NCBI GenBank assembly: GCA_010356995.1 | Contig: ML996693.1 | Span: 868,001 to 932,000, forward strand | Reading direction: 5' to 3' | DNA from: Trichodelitschia bisporula | Taxonomy: Eukaryota; Ascomycota; Dothideomycetes; Phaeotrichales; Phaeotrichaceae | DNA length: 64,000 nt | In this document: in pieces, positions 1 through 64,000 of the stretch | How positions within the stretch are numbered: the stretch's first letter is position 1 | How the letters are laid out: each line of letters starts with the position of its first letter | The notes under the pieces: generated by a model | What the model was told of the DNA's origin: nothing | Databases searched by the model: none | Seen by the model: only the letters and a program-made list of their open reading frames with translations | Translations under genes and position numbers: made by a program

Positions 1-189
1 GAGAATGAGGAGGTTGTGTGGCGGGGACTGGTGTGCTTGGGTGGGTTGGTGGAGGTCGGTGGGAAGAAGGCGAAGGAGGCGCTGAAGAGGGAGGATGCGG
101 AGGGGGTGGTGGGGAATCTGATTGAGAGGAGGGGGTTGAGGAGCGAGGTTAAGAGTCTGGCGGTGCAATTGTGGAAGGAAAAGCTTTGA
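1..189 (+). CDS. 3' end of a PUL/armadillo-like domain protein (partial)
   Basis: An open frame enters from the left edge and ends with TGA at 187-189, giving 62 residues. The visible part reads RGLVCLGGLVEVGG, then a Lys/Glu-rich helix, ending AVQLWKEKL. The 'R-x-L-V-x-L-G-x-L' segment followed by a short helix resembles the C-terminus of PUL domains (the Cdc48-binding domain of Doa1/PLAA and of PPPDE/thioredoxin-PUL fusion proteins). Only the last two helices are present, so the full architecture cannot be read. The family call rests on pattern memory and is tentative; the existence of the gene end is better supported, because the frame is open to the edge and the codon use is gene-like. 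It converges on the CPD1-like gene 200 bp downstream. Confidence 0.45.
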   Translation, partial: ENEEVVWRGLVCLGGLVEVGGKKAKEALKREDAEGVVGNLIERRGLRSEVKSLAVQLWKEKL

Positions 190-390
190 GCAGAGATTGT
201 TACATCGGGGGGGAAACAGATGCATTCTGGTAGGGTTTATGGAGTCAATGTATCGACTGTGATGCTCGCTTGTTTTGCGATTTGGTTGACGTCGACCTGG
301 GTGAGACACGATGTTTCGTCGGCCAATGGTGTCATCAGTCATGCAAGACACTACTTTTGCCCCAACCTCACATAGCCTGAACAACAGCAT

Positions 391-1031
391 TCACTTATGC
401 TTCAACTTCCTAACCGCAACGGGCTGCCAATCTTTGATGGGCCTACTCGTCTCAACAACCCACAGTTCGCCACCAGGCCACCCTTTCAGTTCCGGGGAAC
501 CTTCACGGAGGCCAAAGAATTCCGAAACACAATCCTCCAGAAGCCCCCTAAACATCGCATTGAGCTCCTTGTCCGAACTGTCCGGTCAGCATTCACCCTG
601 CCGTAGGCACCAAACTGAACTCACTACAGCAAACTAACATGCGGATCCCACTCCACAGCGGTCACATCGACCCCCTCACCACACGCCTCGCGCAGACGCT
701 CGAGCTCTACGCGTTTGACCCGGACGAAGAACCGCTTTGTGAACTCGGACCCGAAGCCTATGGAGGCGAAGTGGACTTCTGGAGCGGGTGGGAGATTGAG
801 AGCGTCAAGCCAGGACTGCGGAGAAGAGGACAGGTCTGGACTGTGGAAGGTGGACGCCGTTAGGCCGGTTATGAGCGTGATGTGTGGCTCGAAGACGAGA
901 GGGGGCGAGGCGCAGAGCGGGGAAAAACTATTCGGGATGGTTTCCTTGATGAGTTGAGAGAGGATCATGTTGCTGTGTGATCCTGGGGGTGGGACCAGCC
1001 AGAGGGAGAAGCGGGGGGTGGAGGGCGACAT
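391..1031 (-). CDS. CPD1: 2',3'-cyclic-nucleotide 3'-phosphodiesterase (2H family)
   Basis: Two exons (1031-625 and 577-391) encode 197 residues. The 2H phosphoesterase signature is complete: HITL in the first half and HVSL near the end of exon 1 (H-x-T/S-x). The start FSLWLVPPPG and the end GGELWVVET..PIKDW are typical of fungal Cpd1, which opens ADP-ribose 1'',2''-cyclic phosphate in the tRNA-splicing by-product pathway. The 47-nt intron (624-578) has a GTGAGT donor, a GCTGAC branch and a CAG acceptor. Splicing creates the Tyr codon in SLLYSDKEL; without it the frame stops right after the second H-x-S motif. I chose the start at 1031 because the family normally begins a few residues before SLWLVPP. 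An in-frame ATG at 1154 would add 41 unconserved residues. Confidence 0.88.
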
Positions 1032-2270
1032 CGTGGGGTTGGGGGACTTGAGATCGTGCTGTGAAGTTTGATGTTGTGCGGTAAGGCTGTCCTGTTCGGA
1101 TGGCGATTCTGCCTTGGCCATACTGTACTCTGACGACCAGTTTTTGAGATCCATAATTTCAATTCAATTCAAAGTCCGGTCTAGGTCCAAACAGTTCGTG
1201 CTGACTTGCCAGTGTCTTCTTCTGATATAGTTAGCACACAGGCGGAGGGTGACTGGCTGGGAGAGATACAGGAGCCATGATGGCGGGGTTGCAATGGAGG
1301 TCAGTTTCTTCTTAGGGACACGTGAAAAAGTCGTGGCCCTGGCCCACATTCATTCGGCTACGTGGAAGGAGAGTAATTTGAGCAGAACCAAGCGTGAGAA
1401 ATGGTTATTTGACTCAATCCTAGTAGATGGCAAGCTGTACTCGATGTAGGAGGGACATCGACGAAATAAGAGCTTGGTGTCGTTGATCACACTGCTTGCA
1501 GTGAGGTACGCAAAGGCCTGGGGGCATATCACGACTTCTTTTGCACTTTGCCCCCACGGGCTGGTAACCGGGGAGCCGGTTCGCTAGCCGCGGACCGGGT
1601 GGCGACTGGTGTTCTTAGATCCTTGTGGCGCATTCAGCCTGCCCAAGAACATAGACGAAGGCGTTGTGGATTCTGCGCTCAAGGGGCAGGGCGTCCTTTG
1701 GCACTTGGCTACCCGTAGTTGGGCTTCAGTTTGGTTCAAAAGGCTGAGGAAAGGAGGCCGGCCGGCGGCTCAAGACGGCATGGCTGGTAGTGTGCGAAGC
1801 GGCAGTGCAGACGCTTCTGGCGAAGATCACAAGGCTGGGTGAAGTATGTTGAAGCAGGGGAAGGCGCGGGGATGTGGGTTGCTCCTACCTCCGGCACCCG
1901 GTATCATCGGCACCCTACCCCTGACTCGGCAAGCCGGCGACAATGGCGGCACTCATGAATGCGAGATGGGGTCCTCCATTCATCCACAACGGGCCGGTTC
2001 TGCCAAGCATGCCTCACCAAATTCACCACGCAAATCAAGGCCATGGCAGATATTGTACAATTGCAAGCTATGACCCATTGACAAAGGTCCCCCCCACAGC
2101 GCCCGAACATGCACCCTTACAGAACCCCACAAAATCCTCCCCTTAACACCGTTCCTCAACTCCATATGCTCTTTCATGCAACGCCCCAGACAAAGCGTCA
2201 CATCCATTCAGGTATGTCCATGCGCACTCTTCAAACAAACTGACAGGTAGTAGGGCGTCCCACTTCATGT
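1032..2270. other. Intergenic, CPD1-GLE1
   Basis: Upstream of CPD1 and downstream of GLE1. Open frames here are short, overlap on both strands and show no recognisable domain. I see no tRNA-like fold or repeat. Confidence 0.6.
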
Positions 2271-4013
2271 CTACAACCGAACCTTCAAACGACTCTCGAT
2301 GACATCCCTCAAAACCATGACCCCGTCAGCCGCAGTGTTCTTGGGGACTGAGTTCGGAAAGTCCACCACTGCCCTGCGAAGTGCTATCAGGGCAAAATCC
2401 TGATACATGGTGTGGAACATTTCGAAGTTCCTCTCCAGCAAACCCCGGAGAACAACGAAGTGAGTCTGCGTAACTTGGTGTTTCGGCGTATTGACAATCC
2501 GGGCAAGAGTTTGCCAAAATACCCACGGCGGCAGACAGTTGACATGCTTCGTCTTCAGGTAGTTCCGGAGTGTTATCGCTGACCAACCGGCAGCAAGACC
2601 GGCCATACGCTCATTGTGTTCCTGGCGTCCGATAAACTCGCCTTCGGATTCGTACCATCCTAACCGACGCATCCCGGTCGGCGTCCTCTCAGGTCCGTAG
2701 ATGCCGAAGAGGACTGGACAAGCAAAGTGGTATTTTGCCAGGAAGATGTCCATTAAAGAGTAACCATGGAAGCGAAACCCCGCGCGCGAGAAGATCATGC
2801 TGACAGTGATACCGATAGGCTCGATGGGATCGAATGTTGTCACGGCCCCCGAATTGATGAACTGCCTAATGGCCGTTTTCGACAGCATATTAAGCAGGAA
2901 GACTAAAGACGCCGACACCTGCGCATTTTCATTCGACAACTGAGCGATCTCGGGTGGCGGGTTGGCGCACACAAGACGGACGTCGATCATGGCCGATTTG
3001 AGATCGCGCGCAAGGCCCAAGGCATCATAGACCTTATTCCGTTTGTCGGTGTTAGATCGCCTCATCTCATTGCGCTCCTTTTCGGTCTTGACGCTGGGAT
3101 CGCGCTCATTAGTGAGCTGGCCGAGAAGCTTGGTTATGTCGCGGCGCCAATCGCTGACGACCGACAAGCTGGGATCGCTCTTGATGGCGCGTGCCATCTT
3201 ACGCCGGTGCTCCTTCAGGTATTGGTGGATCTCAAGGTATCGCTTATGGAGTCTCTCAAGTTCTTCCACGGGTGTGTCAAGCTGCGGTGGCGGAACGGAC
3301 GTCGATCCGGCGGTGGGTGCTGGGGTTGTCGTTGCCGTTGCCGTCGACGCGCCGTTCGCTGAAGGAGCCATGTTCGTTGCAGGAGCCGTCGTGGCTTGTT
3401 GCGCTGGCAAAGCAACAGCCGGTGCGGAAGAGACCGCTGGTTGTCGTGGGGTTACCGCGTGCTTCAGAGCCGCTGCTTGTTGAGCCTGCCTCTCCGCATC
3501 TGCCCGCCTCTCCGCATCTGCCTTCAGCTCCGCCTCACGAGCAGCGTGCGCCTCTTGCTCCAGACGTATGCTACGTTTGAGCTGTTCGGCCTCCCGCTCT
3601 GCCTGCTCGGCCTTTTTCTTGACGTCATTCAGCAAGTTTTGATGATGTCTAGCCTCCTCCTCCGCGTTTTTCCGTCTCAGTAGCGTGAGCTCCAGCGCCT
3701 CGCGCTCTTGCTCCTGCTGCCGCTTGCGCTCACGTTCGCGGAGACACTCTGCGTGGAAGAGTTCGGCGTGAATCCGCACGCGCTCATGTTCCTCGTGCGC
3801 AGCTTTCAGCGCTGCAGCGTGGTTCTCAGACTGCATTTGTTCCGAGCGATCCCATTGTTTATTGAAGACCGTCTGGGAGCGAGCACGATTTGATATTTCT
3901 TGGAAGAGCTGCGCAGAGGGACTATCTATGGGGGAGGAGGATGTGAAGGAAGAGGGTGTTGGAAGTGTTTGTGGGTGGAGGTTCTCGTCGCGGTTTGGCG
4001 TAGTAAAGCGCAT
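2271..4013 (-). CDS. GLE1: mRNA export factor GLE1 (nucleoporin)
   Basis: A single-exon frame of 580 residues. Gle1 works at the cytoplasmic face of the nuclear pore, where with inositol hexakisphosphate it stimulates the DEAD-box ATPase Dbp5 to release exported mRNPs. The layout fits the family: a disordered N-terminus, a long charged coiled coil (roughly residues 70-200, Glu/Arg/Lys/Gln rich, EQEREALELTLLRRK and similar), an Ala/Thr/Pro linker, then the helical Gle1 domain to the end. Family hallmarks include FGIYGPERTPTGMRRLGW and GLAAGWSAITLRNYL. I start at 4013 (MRFTTPNRDEN). The frame stays open upstream to an ATG at 4274, but that extension is Cys/Leu-rich and looks like leader. No intron is needed. 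Confidence 0.9.
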   Translation of the reverse strand: MRFTTPNRDENLHPQTLPTPSSFTSSSPIDSPSAQLFQEISNRARSQTVFNKQWDRSEQMQSENHAAALKAAHEEHERVRIHAELFHAECLRERERKRQQEQEREALELTLLRRKNAEEEARHHQNLLNDVKKKAEQAEREAEQLKRSIRLEQEAHAAREAELKADAERRADAERQAQQAAALKHAVTPRQPAVSSAPAVALPAQQATTAPATNMAPSANGASTATATTTPAPTAGSTSVPPPQLDTPVEELERLHKRYLEIHQYLKEHRRKMARAIKSDPSLSVVSDWRRDITKLLGQLTNERDPSVKTEKERNEMRRSNTDKRNKVYDALGLARDLKSAMIDVRLVCANPPPEIAQLSNENAQVSASLVFLLNMLSKTAIRQFINSGAVTTFDPIEPIGITVSMIFSRAGFRFHGYSLMDIFLAKYHFACPVLFGIYGPERTPTGMRRLGWYESEGEFIGRQEHNERMAGLAAGWSAITLRNYLKTKHVNCLPPWVFWQTLARIVNTPKHQVTQTHFVVLRGLLERNFEMFHTMYQDFALIALRRAVVDFPNSVPKNTAADGVMVLRDVIESRLKVRL

Positions 4014-7000
4014 GGCCGAAATTCCGCGCCGAGATTCGGCGGGCAAGTGAGTGTGTTCAGGAGTGACTGGAAACCTTAGCGTGGGTGGGTACGAAAGCCA
4101 ACAGCGTTCAAAAGTGTGAGCGAGCGAGCACCATAGGGTTGTTTGAAGGAGAGGAAGAATAAGGGATGGTGAATAGAAGCATATGCAGTTACAAGCCAAG
4201 CAGCAGCGATGAAGCTCATCGAGGACGAACAAAGGTGTCGGAAAATAGTTTTCCCGGACCGAGACTAGAGCCAATCAGAATGCATTTGATCCGCCCACAC
4301 CTCGAGATAATCCGGATCGGGACTAGCGCTACAATCCATTTGTGTGATCCTTGCAAGCTGCAGTTCAGGGTCCAGCTGTCTTGTCTCTCCAAGCCATCGG
4401 AAACGGATGTACAAGGTCATCACGACTGTGCAAGGCAACGTCAAACAATCCGCCCAAGCATGGGCTTGAACCTTAGGTCTCGCCGACTCATAACAGAAAG
4501 ACACCGTCTAGCTCCTCGTTTGCGGGCAAGCATCTACACTTAGCCAGTAACAAATGGCTGGAATTACAATTGGACTGCAGCAAACAATGGAAGCACCGCG
4601 CACGACATCCCCATGGAAGTGTCTGGTTCCGGGTATGGATGCAGATTTCGGCATCCGCGATTCAAGTACCGGGGCGCTCCATACCTCTGTAGAATGGTTC
4701 GCTATCGCGACGCAAACCAGCCGGTGTCCATAACTCCGCGTCTTTTGTCCAAAACTGAAATGCTGCAGTCTGTAGTTCTAGACGGTAGACTACCAGCGTC
4801 AATCTCGGATAGACTAATTGGCACGGTAAGGTTGCGAACTTAGGGGAGGATGCAGTCAGGGAATTTAATCATGGACGACGTCTTGACTTACTACAGTAGT
4901 AGCTCGATGGCCTCTCGTTCGAGGCAAAGCTGTTATCGGGCGACAGCAGTCCAAGTGAGCTGGTCTGGAGCAGATAATGAGTAGAGGTCATATACCGTAG
5001 TGTAGACTCCGTATGTACGGATGTAGGGTCTCGACACTGCATTGTATGATTTCCTTTGTCAATTCGGCCTGGCCAAGGCGGTGCCCCATTGGGCAAAAGA
5101 TAGTACGATTCTTCACACTCGCATATTCGGTTGAGCCAGAGGCAGGTTTAGCTGCAAGCAGGCGAGGAAAGACAATGTTTGCAGAAAGTTGCATGCAACG
5201 TGGCATCAACCGCTGATTGCAGTGTTCCAGACGTACTGTCGTACGTACGATTGAGGTACTTTCAAAGGGCGCGCAATACCTCCGTATGAAGTTTCAACTC
5301 AGCTAGACACGTTCCTTGTCCAGCTTGTGACTCTTCACTGTCTTTCTCTAGGGAACTATGGCAACCAAAAAGCTTTGACCAGGCTTCCCTAGGGTTGGTC
5401 GGGTAGCTAAAGCTGCGGGTGCTGGGGTTCAATTGCGGGGAATTGATGACCGGCGGAGCCCATCAGGTTTGAAGAAAAGGGGGGACCCGCATACGTAAGT
5501 CGTCCATCAGCTTCAGCCTCGATGGCCTTCACAGTCACGCCGACCGTACATACGTAGTAAAACACGTGCTGCTTTGTATCAGGGCATCCGACTTAGTGGA
5601 GCAGACTGCGTCCCTGACAACAAGCTCATCCAGTCGAGAGACAGTGCCGTGAGTGCGTATACCAATGCCAATCTCTGGCGCAAGAGTTTCGCTATGTGTG
5701 GGCAATTGGCATCTCAGCACTCGGGTGGCGCAGCGAATGGATCTACGCATCCCATACCGTACTTTTCCACAACCAGGAATCAAGACCGACTATTTGACTC
5801 TGGTCCCTTCTCCCGCTCAAAGTCCGTACGGTAGTCTACCACAATATGATGGAGTACCACACAAAGAAAGAGTACCGTACGAGTTTTCTCGTCATCTGGC
5901 GAGGGACATTTGGCCGCATGCGTCGTGCTGACTGTCCGATCAACCAAACCATGGGTCGCTTCGTTTCCTCATGTAGCATGCACACTCACTCCATCTCTTG
6001 AACCAAAAAAAATTAGCTCTTCCCATGGGCGAGGCTGTAGGAGGAAGAACTCTCCTATTGAGCAACACAATCACAAGGCCGTGCTTCTACATGCCTCCTT
6101 GCTGTCCACGTATTCTCTAGAACTAGAACTACTGTAGTCCTGTCATCACCTATTATTCCAAGCTGCCTACGATTTGGCGAGTGGTGACCAAGTTCTCACC
6201 CCCCCCCCTGGCCAGCTTCCAGTTTAGCAGGATAGGGAACCGCGACGCCCTCCCCCCCCCTCCTCTTTTCTTGCTCTCGGCCCCCCCACACACATGCCTG
6301 TTTCTTAATCAGCCATCACACCCAACACATCGCCTCCCCCAAAAGCAGCTCCGCACCTCCTTCTCTCTTACAATAACCCATCCATCGCTCTCTCTCTCTT
6401 CAAACCATTCCCCCTCCACTCCAAACATCCCCACCACCTAACCTCCTCTATCCACCTTCCTTTACCTTGTGCTCCTTTGCAGAGCCTTCTTGCCTGCATC
6501 ACTCAACCTCTGAACCTCTACTTCCTACCCCTCCTTCAGCCAAATCTCTCTTCCTCGTTGCTCCCCAGTCTGCCTCCCCGGCATCGTCCGCAGCAGCCTC
6601 TGCCTTTGCAACTCCGAGGGTTGCAACGTCACCCGCTCCTTCTCCAATACGCCGGCTAGCACCATCCACAGCTTCCAGCTACAGCATCCTTAACCCGCGG
6701 TCGGCCCCTTCACTCTCTGAAGGTCAATCACTTGTCAAATTGCGTGGTGTGCTTGGCTCGTTCATCATCACCCGCTCTGCTGCTTTGGTTGCGGACCTTT
6801 CCTCGTACTCACAATCCAACCTTTCGATAACATCCACACTCTCCATCAGCTCCTACAACACCCAGCTTGCCGAGTTTGCATTCTCCAACAGAATACACCT
6901 CAACTTCACCTCTCCTGTGAGTTTTGCTCTTTGTTTACCTCCCATAACTCTCTCCGGACCTCTAAACTGACCATGAGCGTCAGATTCCGATTTTCATAGC

Positions 7001-7087
7001 GTTCGCCCCCGCCAACCAGTCTAGCCTCCCCTTCTGTCATCCGTCAGCTCTCAAATCCACGAAGTTTATCGAGTCATCGACAGGATC
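4014..7087. other. Long intergenic region and SSD1 leader
   Basis: About 3 kb without a recognisable gene. The left half (5220-5890) is rich in the palindrome core CGTACG/GTACGTAC. From about 6180 to 7080 the + strand becomes strongly pyrimidine-rich (CTCTCTCT, CCTTCTCT, CCCCCCCC), as expected for a fungal promoter and 5' leader. Several upstream ATGs open short frames. A possible leader intron runs from a GTGAGT at about 6917 to a CAG at about 6987 with a CTGAC site between them; this is only a guess. Confidence 0.5.
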
Positions 7088-10000
7088 ATGGATAGACAAG
7101 GACAAGCAGGCCAAAATGGCCAAGCTGGACCCCCGTTGGGACAGGGTGGTCGGCGCCAGTTGCATATCGCCCACCGGCGGTCTCCCTCTGAATTGACGCC
7201 TCTCATGGGTAAGGACGGCGGTCTTTAACTGTTCTGCACCGAACGAGCTAACAATCATTGCAGCTGAGCAACTTCAGCTTGCTCAACAGTACGATTATCT
7301 CCAACAACAGCACCAGCAGCTTGCCAGCGCTCAACAGTTCATGAACATGGGTCTCCTGCACCCACAGATGCAGGGGAACTTTGCGGTTCCTGGTCAGCCG
7401 GGCAATGCTTCTCCGCACGGCGGCCAGTTCGGATTCATGCCGCAGGTTCAACAGCCGCATATCCAGGTTCCGCATATGGGCGCTCCGACGCAGCCGTCTG
7501 CTCATCGTCGGAACCAGTCGGCTTTGCCTGGATTGTCTTCGATGGGCCCGCCCCCGGCACCATCTGCAGGTGTGTATGGTCAATCTAACACATATGGACT
7601 AAATTCTCAGCATCTTCAAGGTCGTGAGAATGTGCATCCTCGCGGTCGCGGCGGTGGTTCACAGGGGAGTGGTCACACTCGTCGCCATTCTCTTGTCGTC
7701 ACGGAAGCTAAAAAGGCAGCCGAGGCAGCCGAGCAAAAGCGTAAGACTTCTACTTTCCAATTTCCCGCAGGTTCGAGCGAGAGCACGGCCAACGCGTCGG
7801 CTTCTCCTACGACTGCACCCGCTCAGCCAACTGGGCCTTCTCTTGGTTCTTCGCGGGGCCGTGGATCAGCCCACGGTCGTAGCCAGAGCATGGCCATTGG
7901 TAGCGGCCGCGGTGGCCGTGGTGGCAGTTCTTTCCAGTTCCCCGGCCCGCAGAACGACTCTGGCAACAACCAAGGCCAGTCCGATTTCTCGCGTCGCGGC
8001 AGCCATGGGCATGGCCGGACCGGGTCGCGGAACTTTGATAGCAACTGGCGTCAGCCGCAAAACAACGGCAACAACCAGCAACAGGCGGCTCAAGACCAGC
8101 AGAGCCAGACCATGGGTAACTTCTCCCAGAATGCAGCAGCCCCTCCCTTCCAGCCCGGTCACCGCGCCCGCGGCTCTGTGAACCAGTCCATCGGATCGAT
8201 TGGAAACTTTCAATACCCTCCCGGACAGCCATCACTGCTTAACGTCGGACCTCAGGGACAGGTCCTCCTCCCGCCGCAGTTGTTCAATGCGCAGGGCATG
8301 AACCCCCTTCAGTTCGCCCAGCAACTGCAGGCCCTCCAGATGGGCGTCAACGGGCAGGGAATGCCTGGGCTACAGGGTAGCCAGCATGCTATGCCGCAGA
8401 TGTCGATGCAGCAGCAGCAGCAACAACAGCGCAAAACCCTATTCACTCCTTACCTCCCGCAAGTCAACCTGCCCGCTTTGCTTGAACAAGGCCAACTTGT
8501 CGCCGGTATTCTCCGCGTAAACAAGAAGAACCGGAGCGACGCTTATGTCACGACTACCGACCTGGACGCTGATATTTTCATTTGCGGCAGTAAGGACCGT
8601 AACCGTGCTCTCGAGGGTGATCTCGTGGCTATTGAGCTGCTTGATGTGGATGAAGTCTGGGGCCAGAAACGTGAGAAGGAGGAGAAGAAAAAGCGCAAGG
8701 ACAATACCGAAAACCGCGGTAACAGCATCAACGACGCCACAACGCAGCCTGAGAACTCTGCCGATGGCAGCATCCGGCGCCGCGGCAGCCTGCGTCAGCG
8801 TCCCACCCAGAAGAAGAACGATGATGTCGAGGTTGAAGGCCAGAGCCTCCTGCTTATGGAGGAGGAAGAAATCAACGACGAACAGAAACCGCTGTACGCA
8901 GGTCATGTTGTCGCCGTTATCGAGCGTATCGCCGGCCAGATGTTCTCTGGTACCCTTGGGCTTTTGCGCCCAAGCAGCCAGGCTACGAAGGAGAAGCAAG
9001 AAGCTGAGCGTGCCGCTCGTGAGGGTGGTGCTCCTCGCCACCAGCCTGAGCGCCAGCAAGATAAGCCGAAGATTGTGTGGTTCAAGCCTACAGATAAGCG
9101 TGTCCCGCTTATCGCCATTCCGACGGAGCAGGCGCCACGCGATTTTGTCGAAAACCACCAGAACTACGCCAACAAGATCTTCGTTGCTGCGATCAAGCGC
9201 TGGCCCATCACCTCGCTCCATCCTTTTGGTATGCTTGTCGAGGAGCTTGGCGAGATGGGCGATCCGCGTGTAGAGACCGATGCACTGCTCCGCGACAACA
9301 ACTTTGGCCCTGATGACTTTTCGGATGCCGTGCTGCGGTCCGTTGGCCATGAGGACTGGGCTGCTGTCAAGGAGGGTGAAGACTCCCTCAAGGATCGTCG
9401 CGACTTCCGCGAGGAGCGTACTTTCACCATTGATCCCAATGGTACCAAGGAGCTGGATGACGCCGTCCACTTCAAGCGCCTTGAGGACGGTAACGTTGAG
9501 GTCGGTATCCACGTCGCTGACGTTGCGCACTTTGTCAAGGGGGGCACGCTCGTTGATCGTGAGGCTAAGAAGCGAGGCACTGCCGTCTACCTCATGGATC
9601 GTACCGTCAACATGCTCCCTCCGCGTCTGTCAACCGACTTGCTGTGCCTGAGCCCCGGCCAGGAGCGTTACACTGTCAGCCTTGTCTTTAAGATCGATCC
9701 CGCGTCTGGTCACATCTTTGAAGAGGATACCTGGGTCGGTAAGGGCGTGATCAAGAGCATTGGCAAGCTCTCTTACGAAGATGTGGACACTGTCATCTCA
9801 GGCCAGGGCTCGACGGAGCTTGATGCCGAACAGATTGATGCCATTAAGACCCTCGACCACATTACCAAGCGTTTCCGCCAGAAGCGCTATGGCGACCGTG
9901 TCGATGATTCACCATCGCTTCGCCTCATCTACCAGCTCGACGACGAGAATGTTCCCGTTGAGGGCAACATCTTCGACTCGACTCCTGCCCATGAGCTGAT

Positions 10001-11330
10001 CGAGGAGCTGAGCCACAAGGCCAACGAGGTTGTCGCTCGCAAGATCCAAACTGGCCTTCCCGAAAAAGCCCTTCTCCGTCGTCAGGCCCCGCCCAACATG
10101 CGTCGTCTTCAGACCTTCACCAACCGCATGAAGCATCTCGGCTTTGACATTGACACGAGCAGCAGCGGTAGCTTGCAGAACAGCCTCTTCGACGTCGTCG
10201 ACGACGATGTGCGCAAGGGCATGGAGACGCTTCTTGTCAAGACCATGGGGCGTGCCAAGTACTTCGTTGCCGGCCGCAGTCCCGAGGATCAGTTCTCGCA
10301 CTATGCCCTGAACCTTCCTATGTACACGCATTTCACGAACCCGTCCCGCCGCTATGCCGACATCGTCGTGCATCGCCAGCTCGAGACCGTTTTGTCTGAT
10401 GGGTCCGTTGAATTTAATGAGGACATCGACTCGCTGGCCAAGACCGCCGAGATGTGCAACACGAAGAAGGATTCGGCTCACAACGCGCAAGAGCAGAGCG
10501 TCCACATTGAGGCTTGCCGCAAGATGGACAGGCGTGCCAAGGAGATCGGTGGTGACCTCATCAGCGAAGGAATCGTGCTCTGCGTCTACGAGTCGGCGTT
10601 TGATGTCCTGATTCCGGAGTGGGGCTTCGAGAAGCGTGTGCACTGCGACCAGCTTCCGCTCAAAAAAGCCGAATTTGACAAGAATAAGCGCCTACTTGAG
10701 CTTTTCTGGGAGAAGGGCGTGCCCTCGTCTAACTACATCCCTGAGGATGAACGCCCCAAGCCCGGCTCTGCTCGTAGTCGCGAGCTAGCTGCTGCGCAGG
10801 CGGCTGATCTTGCCCGCCAGCGCGAAAAGGAGGCGGAGGAGGCTCGTCGTCGGCAGATTGACACTGGTTCCATGAACCCGGATGACCAGGCTGCTCTCTA
10901 CGAAACCTCCGACGACGACGAGTCGGTTGCTGAACTGAGCGAGATGACTTCTGGCGTGTCTCTCAACCCCCAGGTGTCTGCCGAGCGCCCGACTCAGAGC
11001 ATGCCGCCTTCGCCTACGCACAACGGACGCGTCCCCGGCCAAGCGCCCCACCGCACCAAGTCGGACTCGCGTCTGGCGCAGAGCGCGAGCGACGTTCCTG
11101 AGGCGAAGCTCACGAACAAGGAGCGGTATCTCAGTTACTTCACTCTTCGTGAGGAGAACGGAGATTACATCCAGGAGGTGCGCGAGATGACTCGTGTTCC
11201 CATAATTCTCAAGACGGACCTGTCTAAGAGCCCTCCGTAAGTCTCGGTTGCTTGTTTGTTTCGTAGCTTCACACACTAATCGTGGACTAGATGCCTTACA
11301 ATCCGTTCGGTCAACCCCTTTGCCCTCTAA
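7088..11330 (+). CDS. SSD1: Cell-wall integrity RNA-binding protein SSD1 (RNase II-like pseudonuclease)
   Basis: Three exons (7088-7208, 7264-11236, 11291-11330) encode 1377 residues. Ssd1 is an mRNA-binding translational repressor of cell-wall and polarity transcripts, controlled by the NDR kinase Cbk1 in yeast. N-terminal third: disordered, Gln/Gly/Ser-rich with RG-rich stretches and a short polyQ near 8410. Next come the cold-shock-like segments (TLFTPYLPQVNLPALLEQG), then the RNB domain beginning DPNGTKELDDAVH, and a C-terminal S1-like part. The RNB acidic cluster has Glu where RNase II enzymes have one of their Asp ligands, consistent with the known loss of nuclease activity in Ssd1. Both introns (55 and 54 nt) have clear CTAAC/CTAAT branch sites. 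The last 13 residues (CLTIRSVNPFAL ending) come from the tiny third exon and match the usual Ssd1 terminus; the unspliced frame would stop 12 residues earlier. Confidence 0.95.
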
Positions 11331-13944
11331 TCGGCGTCTCCCGGGGACCAACCTTTCCAGTTTGTCGACACCTCTTACCCCAATGTCCCCTGCACCCCGC
11401 TCCCCCCGTTTGGTTCATTTTTGCGACGAAGGCCCAAGAATGATTGATTGCTTCTTTGGTAACCATACCCGAGACGCCGTAATCACGCCCACACCCTCCA
11501 CACGAGTTCAACCCGTCTTTACTGTATGCATTTGATTTTGCGAGGGCAGGATAGGAGAGCAGGAATTGTGCCTAAACCACTTATATATAATTTGCGCATG
11601 AGTTAACGTCGGCATGGGGAATGGTGATGGAATACGGAAGGCTGCTGTGGAAGGACGACCTGCTCATGGAAACGGGACGACTTGGGCAGAGATGCCATGA
11701 CAGGATGTTCTTTGGGGACTTGGGGCGTCGTCCTTTTGCGTGGGCTTTCCTTTTTGTCATCAACCGATGTTTGCGGTAGCAGAGTTGGCAAGCGGATCGC
11801 GGAATGCTGGTGCGTGCGAGCTCTTGCGGCAAATGTCGTTATCTTTTCATCTTCTTCCTTATCTCTTTGGTACATGGTTTTCGGGTCAGTCGTTCACCGT
11901 GCCATTTTAAAGTGTTGAGCAGGTAGTTATGTTGGCATTGAGAACGAGGCTTTGACATGAGATTTGTGTGTGTGTGTGTGTGTGTCGTGTCTTTTCTTCG
12001 TGTTTAGCGATGCATCAGTCGCTTCAATGGGAGAGGTAGGAGGATAGAAGGTGACGAGCGAGGCAGAGCTCAATGCGCATGGCGGAAGATTCTTTAAGAG
12101 ACGGGGGAAAGAAAGATGGTTCCCAGGTCCAGCACCGTTCCCTCGTTCGCTTTGTTCACCAATGTGCTGTAGATTCGAATGTCAAGGTCCTGTCTCCCGG
12201 CTTGCTTCCGTGTGCGATGCCCCGGTATGCATGTTGAGTTCCACGTGCAGTGTGTGTGTGTGAAGGGCGATTGTGAGGGCAGTGTGACGAAACATGTTTT
12301 CGAGACAGCAGGCTTGATGAGAAGACGCTTCTGCGACCGTGGCGGGTAGATTTCCATGACGCAAGACCGGGGGGGTACAGTGGGCAGTGGGCCTGAAGTT
12401 GTTTCTATTCATCTTACCTCTTTGGATGGGCGTGGGGATGTCAAACGGAAGGGCTAGATTCCGAAGCACGAAGGAGGAGAGGGCGGCCGAAAAGGTTTCT
12501 AGTTCTTCCTGCTCGTTGACTCGTTGAATTTTTGGGTTTGGTTTTTGGGGGAGGGGGCCTGGGTATGGGATGGTTGAATCGGAACGGGCGTGTTTCTTGC
12601 GCTTCGGGAGCCCGAGGAGGCGTGTTCCGGCTTGGGGTTTGTGAGACGGGGATGATCTTTTTGTTGTTTGACATCCGAGGGGGGAGATTGGTGGATGGTT
12701 GTAGACGGAGGTGGATGGAGGTTGGTACTGGAGATGGGGATTGGTTGATGGATGTTTTGTACGGAGGTATGGGCGGTTAGGGTGAGGCAAAAGAAGAGTG
12801 CGAGAGGGGGAGCAAGGAGAGGGAGAGAGGGAGAAGAGAGCGGACGATGACGGGAGAGATGCTTGCTTCGAAACTTGATTGCTGCATCAGAGCGCGCCGT
12901 GATCTTTTGCTTCTTTTCTTTCTTCTGGACTCGCGAAGTACAACAACGATACCTAGAGTACAAACTCCCCGCAACGGCCGGCAGAGAACACAGTAAGCGT
13001 ACGTTGTATCATATGCATCCCAAAGCATTCAACGTCTATCTCCACCTCATCACCACCTTACAAACAGCAATGCTAAGATACCTCCAACTGATACCAGCAA
13101 CGGCGGCACGCAAGGCCTGCAACCGGATCTGGCGCAAGCCGAACACCATCGGTCCTAACCTATTATTACCCGCGGGCCGGCCTCCCTTGAACGGAAGCTG
13201 GCCACTCCGCGGGGGTGTGCGGCGCCGCAGCTGCGTGAGGCTCTCACCCGTCGGGTTTCAAGGGCAACCCCTCTGCGTCGCAGATGGCCTGCCCACCCGC
13301 GACCCGGGCGCGACGACGCGCTTCTCCAGCGCCTGGTGCCTTGCAGCAAGCTCGCCATTCACGCCCGTTCTACCCCTCGGCCGCCCAATGTTCCAGCCCC
13401 ATCTGCTTCCTGTGGATGCTGCTCTCGTTCCCCCTCGATCTCGTGTCTAGCTTACCGTGCCCCCCACCGACACCCCCCTCTGACCCCCCCCCCCCCGGCC
13501 CGGGGTGGCGTGCAAAGCTTGACCCGCGACAAGAGTGACAAGAAAGCTTGGGGTCGGGTAGTAGGTCGCCCGGGGGGAGATGTGAAGGGCGTCGGGATGC
13601 AGGGCGTGACGCGGAGGGGGAAACGTCTCAGGCTGGAGGGGAGGGAGAGAGGGGAGGGAGTGGTGGTGGACGGTTGATTATAAGGTGGGTGAGGTCCGCG
13701 TCCTGGTAAGGGAAGCTTGTTCTATCTTTCCATCGCAAGATTCATCAGAGAAGTTCGCTGGTCGAGAAGTTCCCCTCCCCTTCCTTTCGCCGTGCTTGCA
13801 TTCTTCATTCTCTGTTCATACTACCACTCTCCCTTCGACAAAAGTCCCTGGTCGGACTCCCCTTTGCTGGACAAATACACCTTCCTTCACACATAGACTC
13901 ACATCTCTCCTAGTGAGAGTACATTCCCTCATCACACCATCAAC
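11331..13944. other. Intergenic, SSD1 to Rds1-like gene
   Basis: 2.6 kb with no supported gene. It holds a (TG)10 run (11965-11985), a shorter TG run near 12250, a GC-rich block at about 13140-13700 with homopolymer C, and pyrimidine-rich leader-like sequence just before the next start. Frames of 70-200 codons here overlap on both strands and have low-complexity Pro/Ser/His translations, so I do not call them. Confidence 0.55.
11965..11985. repeat. (TG)10 microsatellite
   Basis: Perfect TG dinucleotide run in the SSD1 downstream region, seen directly. Confidence 0.95.
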
Positions 13945-15050
13945 ATGCCTGGTGCAGGCCGCCTACTCAACCTCGCCCTGATCCTCGCATCAGTGGCCTC
14001 CCCCACCCTCGCCGCGCCCCACCGTCCCCGCCCGCAAGCACTAGAGATCCGCTCTCCCCTTGTCATCCGTGCCGCGCAAGAGCCCGCCCCCGCCGCCGCA
14101 ACCACCGCCGTCGCAACACCAGGCACCCAGCCGGGCGTCGCCGCGCCCGCTACTCCCCCCGCCGCCCCAGCCGCGGCAAGCAACACCACGGCCGCCGCGC
14201 CCGGCGGCGGTCTGACCGACCTGGACATCCTGCAGTTCGCCCTGACGCTCGAGCACCTCGAGTCCACCTTCTACCAGCAAGGCTTCGCCAAGTTCCCCGA
14301 CTCGGACTTCGCGGCTCTCGGCTTGTCGCCGGATCAGATTACCGGCCTGAAGCAGGTCGGCATGACGGAGCAGACGCATGTCACGCAGTTGATGAGCGCC
14401 ATCAGCGCGGCGGGCGCGAAGCCCGTCGAGGCGTGCACGTACAACTTCGGCTTTACGACTGCGGCGAATATGGTGGGCACGGCGCGCGTGCTCGAGGCTG
14501 TTGGCATTAGCGCGTACCTCGGCGCTGCGCCGCTGATTAAGTCTGCGCCTGTGCTCACCGCTGCGGCGGAGATTGTGACCATTGAGGCGCGCCATCAGAC
14601 CTTCATCCGCACGGCTAGCAAGGCGATTGCCGTGCCCAACGCCTTCGACCAGCCCCTCGGCCCCCGCGCGGTGTTCACCCTCGCTGCGCCCTTCATCCAG
14701 TCCTGCCCCGCGGGCTCGAACCTCAACGTCCAGGCCTTCCCCGCCATTGCGCTCTCGGGCGGCGGGACGAACATCCAGGCGGGTCAGAGCCTGGTGCTCG
14801 CTGACCCGCAGCAGCCGGTTGGTGCACAGTTTTGCGCCTTCCTCAACCAGGGCCAGACTGTGTTTCAGCAGATCCAGGGCGGTGGGTGCGGTGTGCCCCA
14901 GGGTCTGACTGGTGAGGTGTATATGATCGTCACGAAGAGCGCGAGTATTGCGGATACGGAGATTTTGGCGGGGTGAGTTTTGCCATGGCGCGTTGTGTGA
15001 AGGATGAGTGCTAATCATCCTCCAGGCCGTCCGTTATCCTGATGACCTAG
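13945..15050 (+). CDS. Secreted ferritin-like-domain protein (Rds1 family)
   Basis: Two exons (13945-14972 and 15026-15050) encode 350 residues. An N-terminal signal peptide is clear (LLNLALILASVASPTLAAP), followed by an Ala/Pro/Thr-rich linker (about 35-90) and a ferritin-like helical domain. Candidate diiron ligands are visible: LEHLE in the first helix and two ExxH motifs, EQTH and EARH. Fungal relatives such as S. pombe rds1 respond to stress, ammonia and nutrient signals; their catalytic role is unknown. The 53-nt intron (14973-15025, GTGAGT donor, GCTAAT branch) replaces an immediate TGA with the ending AGPSVILMT, which fits the family terminus better. The whole frame is strongly GC3-biased and Ala-rich. 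Confidence 0.85.
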
Positions 15051-15963
15051 ACATGTCTTTTCTTTTTGGTGGAAGAGGCGGCGAGGCGCGCGCCGCCCAT
15101 CGTGTATGTAGGACTGCTCCCCGGCCCTGCCCCGCCACTCGGCCTGGCCCGACGGCGGGAGACGCGGAGGGAGCACCGGGCTACGCGCTAGCCACATCAT
15201 TGCATCGGCGTCTCGGTGTTGGGAACCCTCTCCCTTGTGCAGATGGGGAGAGCGTGAAACAAAACGCGCAGACAGGGAGAGGAGGAGAGTTCGTTTCTGT
15301 CATCTAGTTAGATAATCCTTGGTGGCCTCGATCCACCTGATTCCCAACTCTCTTTGCGTTTCGCACCGTGAGCGCCTCCGCATGATGTAATTCCGGCCCT
15401 GACGTTTTCCGTCTCGGGCAATGGGTTGCTGATACGCCGGTGCCCTGTCTCGGCGTTCGTGCCGGGCCGGCATCTTCCGCTACGGCACGCGTTTGAGTGC
15501 GGTTTCTGGGATCGGAGCTACTGTATTGTTACCTAGCTCTGGCGGAGATTAATGGTATGCATTCCAGGCCTTGGACTTCGTGGTGCTTCCGTAAGGCTGA
15601 GTCGCACTTTGCCGGTTTGGGGAGGCTGCATGCGGCGCGGGATGTTCCGGCCCGCGGGGAAGTGACGTTGGGCGGCTAGGGCTGGGCGCGGGCTGGGCTG
15701 GCATGTGAACGTCGGTCGATCGCCGGATGGACGGAACGTCATGTCGTGAGCGGGTATATGCTGCGCGGTTCACACTTTGCTCGACTTCGATGTTGCTCCG
15801 TAAGAGCACGATATGGGGGCTCGAAGTGGCATGTTTGCGTTCCTGAGAGCGCTGGCTGGGATAGCATTTGAGGTTGTGTTCTTCTGGCAGTTGGTGGGTG
15901 GTCGCGTGTGGCTCTTGTTTATTCGAGCCGCGCTGATGATGACAGCGTCTATATCACTACATC
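15051..15963. other. Intergenic, Rds1-like to patatin-like
   Basis: About 0.9 kb of GC-rich sequence with no recognisable coding or RNA gene. Confidence 0.6.
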
Positions 15964-17442
15964 ATGACGCCCTCACCGCAGGACGAGCTTCGCACGCGCA
16001 TGGCTGAGGCGACGTCTTTTGAAGAATGGGAAGCAGCAGCCTTCGAACTCGACGAACTCCTGGGCTACGATCTCTGGTGCCAAACCCCCTCCTCGCGGCA
16101 CTACGACTACCGCCTCATAAACACGCGCTTGACAACCCTCCTCTCCCTCCTCGAACCCCCCCTCCACATCCCCTCTCTCATCGCCCTCATCCGCTCAGGC
16201 CTGGTCCGTAACCTCGCTAACATAACCCACCCCGCGCTCTACACCCACGCCCACGCCGGCACCAAGCTGCTGATTGAAGACTACATCACCCACACCGCCC
16301 TCGCCATCGAGGCCCTCGCCGCCTATCCTCCGGACGAATTGCTCCCCCCGCAGGCGAAGCTCGACGTCCTGCACGACGCGCGCCAGGCCCTCGGCCGCAG
16401 CGCCCTGGTATTCGCCCCCGCAGATCCGCCCTTCGCACTCTGCCACCTAGGCGTCGTCCGCGCGCTCTATTTCCGGGGCCTGCTCCCGCGCATCCTCTGC
16501 GGAAACGGCATAGGCGCCCTCGTCGGCGCCCTCGTCGGCTCTCTCTCCGACGACGAACTCGTCCCCTTCCTCGACGGCCTGAGCGCCTCACTCGCCGCCC
16601 TGGCAGACGAAGACGGCAGCGGCCCCGAGTCCTGGGCGCGCATGCTCCACCGCCACGCCCGCGGCGCACGCGTCCTCGACGCCAGCGTGCTCGAAGCGCT
16701 CGTCCGGCAACGCGTCCGATTGCTGAGTTTCGAAGACGCGTACGCGCGCACGAAGCGCGTGGTCAATATCACCGTCGGCGGGTGCTTGCTCAATTACCTC
16801 ACTGCGCCGAATGTGCTCCTCGCGTCCGCGGCGCTGGCATCGCTGGATCCGGAAAGCGCGCTGGTGACGAAGCCAGGCACGCCGGCTTATACGCCGACGG
16901 TTCCGGCGCTTGCGGCGCCGCTGACGCGCCTGGCGAGCTTGTTTAATGCGACGCATTTTATGCTGTCGCATCCGCCGACGCTGCTGCCCTCGCCTGCGCA
17001 CCCGCGCTCGCGCTTTCCTACCCTTGCTGGCTTGCTGGCGGCGGAGGTGGGGCACCGGATTGAGCAGGCGGACACGCTTGGCCTGATACCTACATCCCTC
17101 CGCGGGGCGCTGCTGCCCGAGCACGTCCCTGGCGCGGTGGTAGGGTTGGTAAGTCGCCCTGGCGCGTTGGCTTCGTGGATGGGGTGCGGGTTAGGGGAGG
17201 GGAGCGGGGATGTGGATTGTTGGGTGCGGGAGGGGGAACGCGCGGTTTGGCCCTCTGTGCCGGCGTTGAGGGTGAGGTGTGCGGTTGAGGTGGAATTGGA
17301 GCGCGGGTATCAGGCTGTGCGGAGGTGGAAGGTGGCTGGGGAGGGGGAGGGGGGGAAGGGGTTGGGGAGTGGGGGGGGGAGGAGGAGGGGGCGGGCGTTG
17401 AGTTTTGGGGGCGCGGAGGAGGGGGGGGGGTATAGGGGTTGA
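15964..17442 (+). CDS. Patatin/TGL-type lipase homologue lacking catalytic residues
   Basis: A single-exon frame of 492 residues. Residues 10-150 match the N-terminal region of fungal TGL3/4/5 lipases (EEWEAAAFELDELLGYDLW; LVRNLANITHPALY). The patatin fold follows (CHLGVVRALYFRGLLPRIL) with family sequence after it (TRLASLFNATHF; EHVPGAVVGLVSRPG). Active-site positions are changed. The oxyanion Gly-rich loop reads APADPPFALCHLG, the nucleophile elbow G-x-S-x-G reads G-N-G-I-G (residues 180-184), and the DG-containing Asp motif is replaced by TPTVPAL (about 310-316). I see no membrane segment. The last 40 residues are low-complexity Gly/Arg. Active TGL enzymes hydrolyse triacylglycerol on lipid droplets; this one, if expressed, should be catalytically dead and perhaps regulatory. 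The family call is firm, the role unknown. Confidence 0.8.
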   Translation: MTPSPQDELRTRMAEATSFEEWEAAAFELDELLGYDLWCQTPSSRHYDYRLINTRLTTLLSLLEPPLHIPSLIALIRSGLVRNLANITHPALYTHAHAGTKLLIEDYITHTALAIEALAAYPPDELLPPQAKLDVLHDARQALGRSALVFAPADPPFALCHLGVVRALYFRGLLPRILCGNGIGALVGALVGSLSDDELVPFLDGLSASLAALADEDGSGPESWARMLHRHARGARVLDASVLEALVRQRVRLLSFEDAYARTKRVVNITVGGCLLNYLTAPNVLLASAALASLDPESALVTKPGTPAYTPTVPALAAPLTRLASLFNATHFMLSHPPTLLPSPAHPRSRFPTLAGLLAAEVGHRIEQADTLGLIPTSLRGALLPEHVPGAVVGLVSRPGALASWMGCGLGEGSGDVDCWVREGERAVWPSVPALRVRCAVEVELERGYQAVRRWKVAGEGEGGKGLGSGGGRRRGRALSFGGAEEGGGYRG

Positions 17443-18176
17443 GGGCTTTAGGCCTTGGTGGTTTGAGCTGTTCATGCCGTCCCTCTAGCCGGGACGTCGG
17501 ACCTCATGTGAGGAACTTGGACGGGCTGGTTTGGTTTATGTATGTCTGACATAGCTTCATGACGTCCTGAATATTGATGAGGCTATAGCCTGCGCTCTGC
17601 TTCCTCTTTAGGCTTTATGCCGTCAATTCCAGTCCATATGGCCGGCCGTCAAACCGTTTCGCCCGGAATCTTCCCCGCAGCCAGTTAGCCTTTGCCCAGT
17701 CCTGATGTAGACACAGGGAAGGAGCAGCTATGCCTTCGGAAGGGATAGCCGTAATCTTGGGAGGAGTACCCTTAACCGGGGGAAGTAACGAGGGGATATA
17801 ATGGAAGGAGCCTTGGAGGGACACGGACAACAATGTATCTAGACATGAGCGGTTCCGCCACTCTCCTCCCTCTTCGGCTCCTTGTCTGCTACAATGCTTT
17901 TCACTCTGCACTCGTTGGCCTCGCAGGTGCCCTCAGCTACGCTTCCATTAACTCCTTCGACCCTATCAGTCATACGAGATACAATGCCATCAACAAACCC
18001 ACCCGGCTACGCACCCTCCTGGTAGAACATGCCAATGAGTATCCGCTCCCAATGACTCCAGCCCAACGTCGGCTATCAGCCCAAAACCCCCTCGGCTTCG
18101 CAGCCTTCTCGCAGAACATGTCAATGAGTATCCGATCCCTATGCTTCCCAGACTAATCAGCGAGGCCCAACCCCGG
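17443..18176. other. Intergenic with ~89-bp degenerate tandem repeats
   Basis: No gene that I can support. The right part (about 17998-18196) is built of repeats described separately. The left part looks unique; a 107-codon + strand frame starting at 17833 mostly crosses the repeats and has no family resemblance. Confidence 0.55.
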
Positions 18177-18196
18177 CTATGCAGTCTTCTTGAAGA
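17998..18196. repeat. ~89-bp tandem repeat covering the GH13 stop codon
   Basis: On the - strand, segments starting TTCTTCAAGAAGACTGCATA, TTCTGCGAGAAGGCTGCGAA and TTCTACCAGGAGGGTGCGTA follow one another at a spacing of about 80-90 bp. Units 1 and 2 both end in GGATACTCATTGRCATG, and the third is partial. The first unit contains the last codons and TAG of the GH13 gene, so the array looks like a duplication of the gene's 3' end. The copies differ at many sites and are therefore old or selected only loosely. Confidence 0.8.
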
Positions 18197-20036
18197 AAAT
18201 ATGCCCCCAATTCGACTCGACAGTCACCGTCAGTCTATTCCCCGCCACCTTTACGGTACTGTCCGCAAGCACATCCTCCCACTCGCCGTCCTCCGCAAAC
18301 TGCATCTGCACCGTCTGCGCCGCAACCCCAAAATTAAGCAAGATATAAAACCGTTCTAGCGCGCCATCATCCCCATTCCCGTATCGATGATACACCACCA
18401 ACCCACGCTGTACATCGACACCAAACCCCTGCGCATCGAACTGCTGCATCCAGCCCTCCCACTTCGGCGGATAGAATCCGGGACCTCGCAAAGCGGGGTG
18501 CTCCGCCCTTAGCTTTAGCATCTTGCGATAGAGCTGTCCTAAGGGTTTCCCGAACGCATCAGTGGTGCCGGCCCAGCGCAGCGGTCGCGCCCGCACGCGC
18601 CGCCCGCTCCCCGCATCGTCCTCCGGAATCCAGTAATCCTCGGCCCATTCCTGGCCGGCGGGGATGAGGGGCGTGCCCGAGGCGGTGAGGAGCGCGATGA
18701 CGTGCGGCTGGGTGCGGAACCAGGCGCCGCCGCCGGAGAGAGTGGGCGCGCCTGCTGCCCAGGCGATGGTGCTGTGGTCATGGTTGGAGAGGTACAGGGT
18801 TGCAGTCTTGCCAGGGGACACGTATTGTGTGTTGTTGAGGGCGGCGAGGTAGAGGGGGGAAATGGTGCCGGACCACAAGGCAGAAGCGGCTTGGCCGTAG
18901 ATTGCGTTGTCCCAGTAGGACGTGGCGGCGGTGGTGGAGACGAGGTTTGCAGCGTCGAGATCGAGGTGCTCGAGCGTCATGGAGAAGTTCTGCTGGCCAT
19001 CGGCGGTGACGTAGTCCTCGATGCTCTGCAGGAGCTCTGGGAGACCGCGCGGGTTGCCGGGGACGTAGAAGTTAACCGTGTTGTCGAATCTTATGCCGTC
19101 GATTTTGAACTGCGAGATCCAGTACAGGCAGACATCACGGATGAAGTCCTGCGTGCACTGGTTATTGAAGTCCAGATCTTGAAGCCCGGGAAACGTCCCG
19201 CCGAACGGCTGTGCTGTGTACGGGCAGTCATCCGGGCGCAGGTAGAAGCTCTTGTACGGGAAACTCTCGTCGCAGTGGTTGTACACGCCGTCCATAATGA
19301 CGTGAATACCGCGCTCATGGCACGCTGAAATCAGCCGCTTCAGCCAGCTGATCTTCTCCTCCGGCCTATTCACATCGTTCGCATACGCATACGAGATCGC
19401 GAAGTACTGGAACGGCTGATAGCCCCAGTCGAACAGCGCATCCTTCCACGCCGTCCACGGCATAATCAGCAGCGCATTCACCCCCAGATCGACCAGGTAA
19501 TCCAGCTTGTCACGCAGGGCGTCAAGCGGCGCGCGCCCGCCCCGGAATTCGTCTGTGAAGTCGAGCGCGTGCAGCTCGTACACGACAAGATCGCCCAGCG
19601 GCTTCCGTGCGGCTAACGGGGTGACTTCGTTCTCTGCCGCCGTGCTCCCGCCGATTACGAAACCGGACCGGTTTGCACCGCGGCCGGCGTAGCGCGCGCA
19701 TGGATCGGCGACGATTCGCGGCGCGCTGCCATCATCAAAAGTGACGACATATTGGTATTCGTAGAAGCCAGCGGGGAGCCGCGCATTCAGGGCCAGCGTC
19801 CAGAAGGTGCCTTCGGCCTGCGGGACGGAGGCGAAGAGGGCAGGTGCGGAGGAGGGGTCCCAGGCGGAGGCGGTGGGGGTGGTGTGCGGTTGGAAGTCGC
19901 CGATTACGCGGATGGAGGTGATGTGGGTTGGGAAGGAGGCTGGGAAGTAGAGGCGGAAGGTTACGCTGGGGACGTTGGGGGAGGGTTGGAGGGCGCCGAG
20001 GGATGCGGTTGTGTGGAAGAGGGGGGGGAGGGACAT
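18177..20036 (-). CDS. GH13 (alpha-amylase superfamily) glycosidase
   Basis: An intronless frame of 619 residues. Residues 25-110 form an Ig-like N-terminal module of the CBM48 kind seen in branching, debranching and trehalohydrolase-type GH13 enzymes. A (beta/alpha)8 barrel follows with all four conserved regions: DGVYNH (249-254), GIRFDN with nucleophile Asp318, TLEHLD with acid Glu356, and YLSNHD with Asp420. A C-terminal beta domain ends the protein. There is no signal peptide, so it is probably intracellular. It should act on alpha-1,4 or alpha-1,6 glucans or malto-oligosaccharides; the exact subfamily cannot be settled by eye. Lack of introns, the bacterial-style domain order and no obvious resemblance to Aspergillus-type secreted amylases make horizontal acquisition plausible but unproven. 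Confidence 0.85.
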   Translation of the reverse strand: MSLPPLFHTTASLGALQPSPNVPSVTFRLYFPASFPTHITSIRVIGDFQPHTTPTASAWDPSSAPALFASVPQAEGTFWTLALNARLPAGFYEYQYVVTFDDGSAPRIVADPCARYAGRGANRSGFVIGGSTAAENEVTPLAARKPLGDLVVYELHALDFTDEFRGGRAPLDALRDKLDYLVDLGVNALLIMPWTAWKDALFDWGYQPFQYFAISYAYANDVNRPEEKISWLKRLISACHERGIHVIMDGVYNHCDESFPYKSFYLRPDDCPYTAQPFGGTFPGLQDLDFNNQCTQDFIRDVCLYWISQFKIDGIRFDNTVNFYVPGNPRGLPELLQSIEDYVTADGQQNFSMTLEHLDLDAANLVSTTAATSYWDNAIYGQAASALWSGTISPLYLAALNNTQYVSPGKTATLYLSNHDHSTIAWAAGAPTLSGGGAWFRTQPHVIALLTASGTPLIPAGQEWAEDYWIPEDDAGSGRRVRARPLRWAGTTDAFGKPLGQLYRKMLKLRAEHPALRGPGFYPPKWEGWMQQFDAQGFGVDVQRGLVVYHRYGNGDDGALERFYILLNFGVAAQTVQMQFAEDGEWEDVLADSTVKVAGNRLTVTVESNWGHIFFKKTA

Positions 20037-20839
20037 GTTGGGCTGCTGGTGTTAGTTGGTTGTTGTGTGGGGTGGGGATGGGAGGGGGTATGTACCTAGG
20101 ACGCGTGCTGCGACGCGTAGCTTTGCGTGCTGGAGGTGGATGATGAGGTTGAACGGCTTTCGGACAAAAGGTCAGCGGCGAGATGCCGTTTTTATTAACG
20201 GCGAGCCGTCCATCGCTAAGTTATTCCTGTCATACGGCAGCAGCTGTGATCGTCTCTGCGTTTTCAGCCATCTTCAGCCATTTGGGTCAGCCCACGACGC
20301 CCGCCCGCCTCAGCCGCTTGTTGTTGGGATTGGTGTTTTCAGCCCCGCCACCCCCCCTCTCCCCGCGCTGCAGCTGGTACTCACGGTTGAACATGCACGA
20401 CGTCGGCGGTATGCGAAGCGGAAGCGGCGAATACGGGAGGACGGTGAGGCCGATTGTAATGCGGCCGTCGGAAAATGGACTATTCCTGGTGGTTGGCGAC
20501 TTGATCCTGGTTAGAAGGAGGTGCCGACTGTATGTACCCGTAGTTCTAGTGGGCGTCGAGAACCGGACTATTCCTGGCGGTTAGCGACTTAATTCTGATC
20601 AAGATGAGGTGACGGAGTCGAGCTGCAGATGAAGACGTGACATATCGTATCCAAAACCTATGACACCGTCAATTGCTCCGCTTCCAATGCAACTAGACTC
20701 GCGAAGAAGAATCCAATGCAAGCCTCCGAACCATGGTTCAAACCCTATCAAAATACCGTGAAGCTTCCCGAACCCCGTCCCTCACACCCATCCAGCCATT
20801 TCCCTCATGGTCATGAGCCTATCCTCCCCTTCCGCGCCC
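20037..20839. other. Intergenic, GH13 upstream region
   Basis: About 0.8 kb between the GH13 start and the end of the small MGN gene. There is an imperfect local duplication: a 'GGACTATTCCTGG..GGTTGGCGACTT' segment near 20477 recurs near 20572. No gene seen. Confidence 0.5.
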
Positions 20840-21272
20840 TCAATTCCACGTCCTCGCCTCACTCGTCTGATCCACCTCCCTCGCCCGACGATTCTCATCC
20901 GCCGCCTGCCTCAACGCCGCATTCATCCCGCCCTTCTTCTGCTGCGCAAGCTGGTCCGCCAGTTTCCCCGAGCCCTGCGCCTTGTTCGCTCGCGCCTGCC
21001 TCGTCAGCACAACCCACCCCACTCGATCAAGTATGCGCGTTTACCTCGGCAGCAGCAGCCCTCGCCTCTGCCGCCGTTCGCGCATCCACCGCGTCCCCTC
21101 CGCTGTCCCCTCCGTTGCCCCCGAGCTTCTGCGGCGGTCTGGCGGGAGCTCGATTTGCGGGCGCTGGGGCAGTGGTGTGTGCTGCGCGGGCGCGGGCGCG
21201 TTCGTCCGCCTGGCGGATGGTCTGGCCGCCGTCTGTGAAGTTTTTGGATTCTTTGCCGCAGAGGTTGCCCAT
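20840..21272 (-). CDS. Small conserved-type protein with N-terminal lipid-anchor motif
   Basis: Two exons (21272-21045 and 20995-20840) encode 127 residues. The start MGNLCGKES has Gly2 followed by Cys5, a good candidate for N-myristoylation plus palmitoylation and so for membrane anchoring. The middle is Ala/Pro/Gly-rich and disordered. The end (GKLADQLAQQKKGG, then a charged helix ending ARTWN) looks like a short conserved helical tail that I recall from other filamentous ascomycete small proteins, without a known function. The 49-nt intron (21044-20996) is phase 0 with GTAAAC donor, GCTGAC branch and CAG acceptor. Without splicing the frame stops six residues into the intron. Confidence 0.7.
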
Positions 21273-22353
21273 TGTTCAGTGGGGGGTTGGGGGTGGGGTG
21301 TGGGTGTGGTGTGGTGTTGGGGAGTAGGAGGGAGGCATTGGGGGGATAAGGTGAGGCTTGAGATGCCTAGAGTTCCTTGGGTCCTGACGTGGGACGCGGC
21401 GTGAACTACTGGTACACGTGATTGGGGTGGGGGTGGCTGGGGAGAGGGTTAGGGGAGTTGATGATGGGGGAGGGAGAGGGAGGGGACTTGGATTGAGGAG
21501 AGGTGGGTATGGCTTTGATATTCATGTGGTTCATTGTGTGTGTGCTTTGTGCTACTGTCCAGTCAAGTCAAGTCACTGCCCGGGTAAGGCATGGAGCTCT
21601 TCACATTGGTGGCATGGCTAAGGTTACTCTGATATGCGACGCCCCTCTCTCTCCGTCTGTAACTTTGGGAGACTTGCAATAACAGGCCAGTACGGATTAT
21701 TCCAACCCTGATGGCGAATAACCAAACTTCTTTGCAGGCGCAGCTATTCTGGGTTGAACCGCAAGAGAGAGCAGCACGCGCACGCCTCCGTTGAAGACAG
21801 CGCAATCGGATCCGTCAGCCGAAGCATCAGGCTTTTTGTTTGCAGACCTTGACCCCTCCATCCCTCATCTCTCCCTTCCTCCGCTCCACTCCGTACGGTA
21901 CAACGTTGCGAACCACCCAACGGACCTGTCCATCACCAGTCTACTGACGAGTCTACTGACGAGTCTACTGACGAGTCTACCGGCGTACCGATACATTTCT
22001 GGATACTTTATTTTATATTAATACCGGACCCTCAAGCAGCCTGGCCGATGTCGCACATCCAACTGCCTCACGTCACAGGGATTGCATACCTTGATGGCCG
22101 GTAGTTCGTAGCACAACCCACTGGAGACTTTTTACCCGCGGAGGCTCTCCAACCGACAGTTCTATCACAGCTCTCATCCATCATAGCTCTCGATATTTTC
22201 GATCTGCAGTCATCAGCCCCCAATCCTCCGAATCTCTCACCCCTCCCCTCCCCTCCCACCCAACCTACCCTCCCACCGGACGCAGAATCGTACTCCCACG
22301 CACGTACGCCCACCCCTTCGCTCATCTCCCGCTAATACCCTCACCAGCATCTC
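21273..22353. other. Divergent intergenic region, MGN gene / C2H2 factor
   Basis: About 1.1 kb between two divergent genes. It contains the 12-bp tandem repeat at 21939-21981, a CCGTACGG palindrome near 21893 and pyrimidine-rich sequence before the C2H2 start. A CACGTG site lies just upstream of the small gene at about 21414. No gene seen. Confidence 0.55.
21939..21981. repeat. 12-bp tandem repeat (GTCTACTGACGA)
   Basis: Three perfect copies plus a partial fourth, in the promoter region of the C2H2 factor. Confidence 0.9.
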
Positions 22354-24770
22354 ATGCATCTAAACTCCAAACCCATCCACGAGGCTTCGGATGCAGACTC
22401 GGAGGCCTTCCCATCGGACCCACCATCACCAACGATAGCTTCCAATGACCCTAGACCCCCACCTCGTCTCAACCCGCACGAGTACTACTCCCATCACCAG
22501 TCCTTCGACGACGCTATATACCGGTGCTTCGATGAGAACATCTCCCTAATGGACATGATAGAGTCCACAGCAGCCGGCCCGCAGCACGAGCACGACCACG
22601 ACCACGACCACGACCCCTCGTGCCCTCCCGCCGCCGTGTCCTGCGGCGTGGGCCCCGCGTGCCACATCCCGTACCCGTGCGACGACGACCACTGTACGGG
22701 GGATGGGTGCGACGGGCACTGCGGCGACATGTGCGAGGAGCTCTGCGTCGAGTCCTGCGATGCTCCTGAGTCCTGCGATGCCCCCGAGCATTGCGACGCC
22801 ATTTGTGTCGATACCCACTGTACCGACGCCCATTGTCCCGACACCCACTGTAGCGATACACACTGCCCCGCTATATCGTGCGAGAGCTCATCTTGCGCCA
22901 CGAGCACCTACGTCCCGTGCTTCGATCCGGCATGCAGAGCCCCGACCCCTTCCTCTGGCGATGGCAGAAGTCCCTTCTCTGGGGAGGGTAAAAGCCTGCA
23001 GGACTGGATGTTGAACCCGGACACAACCCTGTTGAACTCGGTCGCCTTCCCAGGGTTCCCGGTGCAGAATAGCACGTGGGATTTGTATACGTTGCCATGC
23101 GGATTTCCATCCGCTCCGCACCCTGGCTCTGTGCGGGATAGAAGCTATGACGAGAACTACGCTCGCCATGTGCATAACTGTCCGCTACCGCACTCTCCTT
23201 TGCATTCTGCGTGGCGGCCGCAGGTATGGGCGCAGGCGCAGACCTCGACGCAGACACCAGTACAGGCACAGGCCCATATACCGGCGCAGATCTATACACA
23301 CACGCCAGTGCAGACCTATACACAGATGAATAGCTATATGCACATGCAAGCACACACGCAGGCAGAGGGTCAGGGCCAGAACCGGAGCCAGAACCTGAGC
23401 CAGAATCAGAGCCTGTTCGGGACGCACAGCGAGTTCTTGAGGAGGATGGGGCTCAGCCAGAACCTGATGCCGCGCGAGATCCCCTGCGACCCGATTCACG
23501 GCAGCCAGAACCAGAGGGAGGGCCAGAGCCAGGGTCATGGCCAGGGCCAGGGCCATACCCAGAGCCTGAACCAGCTGCAGAGCCAACAGCATATCCCACC
23601 GCAGCCCTTCTCGTTCGACACACGCCAGTGGCCGAACCACCTCAACTTCCACTCCACCCCCTTCTCCCAGTCCCTGTGGCCGGCGCAGATGGCACACTCG
23701 CCAAGCACCTCGCCCTACAGCAGCGCCCACCATACGCCCACCACCAGCACCCTCTCCTCTCCCGCGCAGCCCCTCACCCCTCGGACCATTTCCCACGCCC
23801 CACTCCCTTCTCCCGGCCCCGTTCTACCTGGCGCGGCGGTAAGACCACTCTCCACGCCATCGCGCCGCTCCACCGCAGTGCCCTCCCCAGCGCTCACATG
23901 CCTCTGGCGCATCGATGATGAACACGGCAGGACCAGGACGTGCTCCGCCACCTTTGATACCCCTGAGATGCTGGACAGGCATATGGACACACATAAGGAC
24001 AAGGTTGGCGGGGCGCTTGTGTGCCGCTGGGATGGGTGCGAGCGCGAGGGCAAGCCTTTTATGCACCTCGGGAAGATGCGTCGACATGTTAGGGGGATTC
24101 ATACCCGATGTAAGTTGCACCGGTTTGAGGATGAAGATCGAGGTTTTTTTTTGGGCGGGGGGGAGGGACTAATGTGCGAACAGATCATTCATATCAATGT
24201 TCCGCCTGCTCGAAGACGTTTACCACCTCTGAACAGTTGCAGAACCATGAGACAATTCATACCAGGGCGAGGCGGTTCAAGTGCCCGCATTGTGAGGATA
24301 AGAGCTTTGCGACGCGGACGCAGCTTTCTACCCATTTGAGGACGCATACGAATGAAAAGCCGTATAAGTGTCCGTGTCCGGGTTGTGAATATCGCTCCGG
24401 GGATGTGAGTACCTGTATTTTTGTTTGCGAGAGGGGGGGGTTCGGGCTAACGGACGGGGGTAGTCGTCGAACTTATCGAAGCATGTTCGGAATAAGCACA
24501 AGGATATGCGACCTAACGGACGGGGGTAGTCGGCGAATATGTCGAAGCATATTTCAAATGATCATGAGGGACGTACGGGCTAACGGATGGGGATAGTCGT
24601 CAAGTTTATCGAAGCATCGTCGGAAGCATGAGGGACGTGCGGGTTAACAGACGGGGTAGTCGTCGAACTTGTCGAAGAATATTCCCCATGAGCATGAGGG
24701 CTTGGAGAAGAAGGTGGAGCTGGTGAAGCGCCTGAAGATGGCGGGGAGAGTGCGGCTTGAGTGGTGGTGA
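22354..24770 (+). CDS. Multi-C2H2 zinc-finger transcription factor with tandem alternative last exons
   Basis: Exon 1 is 22354-24109 and exon 2 is 24184-24404. The last exon can begin after any of four acceptors (see the separate entry), giving 680, 676, 675 or 695 residues. N-terminus: a Cys/His-rich block (residues 90-194, 21 Cys, including seven spaced exactly five apart). Then come Gln/Ser-rich low complexity (about 290-420), Pro/Ser, and five C2H2 fingers from about residue 515. The first two fingers have the CxW-type spacing (CRWDGCEREGK) seen in zinc-responsive Zap1/ZafA and Zic/Gli-like arrays. The others are classical (CSACSKTF, CPHCEDKSF, CPCPGCEYRSGD plus helix). A zinc-homeostasis role is an inference from the finger layout and Cys-rich block only. 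The 74-nt intron 1 (24110-24183) restores a Tyr codon in TRYHSYQC and has a GACTAAT branch. Confidence 0.8.
22804..22896 (+). repeat. 15-bp coding repeats giving a C-x4-C ladder
   Basis: Seven cysteines (residues 151, 156, 161, 166, 171, 176, 181) sit exactly five residues apart, most preceded by Asp-Thr-His or Asp-Ala-His. The DNA shows near-repeats of a 15-bp unit, so the block grew by tandem duplication inside the reading frame. Confidence 0.85.
24405..24770 (+). other. Four tandem 3'-splice-site/finger-helix cassettes
   Basis: After the GTGAGT donor at 24405 the motif (C/T)TAAC...GGGGTAG occurs four times, with AG ends at 24463, 24529, 24596 and 24659 (period 66, 67 and 63 bp). One slightly variant copy ends GGGGATAG. 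Each AG is followed in the same phase by TCG and a zinc-finger helix: SSNLSKHVRNKH, SANMSKHISNDH, SSSLSKHRRKH and SSNLSKNIPHEH. Cassettes 1-3 keep both His ligands and end in their own stop. For cassette 1 the stop is the TAG of the next acceptor; for 2 and 3 it is the TAA inside the next branch motif. Cassette 4 has Asn at the first His position and carries a 24-residue basic tail to TGA at 24768-24770. The resulting introns would be 59, 125, 192 or 255 nt. Confidence 0.85.
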
Positions 24771-25412
24771 GGAGGAGGAGGAGGGTACGAGTGTATGTTG
24801 TGTGGTTGATGGGATCGTCTGTCGTGTGGTTGATGGAATTGTATATCGCAAGATTATGGGATTGTAGGTCGTATAGGAGCCGACTCGCGATGGCAGGTTG
24901 GAGGTCAAAAGGCTGATACTTATGGACAAAATTCTCTGATCTGCATAGCCTGACGGTGTTTCACGGAGTCCGATCGTGGCTCATAGCCTCGACGACAAGT
25001 ACGTACGCATCGTCATATTCAAGGAGTGATCGCACACCATACCCCGCTCCGAGGCGGTGCGCCCCACTTGTTCCCACAGCTCACCACCCCACGCGATGCT
25101 GGAACATTGACGTCGCTGTCTCACCGGCCCCGTGCCCGTATGCAGGTACCCCCGTCCCTGCGCACTACGTCATCGTCCACCACGGTTCTTGCCCCGCGGA
25201 CCTCAACTCTTGGCCCCCCCCCTCCCCCCCGCGTCTAACACTGGAGCCTGACGACGTGCGTACGGAGAGATATAAAGGTCCGACTCCCCGCTCTGAGTCT
25301 ACCATTGTAAACCAATTTCGAATCACTCCACCACCTTCACGCCTTAATCCGATCCTAAATCCTCCCCACACATACACAGACACGCATTCCAGCCTCACGA
25401 AGCACAGTAACA
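24771..25412. other. Intergenic, C2H2 factor to I78 gene
   Basis: No gene seen. A TATAAA-like element (GATATAAAGG, about 25269) lies roughly 145 bp before the I78 start and could be its core promoter. Confidence 0.45.
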
Positions 25413-25775
25413 ATGCCGCTCGTCGTCCCCGGCCTCACCTCCTCCTCCTCCGCCAACTCCAAGACCGATGACTGGGCCAACAAGCTCATGGGCAAGAAAC
25501 TCGGCGACGAGACCAACGAAATAGTCCGTCCCCCCGCTTTCCCCCGCTCCACGTAAACCGCCCCTCTAACCAAACCCCCCAGACCTTCGCAAAGCAGGAC
25601 CTGCCCAAGGAAACGCGCGTTCTGAAGGGTGACTCTGCGTTCACGATGGATCACAAGCCTGAGCGGTGAGTTTGGTAGTTGAGTGCTTGGGTGGGGCAAG
25701 GCTGATGGGTGTGCGATTAGAATGAATGTGCATGTTGATGATGATGGGACGGTGCACAAGGTTACGCATGGGTAG
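25413..25775 (+). CDS. Peptidase inhibitor I78 family protein
   Basis: Three exons (25413-25523, 25583-25665, 25721-25775) encode 82 residues beginning MPLVVPGLTSSSS. The second half has the I78 layout: a short loop followed by KPERMNVHVDDDGTVHKVTHG, the conserved Asn-x-x-(hydrophobic)-Asp-x-x-Gly-x-V strand pair. Members are small cytosolic serine-protease inhibitors of the potato-inhibitor-like fold. Fungal members begin with the same MPLVVPG and TNKL/ANKL-GKKLGD segment. Intron 1 (25524-25582) uses a GTCCGT donor, poor beyond the GT, with a CTAAC branch. Intron 2 (25666-25720) has GTGAGT and a GCTGAT branch. Family call good; target protease unknown. Confidence 0.85.
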
Positions 25776-26047
25776 ATAAGCGGGCGGATCTGCGAGCTGG
25801 GATGACATGGGACCTTCCGCATGGAGATAGCGGCGCGGCGTTAGGATGAACCGTAGATTAATTTGCATGGTGTGTTTCGAGTAATGGTGCCAGCGCGGAT
25901 TGTGCCCGTATCACACCACGCCCCATGTTCGCGTCTACATCCCGCATGACGAAGACAGCACAGCTCCCGCAACTGCGTACCGTAGTATGAACACGCTGAA
26001 TTACGAATGACACCAGCAACAAACCCAACCCACACTCAACCACGAAC

Positions 26048-29000
26048 TCACACCCCCTGTCCCCCGAGCGAAAAATAATCCTCAGACCCAGCCTCGCTCC
26101 CCCTCCCCGGACTCCTCGCCGGACTCCGTCCCTCCCGAATCCCAAGCCCAACCCCATTCCCGATCCTCAGTCCCTCCGTCCTCGCAACCAGCCCCCCCGC
26201 ATCTCCCTGTCCCAGGCCACTCTGACCCGTCAACCCGACCGCCTCAAGCGCCTCCCTCAACATCCCGCCACTCTCATCCAAACTCATCAAAAACCGCGCC
26301 AACTCCCTACATAACTCCCAATCGCGCTCATCCTTCGCCCTCTTCAGCAGTCTCAACAACCTCCCCGAACTATCCGCGCTCAAATCATCGATATCCTGCA
26401 AGACCAGCAGATACCCGCCCGCCGTCTTGAGGCTTGCGCGGGCTAAAGCTTCTTCGAAGAGTTCCGAGGGGGGCGGGAGATGGGCGAATAGGGTCTGCCA
26501 AGAGCGTGCTTCGGTCTTGCGCGTGCATTGCACGACTATGTCTAGGAAGTGGGGGAAGGAGGAGAGGAAGGAGAGGACGCCGGGGAGGAGGGCGGTTTCC
26601 GGCGAGGGCGGGGTGTCGGCTTCTTCATCGAGGACGTCGTGGAGGAGGACTTCGAGGGCATGGGGAAAGTAGGGGAGGTGCTGGTAGTGGTGCGAGAGGT
26701 AGAGTGCGGACGGCGAGTTGTACTGCGAGAGGTGGTGGCGTAGGATTGGGGGGAGGAAGAGATGTGTCTGAGGAGTCAGCGACGAAAAGGGGAAGAAAAG
26801 AAGGACGCACCCGTGTGGCAAAGCGCAGAAAGGCAAAGCTAATGTCCCGGCGCTGGATCATTTCCGACTCGACACCGAACAAGATGCCCTTGTTGAGAAG
26901 AATGGACAACGGGTAGAAGTCCACATTGACGCTAACCGCAACAGGCAACTCGCGTGAAAACTCAGGCGAGGCCGATGAGAGGACGTCCTGCACGTCTGTC
27001 CAAACGCGCATGTTAGTTCCGTCAAAGTACCACAGCGAGTCGCGGAGGTCATTCTGCTGCTCGCGAAAGGGCTGCGCCGAGTCGGGTGAGGTGTATGGCT
27101 GCACGTCGTCGTCGCTGCGCAGCGCGTACCCGAAGTACGGCTGCTCGCGCATCAGGGCGTAGTACTCGACGTTTTGGGCGATTATGCGCATGTCGTAGCG
27201 CAGTTCGCCGCTTTCTTTGGTGGTGGGTTGGAGAAGGACGAGCTTCCCGTCGACGAGGAAGACGATGGTTGCGATTGCCACATCCTGAGAAGGATCGCCG
27301 TTATCTAGACCGTAAGCCAGGGTCCGGTCGGAGAAGTTATATCACATACCAAGTTGCGCTTCGGGTAATATCCAGCTCAGAGCACGAACGCGGGGCGGTG
27401 CTCTGATTATTCCGTGCAACGCGATTTGGCCAACGCGCACTAGCTTGACTGAGGCGTTGGTGACACTGATTATGTAGTGGTAGAGGTTATTGTCGTATGT
27501 ATAGACGAGGAGAGAATCCTCCCCAGACGGCGAAAGCAGGACAATGGGCGCAGAGAGCTGCTCCACATGCATCACATGGGAGTCATCAAGAGCCGACTCT
27601 CGCGAATAGACGCGAATCTTGCAAAAGTCAGCCAGTAATAGAAGAGTCAGAAAAAACCGTACCTCAAAGGCTTCATTCGACTCTACGGCTGCGATCAAGA
27701 CATGCTGATACCAGCACATGCCACCTCTAACGGTGAACTCGCTCTCCATGGCCGGATCGTCAAAGGTCTTCCACCGCCCGCTATTAACGCTGTAGTGAGC
27801 TAGCCCTCGTCGACCAGCAACGGCCACGTATCGACCATCCTTGGAGATAATGGCGCTTCTAATGGGCCACTGGTGCGCAAGATAGGTTGACGGAACCTCG
27901 ACATGATGCCACAACCCTGTCTCCGAAGAAATGGCCGTCATGTCGGGAAGATCGTAGCCGCGGTATATCATGAAACCAGAGTTTGTTTGCAACAATGATC
28001 GCGCTACGTTGGCCGATGAAAAGCATCCGGTGACGGCACTGCGGGCCATATCAATCACCCATAGCCGGTTGTCGTTTTGGCTGAGCAGCAGCAGCTGCGA
28101 CCCGCCGCCGATCCAGAAGCCGTCTTTGATACCGAGGATCCACTTCTCGTCGTTGGTTTCGGCAATAGTGCGGTCAGATGAAAAGCTAGAGCTTCCAGGC
28201 TTCCCGTAGACACTCCACGACGTCCAGCCATGCTCGTAGCCCGCTATTAAACAATATCCATCAGGAGAGTAACTGAGAAAGGTGAGATATCCAGGATTAG
28301 AGCTGGACGAAGGAGGAGCAAGCAGGTGCGACAGGGGTATGTGTCCAGAATAGTCTTTGGCACTGTACACAAAAATACTGCCATCGGCGCATCCAACAGC
28401 AATGAGCGAGAATCTGGCATTAATGGCTGCCTGTCTGGCAGCCGTGCCTTCGGACTCCGGGACGTGAAATCCGTAGCCTTTGAAGGACTTTTTGGTAGCT
28501 GCCTCAGGGGTGGCTGAAACAAAGGTCCGCTGCACGGCATAGGCCCTCCCATCGCTGGTGATCCATGCGGAGATGTTCATGGGCCGGTCATGTACCATTT
28601 GGACAACCGGCCCCTTCTTTGCGATCCAGGGCAGGCTCTTAACCAGCTCGGTGCTCGTCTGCGAATCGGTGTTGTTTGGTGACCATCGGATGCATTGTAT
28701 CGCGGCCGGTTTGTCCGTGGCGACTACGAGCTCCTCATCCAGGGCAAGGGCTTGGGACACTCCGGCATCGATTTTGATGACCATACGGAACCGTATGCTA
28801 ATCTCTCGCACCCCGTGTCCTTCGCCGGGTCCCCAATGTGGGTCGATGCCAGGTCGAAGAGCATGTCCGCTGAGGCTCTTGTGTCGCGCATGACCGCTGC
28901 TACTTTCAGGGTATACGGGCTGATAGATAAGGGCTGACGGGTCCGTGGCCAGAGAGTAGGTTATGAGGAATCCGAGAGAGGTTTGGACGACGACGATGGC

Positions 29001-29506
29001 CGAGTCTGGCCGGAAGAGAACGTTGACGTTAGGTCCGTACGAGCTGACGGAGCTGGCAGACCGTATCAGCGATGCTACCGCAGCTGTCGGCTGTAATATC
29101 CTCAGTACGCGCCAGCCGTCAGTAGCGGGAGCCTTACCTTCGTCTGCCAGATGGTGAGTGTCGACCGTGTAATCGTCGCGAAAATGTGTCCATTCCGCGC
29201 GACCCTCAGCCCAACGATCTCTCCCCCAAGCGCAGTCTCCGGATCCTCTTCAGCCCCATCCCTTTCCCCTCCTTTCCTGCCATTTCCCACTCCTTTGTCT
29301 TCAAGCTCGTCACTAGTTCGCGTCTCGCCATCTTCGCTGTCCTCTCCGCCATCGCGGTCGCGGGTATTCGTGCCATTGGTGTCCGCATCCGCCGGAGGCG
29401 CTTTCACCAACACGGGCGTCTCGTCGGGCTGTTCCCCAGACTGCGCGGCGGAGAGCTGGTGCCGGGTGGCAGCATAAATGCGCGGCGCCCCAATCGGCCA
29501 GTACAT
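26048..29506 (-). CDS. RIC1: RIC1, Golgi Rab6/Ypt6 GEF subunit
   Basis: Five exons (29506-29138, 29090-27663, 27617-27350, 27304-26811, 26767-26048) encode 1092 residues. Ric1 with Rgp1 activates Ypt6/Rab6 for endosome-to-Golgi traffic. The start MYWPIGAPRIYA and the segment GLRVARNGHIFATITRSTLTIW open the N-terminal WD40 propeller, which runs through about residue 600. The C-terminal RIC1 helical domain follows (SYxx-rich, HHLSQYNSPSALYLSHHYQHL). An acidic disordered insert (about 30-90) lies within the first blade. The introns are very short (47, 45, 45 and 43 nt). The 45-nt intron 27662-27618 is a multiple of three and has no stop, so retention would add 15 hydrophobic residues. The exon frames were joined across each splice without gaps. 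Confidence 0.92.
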
Positions 29507-30101
29507 GGCTCAGCGCGGTGATGCTTGTCCGCATTTGCACAGCGACATGCCAGTTGCGATGTTGTGGGCGCGGGGGGGCAGGGCGGGCGGCAGGCGTGCA
29601 AGTTTTGGCGGGTTGCTTTCTAGCTGGAGGGTGCAGAGAGGCTATGATGTCTCGATCGGCGCTCGAGTGGTTGTTTGACGTGTGGTGTTGAGCCGAACAC
29701 CTGCAGGCCAAGAGGAGCGAGCCGTGGTGACGGGCAGCCGGTTCAAGCTGGTCCGGGGGGCTGTTTCCCGCACGGGCTCTTTGGCAACCCGAGCGAATGC
29801 ACCTGCCTGAAATTGACAGCGACATATCAGCACAACGGGAGCTCCTTCCATCTGAACTTTTCATGCTTGCATTTACATCTCAAATTCACGCATAAGAGCA
29901 ACTGTATCCGCCCGTATCCACTATTTAGCACCAAGAAAGATTTGAACTCCGTTCCGCGCCCGTGTCGTAGAATGTTACACCCGAAGCCGAAGCCCTTGAC
30001 GCCGAAACCCCATGCCACCAATGTACCACAAGACTGCCATCAAACGAAGTAAAGTACAGATTTTCACTAGCTACTCCAACGCCATTCTGCACACATTTCG
30101 C
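29507..30101. other. Intergenic, RIC1 promoter side
   Basis: About 0.6 kb between the RIC1 start and the HIR1 stop; both genes are on the - strand. No gene or repeat seen. Confidence 0.6.
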
Positions 30102-33100
30102 TCAGGATTCCATCGCATCATCTCCATTCTCCTGCCCGATGATACCAATCAATTTGGCGTAAGGAACGGTGAGGCGATGCATGTCGCGATGCTTGCCTGG
30201 GTCGAGTTAGCGGCTGCTTCAAAGATAATTAGGACTATCTTACCAAGGATTAGGAGCACATCTTTGAGCAGATCAGCCCGATTCCACCCCAGGATGTCGC
30301 CGCCTGGCGCAAACCAGCCCTTCCCATCATCCTCTGAGGCAGTCGTTGACTCGTCCTCGTCCGTCAAGAGTTTACCAAGCAGGGTACGGAGCAGCTCCTC
30401 AGTCTTGAGTTTTAGACCCTCTGCGCCCAGACGCTTGGCGTACATGAGGAGATACACGCGGAACTCCTCTTTAGCACCAAGGGCCAGGGCCGCTGCGACT
30501 CGGTTTTCAAGGTGCGCAACCGAGACGTTCGCCTCGAAGCCCTCGAAGCCTTCGGCCACAAGAAGCGCCTTGACGAGGCGTTGCAGATAGTAAGCCCGAC
30601 CCTTGAGCATAATGTTCTGTGTCGTGTTGCGCTCGAGAAGCGGGATGATGCCAGCAGAGACGTTCTCGGGTGCCACCTCGTCGTTCCCAACCACAGCATT
30701 AGACTGATTGGCTGCAGTGACTTTGCCCACTGATGAGTCTGTAGTATTCCAGTACTGGCTGCCGACGGCCCACCACGGTTCAGTGAACCGCTGCCAGGCG
30801 TACATCTCCGGCGAGTAGGAGTAGCCGTGTCCATTAGACATGGCGACGATAACCCGACCACGAGAATTAAGGCGCGCAAAAACAATACTAGGGCCCCCGG
30901 TAAGGTGAGGTCCTTGGTACTGGCTGGCGACGTCCAAGATTGCGGCAACAGAAACGGGCGGGTGAGGGGCGGATTGGGTCTTGATGTTCCAGATGTGGAC
31001 CTGACCAACAGCGCTGATACACATCAGCCACCAGCCCCGGCAGTCAAGAATGACAGGCTGCGCATCCAGTATCATCGGGCTCAAGAGTCTCCGACCAGCA
31101 GGCGTCCACACATAGACGGATCCATCTTCACCAGCCGCAGCCCAAAAGTTGGCATTGCCAGTCAACAAGAGCACCGGCTTGGGGACGTAGTCCTGCCAGA
31201 GCGTCTGGCTACGCCGAGTGCACGTGAGACGCGTCGGGTCCCTATCCTGAGCGCGCCCTGTTCTCGACGGTCCAGTCCCGTTCTTCGCCTCCAAAGACAC
31301 CGTGCTGTCGCCATCTGCTCCGGAATCGGCTTGCTTCGACGGTTCATTTCCGATTGTGCGGATGATGACGCTGCGCAGGGTTGGCACACCGAGCCTAATG
31401 CGGCTCACCGTCAACGCTGGGTTGACGATGACGGGCTGCAGAGGCTCAGGAACTCCCGGCTGGGATTCACGAGCGACGTGGTTGGCAGGAAGTAAACCTT
31501 CGGCAGTGTTGAGCAGGACCGCTGGCGAGCCATTGAGTGCGTTGGTTGCGAGCCTCTTTTCAATACGCCGCTCTTCATCACCCTCCACTTCGGCAAATTT
31601 CCTCTTCGTGTTGAATACCAGGCTGCCTAGGCCGCCTTTCGGAAGTCCGTCATACGGCTTGCTGACATCAAGTATCGAGTTGGGTGCATCGTTCGGGAGA
31701 CGAGACTGCGAAGTTGCAGCAAGCAACTGGGCTTGCGGTAGGGTCGATTCGGTTCCGGAGGTCGAAATCAGGAGAGGCTTCAGGCGCTTCTTGCCGTTCA
31801 CGATCTCGACACGCTGTTTGAGTTGCTGGACCTTAGGATCAGCTTGAGGTTGTGCTGCTGTAGTTCCGTTTGTTGAGTTGCCGTTGCTCGCTTGGTTGCC
31901 ATTTACCACACTCGAGGACGCGGCTCCGTTGGCTTTCGGCGCAGAGCCGTTTGCGTTACTCATTGGAGCGGGTACCAAGGCACCGTCCCCCATCAGTTCA
32001 CCCATACGACCCTGTGCAGCACGCTGTTCATCCGCTTTACTCAATTCCTCCAGATGTCCTGCGTATATTCCCTCGATGACCCCTGCCTTCCGACCTGTGC
32101 CAAATTTGGTCAGAGTCTTCTCATTCTCCTGCAATGGGGCTGCGTAGCCTAATTCTCCTGGCTGGAAGTATACGGCCATAATGCCTCCGTCTAGGCAGCT
32201 CAGATAAAGTGTCTCACCGTCTGGACCCCATGATAGATCGGATATCGGTTTGGTCGCCAATTCTTGGGTGACTACAAACGGTCGCGCATAGCTAGTGTTC
32301 CAGACGCTCAAAGTCTTGTCCTGGCCAGCACATGCGATGGCTGTGACTGAGGGTAACAGTGAGGTACCATTTGCGTCCATGTATTTGTCCGAAGGCGGCT
32401 CCCGGTAGAACATCCGAGGGGAGAATGCGCAGACTTCCACAGGACCCTCGTGTCCGATCAGGTTGATATCGCTGTCCCAGCTGCCGCGGTTGATGATGGC
32501 CACGGAGCTTACGGGCCCGTTCACAGCGTTGGCCGCCGCAATGTGGTTGCCGTCGGGAGACCATGAGCATCGCCGAAAGTACGTGGTCAGAGGCGAGTTG
32601 GTGAAGGGACCCGTGATGTTGCATTCCAGAACAAAGTTGTTGACCTGGTCGTTAGCAGTGGCGTTGGGCGGAGGGGACGTGAATCGGAAGACTTTGATGG
32701 ACCGGTCATCACTAGCCGTCGCAAAGTACTTGTTGGCCGGGTCAAATGTAATTCCCTTGACATGGCTCTGGTGCTGGGATAGGGTCTTGAGCTTCTCGAA
32801 TGTGTGTCCCGACCACACCACGATCTTGGAGTCTAGACCGACGGAAACGAGAATCGATGAATCGTATGACCAGCCCAAGTCCTGCACATCGTTGTCATGC
32901 CCCACCAGGCGGCGAAGGACACGCCAGTTCTCAACCGGCGGAGGTTCATTGGAACCAAATGTATGTGAGTGGGCTGGCGGGTTCGGGTCCAATATGTACA
33001 CGCAAACGATCTTGTCGTCGGCGCCCGACGCGAGGTACTTGTTGCTGCCTGAGAAGCGTACGGTGTGGATGGTCCCCGAGTGCGTGCTTATGGCAGCTAG

Positions 33101-33389
33101 TTGCTTAGGTTTGGTGTAATCGGGGTTTGAGGACTGGGCAATGGCCTCTGTGGACCATATGCGGATGTGGGCATCTGGGATATATCGTCAGTATGTAGGA
33201 TGGAACGTCGGGATTATCGTACCTCCAGCAGCCGTGACAAGGCGAGTTCCGTCTGGGGACACATGGCATGAATACACTTCGTGGTCGCGCAGCTCGCCTG
33301 AAGAGTGATGTTAGCACGAATGCGATCGGGGGAAGCGCGACAAGGAACAAACCTCCATGCGAAAGCCAGAGCGGCTTCACGACGTGCAT
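30102..33389 (-). CDS. HIR1: Histone transcription regulator HIR1/HIRA
   Basis: Four exons (33389-33353, 33297-33223, 33174-30244, 30196-30102) encode 1045 residues. HIR1 is a core subunit of the HIR complex, the replication-independent H3-H4 chaperone that represses histone genes. The N-terminal seven-blade WD40 propeller is clear (MHVVKPLWLSHGGE, HIRIWSTEAI, GHDNDVQDLGWSYDSSILVS, HQSHVKGITFDP, DDRSIKVF). It is followed by a disordered linker with the HIRA B-like basic region (about 450-560) and the C-terminal HIRA domain (TPAGRRLLSPMILDAQPVI). The two 5' introns (55 and 48 nt) split the first blade. The last intron (30243-30197) replaces a spurious read-through end with HRLTVPYAKLIGI. It shares a 331-bp divergent promoter region with CWF19. 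Confidence 0.93.
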
Positions 33390-33720
33390 GGCTGCGAATG
33401 AGGTCGCAGCCTCTTATTAGGAAAAATAGTTGATGTCTGGGTTATGCAGCAAAGGGTTGCAGAGGATACAGCAGCGTTCGTGATGATGTTCGAGAGTTGG
33501 AAGTATGATGATAGAGTGGACGCGGTCGCGGATTCGCAACGCGGCGGTTTCGACACCAGCGCACGGTTGCCCTTAACCTTAGAACGGTCGTTCCCTGTCG
33601 GCTTGGCAACCTTACATACTCGTCGCCTTGTCTCCGCAAGTTGGTGAATGCTCCTTCCCTCACTTCCCACAGCGGATATATCCTTCATTCACTAATCACT
33701 GGGAGCATACTAAAGACACA
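33390..33720. promoter_or_regulatory. Bidirectional promoter region HIR1/CWF19
   Basis: 331 bp separate two divergent start codons, so core promoters for both genes must overlap here. No clear TATA box seen. Confidence 0.6.
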
Positions 33721-35992
33721 ATGGGACTTTCAGACTTTGAGCGGGAGCTTGCCCAGACCAAGGATAAGGAACCCAGGCGCAAACGGGAGAGGAGTAGGAA
33801 TCGTGAACGGCGTCATCGTCGCTCTAAGGTATGCTGCCGCGCCTTGCTTCCAGGCGGAGAGCACTTCAGATGAGAGGGCAATATCTAACTACTACCCTAT
33901 AGGACGAAGAATCCAAACGCGACCACCACCGCCATTCCCACTCGCCACACCATACTCGCCACGATGAGGACGACTCACGCCACCGTCGCAAACGCTCGCG
34001 ACGCGAAGACGACGAGTCTGAGGATGCACGTCGGTCCCACCGAATAAAGAAAGAAAGCGATCGTTCCAGAACAGATCGCACGTCTAAGAGTAAGCGCGAG
34101 GAACAACCGAAGCTATCTCCTTCGCCCGAAGACGAGGAGGAATGGGTCGAGAAAGAAGCTTATACTGCTCCTCCGGGCGAGGACACCCTCGATGATGAGC
34201 TCGAAGCAATCGCCGAGAAGTCTATGCACCGCGATGCCTGGATGGAGGCACCGTCATCTTTGGATGTGGACTACGTAAACCGGCGCAAGGAGGAGAAACC
34301 TACCTCTTCACGCGCGACGCACAAGGACTACGAACTCAAGATTCACAAACTGGAGTTGAACCAACACCTCAAGGATAGTCTCGAGGGCGGTGAGGAGCCG
34401 GAAGCAAGCGCTGTGGACCCAGCAGCTCCTCGCGAAGTCAACTACGAGTTTGGCGACTCTGGAGCTCAATGGCGCATGACCAAGCTCAAGGCCGTTTTCC
34501 GCGCCGCTGAAGAAACTGGTCGTCCTGTCGAAGACATTGCCCTGGAGCGTTTCGGCGACCTGTGGGAATTTGATGCCGCTAGGGAAGAGGAGGTCGAGCT
34601 CGAACGCCGCAAGCTGTATGGGAAGAACTACGCCGGCAAGATCAAGCCCAGTGGAGAACTATTTGAGGAGCGGAGATTGCAGGAGGAGCAGCGCCGGCAG
34701 TCATCTCCGGACCGTCCGGCATCACCCCAGGCCACCTTTGCGCGGGATGACGACACCCCAAGAGCCGCACCTCTCGACCTCACCGCGCTCAATAAGCTCA
34801 AGGCGCAAATGATGAAGGCAAAGCTCAAGAAATCTCCCGATGCCGCCGCCTTGGAAGCACAGTACAATGAGGCCCTCGCTGCCTCTACGCAAAGGGGCCG
34901 GACCGATGTTGTCCTGGACCCCATGGAGAACCGTATGCTGGCGGGCGGCCGGAAAGGAGAGGTTGTGCAGCTGGAGAACAAACGGGGTCGTGAGCGCGGC
35001 CTGGTCGTCGAAAACGAAGACATGAGCATCGAGGACATGGTCCGGCAGGAGCGCCGCACCAAGGGCCAGGGCGAGGGCCTTTTGCTCGCGGAGCGCATCG
35101 CCAAAGACGGCAAGTTCGTCAACGATCTCGACTATATGGACGAGAACGCGGCGAAGTTGGCAAAGCACGTCCAAAGGTCCGAGATCAATCTGCGCAGCAT
35201 GGCCATCAGCGACTTCCATAAGATGAACCGCATCTTGGATACTTGTCCTCTGTGCCATCATGAGGACAAGGGCCTGCCGCCCACCGCGCCCATAGTTTCA
35301 CTCGCCACACGTGTGTACATGACGCTGCCTACGGAGCCGGAGATCAGTCCCGGCGGTGCATGCATCGTCCCAATCAGCCACCACATCAACCTATTAGAAT
35401 GCGACGACGACGAGTGGGAGGAGATACGGGTAAGTAACCTTCCTCCTTCTGCCTCGCCGCCCCAATCTCACGCATCCAGAACTTCATGAAGTGCCTCACG
35501 CGCATGTACCACGACCAAGGCCGCGCCGTCATCTTCTACGAAAACGCCGCCGCCCCGCAGCTCAAACACCACGCCGCACTGCAGGCCGTGCCGCTGCCCC
35601 TCAGCCTCGGCGAGACGGCCCCGGCCTTCTTCCGCGAGTCCATGCTGTCCGCCGACGAGGAGTGGTCGCAGCACAAAAAGGTCATCGACACACTGGCTAA
35701 GTCTCGTGCCGGGCTGGGCAAGTTGGCTTTCCGCCGCTCGCTGGTCAAGGAGATGCCTTACTTCCATGTGTGGTTCGAGCTTGATGGTGGCTTAGCGCAT
35801 ATTGTCGAGGATGCGAATCGCTGGCCGCGAGGTGATTTGTTCGCGCGTGAGATTATTGGCGGTATGCTCGATGTGGAGCCGGACGTGATTAAGCGCCAGG
35901 GTAGATGGAACAGGAGCGACAAGCGGGTCGAAGGATTTAAGAAGCGGTGGACAAAGTTCGACTGGACCCGGGTGCTGACGGAAGGGCAGTAG
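33721..35992 (+). CDS. CWF19: CWF19-like spliceosome-associated protein (Cwf19/Drn1)
   Basis: Three exons (33721-33828, 33903-35429, 35480-35992) encode 715 residues. The N-terminal 120 residues are an Arg/Ser/Asp/Glu-rich, RS-like tail. A helical middle follows, then the CwfJ C-terminal domain 1 (CPLCHHEDKG, HIT-like core with IVPISHHINL) and CwfJ domain 2 (the 170 residues of exon 3, containing FHVWFELDGGLAHIVED and RWTKFDWT). Cwf19/Drn1 helps turnover of intron lariats with the debranching enzyme Dbr1. The introns (74 and 50 nt) are phase 0. Its stop lies 138 bp from the convergent NUG1 stop. Confidence 0.92.
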
Positions 35993-36130
35993 AACTAGAG
36001 CTGATAAGCAAACGGCGATCAGAGATACCACTGTCCGAATCTAGACTGTTCACCGTTGAAAAAAACCTGCATGTGGTGGTACAACATGAACAGCAAGGCT
36101 GCAGGGGTTTCATTCCATCATTCCTACGTT

Positions 36131-37898
36131 TCAAGTTTCCATAGCCTCTGCATCATCCTCCCCCGCCGTCCCCTCATCATCACCCCACAATCCCTCGAGC
36201 TTAAACTCCTTCGCCCACTCCTGCACCACCATCTTCTGGTCCTCCGACCCAGTACCCACCTCCGACCCAGTAACCACCGCCAACACGGGCGGATCCATCC
36301 AGCCCTGGATGCGCCCATCGCGCCAATCCGTAATCACCGTCTGCGCCGCTGCGTGCACATTCGGCACGCCGCCGCGGCCCAGCCGGCCCCGCTTGCGCGC
36401 CACCTGCACCAGGAAATCGGACGTGATGTCGCCGCCCGTGCTCATGAGCGGGGGGAGGTCGTACACCTTGAGCAGTTTGTCGAACATATCCTGCGAGGCC
36501 GAGAGGCGCTTAAGCAGTAACGTGACGGCCGGAACCGGGTCATCGATTTCCTTGGGCGGGATAGCATTGAGCAAAATCAAGCGCGCCTGCTCCTCGGCCT
36601 TCGCCGCCTTGCCCGTCGCGCCGCTGGCAGCGGGGAACACAATGCCAGGCGAGTCGAGCAGCTTGAGCTTGTTGTCGAGCTTGACCTGGCGCAGGCTTGT
36701 CGTGACGCCGGCTTCAGCGCCGACGGGACAAGCGGCGGTCTTGGCGCCCATGCGCGAGGTCAGGGCGTTGATGACGGAGGACTTGCCGACGTTGGGGTAG
36801 CCGATGACGCCGACGGAGATGGCGCGCTTGAGGCTCTTGGCCTGGGCGTAGGACTTGAGGGCCTTGAAGAGGGACTCTGAAGTTCCCTTTACGGTGAGCT
36901 GCTTGTGGTCGAAGGTGCGCGCGTTGGAGGCGGGCATGGAGGCGCGGAGGGGGAGCGTCGGGAAGTAACGCCGCAGGTGCGTGAGCCAGGCTTTGAGGAC
37001 GGGAGGGGGGACGAGGTCGATCTTGTTGAGGATGAGGATGAGACGCTTATTGCCGCCGTCTGCGGTCATGATCTGTCGCTCTACTTCGCGGGAGCGGGTG
37101 CCCTCCGGGTCGCGGGCGTCGAGCACGTAGAGGACGACGTCCGCCTGGTCCACGACTTGCTTGAAGACCTTGTCGAAGGCTTTTCTTGACGAGTCTGTCC
37201 GCGAGCCGGGCGCAGACTTGGTTGTGAATGTAGTGCCATCATCGATGCCGTCCCAGACCTGCTCCTCCTCCTCTTCGCTGTCTTGCATCGCCTCTGCATC
37301 TTCCTCATCGAGTCCTTGGTACTCGGCTGCACGGGCGCGCGCAGATGCGAGTAGCGCCGCCATCGGGTTCACGCCATCCTGTGTCTTGTTAGATCCGTTG
37401 AATTAGCCAGCCTGGGTATACGCACATCGACCATTTCGTCGTCGACTTCCACCTCCTCGCCACTCTCTTCCTCAACGTCAGACTGACCGTTCATCTCTTC
37501 ATCGCTATCCTCTTCAGTGACAGCTGCCCTCCGAGCCTTAGCGTCTGCCTTCTTCTGCTGTGCCTCGTCTTCCCTCTGCTGCTTCTTCTGCTCAATCTCC
37601 TGCAGCAACTTCTCCTTGTACGGGAACAGATTCGGGATACCGGGATCCTTCTTCAACTTCGATCGCCACGTCGGGTCCTGCAGTACCGCAATTAGCACAC
37701 CCTTGGTCACACATGTACCGCGCGCTATAGCTAACCTTCTTCGCCAATTTGCGGTTCTTCCTCTGCTTCGCGGCTGATGCCTTCTCGATCTTATTCCGGA
37801 GGCGCACTGGAACGCGCTTCGACTTGGGTTCTACAGTGACGTTAGCAGCAGCAACAACAAGGAAGTCCTCGCAGCAAAGACTTACTTCCGATCCTCAT
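36131..37898 (-). CDS. NUG1: Nucleolar circularly permuted GTPase NUG1 (GNL3-like)
   Basis: Four exons (37898-37886, 37830-37736, 37677-37426, 37378-36131) encode 535 residues. Nug1 is a pre-60S ribosome assembly GTPase. The basic coiled N-terminus (KPKSKRVPVRLRNKIEKA) and an acidic stretch precede the GTPase domain. Its motifs come in permuted order: DARDP (G5-like), NKIDL (G4), GYPNVGKSS (G1, P loop), GVTTSLR (G2-like), DSPG (G3). This order is diagnostic for the YlqF/NOG2/NUG1 group. Exon 1 has only 13 coding nt (MRIG plus one base). All three introns are 47-58 nt with good CTAAC/CTAAT or CTAACG branch sites. The C-terminus is acidic. Confidence 0.93.
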
Positions 37899-38417
37899 GG
37901 CTGGATGTGAATATCTTGCCTCAGTGTGGTGTGGTGAGGCGTATGGGAGCGATTCAATGTTGTCGGAGGCTCGTCCACACCCAACAATATTTCCGGGCGG
38001 CGTCTCAAAAATTTAGAAATGCCAAGCCCCCACACTGGCCCCAAAATGGCCTAGAACGATGCGCGACGGCTCTCGGGTGGGGCATCCATCAGCCTTGTCG
38101 TTAGTCATCCATTCGACCTAACTCTCACCTGCTTTACTGCGACAACAGAGACTGTGGATGGTAAAGTCTACATTACTCGCGATGCTTTAGTGGAAGGGGC
38201 ATCACTGTGACTCGCGCATACGTCACACCTTCTTCAGCACAGCTCGTTCTCACACCAGTCCCTTCACCACACAGTGGCAGTCCAGACTCAATCGATCACC
38301 GCAGTTGCATTCCATCTAACTCCCAACCATCCCATCATTACCCTCACACCTAAGACTGATACCAGCCAACGCAATCCCCAGCGCCGTAAACACTTTTCCC
38401 TCCCCCCCTCCGCCCAT
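37899..38417. other. Intergenic, NUG1 promoter side
   Basis: About 0.5 kb, pyrimidine-rich toward the bHLH 3' end. No gene seen. Confidence 0.6.
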
Positions 38418-39830
38418 CTACCCACTCAGCAAATCCCTAACACTCATCCCGCGACACTGCCCCTCCCTCCCCTCCCCCCCTCTCCCCCCAGCATCCCAAC
38501 TATACGCCCTCCTATCCTTCGTCAACATCATCAACGCCGCCGTCGCCGTAGCCTCGCCCTCCTCTCCCGAGCCCCCTGCCGGACTAGCCCCCACACTCCC
38601 CGTAGCCCCCTCTCCTCTCCCCCACCGCGCCTCTCCCGCCGTAGCAACCACACCCGCGCCTTCGAGCCCCAACGTCGCCAGCGGTGGCAACATGGGCGAA
38701 GACTGCGCCGAGTGGCGCGGAGCAGGACCGAGGTACGTCTGCGGCGGGGGGTAAGGGTGGAAGTGCAGCTGCGGCTGGACACAGCTAGTCGGGGAGATAG
38801 ACTCAGCCTCGCGGCGTGTAGCAAACGCGGGCTCGGGCTCCTCGAGCGCGCCAGCCCCAAGCTCCTCATACTCAACATCATCCTCCCCCTCCTCTGGCCC
38901 CTCATCCTCCCCCTCCGGCTCGCTACTCTCATAGTCCCCCTCATCCGGATGTCTCTGCGGCATAATCCTGGGCGTAGGATCCAACTCCACAGCCTGATGC
39001 GCCGCCTTCACCGTCTCAAGGCACGTCTGCAAATAGCGTACATACTCAATCGCCGCCTGCCACGCGTTAGCCCCATCCCATCCCCCCATCCAAGGCCTAC
39101 ATACCTGCAAAATCGCCAACTTATGCATCTTCCCCCTCTCCTCCCCCCGTCCCCGACACGCCGGCACCAAATCCCTCAGCGTATCAAACTCCTCATTCAT
39201 CTTACTCCTTCTCTTCCGCTCAATCGCCGAGTGCGCCTTCTTCCGCGCCACCTTTTTCGCCGCCACGGTACTCGGCCCCGCGTCCTTACGCCGCCCCGAG
39301 GCCGGCGCCCTGGCCGCAGCACTCCCTGGCCCAGCGGCACCGGCAGGCGCGACCGCGCCGGCCGCTCCTGCTCCCGATCCAGCTGCCTCGCGGTTTCCCC
39401 GCCGCGCGGGTCCCGCGGTCACTGCTTCGGTGGCTTTGGCGCGCACGTTCATCTGGATGATTTTGCGGGCGCGGGTGGGCGGCGGGGGGAGGGTGTACTT
39501 CGCGGGTGCGGCTGTTGCGAGGCCGGGGGGCTCGGCGTCGTTGGCGCGCCGGCGTTTCGCGGGGCGTGGGCGGGGTTCTTGTGGTGTGTCGAGGGTGGTG
39601 CGTGCAGAGGCGGAGGAAGATGCTGTGGAGGCTGAGGAGGTGGAGGAGGAGGCTGATGATGTTGTTGAGGATGAGGTGGTGGAGGTTGATGAGGACGCGG
39701 AGTTGAGGGAGTCGGCGGCGGGAAGGGCGGGGGGTGGGAGGAGGAAGGGCTCGTCTGTGGATGTGGAGAGCTGTCGTTTCGCGTTCGTGGGGATGGACGT
39801 TGATGAGGGGGGAGTCGGGAGGGTTGCCAT
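38418..39830 (-). CDS. bHLH transcription factor
   Basis: Two exons (39830-39105 and 39056-38418) encode 454 residues. The basic region HSAIERKRRSK has His5, Glu9 and Arg13, the residues that read the E-box CACGTG (class B). The helix-loop-helix follows (MNEEFDTLRDLVPAC, loop RGRGEERGKM, HKLAILQ joined to AAIEYVRYLQTCLE). The N-terminus is Ser/Thr/Ala low-complexity, and the C-terminus has a long acidic segment and a Gly/Ala-rich tail. The 48-nt intron (39104-39057; GTATGT, GCTAAC, CAG) falls in helix 2. It is a multiple of three without stops, so retention would insert 16 residues there. It resembles uncharacterised Pezizomycotina bHLH factors. I do not assign a symbol. Confidence 0.85.
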   Translation of the reverse strand: MATLPTPPSSTSIPTNAKRQLSTSTDEPFLLPPPALPAADSLNSASSSTSTTSSSTTSSASSSTSSASTASSSASARTTLDTPQEPRPRPAKRRRANDAEPPGLATAAPAKYTLPPPPTRARKIIQMNVRAKATEAVTAGPARRGNREAAGSGAGAAGAVAPAGAAGPGSAAARAPASGRRKDAGPSTVAAKKVARKKAHSAIERKRRSKMNEEFDTLRDLVPACRGRGEERGKMHKLAILQVCRPWMGGWDGANAWQAAIEYVRYLQTCLETVKAAHQAVELDPTPRIMPQRHPDEGDYESSEPEGEDEGPEEGEDDVEYEELGAGALEEPEPAFATRREAESISPTSCVQPQLHFHPYPPPQTYLGPAPRHSAQSSPMLPPLATLGLEGAGVVATAGEARWGRGEGATGSVGASPAGGSGEEGEATATAALMMLTKDRRAYSWDAGGRGGEGREGQCRGMSVRDLLSG

Positions 39831-40451
39831 CGTGAACGATGTTGATGATGATCTGGCCCTGATGAGGCTGAAAGCGCAGAAACCGCGCGCACACGACTTG
39901 CCCTAGCCGAGCGTAGCAAACCGTGGCAAGGCGTACCGTATCGTCGCTCAAACACACGCTCGTCAACACCGTCACGTCGATAAGGTTAAATTCAACTGCG
40001 CAAAAAAGGACCAGCTCAAACCACCCAGCCCTTCGGGAGGGGAACCGCACCTAACTTATCCCTCGCCCACCAGCAGGCGCACACACACACACCCCCCACA
40101 CGCCCACCAGCCAGAACGGGGGAGTGATCGCGTGTGCAACGTGACGGCACCTCGTCCGCTAATTGGCCCACCCCATTACGGCCATTCCCCGCCCAGGCTG
40201 CGCACAAGAGAAATGCTGCACATTCAACCCCATATTCAACCTCACCCCGCCCCATCCAGTCCCATCCACGCCCTCAATCTCCTCCCACAGAGTTCCCCCA
40301 TCTGAACACCCGCAATCACCCATCAACCCCGCCCCCGCCCACGCCCCACGGCCGCGCTCCAGCCCGGCAGGTAATCGCGTGCGCAACTCCCGCGAGCCGA
40401 TTGGTTGGCGCGGGCGCGGGCTGGACGGCGGGTGCAAGGCGCGGGTGCGTG

Positions 40452-40650
40452 CACGTGGGGTTCGGGGGGAAGTTGTTGCCCCGCTTCCCTCCCCAGATGG
40501 GGTCTGGGGCAGGCGGGGACTTTTGGAGATTTCTGGGGAGAGGTGGAGAACCAGAAGGCGGAGCACGTGCGAAGGGGCTTGGATGGTGAGGAGGGGCACG
40601 TGGGGTGGGAGACTGGAGATTTGGTGATGGGCGTTGTTGAGGAGCACGTG
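40452..40650. promoter_or_regulatory. Cluster of four CACGTG E-boxes
   Basis: CACGTG occurs at 40452-40457, 40564-40569, 40597-40602 and 40645-40650, four sites in 199 bp. The cluster lies 0.6-0.8 kb upstream of a bHLH gene whose basic region has the CACGTG-reading residues. Confidence 0.65.
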
Positions 40651-41105
40651 AGGAGGCATAACGGCGGGAATATGGCGGAGGTACGGTAGACGACCTCATG
40701 CTCTCTTCGAAGCCATGAGAGAAGCGGTAGGTACGTGATGCTCCATCGAGGAAAGCGACGAGCGCCCAAAGCCTACCTGAAAAAAGTTGGAGCTTCCTCT
40801 TAAGAAGTCCTTGCTGCACTTCTCCCAGGGCTGTTACGACAGAGGAGGCATATACGTTCTCGTCAGGGCAGTTGCGAGTTTTTCAGGGAGCCCTGAGTCC
40901 AAGGGCTTCTCAAAAAGATCGTGGCCACTCCCCCTAGATAGAGTGTGGCTGCCTATCTCCGAGAGCTTTGCTACTTAACCAAGCAGAGACTATCAGTGAA
41001 AGCGTCCACAGCTTTTTTCGGGTAGCTCTCCCAACACTGCAACAACAGCCTCGCCCCGTACGTGACCGCCTGAACCACAACTCCATCTCCACTCATCATC
41101 ACCAC

Positions 41106-41164
41106 AAGACAAGGCAAGGCAAGGCAAGGCAAGGCAAGGCAAGGCAAGACAAGGCAAGGCAAAG
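41106..41164. repeat. (AAGGC)n pentanucleotide microsatellite
   Basis: About eleven AAGGC units, one changed to AAGAC. Confidence 0.95.
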
Positions 41165-42298
41165 TCAATTCAATTCCGCATCCGAGAGCCCGGCCCTCAA
41201 TGAAGCCGCAGCTGAGTAAACAAATGGCCAATGTCGCCCGCTCCCTAACCCACACTCCCCCTCCTCCCTATCACCCCCGCCACCCGCGCCACCAGTTTTC
41301 GTAATCCTCACTCAACCTCCCGCAGCGGGCCGGGAGGGCCGAAGGCCCATCCCGAAGAACCGCTGGAAGAGTGATTACTCTTCGTATCGGCGGGACATCA
41401 TCGTCGTACTCTTACGAGCTCACACGAAGCAACGGAAGCATCAAGAGTCCACTCGCATGCAATTCTACTACTCTCTTCCACCTTCTCCCCTAACCTCCCC
41501 CCCTTGTCATCCCCCTAAAAGCACAAAACGAATGAGGCCGTGACGTAGCGACAGACAAACGCAAGCGACAGAGAAAGGTGCGAAAAACCCAAGAGTCGAT
41601 CCAAAGAGTGATCCTTCCTACCGGCCTCCCTTTCCATACCCCCATTACCCTGTTGTTGCTGCTTCCCGGACACGATCCCCTCAACCGCCTGAAACAGCCG
41701 ACAGACCAAGTCGACCATATGTACCATCCCAATGTTGTTTCCCAGCTACTCCATACAAGCACAAAGACCCAGCCCACTGTACATGCGCCCCTTCTGCCAT
41801 CCCCAAAATGGTTCCACAAAAGTAAGAATGTTCATCCATGACCAAGGTATTAAAGATTAGTAGTGGTGTCGCAGCCGAGTAAGGCGCCCCGTCTCTACAC
41901 ATGACTGGGGGCTGGCAGTTGCGAAAAACATAAAGATCAAAGTCGGCTTGAACAAGAGCTTTTGTCCTCCACACCACACATACACAGAGCTCAGAATACA
42001 AAATCTCGTCTCAAAGGAAACCAGGGGTTCCCATCTCGTCTCTCAATCTCCAAAGCCGGGAGACGGGTATAAGATAACGCACACAATACACACCAAAGAA
42101 AGATCCATAGAGACATTAGTGGCCCGAGCCAGCCCCGTCCATATCCATCCATCAGTCGAAAGCTCGAAGATAGCCGCACCGGAACACCACATTAGGCTCT
42201 CCAAAAAGGGTGCCATACCGGCCAAGAGACGCCCCAACGCCCCGCAGAGCAAGCAAGCAAGCAGAAAAAAAACACAAGCAGCAAAGACTCTCAGGATG

Positions 42299-44475
42299 CT
42301 AACCTGAATTCGCAAAGTCCTGCGGCCCATGATTCGCAAAGTGGTACACTTTAGGCTGATCCGCTCCGCGCTGCGACTGCTGCCCCGTCGTTGATGACGG
42401 CGCATACTCATGCACTGAAAAACCAGCCTGCACGAGCGCAGGGCCCTCAGGGAGCGGGAGCATGTCCCAGTATTGCTGCTGCTGTTGCTGCTGTTGCTGC
42501 TGTTGTTGCTGCTGCGCCTGCGCCACCATCGGCAGCCCGTGAGGCACCATACCCAACCGCACCGGGTTGCTCATCTGCAAGTCCCCGGCAGAGTTGAACA
42601 TGGGCACCTCGGGCCACTGCATGTGCTGCTCGGCAACCATGGTAGCATCCGGCAGCGATGGCCTGCGCGCATGTCCCTTCTCCTCCGCATAGGCCAGCGG
42701 AACGGCACGTGAACCGGACATCAGTGCCCCGGGCGCAAAATGCTGCTGCATCGCGGGTGCCGACTGCGGCGGCGTGTCGCGGCACATGTCTTGTTGCTGC
42801 TTCCCGAAATAGTACTGCGCCGCGACTTGATGCGTGAACAGCGGCGTTTGAGGAGGAGAAGCCGACACGTTGAGGAACAGCGGGCTATGCGCAGGCACGC
42901 TGTTGACGCCGGGGTCGACAGAAAACTTCATACCACTCTGCCACGGAAAAGGTGCCTCGCTTGGTGTCAAAGGAGTGGGAGGAGCCAAACCGCCAGACAG
43001 CGGTGGCGCCGTGCCAGGCGTCGACAACGACAGCGAGTAGTTGGACTGATGGCGAAACTTGGGCGATGATGCCGCTTCCGCAAAGTTAAGCGCCATGGGT
43101 GAGCGCTGACCCGGGCCGGCCTTCGAGATGCGGCCCGACGAACGCACGCGGTGCAGCGGATGACCCGGTGCAGCGAGGTTGGCGTTCGCACCGGGCGAGG
43201 GCATGCTGCCGGCATGTGGACCACTGCGCAGAGCCAGACTGGCTGGTGCCTGCTTCTGCCGACGCGTAGCAAGGCTGCCGCGTTGGCTCGGCGGCTTGAA
43301 GTCCGGCTCACTCGCGCCATTGCGAATTTCAACACTGTCCATCGACTGGGTCAGCGCTGATGTAGACGAGTTACGCCGTCCAAACTGTTCCATCCCATGC
43401 TCTTGCTCTTGCTGATCGTTTGGCGACACGGCTGTCAGATAGGGAAGCAGTGCCTGATCCAGCTCCTGCTGCCCGCACTGCACCTGCTCCGACGGCCAAT
43501 CAGACCCGTAATTGTGCGCCGAGGTCGAGTCGAGCGGATCAAGGTGGGGGCTGTCATGCTGAATGGACACTGAGAGCGCCGGCTTCTCATCCCAGTGAGG
43601 AAGTGAGTAAGCTGCCGTCATCTGAGGCATGGTGTTCGGGCTGCTCGATTTGGATTTGGAGAGCGCCGTCGTGTCCGGAGTCATGGTGTCTGGTGTGGAG
43701 ACGGGTAAGTTGTTCTCAGGCTGTGTAGCTGCCGTTCCAGACGAAACCAGATACTGGTAGCCCATGTGCTCCGGTACCTGCATGAAGGACATCTCGTGGG
43801 AGTTCTCAATGCCCATGTTCGGTTGCGCAAACATGTCATCAAGGGAGTAATCCTTAGGCATTGGCGGACAGCGATCCATCATCTGCGAGTAGGCCGAATC
43901 CTCCAGGCTTGCAATCACCGTCTCTTGCGAGCAGGACTGTGTCGAGGGCATCGATACGGCGGGATTGTACTCTTGAGTAGCAAAATCGTGCCCGCCGTCT
44001 TTGGGCCCAGACGGCATCTGGTCGTGGAACTCAGTCGTGGGCAGCACAACATTCGGGTTGAAGACGAAATACTCCTGCGGCACCTGCCGAGGCGTAAACG
44101 AATGCTGCGTGAACCACGGCGGCGGGACAGCCGGCACCTGGTAAGCGGCTGAGTGGTGTTGGAAGTTCGCGAAGTACGTCGCGTACGCGTGCTGCTGCTT
44201 TTTGGCGTCCTGCTTGACCTTCGCCCGGCGGTTCTGGAACCAGTTCTGCCTGATGGTTAGCGTGACCCTTCAACCTGACCCTTCCCATTGCAACCCACGT
44301 TAATCTTATCGAGCGGCACGCCGAGCGACTCCGCATACCCCTTCTTGGTGGTGGTAGTCGGCTTATTGTTTTCTCGGAAGTAGCGCTCCAGAATATCGTG
44401 CTGCTCCTTGGTAAGGCGAGGCTTGACGTCGGTGCAAGCCTGCGGCAGCGAGGGCTGGTGATTTTGGCGGTCCAT
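42299..44475 (-). CDS. Homeodomain transcription factor with polyQ
   Basis: Two exons (44475-44299 and 44245-42299) encode 707 residues. The homeodomain lies near the N-terminus: PRLTKEQHDILERYFREN, the turn PTTTTKKGYAESLGVPLDKIN, and recognition helix NWFQNRRAKVKQDAKKQ. The 53-nt intron (44298-44246) interrupts the domain at KIN/NWF. A GTGGGT donor and the second CAG of the acceptor are needed; using the first AG would break the frame or the domain length. The rest is disordered: Pro/Ser/Met-rich, with a run of about 15 Gln encoded by CAG/CAA at 42474-42515. The frame ends FANSG at a GGTTAG that also looks like a donor (GTTAGC), so a further 3' exon cannot be excluded. Regulates development in known fungal relatives; targets here unknown. 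Confidence 0.85.
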
Positions 44476-44996
44476 TTCGCTCCTGTTATGAACAGTGGAA
44501 GACCGCAAATGGTAAATGTATGTTCAAAGTGCGATCTCAAGCGATTCGAGACGACTGAAGCTGATTCTGACGAGTTGTAATTATGGCTATTCGGGCTGCG
44601 GTAGCGAAAGACTTCTCAGCACGGCGACATGAAATTAGATGTTCATTAGCGACGGTGTGGTGTTGAGAGTTAGGAACGACGGTCTGGTGATACGATGATA
44701 GTTGGCGATGATGTTGTTCGAGAGTGGTGAACGAATGTCAGTGACCGCAAGGGTCGGGTAGCGAAAGCACGAAGCGGACGTGAGGGCCTGGAGAGCGAGC
44801 GAGCGAGACGAGCGAGTGTGGTGTTTTGGATTTGGAGCGACCGAAAAACGATGGGACGAGAGAGAAGAAAAACGAGAGTGAAAAAAAGGCTTGGGGAGAG
44901 GAAAAGAGGTGTGGGTGAGCGAACAGCGGGCGCGAACGAGGCTCTTTCTTGTTCGTGGAGAAGAGACGGTGGAGCGCTGGGCGACTTCTGTGCGCG

Positions 44997-45046
44997 CTCT
45001 CTCTCTCTCTCTCTCCCTCACTCTCACTCTCACACTCTCTCTCTCT
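44997..45046. repeat. (CT)n-rich tract
   Basis: Interrupted CT dinucleotide run about 0.5 kb upstream of the homeodomain start; GA-rich on the coding strand. Confidence 0.9.
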
Positions 45047-45761
45047 GAGCGGGAGAGCTGGGCACTGCCACAAGGGAGCTACCCACCCGCTTGAGCAGGG
45101 AGGTGGTGAAGTTAAATGTGGAGGAGATCTTTAGTGGACATGGGGTGTGGGGAACATGGAGGGTTGATGTGGATGAAGGATGGTGAAGGAGCAAATATGT
45201 GTTGAGGGAGAACGGTGACTTTAAGTTGTTACTGCAGAAAGGAGGGAGAACTGAGGGGGAATTCACAGGGCCCTCGTGGGGAAGAAGGGGATCCAGTTGT
45301 TTGTGCGGGCAGTTGTTCAGTTCGTGGAGGTGGAGGAGGGTTTTCTTGCTGTGGGGGCAAAGAAAGTAGCAGTGGAGAGGTCGGAGGAAAAGAGGGGAGT
45401 GGAGAGGGGACTGAGGAGGTGGAGAGCGCAAAGCAGTGGGGAGGAGATGCAGACCACCACAAGGGCTTATCCCTGTCAATTGCGCACAACGACGAGCTCT
45501 AAGTGGCTGCTAAGCTGGGAGCTAAGGCGCTAATGACGCATCTGGTCACAGCTCGACATGGAGGTCGATAACACTGGTAAAGATAGGCCATCCGGAGTCA
45601 GAATAGATGCCAAGCATCTTGCTCACCTCATTGGTCATACTTCCCCCCATCGTCCCTTCATTGGCCAGACTCACCCCTCTTCTTCCCCCCTTTGGATTCC
45701 CTTACACATCTCCTACCTCACCATTCAAACCCCATGAAACTGCAGACAAGTGCAGACAAAC

Positions 45762-45786
45762 CACACACACACACACACAAACATGC

Positions 45787-45859
<73 letters not shown>

Positions 45860-45909
45860 ACTGAGAAAGAAGAAGACCAAGAAGATCAAGAAGATCAAGA
45901 AAGTCAAGA
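45762..45909. repeat. Compound (CA)n-(GA)n microsatellite with a 9-12-bp purine repeat
   Basis: CA run (45762-45779), GA run with two GGA breaks (45790-45861), then GAAGATCAA-like units to about 45909. Confidence 0.9.
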
Positions 45910-48900
45910 GGGCTTAGACCGCCAGACACCTTGCTGACCACGCTTCCCACCTCGCAGCGTCTCTGCATAGCTGCATCATGACGAGCCTCTGAGACGAGAC
46001 CTGGAGCGCGAATTCTACCCTCGACTCGCTGCATTCGCTGCCTGCGATGCACTCCTCTCATCGCCAACCACTCGTGCTGCTTCCTCCACCTCCATCGCAG
46101 CCGCAAAGGGATCATGCTTCTTGCTGCTTCGCTCGCTGCTTCGCTGCATCTGCACACTCATCGCGACTGGCTCTGCCCGCTCCAGCGACCCCTCCCCACC
46201 AACATCCCTTGATCATTTATTTTTAGGTTACCAAACTCTTACGCTGCTTGTGCTGCAACTCCTCTCTTCCCAGTCCCCCATGCAGCGTTTCCCATCACGG
46301 CATCAGCGTTGCTCTTGCTTTGCGCTCGCGCTCGCTCTCTGCCACCCCCCTCTCCTCCCAAGCATCCAGTAGCTGCCCAAACCCCACCACCACCAACCCT
46401 TAGGGCTCCGACGCCGCGAACACCCGCCGTAGCATTCGGTCACCGGCCGCCGCCCTGGATGAGACGTCATACCCTCCAGTCGATCTCATGTAGGTACGGG
46501 GAGTACAACACCCAATTCTCCCCAGCATTGCAATTGCAGGCCGACCAAAACATCTAAAAGGCGAGGGCCGACATCGCGCGACTCGCCAGCGCGCGAATCG
46601 TGTCTATTAGCCATTCTGTCGTGCATCGGAGATTCAGCAAAAAATAAGGTGTGATGGTGCAAGCGTACGTGCCTTTTGCTCCTCCTTGCTGGGCCACAGG
46701 CGCTGGGCGCGCGCCAGAAAGCTCGTGAGCCGGCGCAGCCGCGAGTCTTCCAAACGCTGTGGGCCATGCGGGCTGCGTGGGTGAGTGAGTGCGTGCTGTA
46801 CCGTCCGCGGCCTTGCGTCGACAGCGTGCTTCGACAGCGTGCTTCTTTTCTTGACTCTCGCGACTTTTCCCACTGCGCTTCCGGTTGGTCCGGCATGCCA
46901 CGTTGGCCTTGATGCGCGCCGTCTGCGCAAAATGTTGGCCTGGCGGTTCAAGTCGCTCCTGCCTGGGTCGTCGCCCTTCCCACCTCGCCGCCCAGAGACG
47001 CAGCTCCACGGCGATGCCAACCGGCAACTGGAAGAGCCCGTCCTCGCGCCTTACACAGCCCATCCCACCGAGCCCGTGGCCTGGCGTCACGCCTCCACCC
47101 CTCTCCAACCTTGCAGTCAAAGTTTCCCCACCCTAGCGGCCGACATGTTGCCCCCCGCCGTCGCTTTTCTCCGCGTCAATTCGCCCGCGCTTCACGCCTT
47201 GTGGCTTACGCCCTGTAGGTTGTGGCCGTGCGCGCCGCGTGAGGGAGGCAAAACGCCGCCTGCCGCACTCCCGAGTCCGCAAAAGCAGTGCTCTTGCTCT
47301 GCTGGGCTTGCGGGCTGGGCCCTGCTGGACTGGACGCTGTCTGGCTCCCCCCTTATCCAGCCGCTGCGGAGGATAAGGGCCCGCTCCCCGGCCCTGCGCT
47401 TGGCCACTGGCGCTGCGTGTGGGCGCCGGTGGTTGGCGGAACTTTCCGACCACCCCATGCGCCGCTGTCGACGCCGCCGCCACCATCGTCGCCTCAGCGC
47501 CTGAGAGGCCGGCCTAGCGCCGCAGGCTTGAGAGGCGGAGGGGCATCACGGGGTGGGCTGACGAGAGAAAAGCTTCCTCTGTGCTTCCCATATTGTTGGG
47601 AACTGGTCTTTTCTGGGACGTTTGCGAGGTGTGCGCGGGTGCAGACTCTCTCCTGGACGCTCTCCTGAGCTGAGGACGATATACGTTCTGTACCGGTAGC
47701 TTCGTTGCGCACCCTCCCCGTCTGCCGCCAACCGCCTGGCGTGCCCGCTTCGAGAGACGTGGGGTGAGCGATGGACCGCTGGTGTTGTGCTCCGCACATC
47801 GGCCCCGGGACCAATAAGCAGCTCGCTCCAGACGGGCTGCCCTGAAGGCCTCAAGGCAGTGCAGCGACGCTCAACTGCAGGGCCCACAGACGAACAACGA
47901 TCGGAGCAGATCAGTCGACGACCCGGTCTGGGCGCCCAGCTTCGGCCCTACGATCGACTGCGCGGCGCCGGCGCTGCTTTTGCCATCATGATGAAGCAAA
48001 ACAATTCCCCGACCAAACGCAACAACTGAAGCCTTGACGATCGGCAGACTCGCCCGCCCGCCGCAACGCCGCGCCAAGGGTGTCATCGGCGCGCCGATGG
48101 TGCCAAGCGTTGCGCCGACGAAATTCAAATCATAGCCCCCGCTTGCCCGCTTCCGGCGACGCCACTCACGCGCCCTTCTCCAGGCCAGCCTGCCGGGGTC
48201 GGCACCCCGGTCCAGGGCCGTCGTTCGGGTCGTGGGTTCCGCCGGCGCGGCCTGCCCGTCGCGTTCCTTGCAGCTGCAAACCATCGTCGTCGCGTCGTCG
48301 TGCGACACCGCGCCGGCGCGCTAGATGATTCGTATCATGGCCGCCAGAAGCTCTGCGAGCGCGTCCGTAGGCTTGCCCGCGGCGTAACACAGCTGTCGGT
48401 CGAAGGGGGTAACTGCGATGTTCGGGATCCGATCGAGCTGGCATCTGCATGCCGATTGGGTCGTGAATGGTACCGCGCTTGTAACCGCGGAGCCCTTCGA
48501 GAACCAGTCATCCACGGAGTCTTTTGATAGCCAGCGATCGGCTACACTTGCATCGGCGCGCGCTCCAATGACAATGGGATACTTGCTCGCTGCTTAATAA
48601 AGAAAAGGGAGGATCCGTAGACCTCCCGCGGCACATTCTAGATCTTCCCCCGTTATAGAACGTTGGCGGAGGGACGGCCACGCGGCGAACGACCAATCAG
48701 ACCTTCCAATCGCCATTTGTACCACGACCGGCGGCCAGCCATGTATTGTTGTCGTTGCGGATATCAAGAGAGTGTCTCTGAATCGTCTTCTGTGTAGCAG
48801 TGGTACGCGCATCGCCCCGCCAGCCAAAAGCCTCGCGCGTCTCTGTCACATCAACGGTGAAGAAGGGAGCGCGAGAGGCTGCTTCCCGTCTGTTCAAGGG

Positions 48901-49456
48901 GTCCGTCACGTCCGAGGCTGCGGTTGCGTGCAGACACATGGCTCCCGCCAGGCCGCGACGTGAGGATGCGCGGGTGATCGCTGCGGATAAGAGACTGGGA
49001 TGCTTAGTGCTGGTGGAAGCCTTCTGCGAATGGTGATATTTGGACTCTGACTGGACGTGAGCTAGGTGATCGCAATCATTGTGGAGAGAAGTTGTGGAAT
49101 TGGCATCGAACTAGATCTGACAGGAATGACAGATTGGCAGTCGGACGATAAGAGAGACTACGGACGACACACGCGGATGATACCGAAGCGCTTTTGAAAT
49201 GAGGTGATGTTGAAATTGAGGCCTCGATATTATGGAGATTATCAGACTTGGCGTGGGGAACATAGACGTCCGTCATCAGCAGCCCTGACCTCACCCTTAC
49301 GCAACTTTCACGTCACATGATATCGGGATTTTATGATAGTCACATTCTATCTTGGCCTTCTAGGGAAAACGCCGTCTAACCCGTCTAGTGTGTCGTTTCT
49401 CAGTCTCTGGAACCGGAGAAACCAATGCCATGCACCCAGCAAGGAATTCGGCCTGA

Positions 49457-50380
49457 CTAGGCAACCCACGCATTGGTGATCTCAATACTGACCTCCTGCT
49501 TCTCAGCCTCATACCCCACCAGCTTAACACTCGCTAGGTCCTTCACCACCCAGTCCGCGCCCGCCTCCAGCACCTCCTCAACAGAATGGCTCGTCGCAAC
49601 CGCAACCACCTTAAACCCCGCCGCCTTCCCCGCCCTAACCCCCGCAGGCGCATCCTCCAGCACAAGGATCCGATGCTCATCCATAACCTCCGGGTACAGC
49701 TTACTATACCCCAAGCGATAACACGCGGGGTCTGGCTTGCCGTTCGGCACATCCTCCGCCGTAACCAGATTCCGCGGAAAGGTCAGCTTCATCAGCTCCA
49801 GCCAGCCCGCGACGAGCGGCCGGCTCCCGCTGGTGACGATCGCCCACGGCGCGCCCGCGGCTTCGAGCCCGGCGAGCAGGGTTCGGGAGCCGGGGAGCTC
49901 GACGGCGTCGGAGCCGTAGAGCGTCGGGATTTGGCCTTCGATTTTGGAGACGTCTGTTTGGATGGTGAGTGAGTGAGTGAGTCTATGATGCGGAGGGGGC
50001 TCGGGACGGGACGCTACATTCGGGAGTCGCACGGCTCGGGTCGTAGGCTTTAAGCACGTCGATGCTGCGCCGGCCGTGGGAGGTGGCGAGGATGACGGCG
50101 GGGTCGACGCCGAGTTCTTTGCCGATTCTGCGGGGCGATGAGAATACTGTGCCGGGATATACCGCACCGTGGTGCGCGGATTTGAGTTGGCGGCTTACGT
50201 AGTCCAGTGCTTGACAATGGCGGGGGTGGAATCGATGATGGTGCCATCCATGTCGAAAAGCTTCACCCGGCCCCGTGAGCTTAGCAATAAATGTTTAGAT
50301 TAGAGCAAAGCGCCACGTACCAGCCCGTGGAAGGTGGTGACCTCCGGCGGCGCGGAAAAATCACCATGTGAAGACGCCAT
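49457..50380 (-). CDS. GPP1: HAD-family glycerol-3-phosphatase (GPP1-like)
   Basis: Four exons (50380-50321, 50260-50199, 50127-50018, 49953-49457) encode 242 residues. HAD motifs are complete: LFDMDGTIIDST (nucleophile and acid Asp), VTSGSR (motif II), NGKPDPACY (Lys of motif III) and LEDAPAGVRAGKAAG (acidic motif IV). The segment around EYVSKIEGQIPTLYG and the end AEKQEVSIEI match yeast Gpp1/Gpp2, which make glycerol from glycerol-3-phosphate under osmotic and anaerobic stress. 2-Deoxyglucose-6-phosphatase (Dog) is the close alternative. Exon 2 is only 62 nt. Intron 3 (50017-49954) has a GTAGCG donor and a short TGAG repeat. Intron 1 must end at the GTGAAG before CTTTTCGAC to keep the frame. 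Confidence 0.88.
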
Positions 50381-51580
50381 GTCTGCTGGTGGCGGATGTG
50401 ACGAAGGGTGCGTGAGAGACCAGATAGACAAAATGTACAACGTCGTACGAGAAGCAGGGAGAGGGAGAGGTAGAAAGAAAATGAGATTTGCTTCGGAAAT
50501 TTAGAGATGCACGATTGCTGACGATGAGAGTCGCGACTTACCGTGCCGTCCTTTGCGAAGTGAGACAAAAAAGCGCAATTGTTGCCGCGCAAAATGCCTG
50601 CGAATGGAGTTGGGATCCTTAAGCCACGGCGCCCCGATGGACGAATGTCTGATTTCGGGCGGCCCGGGAAAGCGGGCTGCCCGCCTTGGCCAATTGCGGG
50701 AACAGGGACAGGGTTATTACGTTACCTTCCGCAAGGCTGGATCGACGGCTGAGCGTATGCCCGACGCCATCAGGCCGATAAAGCTTGCTGCTCGACCCAT
50801 GAATTCACCGAGATGTACGGTAACGCTGAAGATGCTCCAGTGGTGTCTTTTCCAAAGCTGGCCGTTGATGTAGGTCCGTAGGTCCGTTATCACTGTCCGG
50901 GAGGGGTGATGGCATTATGTTCGTTTCGGGTTTGGTTCTGCGCCGAACTCGAAGCGGCTTGTCGGAACGATCGGGACTTCCTCACGATCCGGCCCTTGTT
51001 TTTGTAAAAGATATACCTCTTTACTCGGTTCTCAACTGACGGGAGAGGTCTTGGGTGGAGGAGCCTGCGTCGTAACGAAGAGTCTTCTCTTTTTCATACC
51101 GAGCAGCCGTCATCGACGAGGGTTGAAGGATCTGCTTTCGGCAGCTGAGGGTGTTAAAGCATCATTTGCCGCCGTCTACATAGATCTATACACTGTGATG
51201 TGTATATTTTGCGGGTGTGAGAATCCAGTACTGACGAGAGCTATTAGCCCAAGTCTGACCTTGGACGTTCATGATTTGGCAAGGCTGAGAGTCAATTGTG
51301 AGAATTTCATTGCAGAGGGCAAGGTAAAGGCTGATCAAAAAAATCATCGACCTCATACGATCAAAACCAATATAATCCGAATGTCCAAATCTGATTCTTA
51401 TCAAGCTACATATGCAATGTCCCTTAGACTAACCTCCTAGACCCAAACAGAAGATGCCATCCAAACCAATGCCCAAAAAAGACCAATATCACAAATGCAT
51501 CCAAACCAATGCCCCAAAAAGACCAATACACAAGATGCATCCAAACCATATCCCAAAAGCCCATACGATTCACCACAGAT
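50381..51580. other. Intergenic, GPP1 upstream
   Basis: 1.2 kb without a supported gene. The right end (51451-51575) carries three ~40-bp tandem repeats. Confidence 0.6.
51451..51575. repeat. ~40-bp tandem repeat, three copies
   Basis: Units beginning near 51451, 51492 and 51532 share ATGCATCCAAACCAATGCCC followed by AAAAAGACCAATA; the third copy is degenerate. It lies just past the 3' end of the following - strand gene. Confidence 0.85.
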
Positions 51581-54566
51581 CTAATCAACCCTCCACTCCC
51601 TCTCCTCCTCCTCCTTCCGCCCCCGCACCCCCCTCCACCGCCTAGCCCACCCCCTCTCCTCCGCCCCCGCCGCACTCGACCCCGTCAAAAGCTCCCTCGT
51701 CAACCGCTGAATCTTCGCCTTCGGACTCAACCCACTCGCACTCCTCTCCCCCACCCCACTCTTCCGCGGACTCACCGACCCAGCACGCTTCAACTGCCGC
51801 ACCGGACTCCCCTCCTCCTTCACCACCGTCCCCGCCGCAACACCACCCCCGACCACCGGGTCCGCCCACCCGGATCTAACCGGCACCAAACTCGGCACGC
51901 CATGGACAACCCCGTGCACGCTCCGCACACTGCTCCCGCTATGCACGCTCGCATGCGCCGTCCGAACATATCCCCTCTCCCCCCCCACGCCCCTATTCCC
52001 CGCATAGCCAACCAGACCAAACTGCGCACTCGCAACCCTCGCCCGGGGCATAGCAGCCGCCTTCCCCTCCTCACTCCGGCCCAACTCCGCGCCCACACCC
52101 GGCATCGGCACCGCCGTCGGCTGCATCGCCGAACTGCTCCTAGGGCCCACACTCGGCCCCGCCGGCCCAGTCCCAGCACCCTCATACCCCCCAGCACAGC
52201 CGGAAGCATAACTGGCAACATTCTCCCTCTCGCGCCCCTCGTCCTCGCTGCGCGCTTTCGCCATGTACCACAGCCCGTCGCAGTACCCGGCTACGAATTC
52301 ACGCGACCATGCGGCTTGCGTGCCGGGTGCTTCGCCGGCGATGCCTGCGGCGTAGCCGGCGAGGTAGGTGTCTGTTTTGTCGCGGAATTCGTCGCGGAGT
52401 TCCTGGCTCACCGTGGAGTGGGTGGGTGTCTGGCGCGGCCGGGCGCGCAGGCGGTCGGTGTAGGGATCGGTAGAGGGAGGGTGAGGGTGAGAGGAGTGGG
52501 AGACGGAATGATGAGAGGTGGACGGGTGGTGTGCGGGCGGGTGATGGGCGGGCGGGTGAGAGACCGAAGGATAGGACGCAGAGTGGTGCGACGCAGAGTG
52601 GTGCGACGCAGAGTGCCGAGCCGTGCTGTGACCGCGGTGCGCATCGCCCGCGCCCCCCAGTAGCGTCCCATCCGGCGAGCTGCTCGCCGTCGTCAGAAAC
52701 GGCTCCGTGTCGCGCAGGAAGCTGCTAAGCCGATAATCAACCTGGTCCGGCGGCCGCGCGACCAGCGGCGCCGCACGCGCCGGGCTCGCCTCGCGGCGCG
52801 GGGGCGAGTGCGCGGGCGTCACGGGCTCGGCAGCGCGTGTGCCTGTCGTCGTGGTGCTTGTGGCAGCGTAGGCCGCGGAGTATGCATCGCTCACCTTGCG
52901 CACCTTGTATTTGGAGAAGGAGTGCTCGAACGTGTTAATCGGGAAAAAATCCGTCGTCGTCACACTGCTCAAGGACTCTTTCTGCCCGTCCGCCTCCTCG
53001 CGAACCCGGACCGGCTCGCGCGGCGCCTCAACCTCCGTCGGCTGGTACGCCCAGAACCCAGCGTCCTCCATAGCTGCCTCAGCCGCAGCCTCAGCCGCCG
53101 CTTCAGCCTCGGCCTCAGCACGGCTCGGAGGCGGAGGTGACTCGCACCGCGCAAAGAGTTTCCCTGGGGACACGCAGCGCGCAAACGGCTTCCCCGGCTC
53201 GTAGCTCGGGCTCGCGGGGTTGAGTTTGCCGCCTGGGAGCGGGGCGGGAGGCGGGCGCGGGGCACAGGTGCGCGGGTCTTTGATTTCGAGGGCGTGGGAG
53301 CGGCGGGGTGGGGGTTGGATGTCCGGTGGAGAAGCGGAGAGGCGCGGGAGGGCGGTGGCTGAGGCGGTGTTGCTGGATAGGCTGGAGGGAAGGGTTGTTT
53401 GGGAGGTGGTTGCGGTGAGTGTGGTGGTGGTGGTGGTTCCGGGCAAGGGTGGGAAGTGGAGGTCCCGCTGGGAGGGGGCGGAGAAGTCGGGCTCGCCGGT
53501 TGGCTTGGGGTCCTGCTCGGCCTGTTGCTGTTGCGGCTGTTGCTGCGGCGCAGTCTGCTCAGCCTGCTGAGCGGCGTAAGGGACGAACAGCGCAGCGTAC
53601 GCGGCAAGCGGATCGAGCGCCGGGACAGTCGGGTAGAAGTAGCCCGGCGGCTGATGGAAGACCTCCTGCGCCGCCGGCCCCCCAACCCCATTCCCATTGC
53701 CCCCATTCCCATTCACCCCACTCGCATACCCCCTCACCAACCGCCTCTGATCCTCCAGCTCCTTAACCCTGCGCCGAATACGATCCAACTCCGTAATAAA
53801 CTCCTTCTTCTGCGCCACGCTCTTCGCCCTCTCGACCTCGCTCCAGCTCCCGCTCATGCGCACCTCGTTCCGCTCATGCGCGACCTTGGCTCGGCGGAGT
53901 GTTTCGTATTGCCCTTGTAGCGTGCGGATCTGCGCGTCGAGCGCGGCTTCTTGCGTCGCGGCGGCGGAGGGCGGGGCGGGGGCCAGGCTGAAGGGCGGCG
54001 GCATTGCCTGTCCCAGACCTGCCTGCCCCAAGCCCGCCTGCCCCAAGCCAGGCAGCGTAACAGCCGAGCCACCAAGCCCCGAGCCCCCGAGTCCAGGGCC
54101 CGACATACCTTGCCCCCCGGGCATACCCTGCGTGATAAACGGGTTCACAGGCGCCGGATACACCGGTGGCGCAATCGTCGGAAACGGAAAATTCGGCGGC
54201 GGCATATACAGCGCGAGGCCATGCTGCCCCGGCTTCACAGGCATCATCGTCCCATCCACCAGCTGGCACAGCACGCCGGCCGCATTATACGCCAGAAAAC
54301 CATTCGGTAGATGGGGAGCCACGGGCGGGTCGGCAGGTGTATTGAGGCGCGGGTGCGGGTCGTTCTTGTCCGCGCTCGGGGCGAAGGAGGGTTGCGGGAA
54401 GGGGGCGCCGTTGGGGGTGGAGTATGCGAAGCGTGGCGAACCGAGGGTGAAGTCGTTGGGGACGATGCGCCCGCCTGCGGTGACGCGCAGATTGGGCGGC
54501 GAGCCGTGTTCTTTGATTAGTTTTTCGACTTTGTCGCGTTTGACGGAGGGAGGGGGGGAGGGTTTC

Positions 54567-54617
<51 letters not shown>

Positions 54618-54998
54618 GGGCTGTACCGAAGGTGACGGTGTTGGCCGAGGTGTTGAGCCCCGCGGTGTGGCCCGGAGCGGCATTGCCGGCGGTGCTGGGC
54701 CCGGGTGGGTTGCCTTGGTTGGTAGGCGTGTGGAGGGCAGATTTGGAGGGGGCGTGGAGGGAGGCGGGGCGGGTGTTTTCGATGTATGGGGGCTGTTGCT
54801 GGGAGAGGGCTTGGGCGGAGGCAGAGGGGCGTAGGACGTGCTCTGCTCCAGTTAGCCCATGCGGGGAGAGGGAAGGTGGGGACGAGGCGTACCCTTGATG
54901 ACGTCCTCGTCGACGAACTTGTCGAGCGAGACGGCGGACTCGGAGCAGGAGGAGCGGAGAGCGAGGAGCTCTGAAACCTTGTAGGCTGGAACCCTCAT
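51581..54998 (-). CDS. Large disordered protein with eIF4E-binding-like motif
   Basis: Exon 1 is 54998-54893. Exon 2 starts at 54842 and runs to 51581, giving about 1120 residues. The start MRVPAYKVSELLALRSS contains Y-x4-L-L followed by a basic residue, the eIF4E-binding consensus, in the same near-N-terminal position as in 4E-T proteins (YTKEELLEL in animals). After it come EHVLRPSASAQ, a polyproline stretch, EKLIKEHGSPPNLRVTAGGR, a glycine-rich repeat (GLGQAGLGQ), a Gln/Glu coiled coil (about 300-370), Pro-rich disorder, His/Ser repeats, and AGYCDGLWYMAKARSEDE near the C-terminus. The 47-nt C run (54615-54569 on +) puts the upstream and downstream frames out of phase by one base, so either the run length is misassembled or the tract truly shifts the frame. 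Function inferred, not established. Confidence 0.7.
54569..54615. repeat. 47-bp poly-G/poly-C homopolymer inside a coding region
   Basis: An uninterrupted run of 47 G on the + strand, coding for about 15-16 prolines on the - strand. 47 is not a multiple of three, and the flanking frames are open only if the true length differs by one or two. Confidence 0.9.
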
Positions 54999-55583
54999 CG
55001 TGGCTGGGCCTTGGGGGTGTTGGAGGGGGAGAGGAGGGGGGTTGGTGTCATTAACGACGGGCGGGCCTCAGTGATGAGGAAGGCTGATTGTAGAAATCAG
55101 AGTGAATGGTGGGGGGTGGCTGAATGGGAGCAAAGAGTGAGCAAGAAGACGGGAGAGCATCAATGGAGACACGATTGGATGGGAGAATGGGGAACGCGGA
55201 ATGAGTTTCGGGAAGAGAATAAGAGACGGCGGAGGGGTGAAGATAAAGCCCGGCTGTCTACCTCTTCCTTCTCCCTCCAATGCCGTTGTCCGGGTAAGAA
55301 GACACAGTGGTGCATGGAAGGCATCCACCACTTCGCTATCGTGGGCTATCGAACTGGTGTTGTTGAGAAGGCTGCACACGGAACGCAAGGCGGTAGCAGA
55401 CGTCTATCGTGTACCGCGTCTTCCCCGGCCTGTAGTGCTGCACGTCGACTACCCTGCACACAATGGAGCCTGCAGCACGAAGCATGGTTACTACCAGGCC
55501 AAATAAGCAGCAGTCCCGGCAGCACCTACGCAATACAGCAATAACCAGCCGTCCTTCCAGCCAAACAACCCACCCAGAACCTC
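54999..55583. other. Intergenic, upstream of the 4E-motif gene
   Basis: About 0.6 kb between the start of the disordered-protein gene and the MRE11 3' end. No gene seen. Confidence 0.6.
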
Positions 55584-57999
55584 CTACCGCCTCCCCCGTG
55601 CCTTCGGCACCATGCTCTCGAACCCATCGTCATCGTCCGAAATCTCATCGTCGCTCTGCCCTTGTTAGCGCAATCGATCGAATACCACAACTCCACAACC
55701 GCCAGGCTCAACACTCACGATCTCAATTGCCGCAGTAGCCTGCGTCCCCGCCGCAGCAGCAGCCCGCCGCGGCGGCCGCTGCGAGTACGAGTCCAGAGTG
55801 GTCTGAGTAGTCTGGCGCGCCGAGCGCGCGGGCGCTTTGGCGGGGGCTTTCTTCGCCGGAGTCTTCTTGGGCGCGGGTTTGGGAGCGGGTTTCTTAGCTG
55901 GGGCTTTGGCGGGGGCTTTGGCCCTGCCGCCGCGCGGGCGGACGAAGAGATCGTCGTTGGTGTCGATCGAGGCCTCTTCTTCGTCTTCGTCATCGTCGTC
56001 GATTACCATTCCTTCCTCCTCCTCCTCTTCTTCGTCGTCTTCCTCCTCTTCAAAGGGTCGCCTGCCACGACCTCGAACCGGAGCAGGCTTCTTAGCTGGT
56101 GCAGGTGCCTTTTTCGCTGGGGCCTTCTTCGAAGCGGCGGCAGCCTTCGTCGCGCGGCCTCGAGCTGGCTTGGGAGCCACGCTCGCAAAGCTCTCTTCTT
56201 CGTCCTCGTCGACGTCCATCTCGTCATCGTCTTCCTCAAGCAACGCACCAGGCTGCTCCTCCCAGTTTCCATCAATGTCGTCATCCCACCCATCCGGCTT
56301 AGGCTTATAACGTGCTTTCCCCTTCTGACGGAGGTGCCCAGCCGCAAAGAGCTCCTCGAGCTTCGAGCGATACTGATCCATCGCCTCCGCCATGTCGTCC
56401 TCCTCGACGCCCTCCGCGGCCAGTAGGTGCTTAAGCTGCGAGCTCAAGCTCTTATTCACAAACACCTCGACACTCTGCTTGTCATCCTTGTCCACGAACT
56501 GACTAACCGCATCCCCAAACGTATTCTGCGGCAAAATCGTCAAGCTCTGCGCCTCAAGAAACTCCTTAATAAGCCGCTCAACGCTGACACGATCGAGCGA
56601 CATATCCGCAAGAAGCGCCTCATCCGGCATCTCCGGCTGATCGCGCGTCCGCCTCGTCGCCTTCGCCTTCTTGCGATGAAACTGCACCACATCATTAACA
56701 TTCGCCACACGCCCCATAAACCGATTCGAAAAGCGCTGCGGATTCTCGCAATCGTAGCGTCCGCCCTCGGGCGCCGAGTACTCGACCCTTAACCTCACAA
56801 TCGGTTTCGGGAACTCGCTGTCGTCGCCGTCGTGCAGGTCACACCACTGCTGGCGCGCCTCGGCAATCAGTTCCTCGACCGCAGCGATGAGGAAGCGGGT
56901 GATTTCGCTGCGGTTGTTTTCGCGCTTCCAGAGGTGCTTGATGGCGGGCTCGTCGGCGAGGATGACTTCGCGCATCACGAATGGGCGTACGGATTTTAGG
57001 CGCACGGGGTCGACTTTGAAGTCCTTCCCGCAGACGGACAGCACGGCGACGTGTTTGGGCACCGCCTCGCCGGGCATCAATGCGGTGGCGACGGAGGACC
57101 CGGGCTGCATGACATGGAACCCCATTTCGGGGTTCAAGCGCGGCTCAATCAGACACTCATGCTCATGCCCCCAAACCACAAGGTCCAAAAACCCAGGCAG
57201 AAAGTTCTCAGGCAAATACCCCGTCGCCGTGTGGGGAACATGGTTCTGATGCACGCTCATGAGGTTGAACCAGTCATCGCGGCTGGCGGCGGGTTGATAG
57301 AACTTGACATGGCCGTCGCGGAAGGTGCGGAAGAGACGCTCGTCGCGGACGTTGCTCAGCCCGTAGAGCGCGAGCTTGGTGCCGCCCTTTTGGAGGAGGA
57401 CGGGCTTGACGGCGATGCGGTCGGATTCGGGGGTGCGGCCGTAGTAGTTGACCAGCCCGGCGACTTGGAGGACGTCGAGCGCAGCGAAGTGGCCCTCCTG
57501 GTACGAGTTAGCTATGCGTAAGGGGGTGGGGGGGGGGAGGACGTACGCCCGTTGGATCGTCGTGGTTCCCGTGGATCGAGAACACAGGAATCGCAACATT
57601 GATATCCAGATCCTCATAATTAACGTGATTAAACACCCTGCCCCCTCATCATCAGCTCCCCCCTCAAAACCCACCCAAACCTACTCACCCAGCAAAGCTC
57701 TCACTCGCATCACTCAGCATCTCCAGCTCACACGGCCGGTCGCCCAGACAATTCATGCGCAGGCTTTGCATGACATGGTACATGCTCTTGCGGCTCGGCT
57801 TGTTCTCATGGAACAGATCGCCGGCCAGAAGGACCATGTCTACGTCGCGCTCCTTCGCTAGACACATTACTTCGTGGAAGGCCTTCCAGCTGTCGTCGCC
57901 GCGCTCCGGGTCGCGCTCGGCGTAGCCGACGTGGTTGTCTGTTGCGACGAGGATGCGGATTGTGTCCGTGGGGGAGAAGGCGGCGGTTGAGGGGGCCAT
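55584..57999 (-). CDS. MRE11: DNA double-strand break repair nuclease MRE11
   Basis: Four exons (57999-57689, 57637-57547, 57497-55719, 55655-55584) encode 750 residues. Mre11 is the Mn-dependent 3'-5' exo/endonuclease of the Mre11-Rad50-Nbs1 complex. Phosphoesterase motifs are all present: [29 protein letters not shown] (exon 2), SVHQNHVPH and VVWGHEHEC. The capping domain follows, then a long C-terminal tail of acidic blocks and [11 protein letters not shown] repeats (DNA-binding type), ending [18 protein letters not shown] and a basic GRR. The last intron (55718-55656, GTGAGT, GCTAAC) replaces a wrong read-through end. I chose 57999 as the start ([17 protein letters not shown]); an in-frame ATG at 58095 would add 32 residues. 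The tail is longer and more acidic than in yeast. Confidence 0.95.
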
Positions 58000-58363
58000 G
58001 GCGACGGACGAGTCGGCGACGAGTCGGCGATGGGTCCGCGAGCGGTAGTGAGCGGTTCGGTGGGTGGTGGGTGGTGATGAAGTCGTAAACCACAATCAAA
58101 AGCTCCGCGTTTCGTACGAAAGCTCCCCTCTCAACGCGTACAAGCCTAACCGGTAGACCCAACACCGAAAGGTACTGTACAAGTTCAAACCGAAAGCTCA
58201 ACTCCGCCCCAAAGATTCCCCCGCGTCGCTGCCTACGCCACGCCGCCGTCGTCGCCGCACCCCGGTCAGACACGTCCTCACGTGCCGCTTGGCTGCAAAA
58301 CCCACCACCACCGCTGTACATCACCACTCGCGGGCGCAAGAGCAAGATAGCCAGATACTCGCG
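58000..58363. promoter_or_regulatory. Bidirectional promoter region MRE11/uS19m
   Basis: 364 bp separate divergent start codons of MRE11 and the mitochondrial ribosomal protein gene, so their promoters overlap. Confidence 0.55.
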
Positions 58364-58855
58364 ATGCAAGCCACGCGCGCGCTCCTCGCGCGCTCAGTCT
58401 GGAAAGGTACACCCCATAGCCTCTCACCCCCTCCCCCCTTCCTCTCATTCCCCGCTAACTCACCACAGGCCCGAACATCGTCCCGTACATCCAACCCCCA
58501 CCCGCCCCAAAGCACACAAGCAGCTAATGGGCACAGTCTCCCCATCGTCAAGCGCAAGCCCGGCGAACCCATCGTCCCCATCCGGACGCAAGCTCGCTCG
58601 GCGACTATCCTCCCAAACTTCGTGGGGTTGAAGTTCGAGGTGCATAACGGGAAGATTTATCACGAGATTACGATCACGGAGGAGATGGTTGGGCATAAGC
58701 TGGGGGAGTTTTCGCCGTATGTTGCTTCTTTCCTTTGGATTCGAGTGTCTTTGGAGGGATATGGGCTTTTGGGGAGTTGGGCTGGGTGGGACGGAAGGCT
58801 AACAGCTCGCAGTACCCGTAAGCGCTTCACATACAAGCAGTCGAAGAACCGGTAA
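58364..58855 (+). CDS. RSM19: Mitochondrial small ribosomal subunit protein uS19m
   Basis: Four exons (58364-58406, 58469-58484, 58537-58716, 58813-58855) encode 93 residues. The uS19 core is clear: RSVWKGPNIVP, then [41 protein letters not shown] and [13 protein letters not shown]. The protein binds the head of the mitochondrial small subunit rRNA. Exon 2 is a 16-nt microexon encoding PNIVP; skipping it loses the most conserved turn of the protein. Introns are 62, 52 and 96 nt, each with CTAAC/CTAAT near the 3' end. Unusually, the whole genomic span is one open frame from the start to the TAA, so the introns contain no in-frame stop. An upstream in-frame ATG (58289) looks like leader. Confidence 0.93.
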
Positions 58856-59086
58856 AGCAAAGGTGGGGTGATGGGGCAAGGGCTGGGAACTGTACATATC
58901 ACATAGTATCACAATCACAGCACCTGTCAGCCATCGCAAACAAACTTAGTCCATTGAACCCAATAACGCCATAACCCCTCCTCCACCAATGCACCCCCCC
59001 CCCTCCTCCACATCTATCCGAAAGCCCATATGACAGTGAAAAACCCCACCTAACGCCCCATCCAGCCATCCGTCCCACACCCCACC

Positions 59087-60039
59087 CTAACGGTAGAACT
59101 CCCCGCGCTTAACATTGACCCCATACTCCCCGACCGCCATGCCCAAATCCTCCATCGTAAGAACCGTCCGGCCAGCACCACCACCCTGCCCACCACCGCC
59201 ATAACCCGGGCGCTGCTGGCCCATGCCCGCGCCCTTGCCCGCTGCATCCTTAGCAGCCGCACCTTGAGCCGCCGCGCCCGCCGCACCAGCCGCACCCGGA
59301 AGGCCACCGGCGCCCGCAACACCAATCGCGCCGCTGGCTGTGTTCGAAGCGCGAATGCGCGAGTATTGATAAGCGTCGGCCGCGATGTCTGCCACGAACT
59401 TCTGGGTGGCGAGAGCGAGAAGGCGGGTCAGGCGCGCTGAAGTAGCTGGAGGGGGGGGGAGACCGGCCAGTGTGAGGTAGTAGTTTGTGACGGCGTCGGG
59501 GATCTAGGCGGAGATGTCAGCGGGGAGTCATACCACGAAGGACAAAAGACTGAGGAACGTAAAACCAGTGAGGGGGGGGGAGGGGCAGGTGAAGAGCGGG
59601 GAGGGGAAGAACATACAATCGGCGCATAGTCATCCATACGACCCAGAAACTCCCGAAGGCTCGTGTCCTTCTTCGCCGCAATGCGCGACTCCGCAACCTC
59701 CTTCGCCTCCTGCGTCATGCCCGTCATAGTGGCGTCGCTAATCCCATCGGTCTGCGTGTGGGTGGTGGCCGCGGCCGTCGTCCCAGAGAGCTCAGCGTCC
59801 ATTGGATCGCCGTCAGCGTTATCCGCGTCTTCTGTCTTGATGTTGGAAGGAGGAGAATTATTGTTGTGGATGCTGGTGTTTGTTGCGGGATGCAAGGTGT
59901 GCGAGGCTGCAGAAGCGGAGTTGAGGAATGTGGTAATCGGGTTGGCGGGGCCGGCAGACGCACCCGCATTCACGGAAGAACCAGCACCATTGGGTGTGCC
60001 GGACGCGCCTCCGGCTGTGGAAGAAGAAGCGGCGGACAT
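59087..60039 (-). CDS. TAF10: TFIID/SAGA subunit TAF10
   Basis: Two exons (60039-59617 and 59503-59087) encode 279 residues. TAF10 is a histone-fold subunit shared by TFIID and SAGA. The N-terminal 110 residues are Ser/Ala/Thr disorder. The conserved domain starts [15 protein letters not shown], is split by a 113-nt intron (59616-59504), and continues [41 protein letters not shown]. After a Gly/Ala-rich insert, the end [24 protein letters not shown] is the family's C-terminal helix. The insert between DAYQYSRIR and LTMEDL (about 65 residues) is typical for fungal TAF10 but Gly/Ala-biased here. The intron is the longest in the window apart from cassette choices in the C2H2 gene. Confidence 0.94.
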
Positions 60040-61114
60040 GTTTGCGGTCGTGTGGGGAAGGTCGCGTTCGAGGCACTCGGAGCCCGTGCTTGGCGGAAGT
60101 TGGTGTCGCTGATGGAAAGAGGTGGCGGCAGAAAGACTATCTGCTGGAGTGTTTGATGCGTTATACCAGCCCGAGAAATGAGTGACTGCGAAGTGGTCGA
60201 TGTGGGTTGCGCTGGTTGATGTCAGCGCGCAGTTTGCAGTCGAGTTAAGGCGGCAGTTGCGCCTGCGGCTCTGCTTGCGCGGCTTGGCATGCGGAGGCCA
60301 AGAAGGCTATACCGGAAAAGCTCCCGGTCCGTCTTTACTGAGATGACTTGCGCTGCGCAGCCGCTTACATAAGAAAGGACCTTCTATGCTGATATAAAAC
60401 TCTGCAGACATGCTGAGGTAGTACCGATGGTTCGACTATGAATACAAATGTTCAGGTGTTGTTCGTGCGGTTGGGTGTTTGCAAGCCTTCGGGGGAGTTG
60501 TTGAGGGATCGAACACGCTAGCTGCATTTGGCAACTATTCGGGAGTGAATTAGGAGTCACGTGGATCGCATAAACTCAATGTGAGGCAGTGAGGTGACGG
60601 TGAGACGAGGTGGATGAGTTACATCTTACGTGCGGCATTGAAGAACTAATGACAAGACTTTGGAATATAGGGCGCATCAGGCGCCTCCTCTATGAATCAA
60701 GGAGTCCTGCCTCAGTACTTCTCCAACGGTCCCTTGAAGTCACCTCGCCTCGTCGTCAAGGCAATACTGATATGCATGTCTCATACTTATGTCACATAAC
60801 TACTACAAGGCAAAAGGTCTCCGAGAGGCCTAGGCCTCATACTACTCATACTACAGGGTCCATCCGCCCATCGTCCGTGAATGCATTATCCCAATCGTAC
60901 ACTTTTGCCCACCCACCGTCCAGCCATGGTCGTAAGGAATTCCCCAATGCCCATACAAATCTGCAATATCGCGTAAGATTCAAGCCAAAAAGCCAAAGCC
61001 ACTCGCCTCCGATGCCCAAAGCAAAACCGCGCACTCCTTCCCCTCCTCATTACCATGCGCCGAAAAACACCCACCGCCCCTCTTTTGTCCACCCCGTTCA
61101 CCCAGCCCGGAAAA
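60040..61114. other. Intergenic, TAF10 promoter side
   Basis: About 1.1 kb between the TAF10 start and the TBF1 stop, both on the - strand. No gene seen; frames of up to 175 codons have no recognisable domain. A CACGTG sits near 60557. Confidence 0.6.
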
Positions 61115-63367
61115 TCATCCCGTACTCCCTCCACTAGCCCTTCTCCTCTCCTCCTCCGCCCTCATCCTCTCCCTCGCCTCCAACTTCGCCGCTTGCGCCG
61201 GCGCCCTCGTCTTCAACTCCCCCGTAACCCGCTGCAAGTAAACCGGGACATCGACACCACTCTTCAAGAAGAACAGCTTCAGGTTGCGCGCCTTGTCCTT
61301 CAACTGCACCTGATTGCGATCCTTCAACACCTCACTGATGCTCCCCCCCGCACCATACAGAGCAAGAATCTGGCTCCAATGCGGGCCCTTCACCCGGTCC
61401 AACCCATCCATTAGCGCCTTCTCCTCATCACTCGTCCACGGCCGCCGCTGCGAGGGCGCTCCCGCCCGCCGCCCAAACCCGTTGGCTCCGGATTTCGGAC
61501 TCGGCGTGCCGCGTCCCGAGGCGTAGGACATCGTAAGTGGCACCCCTTTCCGACCCGGGCTGCGTTCGCCGCGGTCCTTGCCCGGCGAGGGTCGCTTCCT
61601 CCGGTCATCGGGGTGCGTTGGCGAGGGCGAGGGGTACATAGGTGCGGCGGAAGAAGGTAGTTGACCGGAAATGGCAGCATGGGCGGCAAGAGTGGCCTTG
61701 GTGATGGGATCCTCAGGAGGAGGCTGGCATTCGTTAGATTAAGAAAGATCTACTTTGAAGGAGAAACATACCTTGCTGCCGTCCATGCCTTCCACTGCAC
61801 GACGCACGCACACGGCCACCTCCTCGAGGAAGTCGGCCCAGCTGTACTTCTGCGGCAGCTGTGCGAGGGCCTCAATGTCGTCCGAGCCTGCAAGCAAGTA
61901 TTGCCTGCGAGTGTTCACCCGCGAAACGAAGTCCTGCTCGCTCGGCGCCAGATGGCTGGGCTCGGTCCTCCGGCGCAGAATGGAGAGCTGCAAATCACGT
62001 GGGAACAAACGCTCCAGCACTTCTTCTTTCGGATAGTCGCTGCCCAGCATAATGGCAATGTACGCCTGCGTTTTAAGTTCCAGAAACAGTGCGCCTTCGG
62101 ATTTCAGCAACCGCGATCCGGTTGGCATGAAGATGTCCAGAAACGCTTCATTGAGCTCCAAGAATGGCACATCCTGCCCGCGGAACACACATGCAACGAA
62201 CGAAGCTAGATTGGCGCGCCGCAGCGTGCGCGTAGCCCCGGGAGGTGCCGCTGCACCGCCCAGATTCAGTGCGCTCGGCGAGAGAAACAGCATATCGCGG
62301 CCAAAATGGCGCTTCGTCTGCTCGAAGAGCGCTTCGATAGCAGCATACGCCTGACCCTTGCCGCCATCGCCAACAGCACCTGACCCTCCAGCCACCGTGG
62401 CCGTGAATCCCGCCACTCCGCCCGTGAGCAGCGTGTCGAGCAGCTGACGCGCCAGATTATCGAGCACAGGCAAGCTCTGTAGCTGCAACACCGGGTCGAC
62501 AGTGGGGTAAGGCCATGAGTAGTTGTCAACAGGCGAGGGGTAAACAGAGGTTTGGTCGGGCGGCATGCAGTAGGCCGGCTGCAACTGGCGCGTCAGCACC
62601 CCATCGCTGGCGTACGAGCTGATTCCGTTGAGGGAATTGCCGTTCATTTCCATGCCGATTGGGCTTTCAGGTGTCACCGCATCGACGCCGTAATATGGCT
62701 CTGGCGGAGCGTGTTGCGCCGCCGCCGCTGCCGCCGCGTACGGGCTGATGTACCCGCCGTTTGCGGACAGCGGCGTACCCGAGTGCACCTCGCCTTGGAT
62801 CATGGACCAGTATTGGTGGTGGTAAGGCCCATAGGAGTCTCGATTGTCTTCGAAGGGGCCCTCGGGAGATGCCGTGCGGGGTGTGTGCTGCTGTTGTGCG
62901 GTGGAATGGCGGAGCTCCTTGTCAAACGCAAAAAGCTGGTGGTGCGTGAGAGGATTCTCCTTGTCATTCAGCGGCGAGTGGTATGGAGACTTGTAGTCAT
63001 CAAGCGCGGGTGCATGGTGTAGGTGATCGTCGGCGAGGCTGGGGTCTAGATCACTCGTACGGCGTCGCTTTCGAGCGCGTGGATTGAGGTCTAGATCCTG
63101 TTGCTGTTGGTGCTGTTGGTGCTGCTGGTGTTGCTGGTGCTGCTGGTGCTGCTGGTGCTGCTGGTGCTGTTGGTGCTGTTGGTGCTGTTGGGTGGGCGGC
63201 GAGGGCGGCGGGGAATTACGCGCATTCTTCCTGGGGAGCAGGGCTGCGAGGTTAGCGGAGTGGTGGCTGAGACTGTGTTGATGGTTGTGGTTATGATGAG
63301 AATACGGTGATTGGGAGCGAGCTAACGGCATCGACGAATGGACGGAGGGCAGGAGCAATTGAGCCAT
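61115..63367 (-). CDS. TBF1: Telobox protein TBF1 (TTAGGG repeat-binding factor)
   Basis: Two exons (63367-61772 and 61723-61115) encode 734 residues. The N-terminal third is disordered, with a long HQQ repeat (see the repeat entry). Residues about 290-530 match the TRF-homology dimerisation region ([49 protein letters not shown]). The C-terminal Myb/telobox follows: [25 protein letters not shown] and the telobox helix [13 protein letters not shown]. Tbf1-type proteins bind TTAGGG at subtelomeres and at ribosomal-protein or snoRNA promoters. The 48-nt intron (61771-61724) joins MDGSK to PPPEDP; without it the frame stops nine codons later. Confidence 0.93.
63099..63190. repeat. 9-bp coding minisatellite (His-Gln-Gln)
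   Basis: About ten copies of a 9-bp unit (TTGCTGGTG / CTGCTGGTG on +) encode HQQ repeats near the TBF1 N-terminus. Confidence 0.95.
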
Positions 63368-64000
63368 GATTGAGCATACCGTGAATGTCCATCCGGTGGG
63401 GGGGGGAGAGAAGAAAGTAAGAGAAGATGTAAGAGGGGAAAGAAGAGAGAAAAGAAGAGAGAAGGAGGGATGAGGGAATAGAAAAGAGAAGAGAAGGAAG
63501 CAACGGCCCTCTAGGCGCGCGCCAGGTTCCCACGAGAATGCAGAGATGGTAAAGAGTAGAGTGGGTTCGGGATTCTGGTAGATGGGAGAGGTCCAGACGG
63601 CCGGTTAAGAAAAGTGATGCAACAAGTTCTCTCAAGCTCTCCCTCCTCTCGGATAGATCTGGCCGATGCCCTAACTAAATCTCTTCGGTGCGGCTTGGCC
63701 TTTAGCGGTAGTGGAGAGGAGCATGGGTAGGTGGTGAGTGCATGTGGATGGGGGAGGGGGAGGGGGAGAGGGAGGGGTAGGAGTAAATAGAGAGAGAGCT
63801 AGGACATGGTGGGGAGACGGAGATACATTGGAGGGAGGGGTGTGAGCAGAGAGAATAGATGGCCTCACGGATCACAACACACGCGATAGATAGACAGAGT
63901 ACGAAGAGAGATGGAATAGATGGATTACTTTAGCACTTGCAGCCAACAGGTCTCACAATCAAGCCACAGGTCAAATTGTCGTCCATCCTAACAAGGCAAT
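63368..64000. other. TBF1 upstream region
   Basis: Purine-rich on the + strand (pyrimidine-rich on the TBF1 strand) with GGGGGA runs, leader-like. No gene seen to the window edge. Confidence 0.6.

Follow-up and report, generated by a model that had tools for sequence, protein, structure and literature searches.

In the isoform systems of Drosophila fruitless and lola, the alternative fingers lie on separate 3' exons. These genes provide C-terminal zinc-finger isoforms, as described in an excerpted account of them (PMC7027472). A different route to new splicing outcomes is found in a potato RdRp gene, in which, according to the excerpted report (PMC4974935), a boundary-crossing tandem duplication copied a branch site together with its acceptor and recruited a cryptic GTAAG donor, creating a new intron; this case involves one duplication, has RNA-seq support and has copies that differ at ten nucleotides. 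Among fungi, alternative 3' splice sites account for 23% of events and intron retention, the commonest class, for 61%, and such 3' sites share with the present locus the arrangement of one donor and several acceptors (PMC3925392, in excerpt). NAGNAG sites resemble it in being closely spaced tandem acceptors (PMC8055015, in excerpt). Among the matches listed in the literature, which comprised titles and the starts of abstracts with few subscription papers in scope, there was no report of fungal tandem acceptors giving alternative zinc-finger halves.

The locus described here lies within a probably fungal DNA stretch of 64,000 nucleotides, the whole of which is referred to as the window. A profile search of its finger region identifies the gene at 22354-24770 (+) as encoding a C2H2 factor, since the zf-C2H2 model PF00096 matches the 167-aa finger region containing unit 1 at 61.8 bits over four stretches (cut-off 25.2). 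By family membership the product is probably a transcription factor that binds DNA and regulates genes. The features of the gene and of the repeat array at its 3' end are as follows, the start at 22354 being taken as the first ATG in the open frame.

22354..24109, + strand: exon 1, with a His-Asp and Cys-rich N-terminal part, a Gln-rich middle and the first two finger-like units
24110..24183, + strand: first intron, 74 nt, GTAAGT ... ACTAAT ... CAG
24184..24404, + strand: exon 2, in which two regular C2H2 fingers are followed by the opening half of the last one; it ends ...CPCPGCEYRSGD
24405..24463, + strand: last intron in the acceptor 1 form, 59 nt, with donor GTGAGT, branch-like GCTAAC and acceptor TAG
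24447..24502, + strand: unit 1, comprising SSNLSKHVRNKHK as well as a branch site and an acceptor; open from 24464, with its stop at 24527-24529
24513..24568, + strand: unit 2, comprising SANMSKHISNDHE as well as a branch site and an acceptor; open from 24530, with its stop at 24581-24583
24580..24632, + strand: unit 3, comprising SSSLSKHRRKHE as well as a branch site and an acceptor; open from 24597, with its stop at 24645-24647
24644..24698, + strand: unit 4, comprising SSNLSKNIPHEHE, which has lost the first His, as well as a branch-like TTAAC and an acceptor
24699..24770, + strand: tail ...GLEKKVELVKRLKMAGRVRLEWW*, read in the acceptor 4 frame

The N-terminal third of the factor (22354-24109) has a His-Asp repeat run followed by a Cys-rich stretch, in which units such as ESCDAPES and DTHCTDAHCPDTHCSDTHC recur. 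The finger region also scores 26.1 bits against the Zap1 first zinc finger model PF21816, under the 27.2 cut-off; that the factor could be a metal-responsive regulator is a guess. The window is eukaryotic in content and probably comes from a filamentous ascomycete. Elsewhere it encodes Mre11 (best solved matches 7zr1 and 4yke, which we take to be Chaetomium structures), a HIRA/HIR1 protein and a Dis3-like nuclease, and its genes have short introns with CTAAC sites. No RNA families at the gathering threshold and no tRNAs were found in the window, and a bacterial promoter and terminator scan of it was uninformative for the C2H2 gene. An unusual run of 47 G at 54569-54615 may be an assembly or sequencing feature.

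The organization of the array is revealed by a repeat search, which recovered one family of four direct copies at 24435-24688, after the last donor at 24405. The copies are spaced 66, 67 and 63 nt apart, and copies 2, 3 and 4 share 74%, 83% and 66% identity with the first. This agrees with the first-pass annotation, which had described four units of about 66 bp, each with a branch-like site and an AG acceptor; more specifically, a branch-like YTAAC and a TAG acceptor occur in all four units, the former as CTAAC in units 1-3 and as TTAAC in unit 4. The layout is that of a putative alternative 3' splice site, with at least two acceptors, each accompanied by a branch site and AG, facing one donor. 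Allowing up to three mismatches, the 19-nt core TAACGGACGGGGGTAGTCG has three matches in the whole window, all of them in the array (units 1-3), and none of 100 shuffles contained three or more; unit 4, which has a 1-nt gap there, is missed by the pattern. The array is absent from Tandem Repeats Finder output at score 50. Because 27 of 65 aligned columns vary among the four copies, the duplication is not recent, which disfavours the earlier suggestion that recent duplication alone could explain the array. The 67-nt spacing means that the copies are not all in one frame, and an in-frame protein repeat is thereby ruled out; unit 3 is 3 nt shorter than the others between its two His, a difference that keeps the frame. 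The array junctions fall within runs rich in G, an exonic GAGGG and an intronic GAGAGGGGGGGG, and slippage between short similar stretches is therefore a plausible start. Pattern searches for relatives of the gene gave five matches in a virus contig collection and 46 in prokaryote genome contigs, none of which was confirmed, and the unit-core DNA pattern had no match in the virus contig collection; for a fungal gene compared with virus and prokaryote collections this is unsurprising.

Splicing the gene in silico from an exon 2 end at 24404 to each of the four acceptors yields last introns of 59, 125, 192 and 255 nt, whose final bases are 24463, 24529, 24596 and 24659. The acceptor 1 form stops at 24527-24529, the TAG of acceptor 2; the acceptor 2 form at 24581-24583, within branch site 3; the acceptor 3 form at 24645-24647, within branch site 4; and the acceptor 4 form at 24768-24770. 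The corresponding C-termini are GD-SSNLSKHVRNKHKDMRPNGRG, GD-SANMSKHISNDHEGRTG, GD-SSSLSKHRRKHEGRAG and GD-SSNLSKNIPHEHEGLEKKVELVKRLKMAGRVRLEWW. The coordinates and peptides first given for the four cassettes were thus reproduced, as were the two His and the stops in the next unit's splice signals of cassettes 1-3, and the missing first His and longest tail (to 24770) of cassette 4. The tail GLEKKVELVKRLKMAGRVRLEWW is presumed to be the gene end that predates the duplications. Retention of the last intron (24405-24596) would instead extend the open frame as far as a stop at 24594-24596, giving a 722-aa form with two LTDGGSRR-like repeats and without the last finger half; this form was judged a by-product.

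In the numbering of the C2H2 helix, the usual contact positions are -1, +2, +3 and +6. An Asp codon ahead of the last intron supplies position -1, and all four units have Lys at +6. Units 1 and 4 agree at every contact position (-1 D, +2 S, +3 N, +6 K), unit 4 being like unit 1 except that the first His is missing; unit 2 changes +2 from Ser to Ala and +4 from Leu to Met, and in unit 3 the sole contact change is +3 Asn to Ser. Thus, the claim that the last finger differs among forms in its DNA-contact residues holds for one position each in units 2 and 3 and fails for units 1 and 4 and for the constant -1 and +6. The units differ more in the short tails that follow the second His. Two His in canonical places occur in units 1-3 only, and the second His is kept in all four, unit 1 using a synonymous codon. 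Scored alone against PF00096, the last finger of units 1, 2 and 3 reaches 22.0, 17.9 and 22.4 bits, all under the 25.2 cut-off; that of unit 4 has no PF00096 match, zf-H2C2_5 being the zinc-finger model that it matches best (12.2 bits, E 0.14).

For the acceptor used, the direction of duplication and the ancestral tail, we infer a history that we regard as probable, in which an old duplication of the intron-exon boundary left acceptor 1 in most use and units 2-4 mostly as 3' UTR, with occasional distal variants. Long ago, a stretch of about 66 bp, running from the 3' end of the last intron into the beginning of the exon that follows, would have been duplicated in tandem to give four copies. 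As each copy would bring its own branch site and acceptor, four acceptors would compete for the donor at 24405, and a transcript would normally use one of the four because the internal donors are mostly poor. The spliceosome would mostly take acceptor 1, which lies nearest the donor and offers a 59-nt intron with a branch-to-AG distance like those of other likely introns; the product would carry the complete last finger SSNLSKHVRNKH and stop in the acceptor of copy 2. Occasional splicing to units 2 or 3 would yield near-equivalent finger variants from what is otherwise mostly 3' UTR, and unit 4 would have kept the presumed old basic tail and lost a zinc ligand.

The intron comparison behind this account used six likely introns, hand-picked among the 46 candidate rows that a pattern scan returned. 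They are 47-74 nt long and have the branch 10-14 nt away from the AG; in unit 1 this distance is 13 nt. One of them, 44246-44298, has outside support in reading KINNWFQNRRAKV, a homeobox motif, and the other five stand on signals alone; the long open frame next to 44246-44298 matched no Pfam family. The scan required 40 open codons on each side and a length of at most about 154 nt, and since these limits meant that it returned none of the four last introns, it is uninformative on the rarity of 192- or 255-nt introns. On a donor matrix built from the same six introns, whose own scores of 5.4-8.3 are therefore not independent controls, the donor at 24405 scores 7.4. The array contains 14 GT sites, the best being 24573 (5.44) and 24637 (4.59), for which the following acceptor is only 24 and 23 nt away. 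In each of the intervals 24573-24596 and 24637-24659, a fair donor (GTACGG and GTGCGG, respectively) is combined with a branch-like YTAAC and a TAG acceptor; at 24 and 23 nt they are probably too short for splicing. Folding of the RNA from 24405 to 24680 gave a z of 0.99, 162 of 200 shuffles being at least as good, and so does not suggest a structure that draws distal acceptors near. Intron definition, a model proposed for plants, has been invoked for the prevalence of fungal intron retention (PMC3925392, in excerpt), and such a mode would favour the near acceptor. From sequence, acceptor 1 is most likely dominant, with units 2 and 3 being minor isoforms or 3' UTR.

How far units 2-4 have been maintained is the point on which the readings diverge. 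A stricter form of the boundary-duplication account, nested within it and adding nothing to its probability, would have acceptor 1 alone at work and units 2-4 as untranslated remnants whose intact motifs are luck; we give it appreciable but lesser weight. The first-pass annotation had argued against decay from units that are open and phase-matched. However, the phase match is automatic, being inherited with the duplication because each copy brings its own AG|TCG, and in a neutral simulation (a star tree from the consensus of the four units, unit 1 included, over 56 columns, with 39 in the pN/pS significance runs) all four 13-codon frames stayed open with a probability of 0.40. Decay also fits the lost ligand of unit 4 and the differences from consensus of units 1-4 (3, 9, 7 and 8), unit 1 being nearest as expected under selection on that unit. 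Against it, and against the boundary-duplication account more widely, YTAAY and AG were kept in all four units with a neutral probability of only 0.04 (0.015 with open frames), and the variable columns are clustered: 13 of 44 columns vary from branch to first His and at the second His versus 14 of 21 elsewhere (p 0.005), and 11 of 38 from branch to first His alone (p 0.014), both values applying to functional blocks named after the alignment was inspected. A permutation of the best contiguous 38-column block without prior naming gives p 0.11. Also counting against the boundary-duplication account is the last finger of unit 3, which does no worse in Pfam than that of unit 1.

The same observations favour real alternative splicing, in which units 1, 2 and 3, and perhaps not 4, would be used at useful levels and would give last fingers and short C-termini that differ slightly; this we consider rather unlikely. 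Neutral probabilities for its other features are 0.70 for at least three first His, 0.27 for four second His and 0.59 for a hydrophobic +4 in four, and 0.001 for all features jointly with open frames, an after-the-fact bundle. Pooled pN/pS in frame 0 is 0.56, the lowest of the forward frames (the others being 0.81 and 1.08), which points towards constraint without being significant. pS exceeds pN over the 13 codons (0.39 versus 0.22) and in the helix (0.37 versus 0.13); however, the excess falls inside the neutral range (p 0.09-0.35 and 0.06-0.22, respectively, by assumed transition share). One reverse frame, at 0.57, is on par with the finger frame; antisense coding was rejected as an explanation, the similarity showing how little power 13 codons have. 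Alternative splicing must also contend with contact residues that are nearly unchanged and with distal acceptors that need 125- or 192-nt introns past an intact proximal site. The further proposal that acceptor choice exchanges the half of the last finger that reads DNA, with selection on both splice signals and finger, is less likely again. Motif retention, column clustering and the second His in all four units hint at translation of units 2 and 3, either today or over a long past period. Constraint on the array is hinted at, not demonstrated.

Exonic donors might instead pair with the acceptor of a later unit, removing one or more further introns, a course made conceivable by the potato RdRp gene, where the same duplication layout made a new intron (PMC4974935, in excerpt). 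The pairing of 24485 with 24529 would give a 45-nt intron in phase 0, although donor 24485 scores 2.3 versus 5.4-8.3 in the controls. Donor 24573, whose 5.44 equals the weakest control, would form an 87-nt intron with acceptor 4, and the resulting chain, SANMSKHISNDHEG-LVELVEEYSP, has a two-His finger with a different short end; this route, however, requires a transcript that first used acceptor 2, past acceptor 1. Among the 48 chains enumerated (further introns of at least 38 nt), joining the unit 1 finger to the old tail needs a donor scoring no more than 2.3 followed by one of no more than 0.7, and intron gain is considered very improbable. An assembly or sequencing artefact is still harder to credit, as differences at 27 of 65 columns are not expected of an assembly duplication.

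Compared with the potato RdRp gene, the array consists of four strongly diverged copies with at best one fair internal donor. Its acceptors differ from those of ordinary fungal alternative 3' sites in arising from a repeat, each with a homologous coding stretch. NAGNAG acceptors, in the excerpted description (PMC3250501), are a few nucleotides apart, whereas those here are separated by 63-67 nt and have separate branch sites. Even with acceptor 1 alone in use, the locus would offer a natural series of boundary duplications whose possible fates include isoform, 3' UTR, intron gain and decay. If the distal acceptors are used, DNA-binding half-fingers in a fungus would have been diversified through acceptor choice, and if the swap reading is true, the array would be a compact counterpart of the insect zinc-finger isoform systems without separate exons. 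The fruitless and lola isoforms each have their own whole fingers (PMC7027472, in excerpt); the present array, known from sequence alone, has half-finger units of about 40 nt, competing acceptors and near-identical contact residues.
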